Source: Ignavibacteriota bacterium | Lineage (GTDB): Bacteria; Bacteroidota; Ignavibacteria; Ignavibacteriales; Melioribacteraceae | Reading direction: 5' to 3' | Length of the DNA stretch: 64,000 nucleotides | NCBI GenBank assembly: GCA_013112585.1 | Contig: JABFGH010000010.1 | Span: forward strand, 1 to 64,000 | In this document: positions 1 to 64,000 of the stretch, in pieces | Layout: every line of letters begins with the position of its first letter | How positions within the stretch are numbered: position 1 is the first letter of the stretch | Notes under the pieces: generated by a model | Told to the model about the DNA's origin: nothing | Database searches by the model: none | What the model saw: only the letters and a program-made list of their open reading frames with translations | Translations under genes and position numbers: made by a program

Positions 1-127
1 ATTTTATCATTGGCAAATAGGCTATTGTTAAAAATATTATTGAATAACACGAGCCGTATGACGGGAGACTGTCACGTACGGTTCTGTGAGAGGTTGAAGG
101 GTGAAACTCCCTTCGACCTACTCGGCG
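1..127 (+). mobile_element. 3' end of a group II intron (domains V and VI)
   Basis: Positions 51-86 fold as intron domain V. A lower helix pairs 51-59 with 76-84, there is a two-base bulge (A74, C75), and an upper helix pairs 60-64 with 69-73 and is capped by a GAGA tetraloop (65-68). The AGC catalytic triad is at 52-54. Positions 88-123 fold as domain VI: 88-90 pair with 121-123, and 91-101 pair with 109-119. An unpaired A at 120 is the likely branch point, which puts the 3' splice site near 127. The rest of the intron, including any reverse transcriptase gene, lies left of the window. I see no RT-like reading frame in the first 50 bases. The exact 3' boundary is uncertain because the usual AY ending is not obvious. 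Confidence 0.85.
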
Positions 128-705
128 AAAAGGCATCGCACGCCAAGTCGCAAAGACGCAAAGAAAAAAATACTGGTACTTGTCAATTGTAATTAATTCT
201 TGCTTTTACTTTTGCCCTTTCACATTTCACTTTTCACTTTTGCCGTTTCACATACTCAAGGAGGCTGAGTTTATTTGTATCGAAGCCGGTGAATGCATTT
301 AGTTTTAGTATATGCAGAAAGATTCTCTCAGTGGGTCTTCGTGAAAAGATATTGCACGCCAAGTCGCAAAGCCGCAAAAAAAATACAGGTACTCGTCAAT
401 TGTGATTAATTCTCGCTTTTATTTTTGCCATTTAACCTTTCACTTCTCACTTTTGCCGTTTCACATACTCAAGGAGGCTGAGTTTATTTGTATCGAAGCC
501 GGTGAATGCATTTAGTTTTAGTATATGCAGAAAGATTCTCTCAGTGGGTCTTCGTGAAAAGGTATTGCACGCCAAGTCGCAAAGCCGCAAAGATACTGGT
601 ACTTGTCAATTGTAACTAATTCTTGCTTTTACTTTTCCCCTTTCACCTTTCACTTTTGCCCTTTCACCTTTCACTTTTCCTCACCTTTCACATCTCACTT
701 CACAC
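127..705. repeat. Tandem array of a ~213-bp unit, about 2.7 copies
   Basis: Unit starts are at about 127, 343 and 556, giving spacings of 216 and 213 bp. Each begins GAAAAGR, then GCACGCCAAGTCGCAAAG, then a pyrimidine-rich stretch of CCTTTCAC and CTTTTGCC words. In the first two units a conserved block follows, from AAGGAGGCTGAG to GTGGGTCTTCGT (about 257-342 and 470-555). The third unit lacks that block and runs into the end of the hemerythrin gene. No coding potential is seen. The array starts exactly where the intron is predicted to end, so the intron seems to sit at a unit boundary. Confidence 0.85.
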
Positions 706-1102
706 CCTTCGCTGCTAAAAAGGAAACATAATTTTTATCAGTTCCTTTAATATGCTTTACAAGCCAATCTTTTAAAAAGTTCATTACCTTCATCGAAAGC
801 ATCAAGTCGCCTTTATCAAAATCGTTGCTGAACTTTGAAATTTCATTTACAAATCTTTTGTGCTCCTGTTTATGTGCAAATGAACCGGGGTAACCATGTT
901 TATCAAAAATTTGTTCTTCATCATTAAAATGTGTTTTGGTGTATTCAACCAAACTGAAAATAATTGTTCCCACCTTATCTTTAGCTTTGCCGGCGAGCAT
1001 TGCTTCATGCAATTCGTTTATTAGTCTTACTAGTTTCTGATGCTGCATATCAATTTTTGCAATATTCAAGTTGTAGCTATTATCCCAATTAATTAACGGC
1101 AT
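695..1102 (-). CDS. Bacteriohemerythrin (non-haem di-iron O2-binding protein)
   Basis: A 135-residue single-domain hemerythrin. All seven expected di-iron ligands are visible in family order: H21 (DMQHQ), H58 and E62 (HFNDEE), H77 and H81 (HKQEH), H117 and D122 (HIKGTD). No signal peptide is present, so it is likely cytoplasmic. The family reversibly binds O2 and is used for oxygen storage, delivery or sensing in microaerophiles and anaerobes. The gene stands alone. Its 3' end lies against the 213-bp repeat array, and the last codons overlap the CTTTCAC-rich tract, but the length is normal for the family. Family assignment is secure; the physiological role is inferred. Confidence 0.93.
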   Translation of the reverse strand: MPLINWDNSYNLNIAKIDMQHQKLVRLINELHEAMLAGKAKDKVGTIIFSLVEYTKTHFNDEEQIFDKHGYPGSFAHKQEHKRFVNEISKFSNDFDKGDLMLSMKVMNFLKDWLVKHIKGTDKNYVSFLAAKGVK

Positions 1103-1185
1103 GTGGTTTCTCCAATAATATTTTAAAATGATTTATTACTAATTTAATTATCGGAAAAGGGAGGAAATATTTTAGAGGAAAAATA

Positions 1186-1809
1186 TTAAAACTTAAACTT
1201 TATGCCGGTTTGAAGAACCCAGGTATCTAAACTATTACTGAACGGTGATTCAATATCGGTAGGCTGAACGCCGGAAGAAATTTGCTTCTTTTGAATTGTT
1301 AGGTATAAAGTAGCCGGCAATATTTTTATTGCGCGTGATTCCAAATATAGAATGCCGGAAACTCCAAAACTGTCTTCATCAAAAAGAGTTGCTGTTCTGC
1401 CGGTTTCTGTGCCGAATCTTCTGCCATCCATCATATTCAAACTAAATCCAATACCAAAAGCTGCACTTAAATTATCCAGCTTTAAAATATAATACTTTAT
1501 TGAAATGTCATAAACTTGCAGCCGGGCTTCGCTTTGAACAATTTCGCGGGCAACTTCAGGGGAAGGCGGAACAGGTAAAAATCCTGCAATAAGATGACCG
1601 AAAAATTCGCGCCGGTTTTCAAATTTGCTGTATTCAAATTGTACTTCAAAATATTTTACAAATGTTTGAGATATATTAATACTAAATCCATTTGGGTTTT
1701 CAAGTTCGTAATTGTCCGTCCACAATTTAGAAAATGAAATACCAAGGTGTTGTGCTGAGATTGAATTGAAGAGAAGGAGAACAACGAATATTGATTTGAA
1801 AAGTCTCAT
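1186..1809 (-). CDS. Secreted protein, probable outer-membrane beta-barrel, unknown function
   Basis: A 207-residue protein with an N-terminal signal peptide (hydrophobic 6-16, cleavage likely after SISA, residue 19). The mature part alternates polar and hydrophobic residues in strand-like segments such as YFEVQFEYSKFEN, LQVYDISIKYYIL and LYLTIQKKQ, and ends TGIKFKF. A terminal aromatic residue is typical of outer-membrane barrels. I recognise no named family. It lies between the hemerythrin gene and a toxin-antitoxin pair on the same strand, with no evidence of an operon. An outer-membrane location is inferred from sequence style only. Confidence 0.6.
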   Translation of the reverse strand: MRLFKSIFVVLLLFNSISAQHLGISFSKLWTDNYELENPNGFSINISQTFVKYFEVQFEYSKFENRREFFGHLIAGFLPVPPSPEVAREIVQSEARLQVYDISIKYYILKLDNLSAAFGIGFSLNMMDGRRFGTETGRTATLFDEDSFGVSGILYLESRAIKILPATLYLTIQKKQISSGVQPTDIESPFSNSLDTWVLQTGIKFKF

Positions 1810-1836
1810 TGCATTATTCCAATCTAATTGTGTGAA

Positions 1837-2112
1837 TTACCTTATAAACAATTGTAGTTCTTTACCTAAAGCCGATAAATAATTTTTTAGAGTTGATATC
1901 CTTATGTCTTCAGAATGATTTTCTATTCTTGAAATTGCAGATTTTTTTGTTTTCATTTTTCGGGCTAATTCTTCCTGGGTAATTCCGGCATCTTCCCTTG
2001 CTTTACGTAATGCAACCCCAATCTTGAAGTTTTCATATCCAATTTCAAAATCTTTTGCAAAAAGTTTATTTTTCGATTTACGTTTATCAATATATTTTTC
2101 TAAATCATCCAT
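1837..2112 (-). CDS. XRE-family helix-turn-helix antitoxin (HigA-like)
   Basis: A 91-residue protein. Residues ~30-85 form a Cro/XRE helix-turn-helix ([19 protein letters not shown], then [18 protein letters not shown]). It follows and slightly overlaps the Gp49-type toxin frame (8 nt overlap at 2105-2112). That toxin-first order is typical of HigBA-like modules. The antitoxin would bind its own promoter and neutralise the toxin. The toxin frame here is interrupted (see next entry), so this protein may now be an orphan antitoxin or a plain regulator. Confidence 0.85.
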
Positions 2113-2458
2113 TTCTTTTTCTCCTTATGTAATCTCTCATCCGTTTTTCAGCAAGTTTAATTTTTTTTATGGGGGTCTTCTGTGTTTTCTTTTGAAAACC
2201 ATTTGTTAGAATAATGAAGTTCTCTTTTTCCATGAATCCTAATATTCTAAAAATGTTCCTCCCAAATTTAACTCTTACTTCCCATAAATTTGTATTTGTT
2301 AATTTTTTGAAATATTCTTTTGGTATAAAATCAGAATCTCTAATTACCCTCAAATTCCAAGCTACTTTCTGTGCTTGTTTATCTGTCAAGGAATCTAAGA
2401 ATTCTTCAATTGGTGATCTTCCTTTCTCGGTTCAATAAAATATGATTTTCTTCATCAT
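2105..2458 (-). pseudogene. Gp49/HigB-like toxin interrupted by an in-frame TGA at codon 9
   Basis: From the ATG at 2458 the frame reads MMKKIIFY, then a TGA stop (+ strand TCA at 2432-2434). It continues without another stop as TEKGRSPIEEFLDSL and on into the Gp49/HigB-like domain to 2105. The KKIIFY...GRSPIEEFLDSL start is what I expect of an intact family member, so the TGA replaces a sense codon. An internal TTG at 2389 could start a 94-residue product lacking the first ~24 residues. HigB-type toxins cleave mRNA at the ribosome. TGA is a normal stop elsewhere in the window (pyrD ends with it), so recoding is unlikely. It is either a disabled toxin or a sequencing error. Confidence 0.8.
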
Positions 2459-2569
2459 GCAAAGTTAACATTATTGTGAACTTTTTCAAACGAATATTAT
2501 TCACTTATTTTATTTTGTACCCTGATTGTAATAAATACTTAGTATCAAAATGATTGACATTTGTTGTAA

Positions 2570-3817
2570 TCAAGAATTAAGATATTTAGTAATTGCAGAT
2601 TTTACTTTTTGGGGAAATGTGTTTTGAATTTTTACAATTTCACAGTTATTAAATTTTGCCATTGCAGAAATTTGTTTAGCCAGCTTCGGCATTAGTTCAT
2701 CAAACTCGTTAAATCCTTTTTCAAAAAAAATATTTTTAATAATTAGTGTTTTACTTTTTCTATCAGCTTTCGGATCGAGTCTTCCCACAAAATCATTTCC
2801 GTAAAGTATAGGCAGAACAAAATAGCCGTACTTTCTTTTTGCTTCGGGAACGTAGCATTCAATAGTATAATCAAAATCGAAAATAATTTTAATCCGTTCA
2901 CGCTGAATTATTAGATTATCGAAAGGGGAGAGCAAAAATACTTGTTTTGATTTACTTCGTAATTTAGAAACTGAATTTAGTGTTGCCTCATCAGCATAAT
3001 ATTTATTTGAATTTATTCCATCAATTTCTACTTCAATAATTTCATTTGCTTCAATTAATTTTTTGATCCTCTTTTTAATTACAGCTCTCCCGGCTGTTTG
3101 CAGATCAGAATCGCGGGATGAACCGGGCTGAAGAAATTTTAATATTTCATTTTCCGAGATCACACCATTTGCGGTAATTGCACGCTTAATTAAAAATTCT
3201 GCAATTTCATTTTGTGATGGTCTTCTCTTATCAATATGAGAGGGGAGTACTCTTTCTGTTAAGTCGTAAATCTTATTGAACTTTTTTCTTTCTGTTATCA
3301 TTAACTCACCCCGCCAGAAGAGTAACTCCAGAGCTACTTTCGCCGGTTTCCAATCCCACCAGGTACCGCCTTTTTTTCCGTCAAGCCGTTCAAAATCTTT
3401 AGAGCTTAACGGTCCTTCTTCTTTAATTCTTTTTAAAACCGGTTTTAGTAAATGTCCGGCTTTTTCAATCTGCTGCTGTGCCCAAGGTGATGATGGATTT
3501 TTGAAGTTCTTCATTCTCGGTAAATAAAATCGGTAATCCTCCATTGGCAGGTATGACATTGCATGCCCCCAATACTCAAAAACTAATCGCTCATTTTTCT
3601 GCAAGTTGTGAACTACATTTTCGGTGTACGAGTTATTCCTTGTCCAAAAAATATGGTGGTGTGCACGATTGATAACCGAGATAGTATCTATCTGCACATA
3701 ACCGAGATGATTAATAATTTCGAAAAATCCGGTGCTGCCATTTGAAAGTTTTATTCTGCCATCCAGCAGCTGTGAATTTAGAATTACTTTTTTTGCGAGG
3801 ATAGATGAGATTTGCAT
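2570..3817 (-). CDS. YcaQ-like winged-helix DNA glycosylase (crosslink repair family)
   Basis: A 415-residue protein of the HTH_42/YcaQ family, with typical length. The N-terminal region carries Q42-I43-D44 (LGYVQIDTISVINRAHHHIFWTR), corresponding to the QxD motif important in E. coli YcaQ. The phrases FEYWGHAMSYLPMEDYRFYLPRM and GGTWWDWKPAKVALELLFWRGEL are family hallmarks. Family members unhook DNA interstrand crosslinks and excise bulky alkylated bases. It stands as a single gene, starts at an ATG, and the nearest neighbour is 10 bp upstream (the WG-repeat gene). Substrate range is inferred from the family. Confidence 0.85.
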   Translation of the reverse strand: MQISSILAKKVILNSQLLDGRIKLSNGSTGFFEIINHLGYVQIDTISVINRAHHHIFWTRNNSYTENVVHNLQKNERLVFEYWGHAMSYLPMEDYRFYLPRMKNFKNPSSPWAQQQIEKAGHLLKPVLKRIKEEGPLSSKDFERLDGKKGGTWWDWKPAKVALELLFWRGELMITERKKFNKIYDLTERVLPSHIDKRRPSQNEIAEFLIKRAITANGVISENEILKFLQPGSSRDSDLQTAGRAVIKKRIKKLIEANEIIEVEIDGINSNKYYADEATLNSVSKLRSKSKQVFLLSPFDNLIIQRERIKIIFDFDYTIECYVPEAKRKYGYFVLPILYGNDFVGRLDPKADRKSKTLIIKNIFFEKGFNEFDELMPKLAKQISAMAKFNNCEIVKIQNTFPQKVKSAITKYLNS

Positions 3818-3826
3818 AATAATAGA

Positions 3827-4762
3827 TTACTCAATTCGGTTTATTCTGTTTCCATGAATATCAATTAATATATCGTTACCTTCCAAAGTTACCTTTGCCA
3901 TCCCCTTCACAAATTTTGAACCGGCTTCATAAATAGGTTCAATAATTATTTTTCCCTGCGTATTAATGTAGCCCCATTTATTATTTATCTCAACTAATGC
4001 TAAGCCCTCTGAAAATCTTTTAGCTCTTTTAAATTGCGGCTCAATTTGATATTTACCATCCAGATTTATGTAGCCGTAAAGACTATCAGTCATAGCTAAC
4101 GCCAAACTATTTGAAAAAACATCAGCAACTTTAAACTTCAGCGGTATTACAATTTCATTTAATTTATTTATGTAGCCCCTTTTGTTATTAAGTTTTACGG
4201 GCGCCAAACCCTGTGAAAAATTACTAGCTTTATCATAATTGGGTTGAATAACAATTTCACCTTGACGGTTAATAAAGCCATATCTAATAACTTTATCAGT
4301 AAATATTCCCATCAAGCTATTATCAGTTTCATAAAAGTAAGCCAGCCCTTCATGAAAATCTCCAACACTTTCAAATTTGGGTTCAATTGCTATCTCACCA
4401 TCTCTATTTAAGTAACCCCACTTATAATAATCTCTAAAAATTTTGAATGATCCAATTTTAACTTTTGCCAGTCCTTCTGAATAATCGCCAATGTAGCTAT
4501 GTTCAAAATCCACTATCTCATTAAAGTTCTCATCAATAATACCATAGTTCAAATAGTTGTAATCACTAGAAGCAATTATAGCTCTTCCCTCATTAAACTC
4601 ACCGGCGTAATCATATTTTGGTTTAAGAACAATTTCGCCCTTAGTTGTTTTGTAACCGTATTTTCCATTTTGAATAAATCTTTGATAATCAGCCGATGAT
4701 TGTGCATAAATTGCAGTAGAGAATTGAATGATAAATGCGGATATGAAAAATAATTTACTCAC
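3827..4762 (-). CDS. Secreted WG-repeat protein
   Basis: I choose the GTG at 4762 (311 residues, VSKLFFISAFIIQFST...) over the TTG at 4786, because a GGAGG ribosome-binding site sits 7 nt upstream of the GTG and would be coding in the longer form. An N-terminal signal peptide ends near IYAQS. The mature protein is made of about ten ~24-residue WG/KWG-type repeats, such as GYINRQGEIVIQPNYDKASNF and WGYINTQGKIIIEP, with alternating SEGLA and EGLAYF turns. WG repeats are common in Bacteroidota surface or periplasmic proteins and their function is mostly unknown. It may be transcribed with the YcaQ-like gene (10-bp gap to the downstream neighbour). Confidence 0.85.
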   Translation of the reverse strand: MSKLFFISAFIIQFSTAIYAQSSADYQRFIQNGKYGYKTTKGEIVLKPKYDYAGEFNEGRAIIASSDYNYLNYGIIDENFNEIVDFEHSYIGDYSEGLAKVKIGSFKIFRDYYKWGYLNRDGEIAIEPKFESVGDFHEGLAYFYETDNSLMGIFTDKVIRYGFINRQGEIVIQPNYDKASNFSQGLAPVKLNNKRGYINKLNEIVIPLKFKVADVFSNSLALAMTDSLYGYINLDGKYQIEPQFKRAKRFSEGLALVEINNKWGYINTQGKIIIEPIYEAGSKFVKGMAKVTLEGNDILIDIHGNRINRIE

Positions 4763-4800
4763 TAAGTTGCCTCCAAACAGTAACAAAAGTTTTTGAAAAA

Positions 4801-5733
4801 TTAATATTTAGATTTTAATACTTGATGAATTCGTTCCCCAAGCAGTTTAAGTTTAGGTAATGCATCTTCTTCACGCAAGGGCAAAAAGCAAGCAATGATG
4901 TATTTTACCTCACCGTCGTCAACAATTCCAACATCGTGTGTCCAAAAACTAAACCAGCCTGTTTTATGATAGAACATTGCATCTTTCGGTAAACCGGCTA
5001 CGAGCTTTGTGTTGTCCAATTGTCTGCCCAAAAAAGTTTTTAACTGCATGCTGACCCATGGATTAACAAGCTGATTTTTGAAGATCAAATAGAGAAAGTC
5101 AGCGGCGTGAAGTGCACATGTTTCTGTCCCTCTAATCTTTTCATAACCGGGGTCTTCAAATTTACGACTCAAGAATTTTCGAGTTACTTCACTTCCTTGC
5201 CAATTATATTTATGAAGTAGAGCATTAATATTTTTTCGATCAGCTAAATCGATCAAACAATTTGCTGCTGAGTTATCGCTTCTTGTTATCATTAAATCCA
5301 ATAGGTAATTTACAGTTACGGAATCGCCGTCTTGTAATAAGGGTCGGGGGTCAGTTTTAATTTCTTTACTCCGGTCAACATCATTTGGAGATTTTACCTC
5401 AACTACAGTTTCAAGTGAGTATTTTCCTTGAGAAATTTGTTTTAATATTTCAGCGGCTACATACATTTTGTAAACTGAAGCGGGATAAATAAAATTATCA
5501 AAATTAACTCCGCCCAATTTCGGATTATCTCCAGTTAAGTTAATAACCGCTAATGAGATCTGTTCAATTCCATCTTCGCCAACATTAAAATCTTTGTCAA
5601 GTTCTAAGTTGGAAACAATTTTATTTAATTCGGATGAAAGGTTTTCATCAATGGAAAAGTAGGAGGGGACTTTTAGATTTTGAGACATTGCAATTCCGGT
5701 AAGTAAGAATAGAAATATTATAAGTGACTTCAT
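4801..5733 (-). CDS. Secreted class A beta-lactamase-like serine hydrolase
   Basis: A 310-residue protein with a signal peptide (MKSLIIFLFLLTGIAMS). The three active-site elements of the penicillin-recognising fold are present: S86-x-x-K89 (PASVYK), S152-D153-N154 (TRSDNSA) and K257-T258-G259 (YHKTGW). The omega-loop ExxLN motif that carries the deacylating Glu166 of true class A beta-lactamases is not evident; the region reads FEDPGYEKIRGTETC. That makes antibiotic hydrolysis uncertain, and a cell-wall-related or other acyl hydrolase role is equally possible. It is a single gene on the minus strand, 38 bp upstream of the WG-repeat gene, and could be co-transcribed with it. Confidence 0.85.
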   Translation of the reverse strand: MKSLIIFLFLLTGIAMSQNLKVPSYFSIDENLSSELNKIVSNLELDKDFNVGEDGIEQISLAVINLTGDNPKLGGVNFDNFIYPASVYKMYVAAEILKQISQGKYSLETVVEVKSPNDVDRSKEIKTDPRPLLQDGDSVTVNYLLDLMITRSDNSAANCLIDLADRKNINALLHKYNWQGSEVTRKFLSRKFEDPGYEKIRGTETCALHAADFLYLIFKNQLVNPWVSMQLKTFLGRQLDNTKLVAGLPKDAMFYHKTGWFSFWTHDVGIVDDGEVKYIIACFLPLREEDALPKLKLLGERIHQVLKSKY

Positions 5734-5792
5734 TTGATGTAAAGAATTATTGTAAATAAATATTTGATTTTAAGAGCAGTACAAATATAATA

Positions 5793-8102
5793 TTATTTCA
5801 GCAACAACATCTTGCGACTTTGAGAAAACGAACCTGCTGTTAATCTGTAAATGTATATACCGCTTGATAAAACTTTGTCTAATGATGATGCATTAAATTC
5901 AACTTCATAATTTCCGGGTGGTTTTTGTTCGTTCACAAGCACGACAATTTCATTTCCCAATATATCGTAAACAATCAGTCTCAAATTTGTGCCGTCATTA
6001 CGAGGAGTCCGTCGGCTGACGGATGACGAAGTAATCTCCGGAGATTGCTTCTCCCGAATTATCGGGATCGCAATGACAGATTCTGGAACTATAAATTTAA
6101 TTGTTGTTGTTGGATTAAACGGATTAGGATAATTTTGACTCAACTCAAAATCAAGCGGTGCTGCATCGTTTTCATCAATAGTACTGATAACACTGCCGAT
6201 TGAATATGCCAAACTTATATCATTAAAATAAATATCGTAAGTACCCGTTTGCGGAATTGTAAAAGAAATATTTGGCGCTCCGCCGGTTGTTATCTGCGCT
6301 GTTCCTGTCAGCCCTGTTGAGTTTCCCCAATCATCTCCGCTCCAATCGTTAGTGTTGGCAAATTTCATTTCGTGACCTCCGCCCAATATTTGTACATCCT
6401 CGGCAAACCAGTTTTCTCCATCAAGCTGCATCGGTATGTTCAAACTCCAGCCGGTAAAAGTACCTCCAATATACATTTGCGCTTGATGTCCGCCTGTTAC
6501 TTCAAATGATTGAACTTTAGGCATCGCCGCAAAATATGTTTCATCGCCCGATTGTTTTGCAGCAATAAATACTTTCCCATTTTGCCCTGTTAGATGAACT
6601 TGATTGTTCAAAATTACTGCTGGTCCAAATGCAGCTTCAAATTCAATTGGAAGATTGGATGTAGTGGTGGCATCTAAAGTAAAATCAGGGTCATCGTAAA
6701 CTCTATCTTCAATAGGATTAAAAGTAATATCCTGGTTCAATCTGGAATCACTTTCATTGTTTACTTTTAATATCATGCAGCTATGCGGGGGAATTTCTGC
6801 TGTGATAGTATCCATCATTCCAATTTCAGCATGCTGCCACAGGTCCCGTACTAATGCGCTGCCGGAAATTCCTAAATCGCTTAACGCAATTGTTCTCATT
6901 CGTGTTTCTTCTTCGCGATTGAAAAGTCCAACAAACCAATCACCGTTTGATAATTGCCCCGTCCAGATTTGGCTAGCCTCATCAACTGGATTGTTTGTTT
7001 GAGGCTGCCCCACAAAGCCGTCATAGTTTAACGCAAGCAATTCTTCATTTTGATAAAGCCATATATCTTCACCAATTGTGCTGTGCTGATCTGATATTGT
7101 AACCGGACCACCAGCAAATAGATGTGCAGAGATCACACTTCTTTTTTCTGAATCGGTTTCAAAAGTATTTATGCGTATAAAATCACCATCTAGCCGGACT
7201 TTATTTCTGCCTGAAATATAAGACCAGTATGTAAATCCATCAAAAGCGTTTGCGTATTGCGACCATTCATTAAATTTATGACCTCTATCTTTATCACTGA
7301 ACTTCCACCACTCACCGTATCCGGTATCTTCATTTATTCTGATCATGTGCCCGAATTGAAGTTCTAATTCTGCTTCATAAAAAAGGTTAGGCATAACCAG
7401 ACTCAAATACATTCCGTTTGAATCACATGCTTCACGCATCCATCGCAAAGCAGTTTCGTAATGTGCGCGTGGTCGGCTCACCCCAACTATTCCAAGGTAA
7501 CGGTCGTAACCGGTTTCGTACCACGAAAGAAAATCAACTCGGAAATATTTGATTCCCATATCTGCATAATATTGAATGTATCCTTTTACATATTCCTCAG
7601 CGCCGGGTCTATCAACCTGCACCCATGTAAAAAGCGAGTTTTCCGAAGTATCGATTAGAGAACTTACATTAATATTTGTGCCGACAATTTTTCTTGTTGT
7701 GTCGTTAATATCGACATGTATCCATAAGGGATTGCCGTACATGCCGAGCCGCAAGCCCCGCTGCTGCAAACAATTTGACCACCAAGCAAAATCATGCTGC
7801 CAATGAATTGAATGAGTTGATCTGTATCCGTTTTCATTATATTGGGAAACATCACCCCAGCCGTCAACGCAAATCATTTCGTAACCGTAACTTTTTAAGT
7901 TTTGATCAACCCAATTTATGTTTGCTAAAAATTCTGATTCGGGAATGTAATTATCTGCAACACCGTTTTGTTCTTTAATAATGTGGTGTTCGTAAACACT
8001 CCAATAGAGTGGGGGATTGTAAGGATTGGATTGGGGAAAAGATGCTGACGTAAATATTATGAAAAATAAACAAGTGTGAGTATGGAAAATAAATTTATTC
8101 AT
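5793..8102 (-). CDS. Secreted GH27-like alpha-galactosidase with type IX sorting domain
   Basis: A 769-residue protein with a signal peptide ending near SFPQS. Residues ~30-330 form a clan GH-D barrel resembling GH27: W-G-D-V near 82, a likely nucleophile D190 (KYFRVDF), and a candidate acid/base D259 (RINEDTGYGEWW). A beta domain runs to ~450. A putative dystroglycan-like segment and a SusE/CBM-like module (QAQMYIGGTFTGWSLNIPM, residues ~540-620) precede the C-terminal sorting domain, which starts at NYPNPFNPTTTIKF. An in-frame 84-bp palindromic repeat interrupts that domain (about residues 676-706). It is predicted to be exported by type IX secretion and anchored on the surface for galactoside breakdown. 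The exact substrate is inferred. Confidence 0.82.
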   Translation of the reverse strand: MNKFIFHTHTCLFFIIFTSASFPQSNPYNPPLYWSVYEHHIIKEQNGVADNYIPESEFLANINWVDQNLKSYGYEMICVDGWGDVSQYNENGYRSTHSIHWQHDFAWWSNCLQQRGLRLGMYGNPLWIHVDINDTTRKIVGTNINVSSLIDTSENSLFTWVQVDRPGAEEYVKGYIQYYADMGIKYFRVDFLSWYETGYDRYLGIVGVSRPRAHYETALRWMREACDSNGMYLSLVMPNLFYEAELELQFGHMIRINEDTGYGEWWKFSDKDRGHKFNEWSQYANAFDGFTYWSYISGRNKVRLDGDFIRINTFETDSEKRSVISAHLFAGGPVTISDQHSTIGEDIWLYQNEELLALNYDGFVGQPQTNNPVDEASQIWTGQLSNGDWFVGLFNREEETRMRTIALSDLGISGSALVRDLWQHAEIGMMDTITAEIPPHSCMILKVNNESDSRLNQDITFNPIEDRVYDDPDFTLDATTTSNLPIEFEAAFGPAVILNNQVHLTGQNGKVFIAAKQSGDETYFAAMPKVQSFEVTGGHQAQMYIGGTFTGWSLNIPMQLDGENWFAEDVQILGGGHEMKFANTNDWSGDDWGNSTGLTGTAQITTGGAPNISFTIPQTGTYDIYFNDISLAYSIGSVISTIDENDAAPLDFELSQNYPNPFNPTTTIKFIVPESVIAIPIIREKQSPEITSSSVSRRTPRNDGTNLRLIVYDILGNEIVVLVNEQKPPGNYEVEFNASSLDKVLSSGIYIYRLTAGSFSQSRKMLLLK
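5994..6077. repeat. 84-bp palindromic repeat inserted in frame in the sorting domain
   Basis: The element begins GTCATTACGA and ends TCGCAATGAC, near-perfect 10-bp terminal inverted repeats. Inside are nested hairpins: GTCCGTCGGCTGACGGA, AATCTCCGGAGATT and CCCGAATTATCGGG. Its length is 84 bp (28 codons), it adds no stop, and it encodes an unrelated Ser/Arg/Pro-rich loop between two strands of the sorting domain. A related element lies in intergenic DNA at 12861-12949. It resembles the non-autonomous CGTCATTGCGAGGAG-type repeats seen in many environmental genomes. Confidence 0.9.
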
Positions 8103-8175
8103 AAAAGTAATATATCAGTAAAATTAGAATATCCATTCTTAACTCCGATTTTATTTGGAATGTAAGTACAAATTT

Positions 8176-8856
8176 TTAGAACGAAAACTCTAATCCGCCA
8201 TTTAATAATAAACCTATTCTACTGTTGTCAAGAATGTCGTGACCTATTGATCCTCTAAAATTCAAATTATCAAACAGATTATATTTAATTCCTCCGCTCA
8301 GCACTATAAAATCGCCATATCGAATTCTTGAAGAACTATAACTTCCTTCACCAATCAAGTCAATATTTTCAGAAATTTGATACAGCAGTCCTGCACCGAG
8401 AATATTATAATATTCCCCGAATATTTTTGATTCGTAAATTAATGCTGACTTCACAAATATTTCTAAATTATTTGAGAACTCTCGAAAATAGGATGCCCAA
8501 ACTCCAAGACTGCCTTCCGTCAATTCATAGTAAGGTCCAATTGATATTTTGTGATCATCATTCATTAGAGAATATTTACCAACAAGAATTGTATTTGATT
8601 CATCGAAATTAAAAACATCACCATGAAACTTTAAATTAACTGCTAATGATATTCGAGAAGAAAAATTATAATTACCTTGAAAGTTTGAGTAAGCCATATT
8701 TGGACGCTCATAATATGAAATGTAGCTTTCGATGTAGTTATTTGATTCGTCGTTAATATCAAAATATGAATTGAGGAATGTTCTGGAATCATTGGATTGA
8801 GAATAAGAAGTTGATGCCAATAAAATAAATAACAAAACTGCTGATAAAACTTTCAT
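8176..8856 (-). CDS. Secreted beta-barrel-like protein, unknown function
   Basis: A 226-residue protein with a signal peptide (MKVLSAVLLFILLASTSYSQS). The mature sequence is a run of amphipathic strand-like segments, for example ISLAVNLKFHG, KISIGPYYEL, NLEIFVKSALIY and NLNFRGSIGH, and ends GGLEFSF. A terminal Phe after alternating residues suggests an outer-membrane barrel. I cannot name a family. It lies 73 bp upstream of the glycosidase on the same strand, so co-transcription is possible, but nothing shows a functional link. Confidence 0.6.
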   Translation of the reverse strand: MKVLSAVLLFILLASTSYSQSNDSRTFLNSYFDINDESNNYIESYISYYERPNMAYSNFQGNYNFSSRISLAVNLKFHGDVFNFDESNTILVGKYSLMNDDHKISIGPYYELTEGSLGVWASYFREFSNNLEIFVKSALIYESKIFGEYYNILGAGLLYQISENIDLIGEGSYSSSRIRYGDFIVLSGGIKYNLFDNLNFRGSIGHDILDNSRIGLLLNGGLEFSF

Positions 8857-9271
8857 TTTAGTCCCTCACTTGTTTTATTATTGCCATATTATTAAAACAT
8901 TTATACTTGTTAAACTTGCTTTATCACTTCTTACTAAAAATGAGTCTCCACAGTAAAATCATCTAACTATAATAATTCTATACTAAAATAATGAGAATAT
9001 ATTTTTAAGATAATTTTTGTTTTTATTAATTACAATGAAGAACTATGGTAGGAGAATATGCACTTTGGAAGATTCTAACAAAATGATTTATTTGGAAAGA
9101 ATTTAACATCAACCTCTCCCTGTTTCCCTCTCCTTACTAAGGAGAGGGATTATATATAAAGGGATGGCAAATATAAAAGGCTGCAAATTAGCAGCCTCTT
9201 AATATCTTTGTATATTTTTCTCTACTTCTCTACTTCTCTACTTCTCTACGAATGTTCAATAGCTTCTAATT
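8857..9271. other. Intergenic stretch with repeat elements, no gene
   Basis: This gap separates the beta-barrel gene from the SulP gene. No coding frame with family resemblance was found. From 9110 to 9151 lies a palindromic CTCTCC...GGAGAGGG repeat (CTCTCCTTACTAAGGAGAG at its core) of the same general family as the one inside the gene at 58297. A terminator (9170-9198) and a CTCTACTT tandem tract (about 9219-9249) follow. The part before 9100 is AT-rich and probably holds the promoter of the 8176-8856 gene, which I cannot place. Confidence 0.7.
9170..9198 (-). terminator. Rho-independent terminator of the SulP gene
   Basis: Read on the minus strand, the sequence has GGCTGC, a six-base loop, GCAGCC, then TTTTATATT. 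It is downstream of the sulP stop, separated from it by a purine-rich tract of repeated GTAGAGAA words. The same hairpin and tract combination recurs behind the MoxR gene at 11094-11186. Confidence 0.75.
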
Positions 9272-10927
9272 TTATATTTCAGTTAATAATTCTTGAGCCC
9301 TTTTCAAAGAATCATCAATATTATTAAAAATATTTTCTTCGCCAATTTCTTCAATTAATTTGTATTGAGTTAATGCATACATTAGTTGTTCATGAACACC
9401 TGAAAACACAAGATGAATATTTCTCTTATTGTTATCTCGAATAATTTCACTCAGCAAATTTAATCCGGAAGCATCTATAGTCGGAACATTCCTCATTCTT
9501 AATATCATTACTTTTGGTGGATTTTCAACTCGCAGCATAACGTCCTTAAATTTTGTTGCTGCACCAAAGAAAAACGGACCATTGATTTCATAAACTTCAA
9601 CACCTTCGGGTACCATTTTATTTTGTATTGCATTTTCATCTTCAGGTTCATCAATATCTTTAATTTCTCTTGTGATAATATTAATATTGGATACATTTGC
9701 CATCCTTCTCATAAAAAGAAAAACAGCCAGTATCATTCCTATTTCTATTGCAACAGTTAAATCAAATATTACCGTTAAGCCGAATGTGGTTAGTAATACT
9801 GCAACATCACTGCGCGGACTTTTAAGTAAGCGTTTGAAGATATGAATCTCGCTCATATTATAGGCAACAATAATAAGAACAGCCGCTAAAGATGCCATTG
9901 GAATTAATTTAGCCCACTGACCAAGTAATAACATTATGCCCAATAGTGTAATTGCGTGAACTATACCCGCTATTGGAGTTCTTCCGCCATTTTTAATATT
10001 TGTGGCTGTTCTGGCGATTGCACCTGTAACCGGTATCCCTCCGAATAAGGGTGAAAAAATATTTGCAATTCCAGTTGCCACTAGTTCCATATTTGATTTG
10101 TGTTTACCCCCAATCATGCCGTCTGCAACCACAGCAGAAAGGAGCGCCTCAATGGCTGCGAGTATTGCAATTGTTGTAGCAGGAATTATTAGTTGTCTTA
10201 TTGCAGCTAAATCTAGTTCAGGAAAAGAAGGACTGGAAAATGAAGATGAGATTGTGCCGAAACGTGATTCTATTGTATGTACGTTTAAATCAAACACTTG
10301 AACTGCAATAGTGGCAGCAATAATAGCAACGATAGAACCGGGAATTTTTCTGGATATTTTTGGAAAATATATGATTATAAGCAGTGAAGATAAACCGACT
10401 AAAAATGTTTCCAAACTCAGATTTGAAAAATGCTGAAAATATAAAGTCCATTTATCTAAAAAATCAGCGGGAACATTTTCTAAATTTAATCCTAAAAAAT
10501 CATTTATTTGACTTGAAAAAATAACAACAGCAATACCGCTTGTAAAGCCAACAACAACCGGATATGGAATAAATTTAATAATTGAACCAAGTTGTGCAAA
10601 ACCCATGATGATTAAAATTACCCCAGCCATCAATGTTGCCAACATCAGTCCCTCAATACCGTACTGCTGCACAATTCCATAAACGATTATAATAAATGCT
10701 CCGGTAGGTCCGCCTATTTGAACCCGACTTCCGCCAAGAAAGGAAACAATAAAACCACCGATTATTGCCGTGATAATTCCTTTTTCAGGCGAAACACCGG
10801 ATGCAATTCCAAATGCTATTGCTAACGGTAAAGCCACTATCCCAACTAAAATACCTGCAATAACATCTTTTAGAATTTGGTCTTTTGTCATCTTTGAAAA
10901 TAGAACAAATAATTTCGGCTTAAACAT
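9272..10927 (-). CDS. SulP-family anion transporter with C-terminal STAS domain
   Basis: A 551-residue inner-membrane protein. Residues ~15-410 contain the multi-helix SulP (SLC26) transport domain, recognisable from [38 protein letters not shown] and [17 protein letters not shown]. Residues ~440-550 form a cytoplasmic STAS domain ([18 protein letters not shown], then IDASGLNLL). The family moves sulfate, bicarbonate or related anions; the substrate cannot be read from sequence here. It is a stand-alone gene with its own terminator downstream. Confidence 0.92.
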
Positions 10928-11093
10928 AATTCCTACATGATTAAAATAATAAGGGCTGTAAAAATAGTAATATTCTAAATAATGTTGAACACGTACCCAA
11001 ATAATTTACGAACTTAAATGATATAAAAATTGGTAATTGTTTAATGGTATGTTACAAATCAGATTATGAGATTCGCCGAATGTTTGCTGCTTG

Positions 11094-11120
11094 GAATAAA
11101 AAAGGCTGCAATTGCAGCCT
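11094..11120 (-). terminator. Rho-independent terminator of the MoxR gene
   Basis: On the minus strand, a perfect GGCTGCAATTGCAGCC palindrome (11104-11119) is followed by TTTTTTATT. It lies downstream of the MoxR-like gene, after a tract of repeated GAAGCATA and GAAGTATA words (about 11139-11186). The hairpin is nearly the same sequence as the one behind sulP. Confidence 0.8.
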
Positions 11121-11138
11121 GAAAATATCTATCTATTT

Positions 11139-11186
11139 TACTTCTAAACTTCTCCACTTCTATACTTCTATGCTTCTATGCTTCTT
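11139..11186. repeat. Short tandem tract of CTTCTATR words
   Basis: About six degenerate copies of an 8-9-bp word (CTTCTAAA, CTTCTCCA, CTTCTATA, CTTCTATG, CTTCTATG) lie between the MoxR stop codon and its terminator. A related, more uniform tract of CTCTACTT words lies in the same place behind sulP at about 9219-9249. Confidence 0.7.
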
Positions 11187-12696
11187 AATATTTATAATCA
11201 TCATCTTCTTCAAAATTTTCATCATCCGGTTTCATTGTAAACATACTTGTCAGCATATCTTTAAATTGTAATCCGAACTCGATATGATCTTTGCTAAGCA
11301 GAGAATGCTCAGCTAAACCATGTAGAACAAATTCCATCAAAATAAATTTGCTTTCTTCATCTTCATTTGGGTAGTATTTGTTTACAAGAGCACTTAATCC
11401 GGGAACGCCGCACAAAAGTTTTTTGTAATCTTTGTTCGATAAATTTGAAATTATATCAATAGTATTTCCGTGAGAAAACCAATGTATTATTTCATGATAT
11501 GGATTTTCTTCTTTGGTGCGTTTTATTTTTTCGGGACTAGGAAAGAGACTTACAAATTGATTTTTGATGGCTTTACCGATTAGAATTTGTGCTACCTTCG
11601 CCGGACCTTCCTGTTCTCCTTCATAAACTAATTCTACTTTTCCTGTAATGGACGGAATGACACCAACAAAATCAGAAATACGGAGTGTTGTTTCTGTTTC
11701 ATTGTTAATCAATGTTCTTCGTTCGGCTGTGCTGATTAAATTTTCGTAAGCGCTGATTGTTAGTCGCGCCGATACTCCGCTTTTGGAATCGACATACTCA
11801 CTTTCTCGTGCTTCAAATGCAACATGTTCAATTAAATCTTTTATCAGTTCAGGTGCATTAATTGATTTGGTTTGTTCATCCGTTAATTTTGCTTCCTGCG
11901 AAGTAATTTCTTTTGATTCATGAATTGTTCTCGGATAGTGAGTTAAAATTTGTGAATCAATCCTGTCTTTAAGCGGGGTAACAATTGAACCGCGATTTGT
12001 ATAATCTTCGGGGTTAGCGGTAAACACAAATTGTACATCAAGCGGCAGTCTTATTTTGAATCCTCTTATCTGTACATCTTTTTCTTGAAGAATATTGAAC
12101 AACGCAACTTGAATTCTCGCTTGAAGATCGGGTAATTCATTAATTACAAAAATGCCTCTGTGCGAGCGGGGAATTAATCCAAAGTGGATAACTCTTTCAT
12201 CCGAGTAGGGCAGCTTTAATGATGCAGCTTTTATCGGATCAACATCACCTATCAAGTCGGCGATTGTTACATCGGGTGTTGCAAGTTTTTCCGTATAGCG
12301 TGCTTCTCGGCTTATCCACTCAATCGGAGTTTCATCCTGCATCTCTTCAACTTTATCAATCCCATATCTCGAAAGGGGATTGAGCGGATCGTCATTGACT
12401 TCCGAGCCGGCAATAATTGGAATGTATTCGTCAAGCATGTTTACCATCATTCTCGCAATTTTTGTTTTTGCCTGCCCGCGCAATCCAAGCAAAATTATAT
12501 TATGCCTGGATAGCACAGCAGTTTCAATATCGGGAATTACAGTTTCATTGTAGCCGATTATTCCCTCAAACAATCTGCTGTTATTTTTTAATTGATGAAT
12601 TAAATTCTCACGCATTTCATCTTTAATAGAGCGCGGTTTGTATCCGCCGGATTTTAATTCTCCGAGTGTTTTTATTTTTTCTATTTTGTATTTCAT
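11185..12696 (-). CDS. MoxR/BchI-like AAA+ ATPase
   Basis: A 503-residue AAA+ protein close to magnesium-chelatase-subunit-I/MoxR ATPases. The Walker A region at residues 71-80 is atypical (GLRGQAKTKI, with Ala where Gly is usual), and Walker B reads FVINEL (183-188) with Asn for the usual Asp. The sensor region follows (VQFVFTANPEDYTNRG, then LKDRIDSQI). The C-terminal ~200 residues are less familiar and the end is acidic. A von Willebrand factor A protein is encoded upstream on the same strand (13049-14149), the usual partner of MoxR ATPases in chaperone-like complex or metal-insertion assembly. Targets are unknown. Confidence 0.85.
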   Translation of the reverse strand: MKYKIEKIKTLGELKSGGYKPRSIKDEMRENLIHQLKNNSRLFEGIIGYNETVIPDIETAVLSRHNIILLGLRGQAKTKIARMMVNMLDEYIPIIAGSEVNDDPLNPLSRYGIDKVEEMQDETPIEWISREARYTEKLATPDVTIADLIGDVDPIKAASLKLPYSDERVIHFGLIPRSHRGIFVINELPDLQARIQVALFNILQEKDVQIRGFKIRLPLDVQFVFTANPEDYTNRGSIVTPLKDRIDSQILTHYPRTIHESKEITSQEAKLTDEQTKSINAPELIKDLIEHVAFEARESEYVDSKSGVSARLTISAYENLISTAERRTLINNETETTLRISDFVGVIPSITGKVELVYEGEQEGPAKVAQILIGKAIKNQFVSLFPSPEKIKRTKEENPYHEIIHWFSHGNTIDIISNLSNKDYKKLLCGVPGLSALVNKYYPNEDEESKFILMEFVLHGLAEHSLLSKDHIEFGLQFKDMLTSMFTMKPDDENFEEDDDYKY

Positions 12697-13048
12697 TTTT
12701 TCCTTTGTTTTAAGGAGACAGTAGTCAGAAGTCAGTACTCAGTAGTCAGAAATCAGAATCCTGAATCCAGAATTATTTAATTGCTTAAATTCTCCTACAA
12801 TTGAATTCTATGGACAATTTTGTAGAAGCCACCTCATAACCAGTATTTAAACTATAAATCGCCATTACGAGGAGTTATTTTTAACGACGAACTAATCTCA
12901 ATTCAGAGATTGCTTCATCCCGATAAAAAACATCGGAATTCGCAATGACAAGATTGAATGATTCAAATTAATATTTATCAAGTTTTTAATTTGAAAACTT
13001 TCAATCTTTTTCTTGCAACCTGCCAACCTGCAACCTGCAACATTAGTT
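12697..13048. other. 352-bp gap filled with three kinds of repeat
   Basis: The gap between the MoxR and VWA genes contains no gene. It holds a CAGTAGTCAGAA-type filler tract at 12717-12773, a palindromic element at 12861-12949, and a CAACCTGC tandem tract at 13014-13041. An apparent 63-residue frame across it is composed of repeat sequence. Confidence 0.8.
12861..12949. repeat. 89-bp palindromic repeat, sister of the element at 5994-6077
   Basis: It begins GCCATTACGAGGAG and ends TTCGCAATGAC, with an internal AATCTCAATTCAGAGATT hairpin and a CCCGATAAAAAACATCGG-like hairpin. Terminal sequences, order and nested hairpins match the copy inside the glycosidase gene, but the internal sequences differ. 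It is intergenic. Confidence 0.85.
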
Positions 13049-14149
13049 TCACCTAACCCTCTTTCGTCTATTCCTAACATAGTCTTCAAAAATAAACTCT
13101 CCTAAACCTGATATATCAGAATAGTAAGCCCTGCCTTGATTAGTTTGTGTAAACTCACGCACAAATTTTTGCAGATATGCATCACGGGCAATCATAAATG
13201 TTGTAATATTTATTCCAAGTTTTCGACAGATGGCTGCTTGGTCGAGAGTTTTATTAATAATTTTTCTATCGAGACCGAAACTATTTTTATAATATTTTGC
13301 CCCTTCTTTCAAGCAGGTTGGTTTACCGTCAGTTATCATAAATATTTGTTTGTTGTTCGTTTTACGTCTTCGTAAAATATCCATTGCTAATTCCAAACCG
13401 GCATGTGTGTTTGTATGGTATGGACCAACCTCAAGATAGGGTAGATCTTTAATTTGAATAGGCCAGGCATCATTTCCAAAAACAATAATGTCCAATGAAT
13501 CGTTTACATATCGCGTAGTTATAAGTTCAGCAAGTGCCATTGCAACTTTTTTTGCGGGTGTAATTCTGTCTTCACCGTAAAGTATCATTGAATGCGAAAT
13601 ATCTATCATCAAAACTGTTGAAGCATTTGTTTTGAAATCTTTCTCCTCAACTTCCAAGTCACCTTCGGTCAAATGAAAATTTGTGATACCATGATTAATT
13701 TGAGCATTCCGTATTGAACTTGTCATATCAATCTGATCCAGTTCGTCGCCAAATTGATAGTCACGTCTATCCGCATTTTTTTCATCACCGGCACCGGAAA
13801 AAGGAGTTTTATGCTGACCTTTATTTGATCGTTTTAATTTGCTGAAAATCTCTTCTAAAGATTGTCTTCTAATTGCAATTTCTGATTTAGCCGTTAGAAC
13901 AAATGTTCCCAATTTCTGTTTGTCATCTTCGATGTAGCCTTTATCTTTTAAGTCCTGAATAAAATCACCAATTCCATAATTATCATCAGTCAGTTGATAT
14001 CTTGAATCTAAATCATTTAGGAATGAAAGTGCTTCATTTACATCACCGGCAGAAATATTTAGAAGTTGAAGAAAAATTTTCAACAGTTCATCAAAATCAG
14101 CTTTTCCTTTTGGTTTGGGAATGAATTTGCTAAATCTAAAACCTTTCAT
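13049..14149 (-). CDS. von Willebrand factor A domain protein, partner of the MoxR-like ATPase
   Basis: A 366-residue protein. The N-terminal ~130 residues are helical and charged. Residues ~175-345 form a VWA domain with the MIDAS motif D183-I-S185-x-S187 (VLMIDISHSM), a later Thr (GPYHTNTHAG) and ITDGKPT. There is no signal peptide or membrane helix, so it is a cytoplasmic VWA protein. The C terminus is basic (RNRRKRVR). Together with the ATPase gene downstream it makes a MoxR-VWA pair. Such pairs act as chaperones or in metal-cofactor insertion. The repeat-filled 352-bp gap makes a single transcript uncertain. Confidence 0.85.
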   Translation of the reverse strand: MKGFRFSKFIPKPKGKADFDELLKIFLQLLNISAGDVNEALSFLNDLDSRYQLTDDNYGIGDFIQDLKDKGYIEDDKQKLGTFVLTAKSEIAIRRQSLEEIFSKLKRSNKGQHKTPFSGAGDEKNADRRDYQFGDELDQIDMTSSIRNAQINHGITNFHLTEGDLEVEEKDFKTNASTVLMIDISHSMILYGEDRITPAKKVAMALAELITTRYVNDSLDIIVFGNDAWPIQIKDLPYLEVGPYHTNTHAGLELAMDILRRRKTNNKQIFMITDGKPTCLKEGAKYYKNSFGLDRKIINKTLDQAAICRKLGINITTFMIARDAYLQKFVREFTQTNQGRAYYSDISGLGEFIFEDYVRNRRKRVR

Positions 14150-14309
14150 GTTTTCTCTTTTCTATTAAAAACCAAATTTTAATTTTATTAGTTCCAAAAA
14201 ATACCGGACTTAATGTATGATTATAAAATAATATTTGATAATGCAATAAATGATTAAAATTCATTAAATTTATTTTTTAGTTAAGCCTACTTTATCAAAA
14301 TAGAAAATT

Positions 14310-15413
14310 ATGCGTCCGACACTTGCAGTAATTCATACACCAAATCTAAAATATAATTTCTTAGCTATTAGAAAAAAGGTAAAAAAAATTAGAGTAATGG
14401 CAGTTGTTAAAGCCGATGCTTACGGGCATGGGATGATAAAGTGTGTTGAGGCATTAAAATCCTTGGGCGATAAATCTCCGGAATACTACGGTGTTGCGCT
14501 GCTTGAAGAAGCGATAGAGTTAAGAAAATCTAAAATAACTGATGAGCCAATTTTAAGCTTTGCACCCTTTTTGCTAAGTGAAATAAATAATTATAAAAAG
14601 TATAAAATAATTCCTACTGTCTGCACTGCTAAGCACATAAATGATTTATATAAATTGAACAAAAGAATTAAAATTCACATCAATATTGAAACGGGAATGG
14701 GAAGGCTTGGAATTAATTTTATGGAAGCAGCAGAATTAATTAGCCGGCTTACCAAAAATAAAAACATAATTATTGACGGCATCTATACTCATTTTGCTAC
14801 ATCGGATGTTAAAAATAAAAAGTTTGCACAACTGCAATTGCAAAGATTTAATAAAGTATTATCGGAATTAAAAAGTAAAAATATCGATTACGGATTAGCT
14901 CATACCGCTAACAGCGGAGCGATTTTAGATATGCCTGAAACTTGGCTTGATATGGTTAGAGTTGGAATTTCCCTTTATGGTTATTATCCTTCTCAAGAAA
15001 CCAGTGAATCAATTAAACTAAAACCGGTTATGTCTTTAATTTCAAAAGTATCAACAGTTCATTATATTAACAAAGGAGATTCAGTTAGTTACGGACGAAA
15101 ATTTATAGCTAAGCAAAAAACAAAAATTGCAACTGTGCCTATTGGTTATGCCGATGGTTTTAGCCGGGGACTTACCAATAATGCAAGTGCCATTATAAAG
15201 GGGAAAACCTATCCTCAGGTTGGCAGAGTATCAATGGATAGAATTATGTTTGATGTAGGCGACGATAAGATTAAAGTTGGAGATAAAGTAATTTTGTTAG
15301 GCAGCAGTAAAGAAAAATCAATCACGGCATGGAAATGGTCAACTGTACTTAATACCATTCCTTATGAAATTATCTGCGGAATTAGTAAAAGAGTACCGAG
15401 AGTATTTAGATAG
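14310..15413 (+). CDS. alr: Alanine racemase
   Basis: A 367-residue fold-type III PLP enzyme. The PLP lysine is K34 in VMAVVKADAYGHG. The catalytic tyrosine region DSVSYGRKF is near residue 256, and VPIGYADGFSRG and GRVSMDRIMFDVG follow in family order. It interconverts L- and D-alanine for peptidoglycan. It is the first gene of a plus-strand run (alr, 15419, manC-like, rpiB-like) with gaps of 5-12 bp, suggesting one transcript. Confidence 0.96.
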   Translation: MRPTLAVIHTPNLKYNFLAIRKKVKKIRVMAVVKADAYGHGMIKCVEALKSLGDKSPEYYGVALLEEAIELRKSKITDEPILSFAPFLLSEINNYKKYKIIPTVCTAKHINDLYKLNKRIKIHINIETGMGRLGINFMEAAELISRLTKNKNIIIDGIYTHFATSDVKNKKFAQLQLQRFNKVLSELKSKNIDYGLAHTANSGAILDMPETWLDMVRVGISLYGYYPSQETSESIKLKPVMSLISKVSTVHYINKGDSVSYGRKFIAKQKTKIATVPIGYADGFSRGLTNNASAIIKGKTYPQVGRVSMDRIMFDVGDDKIKVGDKVILLGSSKEKSITAWKWSTVLNTIPYEIICGISKRVPRVFR

Positions 15414-15418
15414 TCAAT

Positions 15419-16294
15419 ATGGATTTGAAAAAAGAATATATTAACCAAGCTCTAACAACCGCATCACATAATTTACGGTTAACGAGTGAAAAAATTGAAG
15501 TGGTTGCAATTTTAAAGGAATATATTTCTAAAAATAACAATGTAAGCGACAGCATTGTTGAAATGAAAAAGATAACGGAGCTTTCAAAATTTGCCATAAA
15601 ACTTGGTGATGTAAACAATTATATAAATAGCGATAAAATTGATTTTATTAAACTCTCGGAAAAATTTAAGGAGCAGAGTCATAATTTAATAATAGAACTA
15701 AGCTCAGTCTTAGATAAAGTTACACCGGATCATTTGAGAGAACTGCTTGATAGAACAAATAAACAAATTGAAGAAGAAAGTTTTGATAGCGAACCTGAAG
15801 AGGAAAGTGATGTAAATGGGGAAATTAAAAATGATGATTATGAATTAGAGGAAGAAAATTATAAATCGGCAAGTGATATATTAAAAGAATCAATTATTAT
15901 GGAAGACTTGCCGGAAAAAGTTGAGCAATTCGATTTCAAGGATTTTGAAGATTCAATTCTAAAGCCTATAAGAGAGATGGATGGGTTTTTAGATAGATTA
16001 TCATTAAATGATTATAATGATAATGAAATTTCCGAACATATATTTATGGCTTCAAAAAATGCAGCTTCATCTAAGGAAATAGGCTTTGATATTTTATCTA
16101 ACATGAACAGCACAATTGCAGCCGCACTAACTTTAGTAAAGGATAAAAAAATTAAACCTGATAATAACACGGTTGAAAATTTAAGAGCGTGTTTAATTGT
16201 AGTAGTAGCTGTGGTAAGAGGAAAAGATGTAGATATAACTGACTATCTTAATAGAGCAGAAAAATTTGGTAAAGAAATAACAGAAAAAGTATAA
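15419..16294 (+). CDS. Acidic helical protein of unknown function
   Basis: A 291-residue protein, not recognised. No signal peptide or membrane segment is seen. It appears almost entirely helical, with a strongly acidic low-complexity middle (EEESFDSEPEEESDVNGEI, ~120-150) separating an N-terminal helical part from a C-terminal part that ends in a hydrophobic helix-like stretch (LRACLIVVVAVVRGKDVDI). It starts 5 bp after alr and ends 12 bp before the guanylyltransferase gene, so it is probably co-transcribed. The setting alone does not give a function. Confidence 0.7.
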   Translation: MDLKKEYINQALTTASHNLRLTSEKIEVVAILKEYISKNNNVSDSIVEMKKITELSKFAIKLGDVNNYINSDKIDFIKLSEKFKEQSHNLIIELSSVLDKVTPDHLRELLDRTNKQIEEESFDSEPEEESDVNGEIKNDDYELEEENYKSASDILKESIIMEDLPEKVEQFDFKDFEDSILKPIREMDGFLDRLSLNDYNDNEISEHIFMASKNAASSKEIGFDILSNMNSTIAAALTLVKDKKIKPDNNTVENLRACLIVVVAVVRGKDVDITDYLNRAEKFGKEITEKV

Positions 16295-16306
16295 AAGGAA
16301 ATATTA

Positions 16307-17374
16307 ATGGAAGTATTTGCAATAATTATGGCTGGAGGAATTGGTTCTAGATTTTGGCCTCGAAGTAAACAAAAAGCACCAAAGCAGTTAATGAAAATTT
16401 TTGGTGATAAAACAATGATTCAGGATACTGTTGCCAGGCTTGACGGAATTGTTGAAAATAAAAATATATTTGTCATCACTAACGAAATTCAAAAACCGCA
16501 GGTAGTAGAGCAATTGCCTCAACTGCCGGAAGAAAATATTATTGACGAACCCTTCGGCAAAAATACCGCCGCATGTGTTGGGCTTTCGGCTGCAATAGTT
16601 AAAAAGAAAAACAGCAAAGCCGTTATGATAACACTGCCTGCCGATCATTTTATTAAAGATGTAAAAGAGTTTCAAGAGAATATTACTGTAGCAATTAAAT
16701 TTGCAGAAAAATCAAAAGGACTTGTAACCATAGGCATAAATCCAAATAAACCCGAAACCGGTTACGGCTATATCCAGATTGATGATAAGAAGAGTGATGA
16801 GAATATTCATAAAGTACTTACCTTTGCCGAAAAGCCGAATCTTGGTACCGCAAAAAGATTTATGAAAGCCGGCGACTTCCTCTGGAATTCAGGAATGTTT
16901 ATTTGGTCGGTTGAAGCTATTTGGGAAGAAATTAAAACACACATGCCCGATCTTTATTCCGGTATTAATGAAATTTATGATGCTTATGAAACTGATGACT
17001 TTAAAAAAGTATTACGCGAAGTTTACGGTCAGATTAAAAGCATAAGCATTGATTACGGCGTTATGGAAAAATCAAAAAATGTTTATTTGACTAAAGGTTA
17101 TTTTGATTGGAGCGACGTAGGCAGTTGGGAAGCAGTTTACGAGTTATCCGAAAAGGATAAAGATGATAACGCTAAGATAGGTGAGGTTTACTCCTCGGAT
17201 ACTTTTAGTTCTTACATCTATTCCCCAAATAAATTTACCGCAGTTATTGGCGGGCATAATTTAATTGTTATTGATACTGATGAAGCCCTGCTTATCTGCG
17301 ATAGAAATAATGCGCAGGACGTTAAAAATATTGTAGATTATCTTAAAATGAATAATCATAAAGAACTAATTTAG
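16307..17374 (+). CDS. manC: Mannose-1-phosphate guanylyltransferase
   Basis: A 355-residue nucleotidyltransferase. The signature IIMAGGIGSRFWPRSKQKAPKQ at the N terminus is typical of GDP-mannose pyrophosphorylase, followed by FGKNTAACVGL, ITLPADHFI, NPNKPETGYGYIQ and FLWNSGMFIW. It lacks the C-terminal phosphomannose isomerase domain found in bifunctional family members. It makes GDP-mannose from GTP and mannose-1-phosphate for polysaccharide or glycan synthesis. It has a clear AGGA ribosome-binding site 7 nt before the start. The product likely feeds the surface-sugar genes further right. Confidence 0.93.
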   Translation: MEVFAIIMAGGIGSRFWPRSKQKAPKQLMKIFGDKTMIQDTVARLDGIVENKNIFVITNEIQKPQVVEQLPQLPEENIIDEPFGKNTAACVGLSAAIVKKKNSKAVMITLPADHFIKDVKEFQENITVAIKFAEKSKGLVTIGINPNKPETGYGYIQIDDKKSDENIHKVLTFAEKPNLGTAKRFMKAGDFLWNSGMFIWSVEAIWEEIKTHMPDLYSGINEIYDAYETDDFKKVLREVYGQIKSISIDYGVMEKSKNVYLTKGYFDWSDVGSWEAVYELSEKDKDDNAKIGEVYSSDTFSSYIYSPNKFTAVIGGHNLIVIDTDEALLICDRNNAQDVKNIVDYLKMNNHKELI

Positions 17375-17380
17375 TTTAAT

Positions 17381-18037
17381 ATGAAAAAGCTTTTAACCGA
17401 ATCAGATATTATTAGTTTTTCAGGGAGCGGCTCAAAAATTTTTAATGTGAGTAAGCAAACTCTCCTAACTCCGCTTGCAATTGATAAAGCAAGGGAACTT
17501 GGAATAACTATCGTTCGCAATACAGCCGATGAATTAATTAAAGGTGCACCGGAAGCTAAATCATTTGATAAAGGTAAAAAGACAATTTGTATCGGCGGTG
17601 ATCATACCGGTTATCAAATAAAAAATATTTTAAAAGAAATATTAAAACAAAAATCGTATGAAGTGTTTGATGTTGGGACACTAAGTGAGCAGTCATGTGA
17701 TTACCCCGATTATGCATTTGAGGTTGCTAAAAAAGTAGCTCTAAAAGAATATCGGTTTGGAATTTTAATTGATGCAACGGGAATACCATCTGCAATTACC
17801 GCAAATAAAGTTCCCGGTATCAGAGCTGCAACTTGCTACAATGAGTTCTCGGCAAAAAGTGCAAGAGAGCATAACAATGCTAACATTCTTGTAGTTGGAG
17901 CAAAATCGCTTGGTGAAGAAACCATTAAATCAATTTTAGATACCTGGCTTCAAACTGAATTCGGCGGTGAACGTCATCAGCGGCGTTTAGATAAAATAAA
18001 TGCGATTGAAGAGAAATTTGTTAAAAGTAGGAGTTAG
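17381..18037 (+). CDS. RpiB/LacA-family sugar-phosphate isomerase-like protein with an N-terminal extension
   Basis: A 218-residue protein. Residues 65-218 are an RpiB/LacAB domain: D74-H75 (GGDHTGYQI), SCDYPDY, H164 (AREHNN) and GGERHQRRLDKI. The position of the catalytic Cys of RpiB (C66 in the E. coli enzyme, CGTG) is D131 here (LIDATGIPSAITANKV), resembling LacA rather than RpiB. Residues 1-64 are an extra domain (LLTPLAIDKARELGITIV) like the short N-terminal modules of some microcompartment-associated enzymes. It is either a divergent isomerase or a non-catalytic homologue. It starts 6 bp after manC. Confidence 0.85.
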   Translation: MKKLLTESDIISFSGSGSKIFNVSKQTLLTPLAIDKARELGITIVRNTADELIKGAPEAKSFDKGKKTICIGGDHTGYQIKNILKEILKQKSYEVFDVGTLSEQSCDYPDYAFEVAKKVALKEYRFGILIDATGIPSAITANKVPGIRAATCYNEFSAKSAREHNNANILVVGAKSLGEETIKSILDTWLQTEFGGERHQRRLDKINAIEEKFVKSRS

Positions 18038-18167
18038 AAGTCAGGATTCAGAATTCAGAATTCAGAATTCAGAATCCAGGAGCCAGAATTCAGGAGTCAG
18101 AATAAAACTATTGTTATTAATGTTTAATCATTTAACCTGAAACCTGCAAACTTGAAACGTGTAACCA
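18036..18167. repeat. CAGAATTCAGAATT filler and CCTGAAACCTGC filler
   Basis: Positions 18036-18102 are a degenerate tandem of CAGAATTC and CAGGAGTCAGAA words. Positions 18135-18167 hold CCTGAAACCTGCAAACTTGAAAC. The same two word types occur between the MoxR and VWA genes (12717-12773 and 13014-13041). No gene is present. Confidence 0.8.
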
Positions 18168-18206
18168 AAATCCTATAATCTTAAAAAACTTAAAAAAAGG
18201 AAATAC

Positions 18207-18965
18207 TTGTACATAGTTAATGCCCCTGTCAACGAAGTCCGAAAAATTCAACCCGGAATATTTTTATTAAAAGCTCACTGTCCTGAAATAACAAAAGAGA
18301 TAAAGCCCGGTCAATTTTGTAATATAAAAGTATCAACCACCACCTCGCCCTTATTAAGGCGTCCTTTCAGCGTTTGTGATATTGAAGGCGAATATATTTT
18401 CTTCATGTTCAATGTTCATGGAGAAGGAACTGAATTGCTCTCAAAAAAGGAACATGGTGAACTTATTGATGTATTAGGTCCGCTCGGAAATGGTTTTGAT
18501 TTAGATGGTGATTACGATACAGCGGTTATTGCTGCCGGGGGATTGGGTGCTGCTCCATTTCCCTTTTTTACACGCATGCTGCCCAAAAATAAAAACGTTT
18601 TATCGTTTATGGGCGGAAGATCAAAAAGTGATATAATTACTTACGGATTAAAAAATGTTCAAGCTGCTACTGATGACGGTTCGTTCGGATTTAAAGGCAC
18701 AATAATCGATTTGATGAATGAAAAAATTGATGTATTAAAAAAAGATAAAATTAAAATATTTTCATGCGGACCAAATCCAATGTTAAAAGCATTAAAAGAT
18801 TTTTGTGATAAGCACAGTTTTGAAGCATTAGCTTCAACGGAGTGTGCAATGGCATGCGGATTTGGAATCTGCCAGGGCTGCCCAATTGAATCATCTGAGG
18901 ATGATAAATATTATTTGGTCTGTAAAGATGGTCCCGTATTCGATATTAAGGATATTAAATTATGA
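18207..18965 (+). CDS. pyrK: Dihydroorotate dehydrogenase electron-transfer subunit
   Basis: A 252-residue FAD/NAD-binding ferredoxin reductase-like protein. A TTG start is used, preceded by AAAGGAAA. RRPFSVCDIEG is the FAD region, AAGGLGAAPFPFF and FSCGPNPMLKAL the NAD region. Cysteines C217, C222, C225 and C239 (CGFGICQGC, then C) are placed as the 2Fe-2S ligands of PyrK. It passes electrons from the class 1B dehydrogenase PyrD to NAD+. It overlaps pyrD by 4 bp (ATGA). Confidence 0.95.
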   Translation: MYIVNAPVNEVRKIQPGIFLLKAHCPEITKEIKPGQFCNIKVSTTTSPLLRRPFSVCDIEGEYIFFMFNVHGEGTELLSKKEHGELIDVLGPLGNGFDLDGDYDTAVIAAGGLGAAPFPFFTRMLPKNKNVLSFMGGRSKSDIITYGLKNVQAATDDGSFGFKGTIIDLMNEKIDVLKKDKIKIFSCGPNPMLKALKDFCDKHSFEALASTECAMACGFGICQGCPIESSEDDKYYLVCKDGPVFDIKDIKL

Positions 18966-19879
18966 GAGAGATAGATTTATCAGTTTCGATTGGAAAACTA
19001 AAACTGAAAAACCCAATAATGCTGGCATCGGGCACAGTTGGTTACGGTAATGAAATATCGAACTATACAGACCTGAGTAAAATTGGCGGGATAGTAACAA
19101 AATCAGTTTCACTTAAACCGCGTAAAGGCAACCCTCCGCAGCGTATTGTTGAAACTGCATCGGGAATGCTGAACGCAATTGGTCTTGCTAATGTTGGACT
19201 TGAAGCATTTATAAATGAAAAAATTCCCTTTTTAGAAAAAGTGAATTCAACATTGATTTGCAATATTGCCGCAAGCACTATCGAGGAATATGTAGAGTGT
19301 ACAAAAACATTAGTTAGCGAAGATGCTGTAAAAGCATTTGAGATTAATGTATCATGCCCAAATGTTAAGGAAGGCGGACTGGTATTTGGTAATGACTTAA
19401 AATCAGTTGGAAGAATTACTGAAAAAGTTAGAGCGGTAACAACCAAACCGATAATTATAAAACTTTCACCGAATACTTCGGATATTAAATCATTTGCAAA
19501 AATTGTAAAAGATGAAGGAGCCGATGCGGTTTCTGCAATAAATACTTTAGTTGGTACGGCATTTAATATTAAAACCCGAAAACCCAAAATTTTTAATGTT
19601 ACCGGGGGACTATCAGGTCCCGCCATAAAACCTGTAGCACTTGCAAAGGTTTTAGAAATAAGCAGAAATGTTGATATACCAATAATCGGCATTGGCGGAA
19701 TTATGGACTGGAAAGATGCTGCCGAATTTATGGTGGCGGGTGCATCGGCAGTGCAGATCGGTACTGTCAATTTTATAAATCCAAATGCGGGAATAGAAAT
19801 AATTGATGGGCTGAAAGAATTCTGCCGAAGTGAATCAATTGACGAAATCTCAAAACTTACAGCATCTTATATACTTTGA
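18962..19879 (+). CDS. pyrD: Dihydroorotate dehydrogenase, class 1B catalytic subunit
   Basis: A 305-residue FMN-binding TIM barrel. The catalytic cysteine C132 lies in NVSCPNVKEGG, the class 1 position, and GGIMDWKDAAEFMVAGASAVQIG is the phosphate-binding end. It oxidises dihydroorotate to orotate in pyrimidine synthesis with PyrK. It overlaps pyrK by 4 bp and folC follows immediately, so pyrK-pyrD-folC looks like one transcript. The stop is TGA. Confidence 0.96.
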   Translation: MREIDLSVSIGKLKLKNPIMLASGTVGYGNEISNYTDLSKIGGIVTKSVSLKPRKGNPPQRIVETASGMLNAIGLANVGLEAFINEKIPFLEKVNSTLICNIAASTIEEYVECTKTLVSEDAVKAFEINVSCPNVKEGGLVFGNDLKSVGRITEKVRAVTTKPIIIKLSPNTSDIKSFAKIVKDEGADAVSAINTLVGTAFNIKTRKPKIFNVTGGLSGPAIKPVALAKVLEISRNVDIPIIGIGGIMDWKDAAEFMVAGASAVQIGTVNFINPNAGIEIIDGLKEFCRSESIDEISKLTASYIL

Positions 19880-19881
19880 AA

Positions 19882-21159
19882 ATGAATATTGATAAAGCTC
19901 TCGAACGTCTTTACTCATTACGTCAGCTTGGAGTAAAGTTAGGTCTGCACAACATTATAAAAATATTAGACCATTTAGATAATCCCCAAAACGATTTTAA
20001 GTCGATACATGTTGCAGGTTCTAACGGAAAGGGAAGTACTGCATCATTTATTGCGAGTATTTTAATGGAAGCCGGATTCAAAGTTGGATTATTTACATCA
20101 CCGCATTATGTTAAGTTCAATGAACGATTTAGAATAAATGGTAAAATGATTTCCGATGATTACATTGCAGGTTTTATTAATGAACTAGAAGAATATATTA
20201 ATAATAACGAAATAACATTTTTTGAGATTTCCACAGCATTGGGGTTCAAATATTTTAGAGATAGTAATGTTGATATTGCAGTAATCGAAACCGGTTTAGG
20301 CGGCAGATTAGATGCGACGAATACATTGCTTCCCGAAGCGAGTGTAATTACTACAATATCATTAGAGCACACAAAAATTTTAGGTGATACATTAGAAAAA
20401 GTAACAGCAGAAAAAGCGGGAATAATAAAAAATAATTCCAATGTATTTATTGGGGATATGGCAACGGAGGCAGTGAATGTTTTAAAAAGTACTGCCGATG
20501 AAAAGAAATCGAATAGTTATGATTTAAAAGATTACTGTGAGTTCAACAGAGATTCATTGCAGCTGCGTTTGAAAAATAAAACTATAAACTTATATACTGC
20601 TCCGCTAAGAGGTTATCACCAGTTAAAAAATGCAGCTCTTGCAATTTTAACTCTCAATAAATCTTTTGAAGTTGAAAACTTGGATAATATTTTTGACGGT
20701 ATAAACAATGTTATTGATAATTGCGGAATCGAAGGCAGGTATGAAGTTTATTCTGAAAAACCAAAAATAATTTTTGATTCGGCTCATAATCCGCAAGGAA
20801 TGAATGCATTTGTTGATGAGTTTAAAAAAGAAAAAAATAATTATGTAAATAGAATTGCAGTATTTGGTGCGATGAGTGATAAGAATCTTGACGAAATGTT
20901 TAGAACTTTTGCACCTGAATTTTCAAAAATATTTATAACTACTATAAATACAGAGCGTGCGGCTTCTATTGACGAATTAAAAAATACTGCTGAAAAAATT
21001 AACATTGAAGTGGAAGCGATTGAAAACGTTGAAAACTTGATAATAAACTTTAATAAGACTAATAAAAATGACTGTCTTGTTATACTCGGCAGTATTTATT
21101 TGGTTGGAGAAATAAAATCAAAATTATCAAATAAGAGTAGAAATGACTTGACATTATAA
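19882..21159 (+). CDS. folC: Bifunctional folylpolyglutamate / dihydrofolate synthase
   Basis: A 425-residue Mur-ligase family enzyme. I take the ATG at 19882 two bases after the pyrD stop; a TTG at 19876 is also possible. The P-loop is in HVAGSNGKGSTASF (~45-58), followed by TSPHYVKFNERF, ETGLGGRLDATN and FDSAHNPQGM. It adds glutamate to folates, and usually dihydropteroate as well. The pairing with the pyr genes reflects nucleotide metabolism. A ~156-bp gap with a promoter separates it from rho. Confidence 0.93.
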   Translation: MNIDKALERLYSLRQLGVKLGLHNIIKILDHLDNPQNDFKSIHVAGSNGKGSTASFIASILMEAGFKVGLFTSPHYVKFNERFRINGKMISDDYIAGFINELEEYINNNEITFFEISTALGFKYFRDSNVDIAVIETGLGGRLDATNTLLPEASVITTISLEHTKILGDTLEKVTAEKAGIIKNNSNVFIGDMATEAVNVLKSTADEKKSNSYDLKDYCEFNRDSLQLRLKNKTINLYTAPLRGYHQLKNAALAILTLNKSFEVENLDNIFDGINNVIDNCGIEGRYEVYSEKPKIIFDSAHNPQGMNAFVDEFKKEKNNYVNRIAVFGAMSDKNLDEMFRTFAPEFSKIFITTINTERAASIDELKNTAEKINIEVEAIENVENLIINFNKTNKNDCLVILGSIYLVGEIKSKLSNKSRNDLTL

Positions 21160-21257
21160 TTACATAGATTTATTTTTGTGTTGTACCTCGTGTTCCTTTC
21201 ACTAAATTCAAAAAAATCAAAATCATTTTTCTGGTAGTACCCCAAAAAAAGTTAAAC

Positions 21258-21286
21258 TTGACCAATAAAATTTTTTCTTATATATA
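21258..21286 (+). promoter_or_regulatory. Sigma-70-like promoter upstream of rho
   Basis: TTGACC at 21258-21263 and TATATA at 21281-21286 are separated by 17 bp, 30 bp before the rho start. The spacing and boxes fit the general housekeeping promoter. It is predicted from sequence only. Confidence 0.55.
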
Positions 21287-21315
21287 TTATCTAAACACAA
21301 TTCCCAGGACAAATC

Positions 21316-22569
21316 ATGCCAAAGGATATCTCAGCACTGCAATCAAAAAAAATAGTTGATTTATACGAGATTGCAAAAAAACTAAAACTAGCTAACTACG
21401 GTGATCTTAGAAAACAAGAGCTAATTTTTAAAATTTTAGAAGCACAAACAAAAAAGGACGGACTCACATTTTCCAAAGGTGTTTTGGAAACATTAAGTGA
21501 TGGATACGGATTTTTGAGATCTTCTGATTACAATTATCTTCCTTCACCGGATGATATTTATGTATCACCATCACAAATAAAAAGGTTTATGTTAAGAACC
21601 GGAGATTTTGTTAGCGGACAAGTTAGACCGCCAAAGGAAGGTGAAAGATTTTTTGCCTTGCTAAGAGTAGAAGCTGTAAACGGCAAAGACCCCGAAGCAA
21701 TAAGAAATAGAACATTATTTGATAACCTTACCCCGCTATATCCTACAAAAAGATTAAAGTTGGAATCATCACCCGGTGAATACTCAATGCGTGTTATGGA
21801 TTTACTTGCGCCGATAGGTAAAGGTCAAAGAGGTTTAATTGTTTCGCCGCCGAAAACCGGTAAAACAATTTTAATGCAGAAAATTGCAAATTCAATTACA
21901 AGAAATCATCCTGAAGTAAAAATGATTATGCTTCTAATTGACGAACGCCCTGAAGAAGTAACCGATATGCAGCGTTCGGTACAGGCAGAAGTGATAAGTT
22001 CTACATTCGATGAACCTGCTGAAAGACATGTGCAAGTTGCCAATATGGTGATTGAAAAAGCTAAGAGAATGGTTGAAGCAAAAGATGATGTTGTTATTCT
22101 TCTCGACTCTATTACAAGATTAGCTCGTGCGCATAATACAGTTATTCCTCACTCCGGTAGAATACTTTCCGGCGGTGTCGATTCTAATGCGCTGCATAAA
22201 CCGAAAAGATTTTTTGGTGCCGCTCGTAATACAGAAGACGGCGGAAGTTTGACTATTATTGCTACTGCTCTAATCGATACTGGCAGCAGAATGGATGATG
22301 TAATTTTTGAAGAGTTCAAAGGTACCGGTAACTTGGAACTGGTTCTTGACAGAGACCTTTCGGACAGAAGAATATTCCCTGCAATAAATGTAAACCGTTC
22401 AGGTACAAGAAAAGAAGAATTATTGTTGAAAGAAGAAGAGCTAAATAAAGTTTGGATCATTAGAAAAATTCTTAGCGATTTTGATTCGATAGAAGCTATG
22501 CAATTTTTATTAGATAAAATGAGAGGAACTAAAAACAACAAACAGTTCTTGGAAAACATGAATAATTAA
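21316..22569 (+). CDS. rho: Transcription termination factor Rho
   Basis: A 417-residue RNA-dependent ATPase of normal length. An N-terminal Rho-N/cold-shock RNA-binding part (residues ~1-125; [15 protein letters not shown]) is followed by the ATPase domain with Walker A SPPKTGKT at 177-184, [14 protein letters not shown] and [14 protein letters not shown]. It forms a hexamer that ends transcription of untranslated RNAs. There is no long insertion between the RNA-binding and motor domains, as some Bacteroidota have. It has its own promoter. Confidence 0.97.
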
Positions 22570-22677
22570 ATCTTTCTTTGCTATTTTTTTTGACTTGTAT
22601 AGATTTTTAGATTACATATTTTGTTTATTTAGTAATCTTAAATTTGTTCTCAACTAAATGAATGGAAGAATCTTGCT

Positions 22678-23925
22678 ATGAGTTACAAGTTCACAAAAAT
22701 TGTTTACCTAATTTTGCTGCTTGGTATTTGTAATGTATTTGCCCAGCCCCGGCATAAATCAGTTTTTATTGAAACAAATATTTTTCCTAACGGAGAGGAT
22801 TATAGATGTTTCATTTCTTTTAGAATTCCATATAAGAATCTGGTGTTTATTAAGAATAACGGTGAGTATTTAAGCGGCTTAACTTTTACCATCGAAGCAC
22901 ATTTGAATGATGAAATTTATACACGTCAATCCTCGGGCGAAAAACTGAGCACTGCCGATTATAATAAAACTGAATCATCGGATGATTTTATTCAAGGGGT
23001 AGTAAGCATTGATCTGCCTTCCGGTAAATACAAGATTGAACCCATCTTTAACCTTAGCAACACCAAACGAACAGTTAAACTTCCTTCATTCAACATTGCG
23101 CTGGATGCCGATTCCGGTAAAATTTTACAGCCCATTGTTTTAGAAAATAAAAAGATTGAACTAAATGGGATAGAATATTTAGAACTGGTAAATTACAGTA
23201 ATGTTATTCCATTCACGGCAAATAAAATCAATCTGCTCATTCCTCTTCATGATTTATCTATACCGGAAATCAATGTAACTGTTGTTCAGAATGATGAAGA
23301 AATTATTGAAAAGAAAATTGAGTCACTTGGAGTTTCATCGATAAACATTGATAAGTTCAGTAATGATATTGGAATCAATTTCTTTGACGGGGATACTAAG
23401 CTTAATCTTTTTCTACTTTCGGGCTTTAGTGAAAAACTGAACGAAGGTAATGTGAAAATTAAAATTGAAGCTGTGGATTTTGAGAAAGAATTCAATTTAA
23501 ATGTTGAGTGGGTTGATAAACCTTTTTCTTTAATGGACCCTGAATTTGCAATTAAACTTTTAGAAAACTTAGTTGACAAGAATACTGTAAAAAATTTGCT
23601 TAACGGTGATGAAGATGAATATTACGATAAACTAAAGGAATTTTGGGCGCCTAAAGATCCCGTTAAAGAGACGGCGTTAAATGAAATTATGTATGAGTTT
23701 TATTCTCGTGCCGATGGTGCAATTAGTAAATTTGCAACTGTTGATTTAAGGAACGGAGCAAAAACCGATAGAGGTAAAATTTATATCAAGTATGGTGATC
23801 CGGATAATATTGTAAGAACATATTCTGATAACAATGAAGTAATTGAAATTTGGAAATATAAAAGTCCGAAAAAAGAATTTACATTTATAGATAGATCAGG
23901 ATTAGGAAACTTTAGCTTATATTAA
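22678..23925 (+). CDS. Secreted GWxTD domain-containing protein
   Basis: A 415-residue protein with a signal peptide (YLILLLGICNVFAQP). The C-terminal ~100 residues form the GWxTD domain of Bacteroidota (EFWAPKDPVKETALNEIMYEFYSRA, then GRGKIYIKYGDP-like GAKTDRGKIYIKYG and IEIWKYKSP). The function of the family is unknown. It is 3 bp upstream of pdxA, so the two are likely co-transcribed. It is probably a periplasmic or surface protein. Confidence 0.85.
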   Translation: MSYKFTKIVYLILLLGICNVFAQPRHKSVFIETNIFPNGEDYRCFISFRIPYKNLVFIKNNGEYLSGLTFTIEAHLNDEIYTRQSSGEKLSTADYNKTESSDDFIQGVVSIDLPSGKYKIEPIFNLSNTKRTVKLPSFNIALDADSGKILQPIVLENKKIELNGIEYLELVNYSNVIPFTANKINLLIPLHDLSIPEINVTVVQNDEEIIEKKIESLGVSSINIDKFSNDIGINFFDGDTKLNLFLLSGFSEKLNEGNVKIKIEAVDFEKEFNLNVEWVDKPFSLMDPEFAIKLLENLVDKNTVKNLLNGDEDEYYDKLKEFWAPKDPVKETALNEIMYEFYSRADGAISKFATVDLRNGAKTDRGKIYIKYGDPDNIVRTYSDNNEVIEIWKYKSPKKEFTFIDRSGLGNFSLY

Positions 23926-23927
23926 TT

Positions 23928-24917
23928 ATGCAGACATTTACTTTTACATGCGGGGATATTAACGGAATTGGTCCGGAAATATGCCTAAAAACTTTCAATA
24001 AAATTCTTCCTAAAAAGAGTTATAGGGTTGTATTGTTTTGCCCTGCAAATGTATTTATTGATACATGCCAGATTGTTAATCCCGGTTTTGAATTTGTAAT
24101 CACAAAAAGTTGGTCCGATGTGAAAAAAAGCGAATTTCCTTTAACAGTATTCGACATCGGTAAAGCAAATGTTACTGTAGGTAAGCCTACAAAAACTTCG
24201 GGCAAATTTTCTTTTAAGTCAATTAAACTTGCGCACAAAAGTATAACAGACGGCATTTCATCTGCAATGATAACTGCGCCGATATCGAAAACCTCGTTCA
24301 AACTTGCGGGCATCAAATATCCGGGTCATACTGAATTACTTGCAGATTTATCGAAGACGAAAAAATTTGTAATGACCTTTCTATCAGAGGAGTTTATAAC
24401 TGCCTTAGTTTCCATACATGTTCCGGTTAAAAATGTCTCTTCTAAAATTACACAGAAAAGTATTCTCGATACGATTGAGGTTGTACAAAATTCTCTTAAA
24501 AAAGATTTTAACATTGCTGAGCCTAAGTTATCAATACTCGGATTAAATCCTCATGCAGGTGAGGAAGGGCAGATAGGTACTGAAGAAATTAAGACTATTC
24601 AGCCGGCAATAAAAAAAGTAAAATCAAAAAACATTTACGGACCATTTTCGGCTGATGCTTATTTTGGAAACAAACTCTATAAAAATTACGATGCAACAAT
24701 CGGTATGTATCACGATCAAGTTTTAATTCCTTTTAAGATGATAAACTTTGAAGAAGGTGTAAACTACACAGCCGGACTTCCTATTGTAAGAACCTCACCG
24801 GATCATGGTACTGCATTTGATATTGCCGGACAGAATCGTGCTTCTTCAAGCAGTATGTTTTCTGCATTTAGATGGGCACAGAAAATTGTTAAGAACAGAA
24901 ATGCGAATACAGGCTAA
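23928..24917 (+). CDS. pdxA: 4-hydroxythreonine-4-phosphate dehydrogenase
   Basis: A 329-residue PdxA family enzyme. The opening CGDINGIGPEI, APISKTSFKLAGIKYPGHTE, NPHAGEEGQIGTEE, YHDQVLIPFKM and TSPDHGTAFDIAG are the conserved metal- and NAD-binding segments. It oxidises 4-phosphohydroxy-L-threonine in pyridoxal phosphate synthesis. It overlaps the following methyltransferase gene by 17 bp. Confidence 0.95.
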   Translation: MQTFTFTCGDINGIGPEICLKTFNKILPKKSYRVVLFCPANVFIDTCQIVNPGFEFVITKSWSDVKKSEFPLTVFDIGKANVTVGKPTKTSGKFSFKSIKLAHKSITDGISSAMITAPISKTSFKLAGIKYPGHTELLADLSKTKKFVMTFLSEEFITALVSIHVPVKNVSSKITQKSILDTIEVVQNSLKKDFNIAEPKLSILGLNPHAGEEGQIGTEEIKTIQPAIKKVKSKNIYGPFSADAYFGNKLYKNYDATIGMYHDQVLIPFKMINFEEGVNYTAGLPIVRTSPDHGTAFDIAGQNRASSSSMFSAFRWAQKIVKNRNANTG

Positions 24918-25632
24918 GCAATATTCCCATATTGCTGAAATATACAACCAGCTTATGCTTTCGGTAGATTATAAAAACTGGGCAGATTACATTTATGAAA
25001 TATGTGAAGGGTATGCTCTAAAACCCGATATCGTTTTAGAATTAGCATCGGGTACTTGCGTTCTTGCAAATCATCTATCGCCAAAATTCAATAAAATAAT
25101 TACTACCGATTTATCAATAGAAATGCTAAAACAACTTTCCTGTACTAATACTAATAGTGTCTGCTGCAATATGACGGCAATGCCATTCAAAAATAAATTC
25201 CAATTTTTAATCTCAGCCTTCGATAGTGTTAACTATTTGCTGAATGAAACCGAGGTTGAAAAATTATTTACCGAGATTTTTAGATTATTGTCACCCGAAG
25301 GAATATTTACTTTTGATGTTAGTCTTGAACCGAATAGTGTGCTGAATGTGGAGCACTTAAATAGGGAAGGGGAATATAAGGGTATAAGCTACATTCAGAA
25401 AAGTGAATATGATACAGTTAAAAAACTTCATTCAAATAACTTTGAATTAACTTTTAACGATGGAACAATAATAACAGAAACACACATTCAAAAAATTTAT
25501 GATTTTAATTATTATTTTGAGGTTATAAATAATGCGGGTTTATATGTTAGTGAATGCTTTGAAGCATTTTCTTTTGATGATGCGGATGAGAATTCCGAAA
25601 GAGTTCAATTTATTGTAAAACAGTGCGAGTGA
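24901..25632 (+). CDS. Class I SAM-dependent methyltransferase
   Basis: A 243-residue protein from the ATG at 24901; a longer upstream reading would be a pdxA shadow. The SAM-binding strand-loop is VLELASGTCVLANHLSP, followed by FDSVNYLLNETEVEKLF and an FSFDVSLEP-like ending segment. Its substrate is unknown. It sits between pdxA and ftsE with overlaps on both sides. Confidence 0.85.
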   Translation: MRIQAKQYSHIAEIYNQLMLSVDYKNWADYIYEICEGYALKPDIVLELASGTCVLANHLSPKFNKIITTDLSIEMLKQLSCTNTNSVCCNMTAMPFKNKFQFLISAFDSVNYLLNETEVEKLFTEIFRLLSPEGIFTFDVSLEPNSVLNVEHLNREGEYKGISYIQKSEYDTVKKLHSNNFELTFNDGTIITETHIQKIYDFNYYFEVINNAGLYVSECFEAFSFDDADENSERVQFIVKQCE

Positions 25633-26309
25633 TGATGTTAACTATTGATAATTTAGAATTTAATTTTCCCAATCAGCAGCTATTTAAAAACCTTAATCTA
25701 ACTATTGATAAAGGTGAGTTTGTATATTTGGTCGGCAAAAGCGGTTCGGGTAAAACCACATTGCTGCAAATGATTTATATGAATCTTTTTCCGCAAGACG
25801 GTTATGTTGAACTTTCCGGGTTTAATTCTGTCGTAATTAAAAGAAAAGATTTACCGCTGCTTAGAAGAAAAATCGGAATTATATTTCAGGACTTCAAACT
25901 ATTAAAGAATAGAACGGTTTACGAAAATTTGGAATTTGTTCTTAAAGTTACCGGCACACCGGCTAAAATAATTAAACGTAAAGTGTTTACTGCTCTTACA
26001 GAAGTCGGGTTATCACATAAACAAAAAAATATGCCGGATACACTTTCGGGCGGGGAAAAACAGAGAGTGGCAATTGCACGTGCTATAATAAATCAGCCTG
26101 AATTAGTTTTAGCTGATGAACCAACCGGAAATTTAGACCCGGAAACAGCACGTGAAATTCTTATGATCCTTAAAAAAATAAATCGGAGAGGAACCGCTGT
26201 ACTTTGTGCAACACATAATTATAAGTTAGTTGAACAGAATAACTCGAGAATAATTAAATTGGACAAAGGCAAAATTGTAAACACAAAGTTGGAATCTATT
26301 ATAACTTAA
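25632..26309 (+). CDS. ftsE: FtsE-like ABC transporter ATPase
   Basis: A ~225-residue ABC ATPase. Walker A is GKSGSGKTTLLQM, the signature LSGGEKQRVAIARA and Walker B LVLADEPTGNLDPETA. These residues and the short length match FtsE, which with FtsX links the divisome to peptidoglycan hydrolases. The start is taken at 25632 (TGATG junction with the upstream stop), and ATG 25635 is equally possible. ftsX is not adjacent; the next gene is adk on the opposite strand, with an 11-bp tail-to-tail overlap. A LolD-like or MacB-like role is an alternative. Confidence 0.8.
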   Translation: MMLTIDNLEFNFPNQQLFKNLNLTIDKGEFVYLVGKSGSGKTTLLQMIYMNLFPQDGYVELSGFNSVVIKRKDLPLLRRKIGIIFQDFKLLKNRTVYENLEFVLKVTGTPAKIIKRKVFTALTEVGLSHKQKNMPDTLSGGEKQRVAIARAIINQPELVLADEPTGNLDPETAREILMILKKINRRGTAVLCATHNYKLVEQNNSRIIKLDKGKIVNTKLESIIT

Positions 26310-26949
26310 TATCCAATACGTCTAATATTTTATCTGTAACTATATTTACCGGCAAAGTACCATCCAACACAATCACTTTATTTTTCCTCTTATAATGCTC
26401 AATTACCGGCGATGTAGTATTATGAAAAACATTCAATCTATTTTGAATTACTTCGGCATCATCATCTTCACGTTTAATAAAACTATTTTCCGATTTACAG
26501 AACGGGCAGACCGAAGTATTCTCTAAATTTTTAAGATTTACTATGCTATTGCACACACTGCACATTCTCCGCTGCGAAAGCCTTTCTACTATTACCGAAT
26601 CTTCAGCTTCTAATGAAATATAGTGGGGAGTTTCATGATCCAATTCTTCTAAAATTTTATCAAGTATAGTTGCTTGGTTTAACGTCCGCGGGAAACCATC
26701 TAAAATATAACCGTGCTGCGATTCTTCTTCCATCAAAACTTCTTTAATAAGCCCGCCCATTAAATCGTCAGGTACTAAGTTACCCTGATCAACAATTTCT
26801 TTGGCTTTCCTGCCGAGTTCTGTTTTATTTTTAATTGATTCGCGTAGAATATCTCCGGTAGAGATATGTCTTATATTAAGTCTGGATGATAAAATTTTTG
26901 CTTGTGTTCCTTTTCCCACCCCGGGTGCACCAAAAATTACTATCTGCAT
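26299..26949 (-). CDS. adk: Adenylate kinase
   Basis: A 216-residue enzyme. The P-loop is GAPGVGKGTQAK (7-18), followed by STGDILR, GNLVPDDL, LDGFPRTLNQA and ERLSQRR. The LID domain has a four-cysteine zinc site (C-x2-C ... C-x2-C: CSVC and CPFC), typical of Gram-positive and Bacteroidota-type enzymes. It interconverts ATP, AMP and ADP. Its 3' end overlaps ftsE tail to tail. Confidence 0.97.
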   Translation of the reverse strand: MQIVIFGAPGVGKGTQAKILSSRLNIRHISTGDILRESIKNKTELGRKAKEIVDQGNLVPDDLMGGLIKEVLMEEESQHGYILDGFPRTLNQATILDKILEELDHETPHYISLEAEDSVIVERLSQRRMCSVCNSIVNLKNLENTSVCPFCKSENSFIKREDDDAEVIQNRLNVFHNTTSPVIEHYKRKNKVIVLDGTLPVNIVTDKILDVLDIKL

Positions 26950-27071
26950 TATTGTTCCAATTTAAATTATCAACAGTTTTAATTTATAACACTTAAAATT
27001 AGCAATTGCTTTTGGAAATGTCATTATGGAAAATCAATTTGTGTAAAAAAGATTAAACTTCTATATCCAAG

Positions 27072-27539
27072 TTAATTTATCTTTCTCTTTTTATCAAAGA
27101 AACTCTGTAAAAGATTTTTACTTTCTTCGGCATAAATTCCGGAATAAATCTTAATTGTGTGATTCAATTTTTTATCTTCAGCAAAATTATAAATAGATCC
27201 GCAAGCGCCGGATTTGGGTTCAAATGCGCCGAAATATAATTTAGGCAGCTTAGCTAAAATAACTGCACCGGTACACATAACACAGGGTTCTAATGTAACG
27301 TATAACTCGCAATCGGTTAAATATTTACTGCTAAGATTATTTGAAGCGGCAGTTATCGCAATCATTTCGGCGTGTGCAGTCGGGTCGTTTAACGTCTCTA
27401 CCTGGTTATGCCCCTTGCCTATTATTCTATTATTATGAACAACAACTGCTCCTATCGGTACTTCATCCTTTTCAAAAGCTATCTCTGCTTCTGATAAAGC
27501 TGCAAACATAAATCTGTAAACTGATTCAGGAAAAAGCAA
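27072..27539 (-). CDS. tadA: tRNA-specific adenosine deaminase
   Basis: A 155-residue enzyme from the TTG at 27539, giving the family-like start PESVYRFMFAALSEAEIAF; the ATG at 27509 (145 residues) is the alternative. The zinc site is visible as HAE (DPTAHAEM) and PCxxC (EPCVMC). It converts A34 to inosine in tRNA-Arg(ACG). The longer open frame upstream runs through the tRNA-Arg gene and is not coding. The target tRNA-Arg(ACG) gene is in the same window at 33135-33208. Confidence 0.9.
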   Translation of the reverse strand: MLFPESVYRFMFAALSEAEIAFEKDEVPIGAVVVHNNRIIGKGHNQVETLNDPTAHAEMIAITAASNNLSSKYLTDCELYVTLEPCVMCTGAVILAKLPKLYFGAFEPKSGACGSIYNFAEDKKLNHTIKIYSGIYAEESKNLLQSFFDKKRKIN

Positions 27540-27570
27540 AAGCGGGAACCCAAAAAATAGTTGAATATTG

Positions 27571-27644
27571 TACGCCCGGGAGGATTCGAACCCCCAACCC
27601 CCAGAGCCGAAATCTGGTGCTCTATCCAATTGAGCCACGGGCGC
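27571..27644 (-). tRNA. tRNA-Arg (anticodon TCG)
   Basis: A 74-nt cloverleaf on the minus strand. Acceptor GCGCCCG pairs with CGGGCGT (one G-U), the discriminator is A, the D-arm includes GGCTCAATTGGATAGAGC, and the T-arm contains GGTTCGAATCC. The anticodon loop TTTCGGC gives TCG, so it reads CGA. CCA is not encoded. Confidence 0.95.
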
Positions 27645-27800
27645 ATTAATTTGTGTTTCAAATATAGTTCATTCCGATTAAATATTAAATACTATTTTAA
27701 TCTATTAAAAATTTGTTCTTCCCTTTTCCTATCATAGAAATAATGCTGCGCAGATTATTAAAGAAAAAATGTTTATCATGCAATTTAAATTTTACAGATA

Positions 27801-28985
27801 ATGAAAAACTTAAATATAAATATTGAAAAAGTTAGGCAATCAGGCAGTGTTGCATTGAATGATAAAGTTGCGCGGCTTAAAAGTGAAGGGAGAAAAATAA
27901 TAAGCCTAAACTCCGGTGACCCGAATTTTAATACTCCTGCAGTAATTGTTGAATCAGCAAAAGATGCAATGATGAAAGGGTTTACACACTATTCTGATAG
28001 CAGGGGAATTGCTGAACTTAGGAAAGCGTTAGCGGACAAAATTAAAAATTGGAATAGCGGTGAATATAATTTTGAAAATGAAATATTAGTTACTTGCGGC
28101 GCAATTCATGCATTCTATCTATCACTAAAAACTATACTTAATAACGGAGATGAAGTTTTAGTACCGGACCCGACATGGATGACACATGCAAATATGGTGA
28201 ACTTACTCGGCGCTAAAGCAATTCGGGTGCCTGCACTTGAGAAAAACAATTTTTATTCTTCAATAGATTCTCTTAATGAATATTGTACCGAAAAAACTAA
28301 AGCAGTTGTAATTAACTCGCCTTCTAATCCCACCGGAGCAGTTGCTGATAAGGATTACTTAGAGGCATTTGCAAAATTTGCAGTGGAGAGAAACCTTTTT
28401 ATTATTTCAGATGAAGTTTATGAGAGTATAACTTTCGATAACACAAAGTCTGTTTCACTTGCTTCCATTCCTTCAATAAAAAACAATTTATTATTGATAA
28501 ACAGCTTTTCAAAAACGTATGCAATGACCGGGTGGAGAATTGGATACTTAGCCGCACCAAAAAAGATTATTGATGAGGCAATAAAAGCAAGCCAGTATTC
28601 AATTACAAGTTTACCGCCCTTTATTCAGCATGCCGCCGTAACTGCCCTAACTGATACGAGTATACAGCATGCAATTGAAAAAATGCGGCTTGAATATGAG
28701 AAGAGACGAAATAAAGTTAATTCAATTTTTAAGGAGTTCAATTCCGATAAACTAAGAGCCCGAATTCCAAAGGGAGCATTTTATTATTTTATTGATATTA
28801 AAAATGTGTCAACAAATTCTGTTGAGTTTTGTGAAAAGCTTTTAGAAAATAAAGGAATAGCACTTGTTCCGGGTTCAATTTACGGCATGCACGGGGAAGG
28901 ATATATTAGATTTTCATTAGCTTCAAGTATGGAGGATATCATCGACGGGGCTGAGGGCTTGATTGATTTCGTACAAAAATATTAA
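27801..28985 (+). CDS. PLP-dependent aminotransferase, aspartate/aromatic type
   Basis: A 394-residue fold-type I class I aminotransferase. The sequence NSPSNPTGA, SDEVYESITF and NSFSKTYAMTGWRIGY (the Schiff-base lysine lies in SFSKTY) are characteristic. It starts a cluster with the chorismate fusion and prephenate dehydrogenase, so it is a good candidate for the aminotransferase that finishes phenylalanine and tyrosine synthesis. That role is inferred from neighbours. Aspartate transamination is an alternative. Confidence 0.9.
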   Translation: MKNLNINIEKVRQSGSVALNDKVARLKSEGRKIISLNSGDPNFNTPAVIVESAKDAMMKGFTHYSDSRGIAELRKALADKIKNWNSGEYNFENEILVTCGAIHAFYLSLKTILNNGDEVLVPDPTWMTHANMVNLLGAKAIRVPALEKNNFYSSIDSLNEYCTEKTKAVVINSPSNPTGAVADKDYLEAFAKFAVERNLFIISDEVYESITFDNTKSVSLASIPSIKNNLLLINSFSKTYAMTGWRIGYLAAPKKIIDEAIKASQYSITSLPPFIQHAAVTALTDTSIQHAIEKMRLEYEKRRNKVNSIFKEFNSDKLRARIPKGAFYYFIDIKNVSTNSVEFCEKLLENKGIALVPGSIYGMHGEGYIRFSLASSMEDIIDGAEGLIDFVQKY

Positions 28986-29006
28986 AATTTATTAACAAGG
29001 TTTATT

Positions 29007-31031
29007 ATGGAAGATTTAAGAGAAAAAATTAATAATGTTGATGCAAAAATATTAGACCTCCTTTCGGAGAGGAAAAAATTGAGTATTGATGTAATTAAAC
29101 ATAAAGAGCAAGGCGGCAAACCTATACGCGACCGGGATAGGGAACGCGAATTACTCAACAGGCTTATTAACTACGGTAAAGAACGGGGACTTGATACACA
29201 CTTTATAACAAAGGTATTTTATGAAGTAATTGATGAATCTGTTCGAACTCAGCAGATATATCTTCATAAACTCGGCAACTACTCAACTGCTGAAATAAAA
29301 CAGAATACAATTCGAGTAGCAATACAGGGAATTGAAGGTTCATATAGTTCACTCGCTTCAAAAAAGTTTTTTGAAAATACGGATACCGAAATTGTATTCA
29401 TTACAAAAGAAAGGTTTGAAGATGTAGTTAAAGCTGTTGAGAAAGAGGAAGCAGATTATGCAGTGCTGCCTGTCGAAAATACAACCTCGGGCGGCATTAA
29501 CGAAGTACATGATTTAATGCTCGAGACAACTCTTTCAATTATTGGGGAAGAGGTTTACGAGGTTAAGCATTGTCTCGTTGGAATTGAAGAAGTATCACTT
29601 GGTAAACTGACAAAAATTTATGCGCATTATCAAGCAGCGGCACAATGCAGCGACTTTATAAAATCTCACACTAATTGCAGTATAGAATACTTTGCCGATA
29701 CAGCAATGTCCGGTCAAAAAATTAAAAAGGAAGGAAACCCTACATTTGCAGCAATTGCAAGTGAAGATGCTGCTGTCCAATTCGGGCTTACTATTTTACG
29801 CAGAGGAATTGCAAACCAGGAAGGAAATTACACACGGTTTTTAATTGCTGCTCGAAAGCCGGTAACTGTTGATAAAAGAATTCCGGCAAAAACTTCTTTA
29901 ATTATGGCAACCTCCCATTCTCCAGGCTCATTGTTTGAAGCATTATCAATATTTAAGAAACATAATGTTAACATGACAAGGCTGCAATCCAGACCGATAA
30001 TGGGTAACCCCTGGGAAGAAATGTTTTACCTGGATTTTATAGGAAATACTGCTGATCGAAAAATTCAAAGTTTAATTGATGAGCTTGGAAAGTTTACTCG
30101 ATTCTTTAAAATATTAGGCTGCTATCCGACAGTTGAATTTGAGCGAACCAATTTAGAGACTGATATTGCTGAAAAAGAAACTAATGAAGAAGAAACCGAG
30201 CCGGCAGATGAAGTAACAGCAGTTAAGAAAAAAATAAAAACCAGCTACAAATTTGCGGGCAGAGATTATAAGAGCGAAGATACAATTATTAAAATCAAAG
30301 ATGTTACAATTGGCGGTGATAATTTTGTAGTTATGGCGGGTCCCTGTTCGGTAGAATCTAAAGAACAAATTTTAACATGTGCACAAATAGCAAAAGAAAA
30401 CGGTACTCATATTTTAAGAGGCGGATGCTTTAAACCACGCACATCTCCATACAGTTTTATGGGATTGGGTTACGAAGGTTTGGAATATTTGGTAGAAGCC
30501 GGAAAAGCTTATGATATGCCGGTAATTACTGAAGTCCTTTCAATCGATCAAGTTGCTGAAGTTGCAAAGCATTCCGATATGCTGCAGATAGGGACAAGGA
30601 ATATGCAGAATTTTCCTCTGCTGATTGAAGTTGGGAAAACACATAAACCCGTGATGCTTAAAAGGGGAATGATGTCTTCGATTGATGAACTGCTTAATGC
30701 TTCAGAGTATATTTTAGCACAGGGAAACCGGCAGGTGATTTTATGTGAGCGTGGAATTAGAACTTTTGAAACTGCAACAAGAAATACCTTAGACCTGAGT
30801 GCTATTCCTGTTCTAAAAGAATTGACACATTTGCCTATTATAGTTGATCCATCTCATGCAGTTGGGCATAGAGATAAAGTAATACCTCTTGCAAAAGCTG
30901 CAAAAGTTGTTGGCGCACATGGAATTATGATCGAGTTTCATCCCCAGCCTGAAAAAGCACTTAGTGATGGTGAACAGTCATTATACATAAGCCAGTTTGA
31001 ACAATTAATGAAAGACCTACAGAAAATTTAA
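29007..31031 (+). CDS. Fusion: chorismate mutase, prephenate dehydratase, ACT and DAHP synthase
   Basis: A 674-residue protein with four modules in order. They are chorismate mutase (1-88; LREKINNVDAKILDLLSERK), prephenate dehydratase (101-282; GIEGSYSS, and GNYTRFL with the TRF motif at 276-278), an ACT domain (296-372; GSLFEAL and LQSRP instead of the usual LESRP), an acidic linker (~379-411), and a type I-beta DAHP synthase (412-674; VVMAGPCSVES, RGGCFKPRTSPYSF, IVDPSHAVGH). The first step of the shikimate pathway and the two first steps towards phenylalanine are on one chain. It lies 21 bp after the aminotransferase and 10 bp before tyrA. The ACT domain sits where a free DAHP synthase of this type often has its regulatory domain. 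Confidence 0.95.
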   Translation: MEDLREKINNVDAKILDLLSERKKLSIDVIKHKEQGGKPIRDRDRERELLNRLINYGKERGLDTHFITKVFYEVIDESVRTQQIYLHKLGNYSTAEIKQNTIRVAIQGIEGSYSSLASKKFFENTDTEIVFITKERFEDVVKAVEKEEADYAVLPVENTTSGGINEVHDLMLETTLSIIGEEVYEVKHCLVGIEEVSLGKLTKIYAHYQAAAQCSDFIKSHTNCSIEYFADTAMSGQKIKKEGNPTFAAIASEDAAVQFGLTILRRGIANQEGNYTRFLIAARKPVTVDKRIPAKTSLIMATSHSPGSLFEALSIFKKHNVNMTRLQSRPIMGNPWEEMFYLDFIGNTADRKIQSLIDELGKFTRFFKILGCYPTVEFERTNLETDIAEKETNEEETEPADEVTAVKKKIKTSYKFAGRDYKSEDTIIKIKDVTIGGDNFVVMAGPCSVESKEQILTCAQIAKENGTHILRGGCFKPRTSPYSFMGLGYEGLEYLVEAGKAYDMPVITEVLSIDQVAEVAKHSDMLQIGTRNMQNFPLLIEVGKTHKPVMLKRGMMSSIDELLNASEYILAQGNRQVILCERGIRTFETATRNTLDLSAIPVLKELTHLPIIVDPSHAVGHRDKVIPLAKAAKVVGAHGIMIEFHPQPEKALSDGEQSLYISQFEQLMKDLQKI

Positions 31032-31041
31032 GGATTACAAC

Positions 31042-32118
31042 TTGCAGAAAATTGCAATTATTGGATTAGGACTTATAGGCGGATCAATTGCAAAGGCATT
31101 GAAGCAATCTGATTTAAAATTTGAAATATCAGGATTTGATAAAAAGCGAGTAGCTGATCAAGCAATTAATGAAAAAGTAATTGATAAGAAACTTAATGTA
31201 ATTGAGGAAGCATTAGAACATGATGTGATTTTTGTTTGCCTGCCGGTTACAAAAAGTATAGAAGTTATTGAGCAGCTTGCCCCGGTTTTACACAACAATA
31301 CAATTTTAACAGATGTTTGCAGTATAAAAGGAAAAATCAAAGACGTAGTTGAGAAAAGCGGCTGCAAAGCTTTATACATTGGCGGACATCCTATGACAGG
31401 CAAAGAAAAAGGGGGGTACGAAAATTCCGATCCGCTCCTTTTTGAAAATTCAACTTATATAATTAATGATGATGTTAAAGATAACCCCAAGGCAGTGCCG
31501 TTTTTCAATTTAATAAAATCGATGGGCGCAAAAATATATTTTGTTGATGCAGACCTTCACGACAGAATCGTTGCAAATGTCAGTCATCTTCCGCAGATGC
31601 TATCTGTTGCACTTGTAAATAACATCTCTCTAAATGTTGATGGAATAAAGTACACTGACTTTGCTGCCGGCGGATTTAGAGATATGACAAGAATTGCATC
31701 AAGTGATTTTAATGTTTGGGAATCGATAATTGATATTAATAAAAATAAAATAATTGATTCGATCGATAACTTTCAATCGTATTTATCAAATATTAAAAAA
31801 AAAATTATCTACTCGGAATTTCTAAGTCTTGCAGAGGAATTTGAAAACGCGAGATTTAACCGCGATGAAATACCGAAAGACACCAAAGGATTTTTAACTC
31901 CGCTGCATGATCTTTTTGTTTTTGTATCCGATGTGCCGGGAATAATTTCTAAAATATCCACAGCCCTTTTTGAAAAAAGAATAAACATAAAAGATATCGA
32001 ACTTTTAAAAATTAGAGAGGGCACCGGCGGTACTTTCCGGCTCTCTTTTGATAATGAAAATGATGTTAAAGAAGCAAAAGTTATTCTTGAGGGAATTGGG
32101 TTTGAGACGAAGGAATAA
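31042..32118 (+). CDS. tyrA: Prephenate dehydrogenase with C-terminal ACT domain
   Basis: A 358-residue enzyme with a TTG start preceded by AAGGATTA. The NAD site is IIGLGLIGGSIA (5-16), followed by GGHPMTGKEKGGYENSDPLLF and DRIVANVSHLPQ, which are TyrA hallmarks. Residues ~285-358 form an ACT domain (LFVFVSDVPGIISKISTAL). It converts prephenate to 4-hydroxyphenylpyruvate for tyrosine. It closes the aromatic cluster. Confidence 0.95.
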   Translation: MQKIAIIGLGLIGGSIAKALKQSDLKFEISGFDKKRVADQAINEKVIDKKLNVIEEALEHDVIFVCLPVTKSIEVIEQLAPVLHNNTILTDVCSIKGKIKDVVEKSGCKALYIGGHPMTGKEKGGYENSDPLLFENSTYIINDDVKDNPKAVPFFNLIKSMGAKIYFVDADLHDRIVANVSHLPQMLSVALVNNISLNVDGIKYTDFAAGGFRDMTRIASSDFNVWESIIDINKNKIIDSIDNFQSYLSNIKKKIIYSEFLSLAEEFENARFNRDEIPKDTKGFLTPLHDLFVFVSDVPGIISKISTALFEKRINIKDIELLKIREGTGGTFRLSFDNENDVKEAKVILEGIGFETKE

Positions 32119-32206
32119 TTGAATCCGTTTTTTCCTTCACTCTACAACTTGAATGAGCTGACATCTCAAGGTGGGTTACTTATCAGGGCTGGTTAAATCA
32201 ATTCTA

Positions 32207-32494
32207 TTAAAACTTTTTATAAACTTGGTTATGTTTGCCTAACATTACAAGATTTAAATATTTTCCTTCCAACTTAAAAATCAATAACCAATCATTTTTA
32301 ACATGAATTGATTCATAGCTTTTAAGGTTTCCTTTGAGAGGATGTCGCTTAAATTGTGGTTTCATCACTTCTTGTTTTTGTAACGAAGTGATTATTGATT
32401 TTAATAATTCAAAATCCTTTTCTGAATAATTTCCGCTTTTCTTATCCCTCTTAATATCTTTTTTGAAAGTTTTTTCAATTTTTATTTCTAACAA
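32207..32494 (-). CDS. yafQ: YafQ-family mRNA interferase toxin
   Basis: 95 residues from a TTG at 32494, one base after the dinJ stop. The longer frame to 32524 would overlap dinJ. Family catalytic residues are visible at H51, H64, D68, W69 and H88, each one position off from the E. coli YafQ residues H50, H63, D67, W68 and H87, which supports this start. It cleaves ribosome-bound mRNA. It is co-transcribed with the antitoxin upstream. Confidence 0.92.
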   Translation of the reverse strand: MLEIKIEKTFKKDIKRDKKSGNYSEKDFELLKSIITSLQKQEVMKPQFKRHPLKGNLKSYESIHVKNDWLLIFKLEGKYLNLVMLGKHNQVYKKF

Positions 32495-32495
32495 A

Positions 32496-32750
32496 TTAAA
32501 TTCCCAAATCTTCAAACAACTCATTTGCTGTTTTATAAACTTCTGTGTTCTTATTCACTTTCAGATTATTAATTCGATTTTCAAGTTCTTCTGATGGTAA
32601 ACTTAGATCGAACGGTATTCCGTTTTCCATTGCTACTTTTGCAAGAAAAATATTAACAGCATCTCCAAAGCTAAGTCCAAATTTTGAAAAAATATCTTTT
32701 GCTTCCTTGTACAATGTATCTTCAACTCTAACACTCGTTTGGATTTTCAT
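32496..32750 (-). CDS. dinJ: DinJ/RelB-family antitoxin
   Basis: 84 residues. The N-terminal ribbon-helix-helix (KIQTSVRVEDTLYKEAKDIFSKFGLSF, with SFGDAVNIFL) and the NGIPFDL phrase are typical of DinJ/RelB. It binds the toxin and the operator. It lies one base upstream of the yafQ start. A palindrome sits just upstream of its start (32778-32795). Confidence 0.93.
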   Translation of the reverse strand: MKIQTSVRVEDTLYKEAKDIFSKFGLSFGDAVNIFLAKVAMENGIPFDLSLPSEELENRINNLKVNKNTEVYKTANELFEDLGI

Positions 32751-32777
32751 ATTCTCACCTTTTTAATTTATCACAAT

Positions 32778-32795
32778 ATACTCCATTTGGAGTAT
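32778..32795. promoter_or_regulatory. Probable DinJ operator palindrome
   Basis: ATACTCC and GGAGTAT, 7-bp inverted repeats separated by ATTT, lie 27 bp upstream of the dinJ start codon. The position and symmetry fit autoregulation by a ribbon-helix-helix antitoxin. Confidence 0.6.
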
Positions 32796-33134
32796 GAAGT
32801 CAAAGTTAATTTTAGCATTTATTTTGTGCGGACAGGGGAGATACTAATAAATCCTTGATAAAACATTTTGCAGCCAATTTTACAATTTACGGCTTAGCGT
32901 CGCTACGAGAAAAGAAGAAATTCACGCAAAGCCGCAAAGCCGCCAAGGAGATATAAATATTATAAATTATATTTGATTCCCAAAGCGAAGTAGATAGTGT
33001 TAAAACTAACAGTAAATAACGGATATAAGATTCAGACTTGTTCCCCCGAGAGGATTCACCAAAAGGGATTCCTATGGAAGAACGCCAAACCTTATGAAAC
33101 AATTTTGTGGAACCATCAGAGAAGCAAATACTCG
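32796..33134. other. Intergenic stretch with repeat words, no gene
   Basis: No gene is supported. A tract at about 32923-32947 (CACGCAAAGCCGCAAAGCCG) matches the GCACGCCAAGTCGCAAAG word of the array at 127-705. The frame on the minus strand (32887-33102) shows no family resemblance and overlaps this tract. The rest is AT-rich. Confidence 0.6.
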
Positions 33135-33208
33135 TACACCCGGGAGGATTCGAACCCCCAACCTTTCGGTCCGTAGCCGAACGCTCTATCCAATTGAGCT
33201 ACGGGTGC
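33135..33208 (-). tRNA. tRNA-Arg (anticodon ACG)
   Basis: A 74-nt cloverleaf on the minus strand. Acceptor GCACCCG pairs with CGGGTGT, discriminator A. The anticodon loop CTACGGA gives ACG, so A34 is the expected TadA substrate. CCA is not encoded. The first ~25 and last ~25 positions resemble those of the tRNA-Arg(TCG) gene at 27571-27644. Confidence 0.95.
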
Positions 33209-33452
33209 ATAATTTGAATGCCAAATATAGTTGTTTTAACAAATAAATTAAACTATTATTTCATTCAAAAGTTAAAAAGTATAATTATCTTAATAATAAG
33301 GCTAAAAAAAGTATTATTTTAATCGATAATGATTTAAGAAACGATGTAAAAATTAAGTTGAATGAATAAAAGTATTTGCAAAAACACGAATAAATTCTAT
33401 TTTACTAAAACTTTTATTTTTATGTATTGAATAATTATAACGCAGGTATAAA

Positions 33453-33845
33453 ATGGTAAGCAGCCCGGATAATCAAAAGTTCAATTACGATATGGATTTA
33501 ATTGGAAATTTCCTATCTGTTGAAAATATAGATGATGTAGTAATAGTAAATGTTCAATTATATAGCGCCAATCTAGAAAAAGCCGTTCCTTTTAGAGATT
33601 ATTTAATGAAAATGGTTAATGACGGAAAAACAAAATTTTTAATTGACCTTTCTCAAACTGAATATATCGATTCAACATTTTTAGGATCATTGGTATTTGT
33701 ACTAAAAAAACTAAAAAGTATGGACGGTGCTATGCACCTTATTCTTGGTAAATCTTCCAAAGCAACAACTATGTTTGAAATAACAAACATGAATAGAGTA
33801 TTTAAGGTTTTTGATACCGTAGAAGAAGCCAAAAAAAATATTTAG
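33453..33845 (+). CDS. STAS-domain anti-sigma-factor antagonist
   Basis: 130 residues, a single STAS domain after a short N-terminal tail. The phosphorylatable Ser is S74 in TEYIDSTFLGSL, the SpoIIAA/RsbV-type position. A free STAS protein of this kind binds an anti-sigma factor or switch kinase when unphosphorylated. No kinase or sigma factor gene is beside it, so its partner is encoded elsewhere. It stands alone. Confidence 0.88.
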   Translation: MVSSPDNQKFNYDMDLIGNFLSVENIDDVVIVNVQLYSANLEKAVPFRDYLMKMVNDGKTKFLIDLSQTEYIDSTFLGSLVFVLKKLKSMDGAMHLILGKSSKATTMFEITNMNRVFKVFDTVEEAKKNI

Positions 33846-34046
33846 CAATAAACTTAAATCCGCCTTCTTGCTTCTCTCCTTTAATCAGATTATTATAAAA
33901 GTCGATTTAGATTAATTTTAAATAAAAATATTTATGGGCAAATGAAATTTAAATTTTATATTTTTCTTTGTTGATTCTAATAATTATTAACTTAAATAGT
34001 TAATTTTTAGAAATATTTAATTCTAACAAGTAATAAAATAATAATA

Positions 34047-35291
34047 ATGAAAGTTCTGCTATATTCACATTTTTACTATCCCGAGGTTGGTGCGGCTTCT
34101 ACACGGATGCAGTATTTTGTTAAATCACTTAAAGCTGCCGGGCATGATGTTAAAGTAGTTACTCCGCTGCCTAATTATCCAAGCAATAAAACTTATGCCG
34201 GATTTGAAAATATAAACCGTCCAATAACAAAGGATGAAGTAACATACCTGCCCATATATAGTTCAGAAAATCATTCAATCTACAAACGACTTTATTCATA
34301 CATCAATTATTTTTTTGTTTCACTTAAATTTGTGCTCTTCAATAATTATAAGCCCGATTTAATTATTTCATCATCACCCCCTTTGTTTACACCATTTGCA
34401 GCAATGATTGCAGCTAAAGTAAAAGGCGCTAAATTTATTTTAGATGTTAGAGATATTTGGCCCGATATAGGTATTGAATTGGGACTCCTTAATAAAAAAA
34501 TATACATTTGGGGTTTACGCCTTATTGAAAAAATGATAATGAAAGGCGCATCATTTATTACTGTTACTGCCGAAGCTGACAAAGAAAACTTAGTCTCGAA
34601 AAAAGTAGATGAGAAAAAAATATTTGTGCTTTATAACGGCGCCGATACAAAATTATTTAAGGCATCTTATAACTCAACACGCGATAAAATAAAAAACAGC
34701 TTTAACCTGCCTGACAACAAACAAATTGTACTATTTGTCGGTTCATTTAACGATGGTATGAACGATATAAGAAACTTAGGCAAAGCTCTTGCAAATTTTG
34801 ATACAAAATCTAATAACTGTCATTTTGTTTTTGCCGGTGACGGCTCCAATAGAAAAGAGTTTTTCTCGGAGTTGAACGGAAGCACGGATTATACTTATTT
34901 AGGATTGCTTGAGTTGGATGAACTTTCTAAACTGCTTTCAGTTGCTGACTTGAATTTAGTTCCCCGAAAAATGAACAAAAAAAATATTGGCGGTAATATT
35001 CCTGTTAAATGTTTTGAAAGCTGGGCATCTGAAATACCGGTTTTGATTTCAGCAGAAAAGAATTCGGAGATAGCTAAAATATTTGAACAATGCAATGCCG
35101 GTATTCTGATAGAACCAAACGATGCGGAATCATTTAGGAGTAGTTTAGAAAAAATTCTAAAAGAAAATAATCTTAAAGAGATGGGAAGGCGCGGCAGGGA
35201 ACTGGTAGAAAAATACTACGATCGCAATAAGCAGTCTGATAAACTTACTGAAATTATCAGCAAGTTGAACAATCATAAAAGCAATTCATAA
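34047..35291 (+). CDS. Glycosyltransferase family 4 (WbuB-like)
   Basis: A 414-residue GT-B enzyme. The N-terminal part begins VLLYSHFYYPEVGAASTRM with NYPSNKTYAGFEN; the C-terminal nucleotide-sugar site lies in the region of VFVGSFNDGMND, YTYLGLLELDEL, and GNIPVKCFESWASEIPVL. It would add a sugar to a surface polysaccharide precursor. It is the first gene of the 34047-42969 cluster. Confidence 0.88.
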   Translation: MKVLLYSHFYYPEVGAASTRMQYFVKSLKAAGHDVKVVTPLPNYPSNKTYAGFENINRPITKDEVTYLPIYSSENHSIYKRLYSYINYFFVSLKFVLFNNYKPDLIISSSPPLFTPFAAMIAAKVKGAKFILDVRDIWPDIGIELGLLNKKIYIWGLRLIEKMIMKGASFITVTAEADKENLVSKKVDEKKIFVLYNGADTKLFKASYNSTRDKIKNSFNLPDNKQIVLFVGSFNDGMNDIRNLGKALANFDTKSNNCHFVFAGDGSNRKEFFSELNGSTDYTYLGLLELDELSKLLSVADLNLVPRKMNKKNIGGNIPVKCFESWASEIPVLISAEKNSEIAKIFEQCNAGILIEPNDAESFRSSLEKILKENNLKEMGRRGRELVEKYYDRNKQSDKLTEIISKLNNHKSNS

Positions 35292-35314
35292 CCTCACTAT
35301 TAAATTTTATCCCG

Positions 35315-35968
35315 ATGGCAATTTTAAAAACTATAAGAAATATTTTGCCCGAAGTAATATGGAATATGGGCGCCGCAGCTAAGCATGAATTAGTAAAACA
35401 TAGATACCTAAAAGGCAAAAGAAAATATAATCCCGCTGAAACAAACAAAGCAAAAAGGAGAAGGGAAGAAGAAAACTTTTTTGAAAATTATTGTAAAGGG
35501 AAGGGATTAGATATTGGATTTGGCGGCGATTTAATTGTGCCGAATGCACAAGGTTTTGATTTTGAACATGGTGACGCTCATTTTTTAGAAGGAATAGAAA
35601 ATGAAAGTTTTGATTTTGTTTACTCGTCGCATACTTTAGAGCATATGGTCGATCCCGAAGCAGCAATAAAAAATTGGTTCCGTGTTGTTAAAAAAGGGGG
35701 GTACTTAATTGTGTTTATTCCTCATCGCGATCTTTACGAAAAAAAGAAAACACTGCCTTCAAAATTTAATCCTACACATAAACAGTTTTTTTTAATTGAT
35801 AAAGATGAATTACCGGATACAATAGGTATTGTTCCTTTCGTTAAAAGAACATTGAACGACGCAGAAATTATTTACGCAAAGGAATGCAGAGAAGGTTACG
35901 ATAGAATTAGCGATGATGTTCAAAGCACCGGCGAGTATTCAATTGAAATTGTTATTAAAAAGAATTAA
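35315..35968 (+). CDS. SAM-dependent methyltransferase in the polysaccharide cluster
   Basis: A 217-residue class I methyltransferase. GKGLDIGFGGDLIVPNAQGFDFEHGDA is the cofactor-binding region and FDFVYSSHTLEHMVDPEAAIKNW the next conserved block. It lies 23 bp after the glycosyltransferase. It probably methylates a glycan or lipid intermediate, which is inferred from context. Confidence 0.82.
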   Translation: MAILKTIRNILPEVIWNMGAAAKHELVKHRYLKGKRKYNPAETNKAKRRREEENFFENYCKGKGLDIGFGGDLIVPNAQGFDFEHGDAHFLEGIENESFDFVYSSHTLEHMVDPEAAIKNWFRVVKKGGYLIVFIPHRDLYEKKKTLPSKFNPTHKQFFLIDKDELPDTIGIVPFVKRTLNDAEIIYAKECREGYDRISDDVQSTGEYSIEIVIKKN

Positions 35969-36048
35969 ACTCTCCGCTTAATAATTAAATCTTAAACCAT
36001 TATTTTATTTTTATTAATTAACAAGTGTTGATTAGTATATTTAGCGTT

Positions 36049-37107
36049 ATGATAATTAATTTTTTCCATACTGTAATAAAACTATTTTTGAAAAAGAAAA
36101 CCGTAAGTGGAAAAGTATTAGTTATTTCTCTTCATAAACTCGGCGATACAATCTTTACCATTCCTGCTATAAAACTGCTCAATAAAAAGCACTCGGCAAA
36201 AAATGTAAAAATATTGTGTTATCCCGAAAGCAAAACTATTTACAAAAGAGCCTTGGATAATGAGATAATAACTTTGCAGCACACCCGTTTTTTTATTGGC
36301 GGAAGAATTGCTAAAGTCTCCGCAGTTAGATTATTTAGAAAAATTAAATCAGAAATTATTATTGATTTAACGGGTAACATAAAATCTGCATCTTTACTAT
36401 TTTTCAATACTGCCGGTAATGTATTGGGCTTTAACAAAAACATCTATCAATCACTCTATTCCGATTTTAGAATGAGAAATGAGAAAGCACATTTAGTTGA
36501 AGCATTGATTGAAATTGTTGATAAGACGATTAGCAGCGAAGAGGTAAAAAAAATTGCTGAGTATAAATTAACTCCTAAAGTTAGCGATGTAATATTAATT
36601 CATCCGCATGGCGGCTGGAGTGCAAAAGAATGGAACCTGACAAAGTTTATTGAAATAGCAGAGAAATTAATTTCAGAGAAAAATAAAAAAGTAAAGTTTG
36701 TTTTTGAAAAAAATGAAAAATATCAAAGTTTAAAAAACAAATTGACTGAAAAAAAATTAGAATTTATAGAAACAGAAAGTATTGAACATTTATTTGAAGA
36801 AATTGATAAATGTTTTCTCCTTATCGGAAATGACTCAGGACCGGTTTATATGGCGGCAATGGCGGGCAAACCTACTTTCTCTATATATGGACCAACCAAC
36901 CCAAGTTTCAGCATACCATTTGGTAAACATCATACATACATCAGAAAAATAATTCACTGCTCGCCGAAAGAAGGGGAACAATATTGTTATACTTTTGCGG
37001 GAAGAAAAGGCTGTCCTTCATTCGAGTGTATGAATCAGCTTACTGTTGATGAGGTTTATAATAAATTATCTAAATTTCTTCAGTCGTTAAATACTAAAGT
37101 TATTTAG
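36049..37107 (+). CDS. Glycosyltransferase family 9 (heptosyltransferase-like)
   Basis: About 352 residues from the ATG at 36049; an upstream TTG at 36025 would add eight residues. The N-terminal segment VLVISLHKLGDTIFTIPAIKLL and the C-terminal HPHGGWSAKEWNL, GNDSGPVYMAAMAGKPTFSIYGPTNP match the ADP-heptose:LPS heptosyltransferase family. The C-terminal CSPKEGEQYCY...GCPSFEC cysteines are unusual but seen in some members. The acceptor is likely the lipid A core or another polysaccharide. Confidence 0.9.
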   Translation: MIINFFHTVIKLFLKKKTVSGKVLVISLHKLGDTIFTIPAIKLLNKKHSAKNVKILCYPESKTIYKRALDNEIITLQHTRFFIGGRIAKVSAVRLFRKIKSEIIIDLTGNIKSASLLFFNTAGNVLGFNKNIYQSLYSDFRMRNEKAHLVEALIEIVDKTISSEEVKKIAEYKLTPKVSDVILIHPHGGWSAKEWNLTKFIEIAEKLISEKNKKVKFVFEKNEKYQSLKNKLTEKKLEFIETESIEHLFEEIDKCFLLIGNDSGPVYMAAMAGKPTFSIYGPTNPSFSIPFGKHHTYIRKIIHCSPKEGEQYCYTFAGRKGCPSFECMNQLTVDEVYNKLSKFLQSLNTKVI

Positions 37108-37246
37108 TTAATTGTTCAATTCTATTTTTATATTGAGTTCTCAATTATTATTTTTGTTATTATTAAAATCACTTTTTAAAATTCGAGCAGTTTATTTAAT
37201 CGGCTGCTTAATTATACTTATTTTTGAGATGAATTCTGCCGCATAA

Positions 37247-38350
37247 ATGAAAATCCTAATCTTAGCACAAGAATATCCTTCCGACGGCAATATCTACCGT
37301 AATCATTATATTCATACAAGGTTAAAAACCTACCTTGAAAAAAATATTGAATTAGTAGTTTTATCCTTTAGTACGGTTAACTCCTACAATTTTGAAGGAG
37401 TGGAAATTGTTAGCGAGTCGGATTATTATAAAAACTTTAAGGGCTGCAATTTTGATTTAGTTATTGTTCATGCTCCTAATATAAGGAATCATTTCCGGTT
37501 CTTGATAAAGAATAGATCGTTCGGTAAACTGCTGTTTGTTATTCACGGTCATGAAGTATTATTCCGTTCAAAATATTATCCAAAACCATTTAAGTTTAAG
37601 AGAGGAATGTTTTTCCCCGTAATTAACTCTTTTAATAATTTTTATGATCTGCTTAAACTTGTCTTCTTAAAAAAATATTTTGTTAAGGGAATAAAGAAAA
37701 AAAGCCTCTATTTTATATTTGTTAGTGAATGGATGAAAAAAGAATTTTTAAAAAACGTAAAATTGAGTGCAGATCTTTTAAATGATAATAGCATTATAAT
37801 TCCCAACCCGGTGGGTGAAAATTTTATTGAAAACAGTTACAATTGTGATGAAACTAAATTAGCAGACTTTATAACTGTACGCCCTATAGATCGTTCAAAA
37901 CATTCGATTGATATTGTTGTAAAAGCTGCCGAACAAAATCCAAATTTTTCATTTCATGTATATGGTGAAGGAGATTATTTTAAGCATAATGTACAGCCAA
38001 AAAATCTTAAAGTTTTTTCTAAATATATATCTCATTCGGAACTGCCGGAATTGCTGGATAACTATCGTGCTGCGATGATGCCTACGAGGCTTGATTCTCA
38101 AGGGGTTATGATGTGTGAAATGGCGATGTACGGAATTCCTGTCATCACCTCCGATTTACCAATTTGCAGGGAAATGCTGGACAGCTTCAACAATATTTGC
38201 TTCATTGATAACAATAAAGTTAAATTTAATGCGGATAAATTTTTAACCTCCATAAGTTGTCACAAAATCGATAAGAAGAAATTTTTGCCGGAAGAAACCA
38301 TACTAAAAGAAATTGATTTAGTTAAGAGTGTTTCTCAAAATCAAAAATAA
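37247..38350 (+). CDS. Glycosyltransferase family 4
   Basis: A 367-residue GT-B enzyme. It begins ILAQEYPSDGNIYRNHYIHTR. The C-terminal part (FHVYGEGDYFKHN, PTRLDSQGVMMCEMAMYGIPVITSDLPI) has the nucleotide-sugar and EX7E-like region (GVMMCEMAMYGIPV). Part of the polysaccharide cluster. Sugar specificity is unknown. Confidence 0.88.
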   Translation: MKILILAQEYPSDGNIYRNHYIHTRLKTYLEKNIELVVLSFSTVNSYNFEGVEIVSESDYYKNFKGCNFDLVIVHAPNIRNHFRFLIKNRSFGKLLFVIHGHEVLFRSKYYPKPFKFKRGMFFPVINSFNNFYDLLKLVFLKKYFVKGIKKKSLYFIFVSEWMKKEFLKNVKLSADLLNDNSIIIPNPVGENFIENSYNCDETKLADFITVRPIDRSKHSIDIVVKAAEQNPNFSFHVYGEGDYFKHNVQPKNLKVFSKYISHSELPELLDNYRAAMMPTRLDSQGVMMCEMAMYGIPVITSDLPICREMLDSFNNICFIDNNKVKFNADKFLTSISCHKIDKKKFLPEETILKEIDLVKSVSQNQK

Positions 38351-38376
38351 AATTAAATGCAGCCCATAAAAACTAA

Positions 38377-39924
38377 ATGAAAAAAGTTGTTGCTTCTACT
38401 TTAACCGCTACATTAGTACTGACATTTATCAGTTTCTTCAATAAGGGTATAGCTTTTTTTCGTGAAGTACTTTATGCAAAAAATTTTGGACTCGGTGATG
38501 AGTTTAACGCATACCTTGTCAGCTCAATTTTACCAATCACAATCTACTCCATAATTTATTACATCAGTCAATTTTATTTTGTGCCCAGTTATAATAAAAT
38601 TGTTTCAGAGAATAGAAGTGAAGAAAAAAAATTTTTAAGCGATAATTTTTGGCTCTTTTTTTATATCGGCTGCATTATCACCTTAGTATTATTTTTCTTC
38701 TCAGAAGAATTAATGAACTTTTATTTATCTAATGTTGATATACAGATAAAAGAATTATCATTAAAAATATTTAGAGTATTTATTTTTACAATTCCATTAA
38801 GTGCTGCACATTCAATATTGGCAGCTTATCTTAATGCTGAATATAAATTTACTTATCCTGCTGTTTCAATTGTAATATTAAATATCACCGTTGTAATTGG
38901 TCTTGTTACCCTTGTAGAAAAATTTGATATTTTTGTAATTCCATTTGCGATAGTACTGGGCATGCTTTTTCAGCTTCTCTTTTTATTATTTAAGTGTAGA
39001 AAAAAAATAAATTTTAATCCGCTTTCAATTTTAAGAGCCGATAGTTTTTCAAATGTGTTTAACACTACCTTGCTGTTAACCTTACTCGCAGAGCTTATCA
39101 CATTTTCCTACATGCTGGTTGACCGTTATTTTCTTGATAGGCTTGGAGAGGGCGGTGTAGCATCTTTAAGCTATGCTTATCAAGTATTTGAACTGCCGAT
39201 AAAAATATTCACTTTTGCAATAGCTACAATAATATTTTCAAAATTTTCTAAGTCATTCCATACAATGCCGGGCGAGGAGTTGGAGAGGCAATTTAAGGTT
39301 GGAATTAAATTAGCAATTTTTATTTTTACGCCAATAGCTCTTATCTATTTGTTTTGGGGAAATGCAGTAATAAAAATTTTATATGAAAGAGGAAGATTTG
39401 CTGAAAGCGATACAGTATTAACTTTTGACATGCTTAAAATTTATGCAGGCAGTATTGTTTTTTATTCAGCCTATGCCATTATTAACAAAATGATTTACAG
39501 TGCTCGTTTATTAAAAAATTTAGTTTTTATTTCATTGCTTGCTGCAATAGTTAAAATATGTCTTGCTTTTCTTCTTATTGATAATTATCAGCAGGAAGGG
39601 CTTGCATTTTCAACTTCTGCCGCCTACGCCATTTTATGTATTGCCGGGTTTATTGTTGTAATCAAAGCACTTAACTTTAACTCATACTTTTATGCGGTTA
39701 AGGATTCCTTTATTTATTTGGGTATTGGCGGAGTATGTTTTTTATTAACTAATTTGATTTCAGAATATTTGATAATTAGCAACCAGGTTAATTCTATAAT
39801 TAATCCTCTTATATTCTTTGTGCTTTATCTTTTAACTGTAATTTATTTGGATACAAAAGAAGTTACTTGGTTAAAAGAAATTGTGAAGACAGCCTTAAGT
39901 AATCTGAAAAGTAATGAAGCCTAA
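38377..39924 (+). CDS. MurJ/MviN-family lipid-linked glycan flippase
   Basis: A 515-residue polytopic membrane protein with about 14 predicted helices. FREVLYAKNFGLGDEFNAYLVSSILP at the N terminus and the later FDMLKIYAG, YERGRFAESDTVLTF match the MviN/MurJ superfamily. In this setting it more likely flips a polysaccharide precursor than lipid II, but either is possible. It lies between glycosyltransferase genes and the ligase. Confidence 0.85.
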   Translation: MKKVVASTLTATLVLTFISFFNKGIAFFREVLYAKNFGLGDEFNAYLVSSILPITIYSIIYYISQFYFVPSYNKIVSENRSEEKKFLSDNFWLFFYIGCIITLVLFFFSEELMNFYLSNVDIQIKELSLKIFRVFIFTIPLSAAHSILAAYLNAEYKFTYPAVSIVILNITVVIGLVTLVEKFDIFVIPFAIVLGMLFQLLFLLFKCRKKINFNPLSILRADSFSNVFNTTLLLTLLAELITFSYMLVDRYFLDRLGEGGVASLSYAYQVFELPIKIFTFAIATIIFSKFSKSFHTMPGEELERQFKVGIKLAIFIFTPIALIYLFWGNAVIKILYERGRFAESDTVLTFDMLKIYAGSIVFYSAYAIINKMIYSARLLKNLVFISLLAAIVKICLAFLLIDNYQQEGLAFSTSAAYAILCIAGFIVVIKALNFNSYFYAVKDSFIYLGIGGVCFLLTNLISEYLIISNQVNSIINPLIFFVLYLLTVIYLDTKEVTWLKEIVKTALSNLKSNEA

Positions 39925-39931
39925 ATATTAA

Positions 39932-41338
39932 ATGTTTAAAACCATATCCACTCAAAATATTATTCTTATCGGTATTGCGGTTACAATTGCATTTGTAATT
40001 TTCATCGATAATTTAATTATCCTTTCAGGCATTGCCTTTTCGGTATTAGTGTGGTTAATAATAAATAAAGAATCGGTGCCTGCGGTTTTACTCGCCTTTT
40101 TACTTACATTAGTCAGCGATATCAATGAAACTCTCCGCTTAATTGTAAATGCTTTAATAATAATTTTGTTAAGCTATTACTTTATTAAAAAATACGGATT
40201 TGATTTAAAATCTATACCGAAACTGCCCCAGCCTATTTTAACCTTTATTCTTTTTATTATTGCATCAACATTTTTATCATCACTTTTTTCAACTAATAAA
40301 TCTATCGGATTATATTTTCTAACTAAAGAAGTTATCTTTTTTTTCCTCGTTTATCTTTTTTTTAGTTTCATCGAAAATGAAAATAATATACGCTACTACA
40401 TCTATGCTTTAATATTTCCTGCAATTATTGTTTCTGTATCAGTTATCTATTCCTTTTTCACCACTGATATGCTGCTATTTATGTTTCAAACTTTAGGATT
40501 TGCCAGCAGCACGGCATATATAGGTAATATTGCCTCGGTCGGCGGTTTATTGACCATAACTATTGCTTTAACGTTTTATTTGATAATCATTAATAATCAA
40601 GGGAAAAGAAGAAATGTAAACATTTTATACCTAATATTGATCTTACAAATTTTAGGTCTAATTCTCACAAATTCCAGGGCTGCATACCTGGGTAGTTTTG
40701 TATCATTTGCATTTGTTATTCTCTCTTATTTCAACGATAAGAGAAAGTTGATAATAATAAGTTCAGTATTAGTAATTGCAATTATTTTAGTCAGCAATCC
40801 AAAATTAGTTGATGCATTCTTATTGTTAATCAGGGCGGAAAGAGTGTTTGAAAATCCAAGATATAATCTTTGGGATATTTCATTTAATATCATAAAGGAC
40901 AATACTTTATTCGGAAGCGGACCCGGCAACTTTTCGGCATATATGTATAAATATAATCCAACAATGTTAAATTCATTTGCCGGTAGAGATGTTAAATTTA
41001 TACATGATTTTGCTGCTGTTGGTCACTCGCATAATTTTTTTCTATTTAAGTTTTCAGAAATGGGATTGTTAGGATTAGTTAACGCTCTTCTTTTACCTTA
41101 CTTTTTTTTCCTTTATGCATTTAGAATAAAAAACAGCATTGCGTCATCAGATAATAAAAACTATTGGTTAATCATAACAATAATAGGCTGCGGTCTGGGA
41201 ATGTTTACTAGATCGATTTTTGAATCAACAGGTTTAATGAGTTACGGCTGGATAACAAGAGATTTACCTTTTTGGATATTGTTTTCAATAGTTATTTATC
41301 TATACAAGGTAAAATATTTGGCAAATGAAAACGTATGA
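39932..41338 (+). CDS. O-antigen ligase/polymerase-like membrane protein
   Basis: A 468-residue protein with about 11 membrane helices and a large periplasmic loop, matching the Wzy_C/RfaL family (ILTNSRAAYLGSFVSFAF, then RYNLWDISFNIIKDNTLFGSGPGNFSAYM, then AVGHSHNFFLFKFSEMGLLGL). The region with the H residues (GHSHN) corresponds to the ligase/polymerase active-site segment. It attaches or polymerises the surface polysaccharide. It overlaps the following gene by 4 bp. Confidence 0.87.
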   Translation: MFKTISTQNIILIGIAVTIAFVIFIDNLIILSGIAFSVLVWLIINKESVPAVLLAFLLTLVSDINETLRLIVNALIIILLSYYFIKKYGFDLKSIPKLPQPILTFILFIIASTFLSSLFSTNKSIGLYFLTKEVIFFFLVYLFFSFIENENNIRYYIYALIFPAIIVSVSVIYSFFTTDMLLFMFQTLGFASSTAYIGNIASVGGLLTITIALTFYLIIINNQGKRRNVNILYLILILQILGLILTNSRAAYLGSFVSFAFVILSYFNDKRKLIIISSVLVIAIILVSNPKLVDAFLLLIRAERVFENPRYNLWDISFNIIKDNTLFGSGPGNFSAYMYKYNPTMLNSFAGRDVKFIHDFAAVGHSHNFFLFKFSEMGLLGLVNALLLPYFFFLYAFRIKNSIASSDNKNYWLIITIIGCGLGMFTRSIFESTGLMSYGWITRDLPFWILFSIVIYLYKVKYLANENV

Positions 41339-42969
41339 TTGAAAAAATTAAACTTTACTTTTACGCTGTAAGAAATTTAACTTTTAAACAAACTGCAGGG
41401 CGGGTTTTTGCACAAATTAAAAGAAGATTTAAACTTTACAGAATTCCCAAAACTCCTAATAATTTAGCGGGGGAAATTGAGAGCAGGATTCCTTTTAATG
41501 AATATGACCCTTGGAATAACAAAGAAGATATTCTAAAAGGAATATTTAATTTTTCTTACGAAAAGAATGAACTTGGGAATCCAATTAATTGGAATCCGAA
41601 GTTCATGTCAGATTCATGCAGGCTTCAGATACATTTTTTTAATTTTCTTTATTTAATTAATGATGCTCAAAAAATTGATTTGATTCATGGCTGGATAAGG
41701 CAGAATAAAACTGGTGATGAAATATCATGGCATCCATACTCAATTTCACTTAGAATATTTAGCTGGATGCGTGCAAATTTAAATGATCCTGTAATTGATG
41801 AATCGATTTACCGGCAGGCAGCATTTTTATACAGAAATAATGAATTCTACATACCAGCAAATCACTACCTCGAAAATGCAAGAGCTTTAATTTTTGCAGG
41901 TCTATATTTCGATAAAAACGGCGAATCCTCAAAATGGTTATCAAAGGGATTAAAAATTATTACACAAGCGCTAACTAAGCAAGTTGAAGCTGATGGAGCT
42001 TACTACGAAAAAAGTCCGATGTACCACAATATAGCAGTGCAAATATTTGTTGATATACTAAATGTGCTGCCGAAAACTTTTGATGAATATAATGAAATTT
42101 ATTCAACAGTTGAAAAGATGGCTGATTTTTTAAAGTCGATATTGCACCCGGATGGAAAATTTGCTCAGTTTAGCGATAGTTCGCTCGAAATGGGTAACCC
42201 GCCGAATGTAATTTTAAACTATACTTTTGAAGTTACCGGTTATAAGGCAAAATTTAAAAATACATTTGAAACAAGTGGTCATTATATCTTTAAAAATGAA
42301 ACTATTTACTTAGCCCTTGACGCAGGCAGCATGGCAGACCGAAGAATGTCCGGTCATACTCATGCAGATATTTTTAATTATGAATTATCATTCAATTCAA
42401 AAAGATTTATTGTTGATACAGGAACAGGCACCTATCATCCCACAAAAGAGCGGGACGTTATGCGCTCGACACGTGCACATAATACTTTATGCATAGATGG
42501 AAAAAGTCAGGCTGAATTGTGGAACAGTTTTAGAGTGGGAAGATTTTTTGATCCTAAGAATATTAAATGGAACATCAACGAAAACGGTTTTATTTTTGAA
42601 GGTGAATTCGATGGATATTCTAAATTGATAGGGGACAGCTTAATTCATAAAAGATTTATGAGGTTTGAAAATAACAGGCTAAAAATTGAAGATCAGGTTA
42701 GAGGGGAAAATCATCACCTCGTCGAGAGTATGGTTCATTTACATCCGAGTGTAAATATTATTGATAAGGGTGGTAAAATATTAATATTAAAATCAGAAGA
42801 AAGTATTGCTCAGTTTGAAGTACTGGAGGGTGAGTTTAAAGTTGAAGACTCCGTTTATTATCCCGAAATGGGATTAGGAATACCGAACAAGTCGATAGTC
42901 ATATTTGCAAATTCTGCTCCGCCAATTAATTTATCTTATTTAATTAATTTTTCACCGCAGTCAAAGTAA
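41335..42969 (+). CDS. Heparinase II/III-family protein
   Basis: A 544-residue protein. The N-terminal (alpha/alpha)6 region includes FSWMRANL and ANHYLENARALIFAG. The C-terminal beta-sandwich contains the signature GHTHADIFNYELSFNSKRFIVDTGTGTYHPTKE and STRAHNTLCIDGKSQ. Family members are polysaccharide lyases; relatives encoded in synthesis clusters may trim or modify the glycan. No signal peptide is seen, so it may act in the cytoplasm or periplasm by an unclear route. It overlaps the ligase gene by 4 bp. Confidence 0.85.
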   Translation: MIEKIKLYFYAVRNLTFKQTAGRVFAQIKRRFKLYRIPKTPNNLAGEIESRIPFNEYDPWNNKEDILKGIFNFSYEKNELGNPINWNPKFMSDSCRLQIHFFNFLYLINDAQKIDLIHGWIRQNKTGDEISWHPYSISLRIFSWMRANLNDPVIDESIYRQAAFLYRNNEFYIPANHYLENARALIFAGLYFDKNGESSKWLSKGLKIITQALTKQVEADGAYYEKSPMYHNIAVQIFVDILNVLPKTFDEYNEIYSTVEKMADFLKSILHPDGKFAQFSDSSLEMGNPPNVILNYTFEVTGYKAKFKNTFETSGHYIFKNETIYLALDAGSMADRRMSGHTHADIFNYELSFNSKRFIVDTGTGTYHPTKERDVMRSTRAHNTLCIDGKSQAELWNSFRVGRFFDPKNIKWNINENGFIFEGEFDGYSKLIGDSLIHKRFMRFENNRLKIEDQVRGENHHLVESMVHLHPSVNIIDKGGKILILKSEESIAQFEVLEGEFKVEDSVYYPEMGLGIPNKSIVIFANSAPPINLSYLINFSPQSK

Positions 42970-43094
42970 ATCAGAAAATAAAATCATCTGGGAATGAATT
43001 GGAAATTTTAAGAAAAATAAATGAAAAACAGACAGAGAAAATTAAAAATAAAACTTCAGTATTGTTAAGTTTTTAATAATATTCCGATTTTTTA

Positions 43095-43124
43095 TTGACT
43101 TGTTAATTGAAAAATTCATAACTA
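43095..43124 (+). promoter_or_regulatory. Possible promoter of the C25 peptidase gene
   Basis: TTGACT at 43095-43100 and TAACTA at 43119-43124, 18 bp apart, precede the start at 43147 by 23 bp. The -10 box is weak. It is a prediction only. Confidence 0.35.
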
Positions 43125-43146
43125 TATTTTTTACATTATTTTAAAA

Positions 43147-46100
43147 ATGATGGGATTTATGCAGAAAATATTTCTTCTATTATTGCTATTGATTTGTGCT
43201 TCAATCGCACAATTTGGTCAGAACGTAAAGGTAATTGAGTCAAATGCTGAAAAGATAATAATCGAGATTAATTTTGATAATGCTTACCAATTTATTGATA
43301 CATTAATTAACGATATAAAATTTGAAAAGATAGTAGGTAAAGAACCTGCAACACGTATGGCGGGTGAACCATGGATCCCCTCATTCTCTGTTAATCTAGG
43401 AATTAGTTTATTTTCAAATCCAACCTATAAAATTATATCAAAAAACTCAGTTGAACTACGCAATAAATTTCTTTTACCTTTTCCGGCAACTGATACTGAT
43501 GGTTCGCCCGTTAGCGAAATAGATTTTGATAAAGAAATATTTTCAAAAGACAGCAATTTTCCTCAAGCAATGGTGGAATTACCCGAATCATATAGATTCA
43601 GGTTTACGCGTATCCAATCGGTTTTAATTAGTCCATTTCAATACAACCCTGTTAAGCGTACTCTTAGATTTAATAAAAGCTTAAAAGTTGAGATAATGTA
43701 CAATAATGAAAGCGAAGGCTATACTGCTATTGAGGACCCGGCAAGTGAAAAATTTATAAAAAATAATGTGCTTAACTATAAACATGCTAAACGGTGGATA
43801 GGGAAAGAAATAGAATTAAGTAATAAAATTGAAGATGAGTATTGGTATAATCCTGCAAAAAAGTATGCTAAGATATTTGTAAATGAGAAAGATGTATATA
43901 GAATTTATTATGAAGATATTCAGGCACAGGCAGGTTTAAATAACGCTGAAATTGAAAGCTTTAAATTGGAATTATATAATTCCGGTGAGCAGGTTCCACT
44001 TGATATTATTGACGGGGGAGACGGTATGTTTCAGCCCGGAGATTATTTTCAGTTTGTAGGCTACCCGCCGCCAAAGTCAGAATATTCCTATTTCAATCTT
44101 TACAATAATGATAATGTTTACTGGTTTTCTACTTCAGGAGATTCTAATTCACTCAGATATGAATTTATTGATGCCTATCCGCATAATTATAATATTACTG
44201 TAAAAGAGCATTTAGCCACCATTCATTTTGAAAAAGACAGCTTGTTTGAAAGATTAGGACATGCTCCAAATGGTGAAAGGGACTTCTGGTTTTGGGGTGA
44301 AGCACGGGGTGAAAATGGTGTGCCTACAAAAAGGTTCAGGCATAGGTTTGCAAATTTTGTTGATCAAAGTGACGAAAATAATAATGTAACTGCAAGAGCT
44401 AATCTCCATGGGCTTCATAATTTAAGCTGCAGTAATGATCATAAAGCTACAATATCAATAACAGATCAATATATTGGTACAATTGAATGGGATGGACAAA
44501 CTGAAGCAACTTTTGAAAAAAGTTTTGTAGCTTCAATTGATAGTATCAAAATATTTCCTACCGGTAATTATTTTCAGGTGGACGTTGACGGGCTCACTTG
44601 TAATCCTTTTAAAAATGATGTTATTAGAATTAACTGGCTGGAATTAGATTACTGGAGATATAATAGAACGGTTACAGGCAACACACAATTTTATACTTAT
44701 AAGCCCACAATTAATACCATTGTAAGATTTATAGTTTTTCATTGGGATTTTATGAATGATATGAAGGTATATGTCCCGAGTAAAAATAGAATTTTGGATA
44801 ATCAAATATTTTTAAATGATCCTTCAAGAACAGTAGCCTTTATAGATACAGTATCAGAAGAAACAGATTATTTTTGCGTGACCGATGCTTACTTTAAAAC
44901 TCCTTTAAGTATCGAGGAGCATTTTAATTCAAATATTAGAGATGTAAACTTGGGAGCTGACTATATTATCATCACTCACCCTGATTTTACCGAAGCGGCT
45001 AACAGGTTAAAAACATTTAGAGAATCAAACCTTTACGGTTATGATAATCCAAGAGTACAGGTAATTGATGTTGAAGATATTTACGATGAATTTTCATTTG
45101 GTCTTTTAGACCCTTTTGCAATAAAAGATTTTATGAAATATGCTTTTGATAACTGGTCCGGAATACCCCCAAATTATTTAGTGCTTCTCGGTGATATGAG
45201 TTATGACTATCGCGGACTACTTCAATCGAGCAGAAAAAATTACATACCTTCTCTTCCTTATCATACAAGACCTTATGGGTTAGCATTTAGTGATAATAAT
45301 TTTGTTACCATTGTTGGAGACGACCTTATACCTGAAATGGCAGTAGGAAGGTTATCGTGCGAAACGATTGAAGAGGCAAATGAATTACTTGATAAAATAA
45401 TGTACTACCCGAGTGACGATAACAAAAGCTGGAAGGAACGGGCGCTGTTTATTGGGGCGGGTGAAGATGAAGAGGATGAAAATAGATTTGGATTTAATGA
45501 TGATAATGTAGATTTAGAAAGCAATTTTCTAACCCCAAATGGCTATACCTCGCTAAAAGTTTTTCGATTTCCGAACAGACCCGAATATACTCCTTATTTA
45601 GGCGGAGGTCCTGAAATACGAGCCGCGTTTAATAAGGGTGTTGTGTTAAGTAATTTTTACGGGCACGGAGGGGGATCACAATGGGACTTAGTTTTTACGA
45701 ACGACGATATTTTATTATTGGATAACGGCGGCAAACTTCCATTTGTGCTTAGTGTAAGCTGCTACACGGCACACTTCGATAACCAAACAGCATTTGGTGA
45801 AATATTTAACCGAGTACCCGGAAAAGGAAGTATAGGTTTTTGGGGCAATACCGGACTGACTTATTATGGTTACGGTAAAAGTATTAATAATAAATTATTC
45901 GATCAAATATTTAACCTAAATAATAATGTTGTTGGAGATGCGATACTAAATGCTAAAGTTGCCTTTGCAGCCAACGGAGCCCAATTTATTCATGTAAAAG
46001 ATCACCTTGCTTTGTTTACTCTATTAGGTGATCCCGGTGTTCGATTAGCTTTGCCCGATAAGCCTGATTTTAAAGTTAATCCGGAGGATATTTTTATTTC

Positions 46101-48873
46101 ACCGGAAAATCCTTTAGCCGGCGATACTGTGCTGATAAAATCGATTATAACTAATGAGGGTAGAATATTTCCGGATGATTCTGTTTCTGTGCAGTTCTTT
46201 ATTAATTTTAGTGATACAAGTTATTTAATTAAAACAGAAAAATTGGCTAGCTTTGGTCAAACTGATTCAATTATATTTAACTGGCTGCCTGTAAAGGATG
46301 GACTTGCTACTCTTCGGATTGTAGTAAATGATGTAGATATTATTGATGAAATGGATTATTCTAATAACGCATCAGAGTTTTCTTTTACTATTTTCGATTT
46401 GAATGAACCCCAAATAATAAAGCCCATTGACGGATTTTTTACAAGTACCGGCTCAGTTAAATTTCTATTCGCTGATATTGGTCATTATGTAAATTTAAAT
46501 TTGCAGTACCTTATTGAAATAGATACAACTATTTTTTTTACTGATCCTATATTCAAATCACCCTCTATTAATCCTTTGGATGGAATTCTTGAATATCAAA
46601 AAGAAGGACTTAATAACGGAGTATATTTTTGGCGGGCTAGGTTATTTGACGGACAAAAATACAGCAGTTGGTCAACTATTCGAAGCTTTTCAATTTCCGG
46701 AGAAGATGATTTCGGCTATTTAGCTTCTGAAAAACAATTAAAACTGTTCAGTACAAATAACTTTATTTATTCAGATTCTCTAAAATCACTGATTTTAAAT
46801 ACTAATTTACTACCGCCTAAACCTTCTACTAATAAAGTACTCGATACAATTAAGGTTGATATTGAAGACCCCGGATTTATTATGAGTTCAATAACAACCG
46901 ATGGGCAATACATTTATTATGCAAATAAACTGTATTATAACGACTTTGAAAATTCGCCCATTTATAAAGTGGGAACAGGGTATAATTCTGTTGCCGGGAT
47001 GAATTATGATTCAATTCCAAATTTTACTTCTAAAATAACTAATCAGATATTCTACCATGATGGATTTATCTATGTTATTTATGATGACGCATATAATATA
47101 ATTAAAGTAAACCCGGAAACAGGAGATAGTTCATTAGTGAATATACCATCGGGATTATTAGATAATTCCGTCGGTACTGTCGAGGCATTTAATTCAGCTT
47201 ATGCATGTTCCGATGGTGAATTTGTTTACAATATAACTTTTAAGGATTCATCTGATAATGCCGATGTTTTTGTAATTAGAAAATTAGACCCTAATAATAA
47301 CTGGGAAAAAGTAGGGGATGATTTAAGAACAACAAGTTCAAGCTGGGGCAACCTGTTCAGCGGTTTTTTTGTTGCTAAAGGATACATTTTTCCCTACGAA
47401 AATTTTGATGCCGGGTGGATGAGAAGAATTCGTTTAAGTGATGGTTTTTTTGAAGAAGAGTTTTTAACTAATTCTGTTGAGGAAGGATTCCAGGGTTACC
47501 ATAGCTGGTGTTACGATGTTCAAAATGATATCGTTTATGGATCGATTGCCAGAGCAGGGTTAGATGATGAAATTAGAAAATTTGTAGGTACTTATAAACA
47601 ATCGAGCGGAACAATAACAACACCGCTTATTGGTCCGGCTTCAAAGTGGAACAGTGTATCTTTTGACATGGACTTAAATGGTTATACCGGCGACTATGAA
47701 AATTATTTATTGGGGTTTAATAAAAACACTTATCTAATCGATACTCTTCAACAAAATCTGCCCGAGGAAACCGATATCTCAAATATCAATATTGATCTTT
47801 ATGATCATATAAAAATGCATTATGTTTTTGTTGATACAACTGCAGGACAAGCTTTACCGCCTAAAGTTTCTAAATTCAAAGTCAAATTCAATTCGCTGCC
47901 TGAAATTGTTACTTCCAAAAAAGATATTACTATTTCACCCGATTCAATACTTCAAGGCCTCGATGTTACAATAAATTTTTCTGCAAAAAATTATGGGTAT
48001 AGGTCGGCAGATTCAACCATCGTAAATTTATTCCTTAATGGTTCGGATACCACATTATATTCTAAGCTGCTTAGTATTCCTCCCGATTCATCGAAGAGTT
48101 TTTCATACACAATAAATACTTCGCCTTTGTTATTTCAGAATTCAATAAAAGCAGAAACCAGAATTAACGAGCCGGAATTTTTTACTTTTAATAATCTTAA
48201 CAGAGATTCATTTTACGTAGCTCGAGATTCCGTTAAACCTGAGTTTGAAATAACTTTTGACGGTTTAGAAATTATCAGCGGAGATATTGTTTCCGCAACG
48301 CCTAATATATTTATGTCTTTAAAAGATAACAGCCCGCTGCCGCTCGATACTTCAGATTTTTCAATTTACTTAAATAATAATCCGATTTCTTTTACCGAAG
48401 ATTCACTCCGTTATTCTTACACGGAATATCCAAATTCGGAATCGCAGATAAACTGGCAGCCGAATTTAATTGATGGTAAACATGTGCTTGATGTTTATGC
48501 GAAGGATGCCTCGGACAATTATTTCGATTCGACCTCTTACAGAATTTCATTTAAGGTTGATCGTGAAAACAAGGTTGAAGATATTTATAATTATCCAAAC
48601 CCGTTTGCCGATGATACTTATTTCACATTTAATATTACAGGCAGTAAGCTGCCCGAAGAAATGGATGTAAAGGTTTTTACGGTAACCGGCAGATTAATTA
48701 AAGAAATTGAAATTCCTGTTGAACAATTAGGATTTGGCTTTAATAAATTTTATTGGGATGGTAAAGACCAAGACGGAAATATTATTGCAAATGGTGTTTA
48801 TTTTTGTAAATTTATTATTCAAAATAATGGTGAATACACCACTGAAGTTAAAAAGATAGCCAAACTAAAATGA
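43147..48873 (+). CDS. C25 (gingipain-family) peptidase, PorU-like, with sorting-domain tail
   Basis: A 1908-residue exported protein with a signal peptide (FLLLLLLICASIAQFGQ). The C25 domain contains the catalytic His H840 (NFYGHGGGSQW) and Cys C872 (SVSCYTAHF), with DYIIITHPDF, VLLGDMSYDYRG and GSIGFWGNTG nearby. PorU, the type IX sortase, is a member of this family and also ends in a CTD. After the peptidase come CARDB-like and beta-rich modules, and the tail begins NYPNPFADDTYF (about 1817) with an FlgD-like KFYWDGKDQDGNIIANGVYF. It follows the polysaccharide cluster. PorU assignment is likely but other C25 peptidases also fit. Confidence 0.85.
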   Translation: MMGFMQKIFLLLLLLICASIAQFGQNVKVIESNAEKIIIEINFDNAYQFIDTLINDIKFEKIVGKEPATRMAGEPWIPSFSVNLGISLFSNPTYKIISKNSVELRNKFLLPFPATDTDGSPVSEIDFDKEIFSKDSNFPQAMVELPESYRFRFTRIQSVLISPFQYNPVKRTLRFNKSLKVEIMYNNESEGYTAIEDPASEKFIKNNVLNYKHAKRWIGKEIELSNKIEDEYWYNPAKKYAKIFVNEKDVYRIYYEDIQAQAGLNNAEIESFKLELYNSGEQVPLDIIDGGDGMFQPGDYFQFVGYPPPKSEYSYFNLYNNDNVYWFSTSGDSNSLRYEFIDAYPHNYNITVKEHLATIHFEKDSLFERLGHAPNGERDFWFWGEARGENGVPTKRFRHRFANFVDQSDENNNVTARANLHGLHNLSCSNDHKATISITDQYIGTIEWDGQTEATFEKSFVASIDSIKIFPTGNYFQVDVDGLTCNPFKNDVIRINWLELDYWRYNRTVTGNTQFYTYKPTINTIVRFIVFHWDFMNDMKVYVPSKNRILDNQIFLNDPSRTVAFIDTVSEETDYFCVTDAYFKTPLSIEEHFNSNIRDVNLGADYIIITHPDFTEAANRLKTFRESNLYGYDNPRVQVIDVEDIYDEFSFGLLDPFAIKDFMKYAFDNWSGIPPNYLVLLGDMSYDYRGLLQSSRKNYIPSLPYHTRPYGLAFSDNNFVTIVGDDLIPEMAVGRLSCETIEEANELLDKIMYYPSDDNKSWKERALFIGAGEDEEDENRFGFNDDNVDLESNFLTPNGYTSLKVFRFPNRPEYTPYLGGGPEIRAAFNKGVVLSNFYGHGGGSQWDLVFTNDDILLLDNGGKLPFVLSVSCYTAHFDNQTAFGEIFNRVPGKGSIGFWGNTGLTYYGYGKSINNKLFDQIFNLNNNVVGDAILNAKVAFAANGAQFIHVKDHLALFTLLGDPGVRLALPDKPDFKVNPEDIFISPENPLAGDTVLIKSIITNEGRIFPDDSVSVQFFINFSDTSYLIKTEKLASFGQTDSIIFNWLPVKDGLATLRIVVNDVDIIDEMDYSNNASEFSFTIFDLNEPQIIKPIDGFFTSTGSVKFLFADIGHYVNLNLQYLIEIDTTIFFTDPIFKSPSINPLDGILEYQKEGLNNGVYFWRARLFDGQKYSSWSTIRSFSISGEDDFGYLASEKQLKLFSTNNFIYSDSLKSLILNTNLLPPKPSTNKVLDTIKVDIEDPGFIMSSITTDGQYIYYANKLYYNDFENSPIYKVGTGYNSVAGMNYDSIPNFTSKITNQIFYHDGFIYVIYDDAYNIIKVNPETGDSSLVNIPSGLLDNSVGTVEAFNSAYACSDGEFVYNITFKDSSDNADVFVIRKLDPNNNWEKVGDDLRTTSSSWGNLFSGFFVAKGYIFPYENFDAGWMRRIRLSDGFFEEEFLTNSVEEGFQGYHSWCYDVQNDIVYGSIARAGLDDEIRKFVGTYKQSSGTITTPLIGPASKWNSVSFDMDLNGYTGDYENYLLGFNKNTYLIDTLQQNLPEETDISNINIDLYDHIKMHYVFVDTTAGQALPPKVSKFKVKFNSLPEIVTSKKDITISPDSILQGLDVTINFSAKNYGYRSADSTIVNLFLNGSDTTLYSKLLSIPPDSSKSFSYTINTSPLLFQNSIKAETRINEPEFFTFNNLNRDSFYVARDSVKPEFEITFDGLEIISGDIVSATPNIFMSLKDNSPLPLDTSDFSIYLNNNPISFTEDSLRYSYTEYPNSESQINWQPNLIDGKHVLDVYAKDASDNYFDSTSYRISFKVDRENKVEDIYNYPNPFADDTYFTFNITGSKLPEEMDVKVFTVTGRLIKEIEIPVEQLGFGFNKFYWDGKDQDGNIIANGVYFCKFIIQNNGEYTTEVKKIAKLK

Positions 48874-49005
48874 CGACCGAAATTTCACTTGAAAGCTTTT
48901 CCTTCAGAAATAACAACCCGCTTCTACTTCGTCCGTGTCCGGACCACTAACACTCATTATTTTTCATCTTATTTTCAAATAAATTCATAAAAAGGAGTAA
49001 CAACT

Positions 49006-50838
49006 ATGTGTGGAATAGTTGGTTATATTGGTAACAAAAACAGTGTGCCCATATTAATTGAAGGGCTAAAACGTCTCGAATACCGGGGTTATGATTCTGC
49101 CGGTATAGGCGTAATAAATGGTAAGATAGGCAGCTTTGTAAAAAGCAAAGGTAAAGTATCAGTGCTCGAAGAAAAATCTGCTGCTGATGGTATTGAAGCA
49201 AAAATCGGCATTGGACATACAAGGTGGGCAACACACGGCGAACCTAATGAAATTAACGCACACCCGCATTTTAATGAAGAGAAATCGTTATTCCTTATTC
49301 ATAATGGAATTATTGAAAATTATAATGTTCTAAAAACCGGTTTAAAAAAATTAGGCTATAAATTTTTAAGCGAAACTGATTCGGAAGTTTTAGTTCACTT
49401 AATTGACAGCTACATGAAAAAAGATCATGGACTGTTTCAGGCAGTACGTTTATCTCTTAATCAAGTTGAAGGAACTTACGGCATCGCGGTCATCTCAACC
49501 AAAGAACCAAACAAAATTATAGTTGCTAAAAAAGGTTCGCCCTTAGTTATTGGTATTGGTGATGATGAAAACTTTATCGCCTCGGATGTTAATGCACTAA
49601 TTGCTCACACAAGTCAAGTTGTGTACATGGAGGATGATGAGATTGCAGAGATAAATGCCGATTCATTTAGAGCTAAGTCAATCCATGATAAGGATATAGA
49701 AAAAGAGATTCATGATGTTGAAATGAATTTGGATGAAATCACAAAAGGGGGTTACCCCCATTTTATGCTTAAAGAAATAATGGAACAGCCTGAAGCAGTG
49801 CGTAACTCTTTAAGAGGAAGATTATTACTTGATGAAGGGATTGCCCGATTAGGCGGTTTGCAGGGTTTTGCAGATAGACTTGCAAATTCAAAAAGAATTA
49901 TAATTACTGCTTGCGGAACTTCATGGCATGCAGCTTTAGTTGGCGAATATATGCTTGAGCAGTTTGCCGGTATTCCCGTTGAAGTGGAATATGCATCAGA
50001 GTTTAGATATAGAAATCCAATAATTAATAAAGATGATGCGCTTCTTTTTATTTCGCAAAGCGGTGAAACAGCAGATACTTTAGCAGCCCTTAAAGAAGCA
50101 AAAAGAAGGGGAGCGTTAGTTCTTGGAATTTGTAATGCTGTGGGCAGTTCCATTGCCCGAGAAAGCCACGCAGGGGTTTACACTCATGCCGGTCCTGAAA
50201 TTGGCGTTGCATCAACAAAAGCATTTACAACTCAATTATCTGTATTAGCTTTAATCACTTTGCTGATTGCACGTAAAAAGCATGTGAGTATTGTTGACGG
50301 AAAAGAAATAATAAAAGAGATGCAGCAGATACCTGAAAAAATTGAAAAGATTCTGCAAATGAATGATGAGATTGAAAAAATTGCGGAGAACTTCGTCGAT
50401 TCAACTAATTTTCTATATCTCGGAAGAGGATATAATTTTCCCGTTGCATTAGAAGGAGCATTAAAACTAAAAGAAATTTCTTACATCCATGCCGAAGGTT
50501 ATCCCGCCGCAGAGATGAAACATGGACCAATAGCTTTGATAGATGAAAACATGCCGGTTGTATTCATCGCTCCAACCGATTCGGTTTACGATAAAGTTAT
50601 CAGCAACATTGAAGAAGTAAAGGCACGAAAAGGAATTATCATTGGTATTGCCAGTGAGAATGATAATAAAATTGATTCACTAGTAGATTACAGTATAAAA
50701 ATACCCGATACAATCAGAATGCTGATGCCGATACTAACTGTAATACCATTACAATTATTGGCATATCACGTTGCAGTTAAAAAAGGGTTGAATGTAGATC
50801 AACCAAGAAATTTAGCAAAAAGTGTAACTGTTGAATAA
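49006..50838 (+). CDS. glmS: Glutamine:fructose-6-phosphate aminotransferase
   Basis: A 610-residue enzyme. The N-terminal glutaminase domain starts with Cys2 (MCGIVGYIG) and GHTRWATHGEPNEINAHPH. Two SIS domains follow (ITACGTSWHAAL, FISQSGETADTLAAL, GRGYNFPVALEGALKLKEISYIHAEG). The conserved C-terminal VDQPRNLAKSVTVE is present. It makes glucosamine-6-phosphate for cell wall and LPS. A good AAGGAG site precedes the start. The next gene begins 18 bp later. Confidence 0.97.
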   Translation: MCGIVGYIGNKNSVPILIEGLKRLEYRGYDSAGIGVINGKIGSFVKSKGKVSVLEEKSAADGIEAKIGIGHTRWATHGEPNEINAHPHFNEEKSLFLIHNGIIENYNVLKTGLKKLGYKFLSETDSEVLVHLIDSYMKKDHGLFQAVRLSLNQVEGTYGIAVISTKEPNKIIVAKKGSPLVIGIGDDENFIASDVNALIAHTSQVVYMEDDEIAEINADSFRAKSIHDKDIEKEIHDVEMNLDEITKGGYPHFMLKEIMEQPEAVRNSLRGRLLLDEGIARLGGLQGFADRLANSKRIIITACGTSWHAALVGEYMLEQFAGIPVEVEYASEFRYRNPIINKDDALLFISQSGETADTLAALKEAKRRGALVLGICNAVGSSIARESHAGVYTHAGPEIGVASTKAFTTQLSVLALITLLIARKKHVSIVDGKEIIKEMQQIPEKIEKILQMNDEIEKIAENFVDSTNFLYLGRGYNFPVALEGALKLKEISYIHAEGYPAAEMKHGPIALIDENMPVVFIAPTDSVYDKVISNIEEVKARKGIIIGIASENDNKIDSLVDYSIKIPDTIRMLMPILTVIPLQLLAYHVAVKKGLNVDQPRNLAKSVTVE

Positions 50839-50856
50839 TACCAGGAGACAAAACTA

Positions 50857-52176
50857 ATGTCACAAAAAAACGTATTAATTATGGGCGCTGCAGGGCGCGA
50901 TTTTCACAACTTTAATGTTTATTTCAGAGATAACGATGATTACAAGGTTGTAGCTTTTACAGCCACGCAAATTCCTAATATTGATGACAGAACCTACCCG
51001 GCTGAATTAGCCGGAAAATTATACCCGGATGGAATTAAAATTTACGAAGAAGCTGAATTAGAAAAATTAATTAAAGAATTTAATGTTCACGAAGTAGTTT
51101 TTTCATATTCGGATGTGCCGTTTGATTATGTAATGACAAAAGCATCAATTGTAAATGCCGCAGGTATTACATTTAGATTATTAGGCGGTGAAGAAACAAT
51201 GGTTAAAAGTTCCAAACCAGTCGTTTCTGTTTTAGCCGTTAGAACCGGCTGCGGTAAATCTCAAACATCACGTAAAATTGTAAAGCTGCTTACCGATGCA
51301 GGCAAAAAAGTTGTTGCAATCCGCCACCCAATGCCTTACGGCGATTTAGTAAAACAAAAGGTTCAAAGATTTGCTTCATTAGAAGACCTTAAAACTCACG
51401 ATTGTACAATTGAAGAAATTGAAGAATACGAACCCCACATTGCAATGGGCGGAATTATTTATGCCGGAGTTGACTACGAGGCTATTTTACGCGAAGCTGA
51501 AAAAGAAGCTGATATAATTTTATGGGACGGCGGAAACAATGATATGTCGTTCTATAAAGCAGATGTTACCTTTACAGTTGTTGATCCCCATAGACCGGGG
51601 CATGAATTATCATACTATCCCGGAAACACATCTTTAAGATTGGCTGATGCAGTTATAGTTAATAAAATTGATTCGGCTGATGCTGATGATATTTTAACTG
51701 TAATAAACAATTCTAAAGCTGTAAACCCAAACGCAGTAATTATTGAAGGTGCATCTCCGCTTACAGTATCAAACCCTGAGGTTATTAAAGGCAAAAAAGT
51801 GCTGGTAGTAGAAGATGGTCCAACATTAACACACGGCGAAATGAAAATTGGTGCCGGTACAGTAGCAGCACAAAAATTAGGCGCGGCAGAAATTATTGAC
51901 CCCCGACCATACACAGTAAAATCTATTACCGATACTTATGAAAAATATCCTGACATAGGTATTCTATTGCCTGCAATGGGTTACGGTGATGCTCAGATAA
52001 ACGACCTTGAAGAAACCATAAACAAAGTTGATTGTGATTCAGTTATAATTGGTACCCCGATTGATCTCGGCAGAATCTTAAAAATCAATAAACCATCAAC
52101 AAGAGTAATGTACGAACTTCAGGAAATTGGCGGTAACACAGTCGCATCGGTATTAAAAGCAAAAGGTATTCTATGA
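50857..52176 (+). CDS. Cyclic 2,3-diphosphoglycerate synthetase-like GTPase
   Basis: A 439-residue protein. An N-terminal Rossmann-like part (VLIMGAAGRDFHNFN) is followed by a P-loop (RTGCGKSQ, 129-136), VVAIRHPMPYGDL, ILWDGGNNDMSFY and VIVNKID (a NKxD-like guanine-specificity motif). The homology is to archaeal cyclic 2,3-diphosphoglycerate synthetase and related bacterial GTPases of unknown function. It overlaps the carbamate kinase gene by 4 bp and lies 18 bp after glmS. The link with carbamoyl phosphate genes points to a nitrogen role not seen in the archaeal enzyme; the function remains unknown. Confidence 0.85.
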   Translation: MSQKNVLIMGAAGRDFHNFNVYFRDNDDYKVVAFTATQIPNIDDRTYPAELAGKLYPDGIKIYEEAELEKLIKEFNVHEVVFSYSDVPFDYVMTKASIVNAAGITFRLLGGEETMVKSSKPVVSVLAVRTGCGKSQTSRKIVKLLTDAGKKVVAIRHPMPYGDLVKQKVQRFASLEDLKTHDCTIEEIEEYEPHIAMGGIIYAGVDYEAILREAEKEADIILWDGGNNDMSFYKADVTFTVVDPHRPGHELSYYPGNTSLRLADAVIVNKIDSADADDILTVINNSKAVNPNAVIIEGASPLTVSNPEVIKGKKVLVVEDGPTLTHGEMKIGAGTVAAQKLGAAEIIDPRPYTVKSITDTYEKYPDIGILLPAMGYGDAQINDLEETINKVDCDSVIIGTPIDLGRILKINKPSTRVMYELQEIGGNTVASVLKAKGIL

Positions 52177-53123
52177 AAAAGATAGCGGTAGTTGCTTTCG
52201 GCGGAAATGCTCTATTGCGCGGTGATGAAAAAGGTACCATAGAAGAACAGGAAAAAAACACCTATGATACTTGTGTTAGATTATTCGGTTTAATGAAATC
52301 AGGATATAATATTGTTATAACACACGGAAATGGACCTCAGGTTGGGAACATACTGCTGCGCAACGAAGCCGGAAATGATAATTATAAAATTCCCAAAATG
52401 CCGTTAGATATTTGCGTTGCCGATTCCCAGGGCGGAATTGGTTACATGATTGAAAGGCAGATGCGAAACGCTCTGAATGCAAAAAGGATGAGACGAAATG
52501 TTGTTGCTTTAATTACCGAAGTGCGTGTTGATATTAAAGACCCTGCTTTTAAAAATCCAACTAAGCCTATTGGACCCTTTTACTTAAAAGAAGAAGCCGA
52601 CTTACTTGCGAAGGCTAATAAATGGCAGTTTAAGGAGGACCCGCGTAAAAGAGGCTGGAGGAGAGTTGTAGCATCTCCTAAACCTCTTGAAGTAATGAAT
52701 AATAAAATAATCCAAGAGCTGGTAACTAATGGTCACATTGTTATTGCAGCGGGCGGCGGCGGAATTCCAATTTTTAAACACAAGAATAGATTTCTTGAGG
52801 CAATTGAAGCAGTGATTGATAAAGACTTAGCTTCTGCTCTACTCGGCACAACTATCGCTGCTGATCGTTTATATATTTTAACCGATGTTCCGAAAGTTTA
52901 TATAAACTTTAATACAAAAGAACAAAAGCAATTGGATAAAATTACAATTGATGAAGCCCTTGCCTACTATAACGCAGGTGAATTCGCTGCCGGAAGTATG
53001 GGTCCAAAAATATTAGCCTGTATTGATTTTGTGAAGAAGGGTGGTAAAGAAGCTATTATTACCGACCTGCATAATATTGAAAAGAAAAATTGCGGAACAA
53101 GAATAGTAAATAATCCTAAGTAA
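52173..53123 (+). CDS. arcC: Carbamate kinase
   Basis: A 316-residue amino acid kinase family enzyme. It begins AVVAFGGNALL, followed by ITHGNGPQVGNIL, RRVVASPKP, VIAAGGGGIPIF and DKDLASALLGTTI, then AGSMGPKILACIDFV. It interconverts ATP plus carbamate and carbamoyl phosphate. Between the GTPase (4-bp overlap) and OTC (346 bp downstream). No arginine deiminase is in the window. Confidence 0.95.
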   Translation: MKKIAVVAFGGNALLRGDEKGTIEEQEKNTYDTCVRLFGLMKSGYNIVITHGNGPQVGNILLRNEAGNDNYKIPKMPLDICVADSQGGIGYMIERQMRNALNAKRMRRNVVALITEVRVDIKDPAFKNPTKPIGPFYLKEEADLLAKANKWQFKEDPRKRGWRRVVASPKPLEVMNNKIIQELVTNGHIVIAAGGGGIPIFKHKNRFLEAIEAVIDKDLASALLGTTIAADRLYILTDVPKVYINFNTKEQKQLDKITIDEALAYYNAGEFAAGSMGPKILACIDFVKKGGKEAIITDLHNIEKKNCGTRIVNNPK

Positions 53124-53151
53124 TTGCGAATGTTCATTAAATATGATTTAG

Positions 53152-53264
53152 ATTAACCTACAGATTCAGAAGCTGTGTGAAAATTCAATAATTAAATTAA
53201 CCCACAGATTTAGAGGCTGTGTGAAAAGTTGAAAGTTGTATTAACCCACGATTTCAATCGTGGG
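53152..53264. repeat. 44-bp tandem repeat ending in a hairpin
   Basis: Unit starts ATTAACC(C/T)AC at 53152, 53196 and 53240, spaced exactly 44 bp. The first two units share CAGATT-AGA-GCTGTGTGAAAA with small differences. The third turns into a perfect hairpin, CCCACGATT-TC-AATCGTGGG (53245-53264). The whole 345-bp gap to OTC (53124-53468) contains no supported gene; a 62-residue frame over it is junk. Confidence 0.8.
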
Positions 53265-53468
53265 AATTTGAGCAAAAAAATAAATGTTGTAACCGTTTCA
53301 ATTTATGCGCCGAGGCGTACGGTTTTAATTATTTTTCAATCGGTATCTTCATCTATGGTATTAGAGAATACCAAACTACTTTTAACGGTTTTAACCGTTC
53401 ACAGATATGTAAAGTAGGACATTAAATAAATAATAAAACTATTAACCACACAAATTGAAGGTGAAAAA

Positions 53469-54470
53469 TTGGCTTTTAATTTAAGAAACAGAAACTTCCT
53501 AAAACTTTTAGATTTTACTCCAAAAGAAATTCAGTTCTTACTGGAATTATCAAAAGACTTAAAAAATGCAAAGTACACAGGAACAGAAAAACAAAGACTT
53601 AAGGGAAAAAATGTAGTACTCCTTTTCGCAAAAGATTCAACAAGAACAAGATGTGCTTTTGAAGTTGCAGCTTTAGATCAAGGTGCGGGAGTTACATTCC
53701 TTGGACCATCCGGCTCGCAGATGGGTAAAAAAGAATCAATGAAAGATACAGCCAGAGTACTTGGACGAATGTATGATGGGATTGAATACCGGGGATTCGG
53801 ACAAGAAATAGTTGAAGAACTTGGTGCTTATGCAGGCGTACCCGTTTGGAACGGTTTAACAAATGAATATCATCCCACACAAATATTGGCGGATTTTCTA
53901 ACTATCATGGAACACTCAAACAAGCCGCTCAACGAAGTAACATTATCATACCTTGGTGATGCCCGGAACAACATGGGGAACTCACTGATGGTCGGCTGTG
54001 CGAAAATTGGAATGAATTTTAGAGCTGTTGCACCAAAACAATGCTGGCCCTCTGACGAACTGGTAAAACAGTGTGAAGAGATTGCTGAAGAAACCGGCGC
54101 AACAATATCTTTAACAGAAGACCCAATTGCGGGAGTTAAGGATTCCGATATTCTTTACACAGATGTTTGGGTTTCGATGGGTGAGCCGGATGAAGTTTGG
54201 AACGAACGAATAGAATTAATGAAGCCCTATCAAATTAATATGGAAATGATAAATAATACCGGCAACCCCGATGTTAAATTCATGCATTGTTTACCTGCTT
54301 TCCATAACAGAGAAACAACTGTCGGCGAAGAAATTTATCAGAAATTTAAGCTCGAAGCCATGGAAGTTACCGAGGATGTTTTTGAATCAAAACATTCAAT
54401 AGTTTTTGATGAGGCGGAAAATCGGCTTCATACAATTAAAGCAGTAATGGTAGCAACATTAGGAGATTAA
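53469..54470 (+). CDS. Ornithine carbamoyltransferase
   Basis: A 333-residue enzyme with a TTG start after GAAGGTG. The carbamoyl phosphate site S57-T-R-T-R61 (DSTRTRCAF), the [12 protein letters not shown] segment and MHCLPAFHN near residue 271 identify it as OTC rather than aspartate carbamoyltransferase. It converts ornithine and carbamoyl phosphate to citrulline, or the reverse. Position next to carbamate kinase fits a catabolic or carbamate-kinase-linked role, but the direction cannot be told from sequence. Confidence 0.95.
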
Positions 54471-54540
54471 ATTTTAAAAAATTAAAATAATTTCTTTTGT
54501 TTTTTGATAGAAAAATAATATTTTTGAATTCTATTTTTTA

Positions 54541-54613
54541 GGGCGGATAGCTCAGTTGGTAGAGCAATGGACTGAAAATCCATGTGTCGGCGGTTCAATT
54601 CCGTCTCCGCCCA
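54541..54613 (+). tRNA. tRNA-Phe (anticodon GAA)
   Basis: A 73-nt cloverleaf. Acceptor GGGCGGA pairs with TCCGCCC, T-arm GGCGG-TTCAATT-CCGTC, anticodon loop CTGAAAA. CCA is not encoded. Its last 11 bases, GTCTCCGCCCA (54603-54613), occur again at 54732-54742 and 56687-56697. Confidence 0.97.
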
Positions 54614-54622
54614 CTTCCTGTA

Positions 54623-54651
54623 AGCCACGTTAACCAAGACGTGGCTTTTTT
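54623..54651 (+). terminator. Rho-independent terminator after tRNA-Phe
   Basis: AGCCACGT (54623-54630), an eight-base loop, ACGTGGCT (54639-54646), then TTTTTT. It is placed to end the tRNA-Phe transcript. Confidence 0.85.
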
Positions 54652-54679
54652 CTTTTAAAGATACCTATAAATTTAGGAA

Positions 54680-54743
54680 TTGAAACGCCGAAGCGGTTCA
54701 ATGGAGTTTACCCCGCAGTATTTTTTGCGGGGTCTCCGCCCAC
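54680..54743 (+). repeat. Partial copy of the tRNA-Phe 3' end with a hairpin insert
   Basis: GCGGTTCAAT (54693-54702, identical to the tRNA T-arm) and GTCTCCGCCCAC (54732-54743, identical to the tRNA end) are here separated by a 29-bp insert containing CCCCGC...GCGGGG. The copy at 56621-56697 shares TTCAATGGA, CCCGCAGT and GTCTCCGCCCA. No other gene is supported between 54652 and 55020 except the hsdM remnant. Confidence 0.8.
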
Positions 54744-54888
54744 AGAAGTTGGTTTTTGTTTAGATATCTACATCGTTCTGACTAAAAAAATCTTTTCCAA
54801 AATTTTATTTTTGCTTTAATTGAATTCTCGCAATAATTACTTATTTTTAACCCTATTGAAAATTTATTAACCAAAACTATTGCCCTCT

Positions 54889-54951
54889 ATGTCTGAAGAC
54901 CAAAAACGCCAACTTGAATAGCAGCTATGGAATATTGCCAATACCCCCAGG
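54889..54951 (+). pseudogene. Remnant of the start of hsdM (type I restriction methylase)
   Basis: From ATG 54889 the frame reads MSEDQKRQLE, stop (TAG at 54919-54921), QLWNIANTP. Except for the stop this is close to the conserved beginning of HsdM (QLEQQLWNIANTLRG...). The sequence diverges after residue ~20, and the rest of hsdM is absent. A second short frame (54957-55049, MEEEFIRQKNDIAPSQGLEN) follows in another phase and is unassigned. Type I systems often carry radC and ORF6N-type genes inside their operons, which fits the neighbours. Confidence 0.72.
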
Positions 54952-55020
54952 GTGAAATGGAAGAAGAATTTATACGACAAAAAAATGACATAGCACCATC
55001 GCAGGGACTGGAAAATTTAT

Positions 55021-55686
55021 ATGAAGAAAATAACAGAAATACCAACTAACGACAAACCAAGAGAAAAACTTGCTTCAAAAGGAGTGGAAGCACTGACTAG
55101 TAAAGAATTATTAATGGTAATTCTTGGAAAAGGAATTAAAGGACGTGATGTGACAATTCTGGCAACAGACATTTTAAAAATAATTGAGAAAGAAAAAGAA
55201 AATCTGACAATTGAAAAACTGGAAGCAATACAAGGTGTAGGAAAAGCAAGGGCTGGACAAATATTGGCATCATTTGAATTAGCAAAGCGATACTTAATTA
55301 AACCTGAACAAAAAATAAATAACACAGATGATGTTTTAGCAGTTGTTGCAGAAATAAGAAATAAAAAACAAGAACATTTTATAACAATCACACTAACTGG
55401 CGCATCCAAAATTATAGAGAAAAGAACGGTTTTTAAAGGAACAATAAATTATAGTGTTGTACATCCAAGAGAGATATTTTCTGATGCTTTGGCAGACAGA
55501 GCTGCAGGTATTATTTTCGTTCACAATCATCCAGAAAATGATGTAGAACCTTCTGAAACTGATAAAAAATTAACAAAGCAACTTTTCGATGCTGGAAAGC
55601 TTTTAGGAATAGAAGTAATTGACCATATTATTGTGACTAAAAATGAATATTTTAGTTTTCAAAGTGAAGGACTTTTAGGGCTATGA
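55021..55686 (+). CDS. radC: RadC/JAB-domain protein
   Basis: A 221-residue protein. An N-terminal helix-hairpin-helix part (IQGVGKARAGQILASFELAKR) precedes the metalloprotease-like RadC domain with H168-x-H170 (VHNHPENDVEPSETD), S178 and D181, matching the JAMM motif. RadC genes are common on islands and next to restriction systems; their function is unclear. The start ATG at 55021 is well placed. It overlaps the next gene by 4 bp. Confidence 0.92.
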   Translation: MKKITEIPTNDKPREKLASKGVEALTSKELLMVILGKGIKGRDVTILATDILKIIEKEKENLTIEKLEAIQGVGKARAGQILASFELAKRYLIKPEQKINNTDDVLAVVAEIRNKKQEHFITITLTGASKIIEKRTVFKGTINYSVVHPREIFSDALADRAAGIIFVHNHPENDVEPSETDKKLTKQLFDAGKLLGIEVIDHIIVTKNEYFSFQSEGLLGL

Positions 55687-56600
55687 AAGAGTTAGTAATA
55701 AACGAACAAAGTATACAAAATAAGATATTCACTGTTAGAGGTAAACAGGTTATGCTCGATGAAGATCTGGCAGAAATCTATGGAGTGGAAACAAAATATC
55801 TTAACCGTGCAGTAAAAAGAAATATTGAAAGATTCCCTGAAAGCTTCCGTTTCCAGCTTACTGAAGAAGAATATAAAAATTTGAGGTTCCAATTCGGCAC
55901 CTCAAAGATTTCAAAAAGTATCTCTGAATTGGAACTACAAACTGCTCCGCCTAAAAAACGAGGTGGCAGAAGATATTTGCCTTATGTTTTTACCGAGCAG
56001 GGGGTTTCAATGCTTTCGGCAGTATTACACAGCGAAACGGCAATACAAGTGAGTATTAGAATAATAAATGCTTTTGTAAATATGCGGAAATTTATATTGG
56101 AAAATGCTGCCATATTTCAGAGGTTAGAATATATTGATCAGAGACTTTTGGGACATGATGAAAATTTTGACAAACTATTTAAAGCTCTTGAAAGTAAAGG
56201 AGTAAAACATAAACAAGGGATATTTTTTGATGGACAAATTTTTGATGCTTATTTATTTCTATCAGATCTAGTAAAAAGTTCAAAGAAGTCGATAATGTTG
56301 ATAGATAATTATGTTGATGAAACAGTGTTGACTCTGTTTAGTAAAAATAAAAAAGCAAAGGTTAATATTTATACAAAAAATATTTCAAAACAGTTAAAAC
56401 TGGATTTAAATAAATACAACTCCCAATACAAGCCTATAGAAATCAAAAAGTTTAATTCATCTCACGATCGTTTTTTAATAATTGATGATCAAGATGTTTA
56501 TCATTTTGGAGCCAGCTTAAAAGATTTGGGTAAAAAATGGTTTGCATTTTCAAAATTCGATATCAATGCAATTGAAATTTTAGGAAAGTTGGAGAAATAA
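55683..56600 (+). CDS. ORF6N-domain protein with a PLD-like C-terminal half
   Basis: A 305-residue protein. Residues ~1-140 are the phage-type ORF6N DNA-binding domain (GKQVMLDEDLAEIYGVETKYLNRAVKRN, then FTEQGVSMLSAVLHS). The C-terminal half (~170-305) ends with H261-DRFLIIDDQDVYHFGASLKDLG, resembling a phospholipase D-like half-domain, but the usual HxK is H-D-R and the later GSxN-like position is GASLKD. It may be inactive or use different residues. It overlaps radC by 4 bp, so the two are one transcript. Typical of phages, islands and restriction loci. Confidence 0.82.
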   Translation: MKELVINEQSIQNKIFTVRGKQVMLDEDLAEIYGVETKYLNRAVKRNIERFPESFRFQLTEEEYKNLRFQFGTSKISKSISELELQTAPPKKRGGRRYLPYVFTEQGVSMLSAVLHSETAIQVSIRIINAFVNMRKFILENAAIFQRLEYIDQRLLGHDENFDKLFKALESKGVKHKQGIFFDGQIFDAYLFLSDLVKSSKKSIMLIDNYVDETVLTLFSKNKKAKVNIYTKNISKQLKLDLNKYNSQYKPIEIKKFNSSHDRFLIIDDQDVYHFGASLKDLGKKWFAFSKFDINAIEILGKLEK

Positions 56601-56620
56601 AAAAATATGAATTGGTTTAT

Positions 56621-56697
56621 GTCGATTCAATGGAACCTGCCCGCAGTTTTTGGGGCGGGCTTGTCCTCCCAGTTTTTATTTGCCGAGTCTCCGCCCA
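56621..56697 (+). repeat. Second copy of the tRNA-Phe-linked repeat
   Basis: TTCAATGGA (56626-56634) and GTCTCCGCCCA (56687-56697), with an intervening GCCCGC...GCGGGC hairpin and an extra TTGTCCTCCCAG segment, match the copy at 54680-54743. It lies just after the ORF6N gene and marks the right end of the cassette. Confidence 0.78.
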
Positions 56698-57056
56698 TCT
56701 ACCCTGTATACCAACCCTGCCTAAAAAATACAGCCCCATTCGTCTCATTTTCCAATCCCCCAAAAATTATCAACCCTCCCAAAACCGCACTAAATTTATA
56801 TTAGAATTATCAAAAAAACAGTAAAGAAATTTTACTCTCATTCTGAATTTCTTCAATTAGTTATCTCAAAACAACATGACTCAAAATGAGAATTAAAAAT
56901 TTTGAAATGTCCAAAAATGAGCTTATATTTGTGTTTTACATCACATGGGTTTTAAAAAGCTCATTTTGAGACTGAATTCAAAGCGTAAAAAAATAATAAT
57001 AAATGGCATGTTGGTTGAATTAACATTAGCAATATTAAATAAGGAAGGTACCCAAA
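56698..57056. other. Intergenic stretch before the 57057 gene
   Basis: No gene is supported; small frames here overlap repeat sequence. It holds CTCAAAATGAG (56880-56890) and its exact reverse complement CTCATTTTGAG (56960-56970). AAAATGAGCTT is matched by AAGCTCATTTT about 30 bp later. A sigma-54-like pair lies at 57004-57019 (see next entry). Confidence 0.55.
57004..57019 (+). promoter_or_regulatory. Sigma-54-like promoter candidate
   Basis: TGGCATG and TTGAA are spaced as in a -24/-12 promoter (GG, ten bases, then GA where GC is usual). Inverted repeats 40-130 bp upstream could be enhancer-binding sites. The altered -12 base weakens the case. Confidence 0.3.
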
Positions 57057-58136
57057 ATGAACGCAATTTTTAATCTCATATCTGACAGAAGCAGCATAAT
57101 AAAAGGGCTGATAATTTTAGTCTCAATCTTTGTGTTTTTTAATTTTTTTGTTTCTAAAATCAGTGCATGCCAAAAAGTTTGGACAGGTCAAGTTGACAAT
57201 GATTGGTCAACTGCTGAAAACTGGTGTCCATCCGGCATACCCGATTCAAATTCACATGTTGTAATACCATATCTTATTAATAACGATTACCCGGTTATTA
57301 ATGATGATAATGTAACTATAAAAAAACTAACCGTAAGCTGGGGTGCTCAGCTAAATATTGAATCTATAAATTTAACTGTTACAAAATTATTCAAAGTTAG
57401 GAGATGGGCTGTTGTAAATCAATACGGAGCAGTAGTAAATGTAAGACATCTGCTGATACAGAAAGGGGGAGTGTATAACATTTACGACGGCGTGCTGGAT
57501 ATTATAGATAAACTTAATGATAAAGGAACATTAAATCATCATGGCGGTGATGTTACTGTTGGCGGCGAACCGCTTCCGGTTGAATTAGTTTCATTTACAT
57601 ACTATGTTGTAAATAATGGTGTTGTGCTTAATTGGAAAACTGCTACCGAAATTAATAACTACGGTTTTGAAATTGAAAAATCAATAGATAACAATAAATG
57701 GGAAAATATTGGTTTCGTTCAAGGTAACGGAAATAGTAACTCACCAAAAATTTATAGTTTTACTGATAAAAACTTAAATTCAAAACAACTTTATTATCGA
57801 CTAATTCAAATAGATAATGACGGTACGGTAGAACAGTTGGAAACAGTTGAAGTTGCATACAATGGTAAATTAAATGGATTTGAGTTAGAGCAGAATTATC
57901 CTAATCCATTTAACCCAACAACTGTAATTAAATACAGCATTCCCGAAGCATCAAATGTACAAATTAAAGTTTATGATATGCTTGGCGGCGAAGTTGCAAG
58001 TTTAGTTAACGAAGTTAAAGAAGCCGGAACGCATGAAGTTGGTTTTGATGCAACTGAATTATCAAGCGGAATTTACATTTACTCAATTCAGTCGGGCAAT
58101 TTTGTACAAACAATGAAAATGACACTCCTGAGGTAG
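57057..58136 (+). CDS. Secreted protein with type IX sorting domain
   Basis: A 359-residue protein with an N-terminal hydrophobic segment (GLIILVSIFVFFNFFV) that is probably a signal peptide. A repeated beta-helix-like N-terminal part (HVVIPYLINN, VTIKKLTVSWGAQLNIESI) is followed by a fibronectin-like domain from VELVSFTYYVVNNG and a C-terminal sorting domain from NYPNPFNPTTVIKYSIPEAS to GIYIYSIQSG. The sorting domain here has no repeat insert. The cargo role is unknown. Confidence 0.85.
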   Translation: MNAIFNLISDRSSIIKGLIILVSIFVFFNFFVSKISACQKVWTGQVDNDWSTAENWCPSGIPDSNSHVVIPYLINNDYPVINDDNVTIKKLTVSWGAQLNIESINLTVTKLFKVRRWAVVNQYGAVVNVRHLLIQKGGVYNIYDGVLDIIDKLNDKGTLNHHGGDVTVGGEPLPVELVSFTYYVVNNGVVLNWKTATEINNYGFEIEKSIDNNKWENIGFVQGNGNSNSPKIYSFTDKNLNSKQLYYRLIQIDNDGTVEQLETVEVAYNGKLNGFELEQNYPNPFNPTTVIKYSIPEASNVQIKVYDMLGGEVASLVNEVKEAGTHEVGFDATELSSGIYIYSIQSGNFVQTMKMTLLR

Positions 58137-58165
58137 CACTCTAAAATAAATATGTTATGGATGTA

Positions 58166-58193
58166 AGTCCCGATTTGTTCGGGACTTTTTTTA
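58166..58193 (+). terminator. Rho-independent terminator after the 57057 gene
   Basis: AGTCCCGA, a short loop, TCGGGACT and TTTTTT form a strong hairpin and tract 30 bp after the stop codon. Confidence 0.85.
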
Positions 58194-58296
58194 TTTAAAA
58201 ATAAAAACTTATCGTTATCAACGAATTGACTAATTTCTCTTTTTTAATTAAAATAAATAAATACTAAGGTTTGATAAAAATTAGAATGAGAGAATA

Positions 58297-60027
58297 ATGA
58301 TGAACAAATTTATTTTAAGTATTAGTGTAATTACTGCTGCTCTAGTAATGCTTTCATTTACAAATACAAACTCCTCAAGTAATACTACCGATACAATATT
58401 TACTCCTGAGGTATTAGACCCGCAGGGAAATGGTGATGCAAAAGCATTGGCGGATATTGATGGTGACGGGACGATGGATCCCATATTAGGCGGCTCAAAT
58501 TTGGGCTGGTATATGAAAGACAGTTCATGGAATTATTATAGTATTATTGCAAGTCCTCCTTATCAAGAGTTTAGTACCGATATGCAGGCAGAAGATATTG
58601 ACGGCGATGGCGACCCTGATATAATTGTAGGGGATGCAGGCGGAATTAATAACCTGCTCTGGTTTGAGAATCCAAGAATTAATCCTCCTGCGGGCAGCGG
58701 CAGTGACCCTCGAATTGCAGCTAATTGGGTTTATCATGTAATTGGTACACACGGAGATTGGGTGCATGATATTGAAATTGGTGATCTTGATAATGATGGC
58801 AAATTAGATGTTGTTTCAAGCGGGCATGGGCATACACATGTTTGGAAAAATAATCTTCCCTCCGCTTGGTTAGACATTCCGCTGCAGAATGCAGGCAAAG
58901 GAATATCTATAGGAGATATAAATAAAAACGGCAGAGCAGATATAGCAATTCCGAACGGCTGGTTCGATACACCCGTGTCATTAGCAGCCGGTACATGGAA
59001 TTTTTACCAAATAGATGTCGGCACAGCGAAAGACGAAGTATTATTAATGGATGTTAACGGCGATAACAATTTAGATTTAGTAACAATTGATGCGCACAAT
59101 AGAGATGAGTTTGCCTGGTTTCAAGCCCCGCTGGATCCTACCTCATCAACATGGACAAAAACTATAATTGACGGATCAATGGGGGCACACAAACTTGAAG
59201 CAGCAGATTTTAATAATGATGGGTTTGCTGATATTTTAGCCGGTCTAGAATTGAGTGAATTAAGTATCTATTTCAATTCTGCTGATTCCATGGGGGTTTT
59301 TACAAAACAGCAGATTGATACAAAAGCAGCTCATAATGCAAGGGCAGGAGATATTGATAATGATGGAGATATAGATGTGTTCGGCGCAGATTATATAAAC
59401 CATCCGCCCGCGCTTGTTTATATAAACGAAAGTGCTATTCCGGTTGAACTGACAAGTTTTTCATTCAATATTGTTGAGGGCAAAATTATTCTGAACTGGA
59501 CTACTGCTACGGAAATTAACAACTCACATTTTATTGTTCAAAGGGGCAATGACAAATTTAGCTTTACTGATATTGGTAGAGTAGAAGGCAATGGCACAAC
59601 AACGGAAATATCAAATTATAGCTACCAGGATATTTCAGCGGAAGATGGAATTTATTTTTATAGATTAAAACAAGTTGACTACGATGGATCATTTAGTTAT
59701 TCAAACAAGATTGAAGTTGATTTAATTCAGCCTCTCGAATTAAGCCTGCAGCAAAACTACCCAAATCCATTTAACCCAACAACGACTATAAAATATCAAA
59801 TACCGCCTACAAAAACTCTCCTCTCGAGAGGGGTTGGGGGTGTGTCCATAGCCTTAAAAGTATTTGATGTAATAGGAAGAGAAATAGCAACCCTAGTAAA
59901 CGAAAGGCAAAAGCCCGGTAATTATGAAGTTGTTTGGGACGCTTCTGAGTTTAGCAGCGGTGTATATTTCTATCGCCTTGATGCCGGTGATTATTTTGAA
60001 TCTAAAAAAATGATTCTTTTAAAATAA
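58297..60027 (+). CDS. Secreted FG-GAP/VCBS-repeat protein with type IX sorting domain
   Basis: A 576-residue protein; ATG 58297 or 58300 starts it. A signal peptide (FILSISVITAALVMLSF) precedes about six FG-GAP/VCBS-like repeats with Asp-rich calcium-binding loops (ADIDGDGTMDPI, EDIDGDGDPDIIVGDAGG, GDIDNDGDIDVFG). A fibronectin-like domain follows (VELTSFSFNIVEG), then the sorting domain from NYPNPFNPTTTIKYQIP. An 11-codon in-frame insert (TKTLLSRGVGG) from an intergenic-type repeat interrupts it. Function of the repeats is unknown. Confidence 0.85.
   Translation: MMNKFILSISVITAALVMLSFTNTNSSSNTTDTIFTPEVLDPQGNGDAKALADIDGDGTMDPILGGSNLGWYMKDSSWNYYSIIASPPYQEFSTDMQAEDIDGDGDPDIIVGDAGGINNLLWFENPRINPPAGSGSDPRIAANWVYHVIGTHGDWVHDIEIGDLDNDGKLDVVSSGHGHTHVWKNNLPSAWLDIPLQNAGKGISIGDINKNGRADIAIPNGWFDTPVSLAAGTWNFYQIDVGTAKDEVLLMDVNGDNNLDLVTIDAHNRDEFAWFQAPLDPTSSTWTKTIIDGSMGAHKLEAADFNNDGFADILAGLELSELSIYFNSADSMGVFTKQQIDTKAAHNARAGDIDNDGDIDVFGADYINHPPALVYINESAIPVELTSFSFNIVEGKIILNWTTATEINNSHFIVQRGNDKFSFTDIGRVEGNGTTTEISNYSYQDISAEDGIYFYRLKQVDYDGSFSYSNKIEVDLIQPLELSLQQNYPNPFNPTTTIKYQIPPTKTLLSRGVGGVSIALKVFDVIGREIATLVNERQKPGNYEVVWDASEFSSGVYFYRLDAGDYFESKKMILLK
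59815..59844. repeat. CTCTCC...GAGAGGGG-type repeat inside a coding sequence
   Basis: ACTCTCCTCTCGAGAGGGGT and the following TGGGGGTG are in frame in the sorting domain of the 58297 gene. A related element is intergenic at 9110-9151. The insert lies between the same two strands where the 84-bp repeat lies in the glycosidase gene. Confidence 0.8.
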
Positions 60028-60050
60028 GATTGAAAAAATTTTGTAAAACA

Positions 60051-60080
60051 AAAGCCGGTTCGATGCCGGCTTTGTTATTT
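60051..60080. terminator. Bidirectional terminator between convergent genes
   Basis: AAAGCCGG (60051-60058) and CCGGCTTT (60066-60073) around a seven-base loop, with A- and T-rich flanks on both sides. It lies between the plus-strand 58297 gene and the minus-strand gene ending at 60075. Confidence 0.8.
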
Positions 60081-62213
60081 TATTAAAACCAGTTTTATTG
60101 TATTGCTAAATTTCCCTGCTTCAATTCGGCAAAAATAAATGCCTGTACTAAGCTCTGTCGCATTAAGAGAAACGGATTGATTGCCAGCAGCAAATTCCCG
60201 GTTAAGTAATTCTGTTACTTTTTCGCCAAGGGAATTATACAAAGACATTTTAACAGCCGATCTTTCCGGAAGAGAAAAATTAATCATCGTCGAAGAATTG
60301 AAAGGGTTGGGGTAGCTTGTTAAACTGAAATGAGTTGGAATCTCAGTTCCGGCATCTTTAATAGATGTTACATCCGGCGGAGTTCTTTTGAATACACCTT
60401 TATCCGTTCCGAGAAGTAATTTGTTGTTTGAATGACTGTAGAAAATTGATAGTGTTTTTACCTGCGGTAAGCCTTCACTAAATGCAGTATATGATAATCC
60501 CATATCGGATGAATAATATATTTCCGTTGGTGTCGCTGCATAAAGAACATTTGAACTATCAATTGCAATATCAACTACATCATTTCCAGAAAATCCTTGA
60601 AAAGACCAGACGGTATCCATTTCGTTTCGAAAATAAATACCCTCTGAAGTTGAAAGGTAATGATTATTATTTAAGTCTGACCGAATTTTATAAAAAACAA
60701 AATTACTGTAGGTAGGAAAACCTTGCTTAAACTTGCCAAATGACTCACCTCCATTAGTGCTGCGGTAAATATAATCAACCATATCGGAGACATTGAAACC
60801 AAGGAAATAAATATTGTGATGAGAATCTTTATTTAAAAAGTTTATAAATGCATATTCAAGCCCGCTAACTGGTTTTGGTAACCAGGTTGATCCGAAATCT
60901 GTTGACACATAAAGACCGCTATAAAAAGGAGGACCCCAATTCGGATCATATTCAAATAAATTGGCGAAGAGAGTATTATTTATAGTAGCTGCCAAAGAAG
61001 TCCATGTTGTGGTGGGGAGGGTATTGGTATTCCAAGTTGTTATACCATCCACTGAGTAAAATAAGACGTTGCTGTATGTACTAAAAATATAATCGTTGGA
61101 AGAAGTTATTGCCGAAGTAGACAATTTTCTCAGTCCATCCGGTGTTATCCAGTCCAACCCTCCATTTTCGGAGTAAAAGATTCCTCTTTTTGTAGCAGTG
61201 TAAATTTTATCGGAGTATTCATGAAAACTTGTAACTTCAATATCAATAATCCCATCATCGAAAAAAATTATTGAATTGGAATCTACTTTAATTAGACTTT
61301 CACCTGTTGCCAGAAGCAATGATTCTTGAAATGGGATCAGTTTATAAACATATAAATAATTAGCTTGAAGATTATAGCTGAACCATGATTCACCGGCATC
61401 AGTTGTTAAATATACTCCGGTGTCTGAACCTGCATAAATTACAGAATCACTAACGGCATATAAATCTTTAATCTTACAGTTTGCAGGAAGTCCACCATTG
61501 CTTGGAAGCCAGCTTAAGCCATAATTTGTTGAGCGGTAAACTCCTCTTATTGTTCCCACAAAAATATCATCGTAGGAATTTACAAATACAGAAGTAATGC
61601 CTTGGCTTTCCGGTAAACCAGAATTTTTTATTTCCCAAGTGGTTCCGTTATCTGTTGATATCAAAACACCGCTGTGTGATCCAACAATCCAAATACTATC
61701 ATTATTTGCAAATCCAACTTCACCGACCGAACCCGCATCACATCCAAATTCAATTGTACGCCATGTATTGCCTAAGTCAGTTGAAACTGATAAATCATCA
61801 CAAGAATACCATCCAAGATGGAAAATATGATTTGAACTATTAATTGATAGACTACCATATGAAAGACCTAAACTAGTCCATGTTTTTCCAGCATCAGTTG
61901 ATCTTAAAGTGCCGCGACCCATTGAAGAACAATAAATCAAGCTGTCGTTGATAATAAGTATTCCAGGAAAGCCATAGTTACCAGCCGAATTACTTTTACC
62001 CCACAATTCTTCCCAACTGGCATTTATGTTTTCCCTTTTATAAAGTGAACCATCTTGTAAACCGGCAAAAAGAGTTCCGTTAGGTGATTTTGCAATATTG
62101 CGTATATCACCGCCATACATAGGTCCGGTAGGCTGCCATTGATCCTGAGCATTAATTGATACGAAGATAGAAATAAGAATTGTGAGCAGAAGAAATTTTT
62201 TGCCAATTTGCAT
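60075..62213 (-). CDS. Secreted beta-propeller/BNR-repeat protein with type IX sorting domain
   Basis: I choose ATG 62213 (712 residues), because GGAGG lies 4 nt before it and the upstream 22 codons of the longer frame would put a hydrophilic tail before the signal peptide (FLLLTILISIFVSINAQ). The body is a series of STDGGxTW-like repeats (STDLGNTWR, STDNGTTWE, STNYGLSW, STDAGESWFS), forming BNR/photosystem-assembly-like propellers. A sorting domain starts at SYPNPFNSSTMINF and ends in GIYFCRIEAGK. Function unknown. Confidence 0.85.
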   Translation of the reverse strand: MQIGKKFLLLTILISIFVSINAQDQWQPTGPMYGGDIRNIAKSPNGTLFAGLQDGSLYKRENINASWEELWGKSNSAGNYGFPGILIINDSLIYCSSMGRGTLRSTDAGKTWTSLGLSYGSLSINSSNHIFHLGWYSCDDLSVSTDLGNTWRTIEFGCDAGSVGEVGFANNDSIWIVGSHSGVLISTDNGTTWEIKNSGLPESQGITSVFVNSYDDIFVGTIRGVYRSTNYGLSWLPSNGGLPANCKIKDLYAVSDSVIYAGSDTGVYLTTDAGESWFSYNLQANYLYVYKLIPFQESLLLATGESLIKVDSNSIIFFDDGIIDIEVTSFHEYSDKIYTATKRGIFYSENGGLDWITPDGLRKLSTSAITSSNDYIFSTYSNVLFYSVDGITTWNTNTLPTTTWTSLAATINNTLFANLFEYDPNWGPPFYSGLYVSTDFGSTWLPKPVSGLEYAFINFLNKDSHHNIYFLGFNVSDMVDYIYRSTNGGESFGKFKQGFPTYSNFVFYKIRSDLNNNHYLSTSEGIYFRNEMDTVWSFQGFSGNDVVDIAIDSSNVLYAATPTEIYYSSDMGLSYTAFSEGLPQVKTLSIFYSHSNNKLLLGTDKGVFKRTPPDVTSIKDAGTEIPTHFSLTSYPNPFNSSTMINFSLPERSAVKMSLYNSLGEKVTELLNREFAAGNQSVSLNATELSTGIYFCRIEAGKFSNTIKLVLIK

Positions 62214-62482
62214 GCATCCTCCGATGACTATTGACTTACCCTTAATATTGTTTATAACTATTATACAGTTATTCCACAAAACAAAAATACAAATAGTTCT
62301 ACTTAATGTAAATTTGGTTTTGAAAATTGTGTTTTGAATATTGATTTGTTACAGATTGGTTTTCAATAAAATTCAAAAAGTGAATCTGTTAGTTTTAACA
62401 AAAAAGATGATTCTTTTTGAATAATTAATATGAAAATATTTGAATAATTGGGCGGACAAACTTTGCCCGCCCCACTAAAATA

Positions 62483-62905
62483 TTATTTTCTTTGCGGTGC
62501 GGGGTATTGGTTTCTAATTGTATAAATATTATCCTTATGAGCTTGAAAATGTTTAACCATTTTACCCCAAGCGCCAGGATGTCTCTCACGGACTCTCTTT
62601 ACGTATTCAGCCCAAAATTTATCGAATGATCCCAAATCTTTTGCAGTGTACCAATAATTAACGTTCCACTCATCTCCCCATGTGTGAGTAAAGTTTCCAA
62701 AACTGTAAATAAAACCCTCATCAACGAGTTCCTCTAAAATAGGTACAAATATGGAATCACCTATTTGGTTTACTGTTCCTACGGCACCCATGTGAACCAT
62801 GTTAGAACTTACAATTAATAATGGCTGATCATTATCCTGTGCAAAACTACTTCCGGCAAGAAAAAGGAAAAATACTGCGGCAAAGATTTTTGTAGTCTGT
62901 TTCAT
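62483..62905 (-). CDS. Small secreted protein of unknown function
   Basis: A 140-residue protein with a signal peptide (MKQTTKIFAAVFFLFLAGSSFAQD). The mature part has YWYTAKDLGSFDKFWAEYVKRVRERHPG and shows no family I recognise. The signal peptide and its DNA resemble those of the cupin gene at 62994-63368. No sorting domain is present, so it is probably periplasmic. Confidence 0.65.
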   Translation of the reverse strand: MKQTTKIFAAVFFLFLAGSSFAQDNDQPLLIVSSNMVHMGAVGTVNQIGDSIFVPILEELVDEGFIYSFGNFTHTWGDEWNVNYWYTAKDLGSFDKFWAEYVKRVRERHPGAWGKMVKHFQAHKDNIYTIRNQYPAPQRK

Positions 62906-62993
62906 TTATTACTCCATTTTGATTGTTAAATAATTAAATAAATATGCTTACGAGTTTTCATATTCATAAAAACCATTAGCACTTTTTGAATTA

Positions 62994-63368
62994 TTATTTC
63001 TTTTTAGTTTTCAACTCAATTTGAATTGCTTCGAAAGGTTTATCACCCAAATTTTCAGGTTGATGTTTACTTTTATCAGTCCAAATTACCATACCTGCCT
63101 TAGGATCCATTTCTTTTGATTTACCATCCGGTAAATTCATTTTCAGAACTCCATCTGTTAAGAAAACCACAACACCTTCGGGATGAGAATGCATTGTTGA
63201 TTTTTCATTTGGACCGTAAGTAATTCGAAGTACTCTTACTTCGTCATTTTCAAACTCTACTTTGTAACGTTTGGAATCAACTTTAACTGCATCCTGTGCG
63301 AAACTATTTCCGCCAAGAAAAAGAAATGCAATTAAGGCTATTGCAAAGATTTTTGTGATCTGTTTCAT
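62994..63368 (-). CDS. Secreted cupin-domain protein
   Basis: A 124-residue protein with a signal peptide (MKQITKIFAIALIAFLFLGG, cleavage near SFAQD). The mature part is a single cupin barrel (STMHSHPEGVVVFLTDGVLKM, with H-S-H and the later H-Q). Function unknown; small cupins can be sensors or isomerases. It is 88 bp upstream of the preceding gene on the same strand. Confidence 0.8.
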   Translation of the reverse strand: MKQITKIFAIALIAFLFLGGNSFAQDAVKVDSKRYKVEFENDEVRVLRITYGPNEKSTMHSHPEGVVVFLTDGVLKMNLPDGKSKEMDPKAGMVIWTDKSKHQPENLGDKPFEAIQIELKTKKK

Positions 63369-63826
63369 CTATAACTCCTCATATTATTATTGAACATTGT
63401 TTTTGCAATTAATTGAACTGGTGCTTTCAATCTATTGCTTATTATTTATTTCCTGTTGTATCATCAAATAATTGATCCGGGCGGTGAATTCTAATAACCT
63501 AATTTTATTACCGTTATTGTCTGTCGAATGCAAAATCTCTTCAGGTATTTTGCTTGTTTTCCATGGATAGTCTAGAAGCCTAAACTTATTATTTCGGATG
63601 AAAGGTTTTGCGGAGAGAATTATAATAAGATAAGATGTCTTATAATATAAAATAAATTAAATTAAAACAAACAATATTTATTAATAAATTTAGAGGACTA
63701 TTTATTTTGAAATAATAAGACATTAAGTTGTTTGAAGTATTAACAGAATAACATTACCTTCCAACTAAATCCTTCTGGTTACTAAAAATTGTATTCAATT
63801 TTATAAATAAAATCGGAGGTAGAAAA
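63369..63826. other. Intergenic stretch between divergent genes
   Basis: A 458-bp AT-rich region between the minus-strand cupin gene and the plus-strand gene at 63827. It presumably holds two divergent promoters, but I cannot place convincing boxes. No gene, tRNA or strong hairpin was found. Confidence 0.5.
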
Positions 63827-64000
63827 ATGAAGAAATTATTTTTTCTATTAGCAGCATTACTTTTTATCCTGCCGCAAACACTTATTCATCCCCAGTTTGG
63901 TATCCTCAAGAAAAAAATCAAAAAGAAAGTTGAAAACAAAGTTGAGCGAAAAGTTGATAAGGAAATTGATAAAACTATTGACGATGCGCTTGACGGGAAT
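63827..64000 (+). CDS. 5' part of a secreted protein with a Lys/Glu-rich helix
   Basis: ATG 63827 follows a CGGAGGT ribosome-binding site. The visible 58 residues begin with a signal peptide (LFFLLAALLFILPQTLIHPQ) and continue with a charged repeat, KKKIKKKVENKVERKVDKEIDK, that probably forms an amphipathic helix. The gene runs off the right edge, so no family can be assigned. Confidence 0.75.
   Translation, partial: MKKLFFLLAALLFILPQTLIHPQFGILKKKIKKKVENKVERKVDKEIDKTIDDALDGN

Follow-up and report, generated by a model that had tools for sequence, protein, structure and literature searches.

Introduction

The Rickettsia palindromic elements described by Ogata and co-workers are units of about 150 bp that encode a conserved peptide inside unrelated genes (PMC10969869). 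Intragenic REPs of the GTAG and CGTC types sit in open reading frames of varied host genes, many of them repair genes; it has been suggested that REPs inserted into flexible linkers or loops may be neutral, and two Xanthomonas recB genes are reported to carry different REPs at roughly one position (PMC3733652). Palindromes in genes have so far been scattered cases. Here we describe a single loop that took up many repeat families, in relatives of the source bacterium too; the domain to which it belongs is present about 200 times in one genome.

The domain in question is the C-terminal sorting domain of the type IX secretion system (T9SS). The beta3-beta4 loop and the C-terminus of RgpB are described as essential for export, and an 11-residue replacement in its beta5-beta6 loop as leaving export normal; the beta2-beta3 loop is extended in mirolase and deviates between structures (PMC11285876). 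Cleavage of the T9SS domain by PorU is reported to be sequence-independent (PMC4804311); in Porphyromonas gingivalis export is followed by removal of the entire domain. A search of the open-licence PubMed Central literature by titles and beginnings of abstracts found no report of repeats linked to T9SS sorting domains.

Overall structure of the target domain

The window, i.e. the whole stretch of DNA analysed, comprises 64,000 nucleotides of an Ignavibacteriota bacterium (contig JABFGH010000010.1). The target open reading frame (58297..60027, forward strand) codes for a 576-residue FG-GAP repeat protein (PF13517, E 9.6e-27) with a C-terminal T9SS sorting domain. In the profile search TIGR04183 matches residues 488–573 of 576 with 35.6 bits (cut-off 23) and PF18962 scores 35.3 (cut-off 27), i.e. 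the type A profile lies above its cut-off and at the C-terminus. The sorting domain extends from PNPFNP to the last codon (59761..60024, forward strand, 88 residues). AlphaFold2 predicts a six-stranded sandwich, which is kept with the insert (mean pLDDT 85.6, with 71 for the block 21–30). In the fold comparison T9SS domains do not stand out from other Ig-like sandwiches: the Z-scores for PorU (7.6) and mirolase (7.2) are level with those of unrelated sandwiches, and Foldseek returned no match at E 0.001 or better, with the mirolase domain at rank 4 (E 7.2e-3).

The loop carrying the insert (59806..59853, forward strand; 48 nt coding for the 16 residues PTKTLLSRGVGGVSIA) is flanked by the strands TIKYQIP and LKVFDVIG and forms the turn before the strand leading into the conserved D-x-x-G motif. 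Judging by this motif, FDVIGRE would be the counterpart of F-D-M-N-G-R-R in the beta3-beta4 loop of RgpB, which would place the insert in beta2-beta3 and make SVSRR the beta5-beta6 loop. Two sorting domains close by served as controls with insert-free loops of six residues, one in the neighbouring gene 57057–58136 (loop 57945..57962, forward strand) and one in the gene 60075–62279 (loop 60249..60266, reverse strand).

Palindromic repeats in the loop

The first-pass annotation had placed an element at 59815–59844, in frame between TIKYQIP and LKVFDVIG, and the open reading frame indeed reads ACTCTCCTCTCGAGAGGGGTTGGGGGTGTG there. These 30 bases are part of a longer, 38-nt copy of a palindromic repeat (59808..59845, reverse strand) whose family, A, is found between genes as well. 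The copy consists of one outer arm and the central palindrome and is the reverse complement of the intergenic copies on contig C7 (ACACACCCCTAAATCCCCTCTCGAGAGGGGACTTTTTGTA; 88% over query positions 19–56, E 1.2e-6 in the whole-genome search). Contig C38 has a more complete intergenic copy, ACACACCCCTTTAGTCCCCTCTCGAGAGGGGATTTAGGGGTGTGT, in which both outer arms are present; in the same spacer a glycosidase-type element is seen by eye a few dozen bases away.

The hairpin of the target copy is eroded. Its fold as single-strand DNA has a z-score of −0.33 (61 of 200 shuffles are equally good), and the C38 copy folds end to end with a z-score of −6.92. The perfect palindrome left in the target, CCTCTCGAGAGG (59820..59831), is by itself not significant against shuffles (p 0.07). 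It is through family membership, not through its present stem, that the target repeat is recognised. A chance palindrome was ruled out because the target copy and the intergenic units match over ~38 nt. The core of family A, TCCCCTCTCGAGAGGGGA, occurs at 11 places of the genome at up to 3 mismatches (11+11, the palindrome being counted once per strand), and the same pattern read backwards gives 1+1 places.

The second insert of the window belongs to a glycosidase-type frame of 773 codons (5793..8114, reverse strand; PF17801, E 4.1e-20). Its sorting domain (5796–6128, reverse strand) matches TIGR04183 with 27.5 bits (cut-off 23) and PF18962 with 24.1, under the cut-off of 27. The loop has 35 residues (5979..6083, reverse strand) and contains a repeat of family D (ATTGCG..AATGAC), unrelated to that of the target and inserted at the same place. 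Two different repeat families thus occupy one structural position, as the first-pass annotation had stated. Matches of the glycosidase-type repeat also cluster at C21:85185–85510 and C1:48600–48916, three of those on C21 being spaced by 139 bp.

A second loop, the one preceding SG-x-Y, holds a 16-bp palindrome in frame in 14 of the 173 domains surveyed; this palindrome, TCCGTCAGCCGACGGA, is present in the glycosidase insert as well. Eight copies are exact (L008, L009, L043, L089:16946, L090:11683, L129:15968, L130 and L153) and six are altered (L010, L090:14229, L115, L123:19090, L138 and L167). Elsewhere in the window, positions 127–674 hold a tandem array with a period of ~213 bp, composed of CGCAAAG-type and TTTCAC-type repeats.

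Length of the loop in other sorting domains

The genome (4.94 Mb, 77 contigs) has 200 NPFNP-coding sites and at least 150 TIGR04183 matches (150 of 241 candidates scored). The survey covers 173 distinct sorting domains, a part of the genome's total. The loop has six residues in 133 of them, 7–9 in 5 and 11–35 in 35. Since some domains had been picked through insert searches (L003 and L005 by the target stretch, L066 by the glycosidase stretch), the count was repeated on the first 100 listed NPFNP places, unselected for inserts. Here 95 places were measurable, with six residues in 68 and a longer loop in 27, of which 25 have at least 11 residues. The map of loops proposed by the first-pass annotation shows a sharp default of six residues (133 of 173). 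A continuous range of loop lengths unrelated to repeats, which that annotation had named as the case against its idea, is not seen in the 173 domains; it was rejected on the sharp default of six followed mainly by 11–35.

A majority of the long loops tested as repeat-derived. Among loops of at least 11 residues, 19 of 35 matched intergenic DNA (147 kb sampled); among those of six residues, 5 of 133 did so (Fisher p 1.8e-11). When whole domains were matched, 20% of bases in the loop were covered, and outside it there was a background of 5–7%; this background, which probably comes from undetected domain remnants, is the reason why the comparison of long with six-residue loops is relied upon. Counting an intergenic match or a palindrome significant against shuffles (p ≤ 0.01), 25 of 40 long loops are repeat-derived and 15 passed neither test. 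The palindrome test was positive for 2 of 133 six-residue loops, which served as its control.

Perfect palindromes (stem of at least 8, loop of up to 8) were counted in 685 kb of the genome. The sorting-domain loop has 13 of them in 4,080 nt and the remaining domain has 1 in 38,118 nt; other open reading frames have 18 in 514,404 nt, and the DNA outside reading frames has 88 in 128,614 nt. The loop is ~90 times denser in palindromes than other reading frames (Poisson p 1e-21); some of the 13 are near-copies, and with the six distinct ones counted once each p is 9e-9.

At least five families, all assigned by eye, are present in the loops of this genome. Family A is composed of ACACACCCCT with CCCCTCTCGAGAGGGG, and family B of ACCTCACCCT with CCCTCTCC..GGAGAGGG; both have outer inverted arms and lack coding capacity of their own. 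The further families are D, GTAG-tagged palindromes, whose stems are of four or more kinds, and simple repeats of the GTGAAAGG type. An intergenic copy of family B lies in the window at 9108..9152 (reverse strand), and the same repeat is found in eight sorting-domain loops of the genome. Core A is in the loop at 4 of 11 places (target, L003, L005 and L107) and core B at 6 of 12. Taken together, 10 of the 23 places of the two cores are in the loop, and the other 13 are in no open frame of more than 136 codons. The GTAG core has 12 places: 3 in the loop (on C2, C7:40475 and C9), 1 in a decayed sorting domain (C7:38869) and 8 unclassified. These data support the first-pass suggestion of a loop that either tolerates insertions or is a hotspot for them: many long loops are repeat-derived, and several unrelated families share the position.

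Reading frames and entry points

Family A is read in two frames and the CCCCCTTT family in three. This bears on the explanation that the inserts are kept for a function, be it the peptide, an RNA hairpin or diversification of the signal. Such a function would fit the commonness of inserts in the genome (27 of 95 unselected sites) and their presence in many relatives. It is at odds with the different peptides given by one family in different frames, with the eroded hairpin of the target and with the absence of an insert from most domains, and we consider it very unlikely.

The GTAG units in loops (L034, L069, L315, L327, L337, L347 and others) are read as GTA-Gxx wherever seen; the phase xGT-AGx is open for some of them and none was seen in it. 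The uniform phase could be due to a fixed entry point or to selection acting on the peptide. Most long loops have the entry close behind the IP codons. Family B is shifted by two codons in L111 and L151 relative to L124, L097 and L114. By eye, neither a common target word nor a consistent target-site duplication is seen in the loop flanks.

These features bear on targeted insertion, in which a target word, conserved flanks or a structure at the loop DNA would attract the elements and make the loop a true hotspot. In its favour are the uniform phase of GTAG units, the entry behind the IP codons and the crowding of copies into a single loop when there must be other linkers able to tolerate them. 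Against it stand the sharing of one place by unrelated families whose ends differ, the two-codon shift of family B and the lack, by eye, of a common target word or consistent duplication. Targeted insertion appears rather doubtful to us. We also hold it unlikely that the loop is a true landing pad entered preferentially at a fixed phase, with the secretion-signal family as a continually diversified coding reservoir of REP-like elements.

Repeat inserts also occupy this loop in two sorting domains that are decayed and frameshifted (L118:641–960 on C8 and C7:38640–38990). Both had been considered as cases of out-of-frame insertion proving later selection (L118 and C7:38929). This was rejected: in each of them the insert shares its phase with the downstream half, and the frameshift is upstream of the insert.

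Some repeats lie within repeats. A CCTGTC..GGCAGGCAGG-type unit is central in larger palindromes (L097:2556, L114:10111 and L124:2109). The nested unit of L097 and L114, a family-B case, recurs in the same setting between genes (L121:9199–9270).

Movement of the units and relations of the domains

In five domains with family-B1 inserts the loops are 90–100% identical (ten pairs), and the remaining domains 71–79%. GTAG-C loops (67–82%) are no more similar than their domains (70–81%), so that they are either older or co-inherited. In the 15 nt beside the loop, identity is 0.69 for same-family against 0.63 for different-family pairs upstream and 0.78 against 0.74 downstream, with no consistent difference farther out. 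Long conversion tracts were rejected, the rise being slight and confined to the nearest 15 nt.

A quick tree was built without the loop (173 rows, 72 columns) and is poorly resolved. On it the 35 insert-bearers require 13 changes, against 32 when shuffled, and 32 of the 35 fall in one weakly supported group of 51 rows (support 80). Well-supported branches force only one change of state, so on these alone a single origin is allowed. In the target's group of 8 (SH-aLRT 92) no further domain bears an insert, and the remaining seven loops have six residues.

Another explanation would be that few insertions were spread by recombination (duplication or short-tract conversion) among the ~200 paralogous sorting domains, the hotspot being only apparent. 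Clustering on the tree, the identical 54-nt loops of L111 and L151, the slight rise of identity beside the loop and GTAG-C loops as diverged as their domains are in line with such spread. It accounts poorly for at least five families in several frames, for the lone insert of the target within its group and for family B, where identity falls at once outside the unit. Recombination spread is, in our estimate, quite unlikely.

An orthologous empty site was not found: the cargo half of the target has matches in 0 of 145 other genomes at E 1e-30, and the genus-level search covered one genome, the source genome itself. The genome has eight Y1_Tnp matches. The palindromes in seven stretches around these eight genes belong, by eye, to other families, and none of the eight genes could be picked out by eye as a dedicated transposase. 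Palindromes preceded by ATAG (e.g. CTATGGATGAAATCCATAG) surround several of the Y1 transposase genes (L215, L216 and L218) and look like REP families of their own.

The loop in related bacteria

The scan of a named genome collection gave 80 loci, picked by likeness to the insert-free domain and thus biased against inserts; longer loops are found in 12 of its 141 domains, among them an inverted GTAG pair in Chlorobiota M_MetaBat.23, TCCCCCTTTATTAAAGGGGGA in Ignavibacteriaceae Prado070 and GTAGGGACGGGGCATGCCCCGTCC in Ignavibacteriae NC_groundwater_1713. In genomes of the family, where long or high-scoring matches were picked, 62 of 73 domains measured long, a count that includes L351:1196, mis-measured and truly of six residues; two L354 rows among the 73 duplicate a contig of M_MetaBat.23. 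A recognisable repeat was seen by eye in 16 of 29 other genomes read. In the relatives as a whole, the same loop holds further repeat families and several reading frames.

In genome G041, of another genus, the loop reads STQTPLLRGVGGVLTT, with the same element, frame and orientation as PTKTLLSRGVGGVSIA of the target, and the two domains are 65% identical outside the loop. Two neighbouring genes on one strand of G041 (L355:5624–6943 and L355:6956–9514) have C-terminal sorting domains whose loops at this position contain unlike repeats. One loop has family A and the other has family D, which is the combination found in the window.

Origin of the inserts

The identity of loop inserts with intergenic copies, their discrete ends, the presence of several families in more than one reading frame and the strong concentration in one loop are observed directly. 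Most probably, though with considerable reserve, short palindromic units of several families were inserted many times, and those that kept the frame survived in a peripheral loop by tolerance. REP- or MITE-like units, mostly intergenic, would insert repeatedly; copies in coding DNA would be rare, and frame-preserving ones would persist in one type IX sorting-domain loop, which lies peripherally with respect to those signal regions for which recognition is established. With such a loop, in a domain that is removed after export in P. gingivalis, a foreign peptide should cost little. Cleavage in the source organism and an enzyme moving the units are presumed here. The sequence data support repeated arrival of discrete palindromic units and their apparent survival in one peripheral loop, and suggest that this loop is an exceptionally safe site for palindromic DNA to land in.

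Several results count against this reading. Tolerance alone predicts copies in linkers of other proteins, and cores A and B have none in a long gene. Clustering of insert-bearing domains on the quick tree counts against many independent insertions. The uniform phase of GTAG units, which could mean a fixed entry point, GTAG-C loops no more similar than their domains, the slight identity rise beside the loop, the failure to find an orthologous empty site or matching palindromes at the Y1 genes, and 15 of 40 long loops with no repeat by test weigh in the same direction.

The inserts amount to a natural insertion scan of a secretion signal, which points to a dispensable part of the T9SS domain, and they offer a system for counting the movement of REP-like elements and testing their choice of site. 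Annotators should read SPYQGEG, VETLHATSLQ and similar peptides of secreted proteins as repeats that are otherwise intergenic.

Comparison with known systems

Like the Rickettsia elements, the target repeat is palindromic and read in frame inside a gene. It differs in size and coding: the target copy has 38 nt instead of ~150 bp, and family A is read in two frames rather than as one conserved peptide. More generally, the units here are mostly of ~38–55 nt, belong to several unrelated families, use more than one frame and occupy one loop of one domain family.

Several loops resemble GTAG REPs in carrying GTAG-tagged palindromes (e.g. L034, L069, L315, L327 and L337), and the copies differ from those REPs by crowding into one loop of a large paralogous family of signal domains. 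The target repeat itself has no GTAG tag in the target, C7 or C38 copies, and an association with RAYT was not seen, the palindromes at Y1_Tnp loci of the genome being different (7 stretches, by eye). Families A and B recall MITEs by their terminal inverted arms, complete in the C38 copy and reduced to one outer arm in the target; by eye, no matching ends are seen at the Y1 transposases and no consistent target duplication at the loop flanks.

On the protein side, loops of T9SS C-terminal domains are described as varying widely in length save beta3-beta4 (PMC11285876), as is the case here; repeats are tied to the loop only in the present data, the relevant parts of that paper drawing no such link. 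Palindromic repeats inside genes are thus a known kind of element, and within the literature searched the new part is their concentration in one loop of a secretion-signal family.
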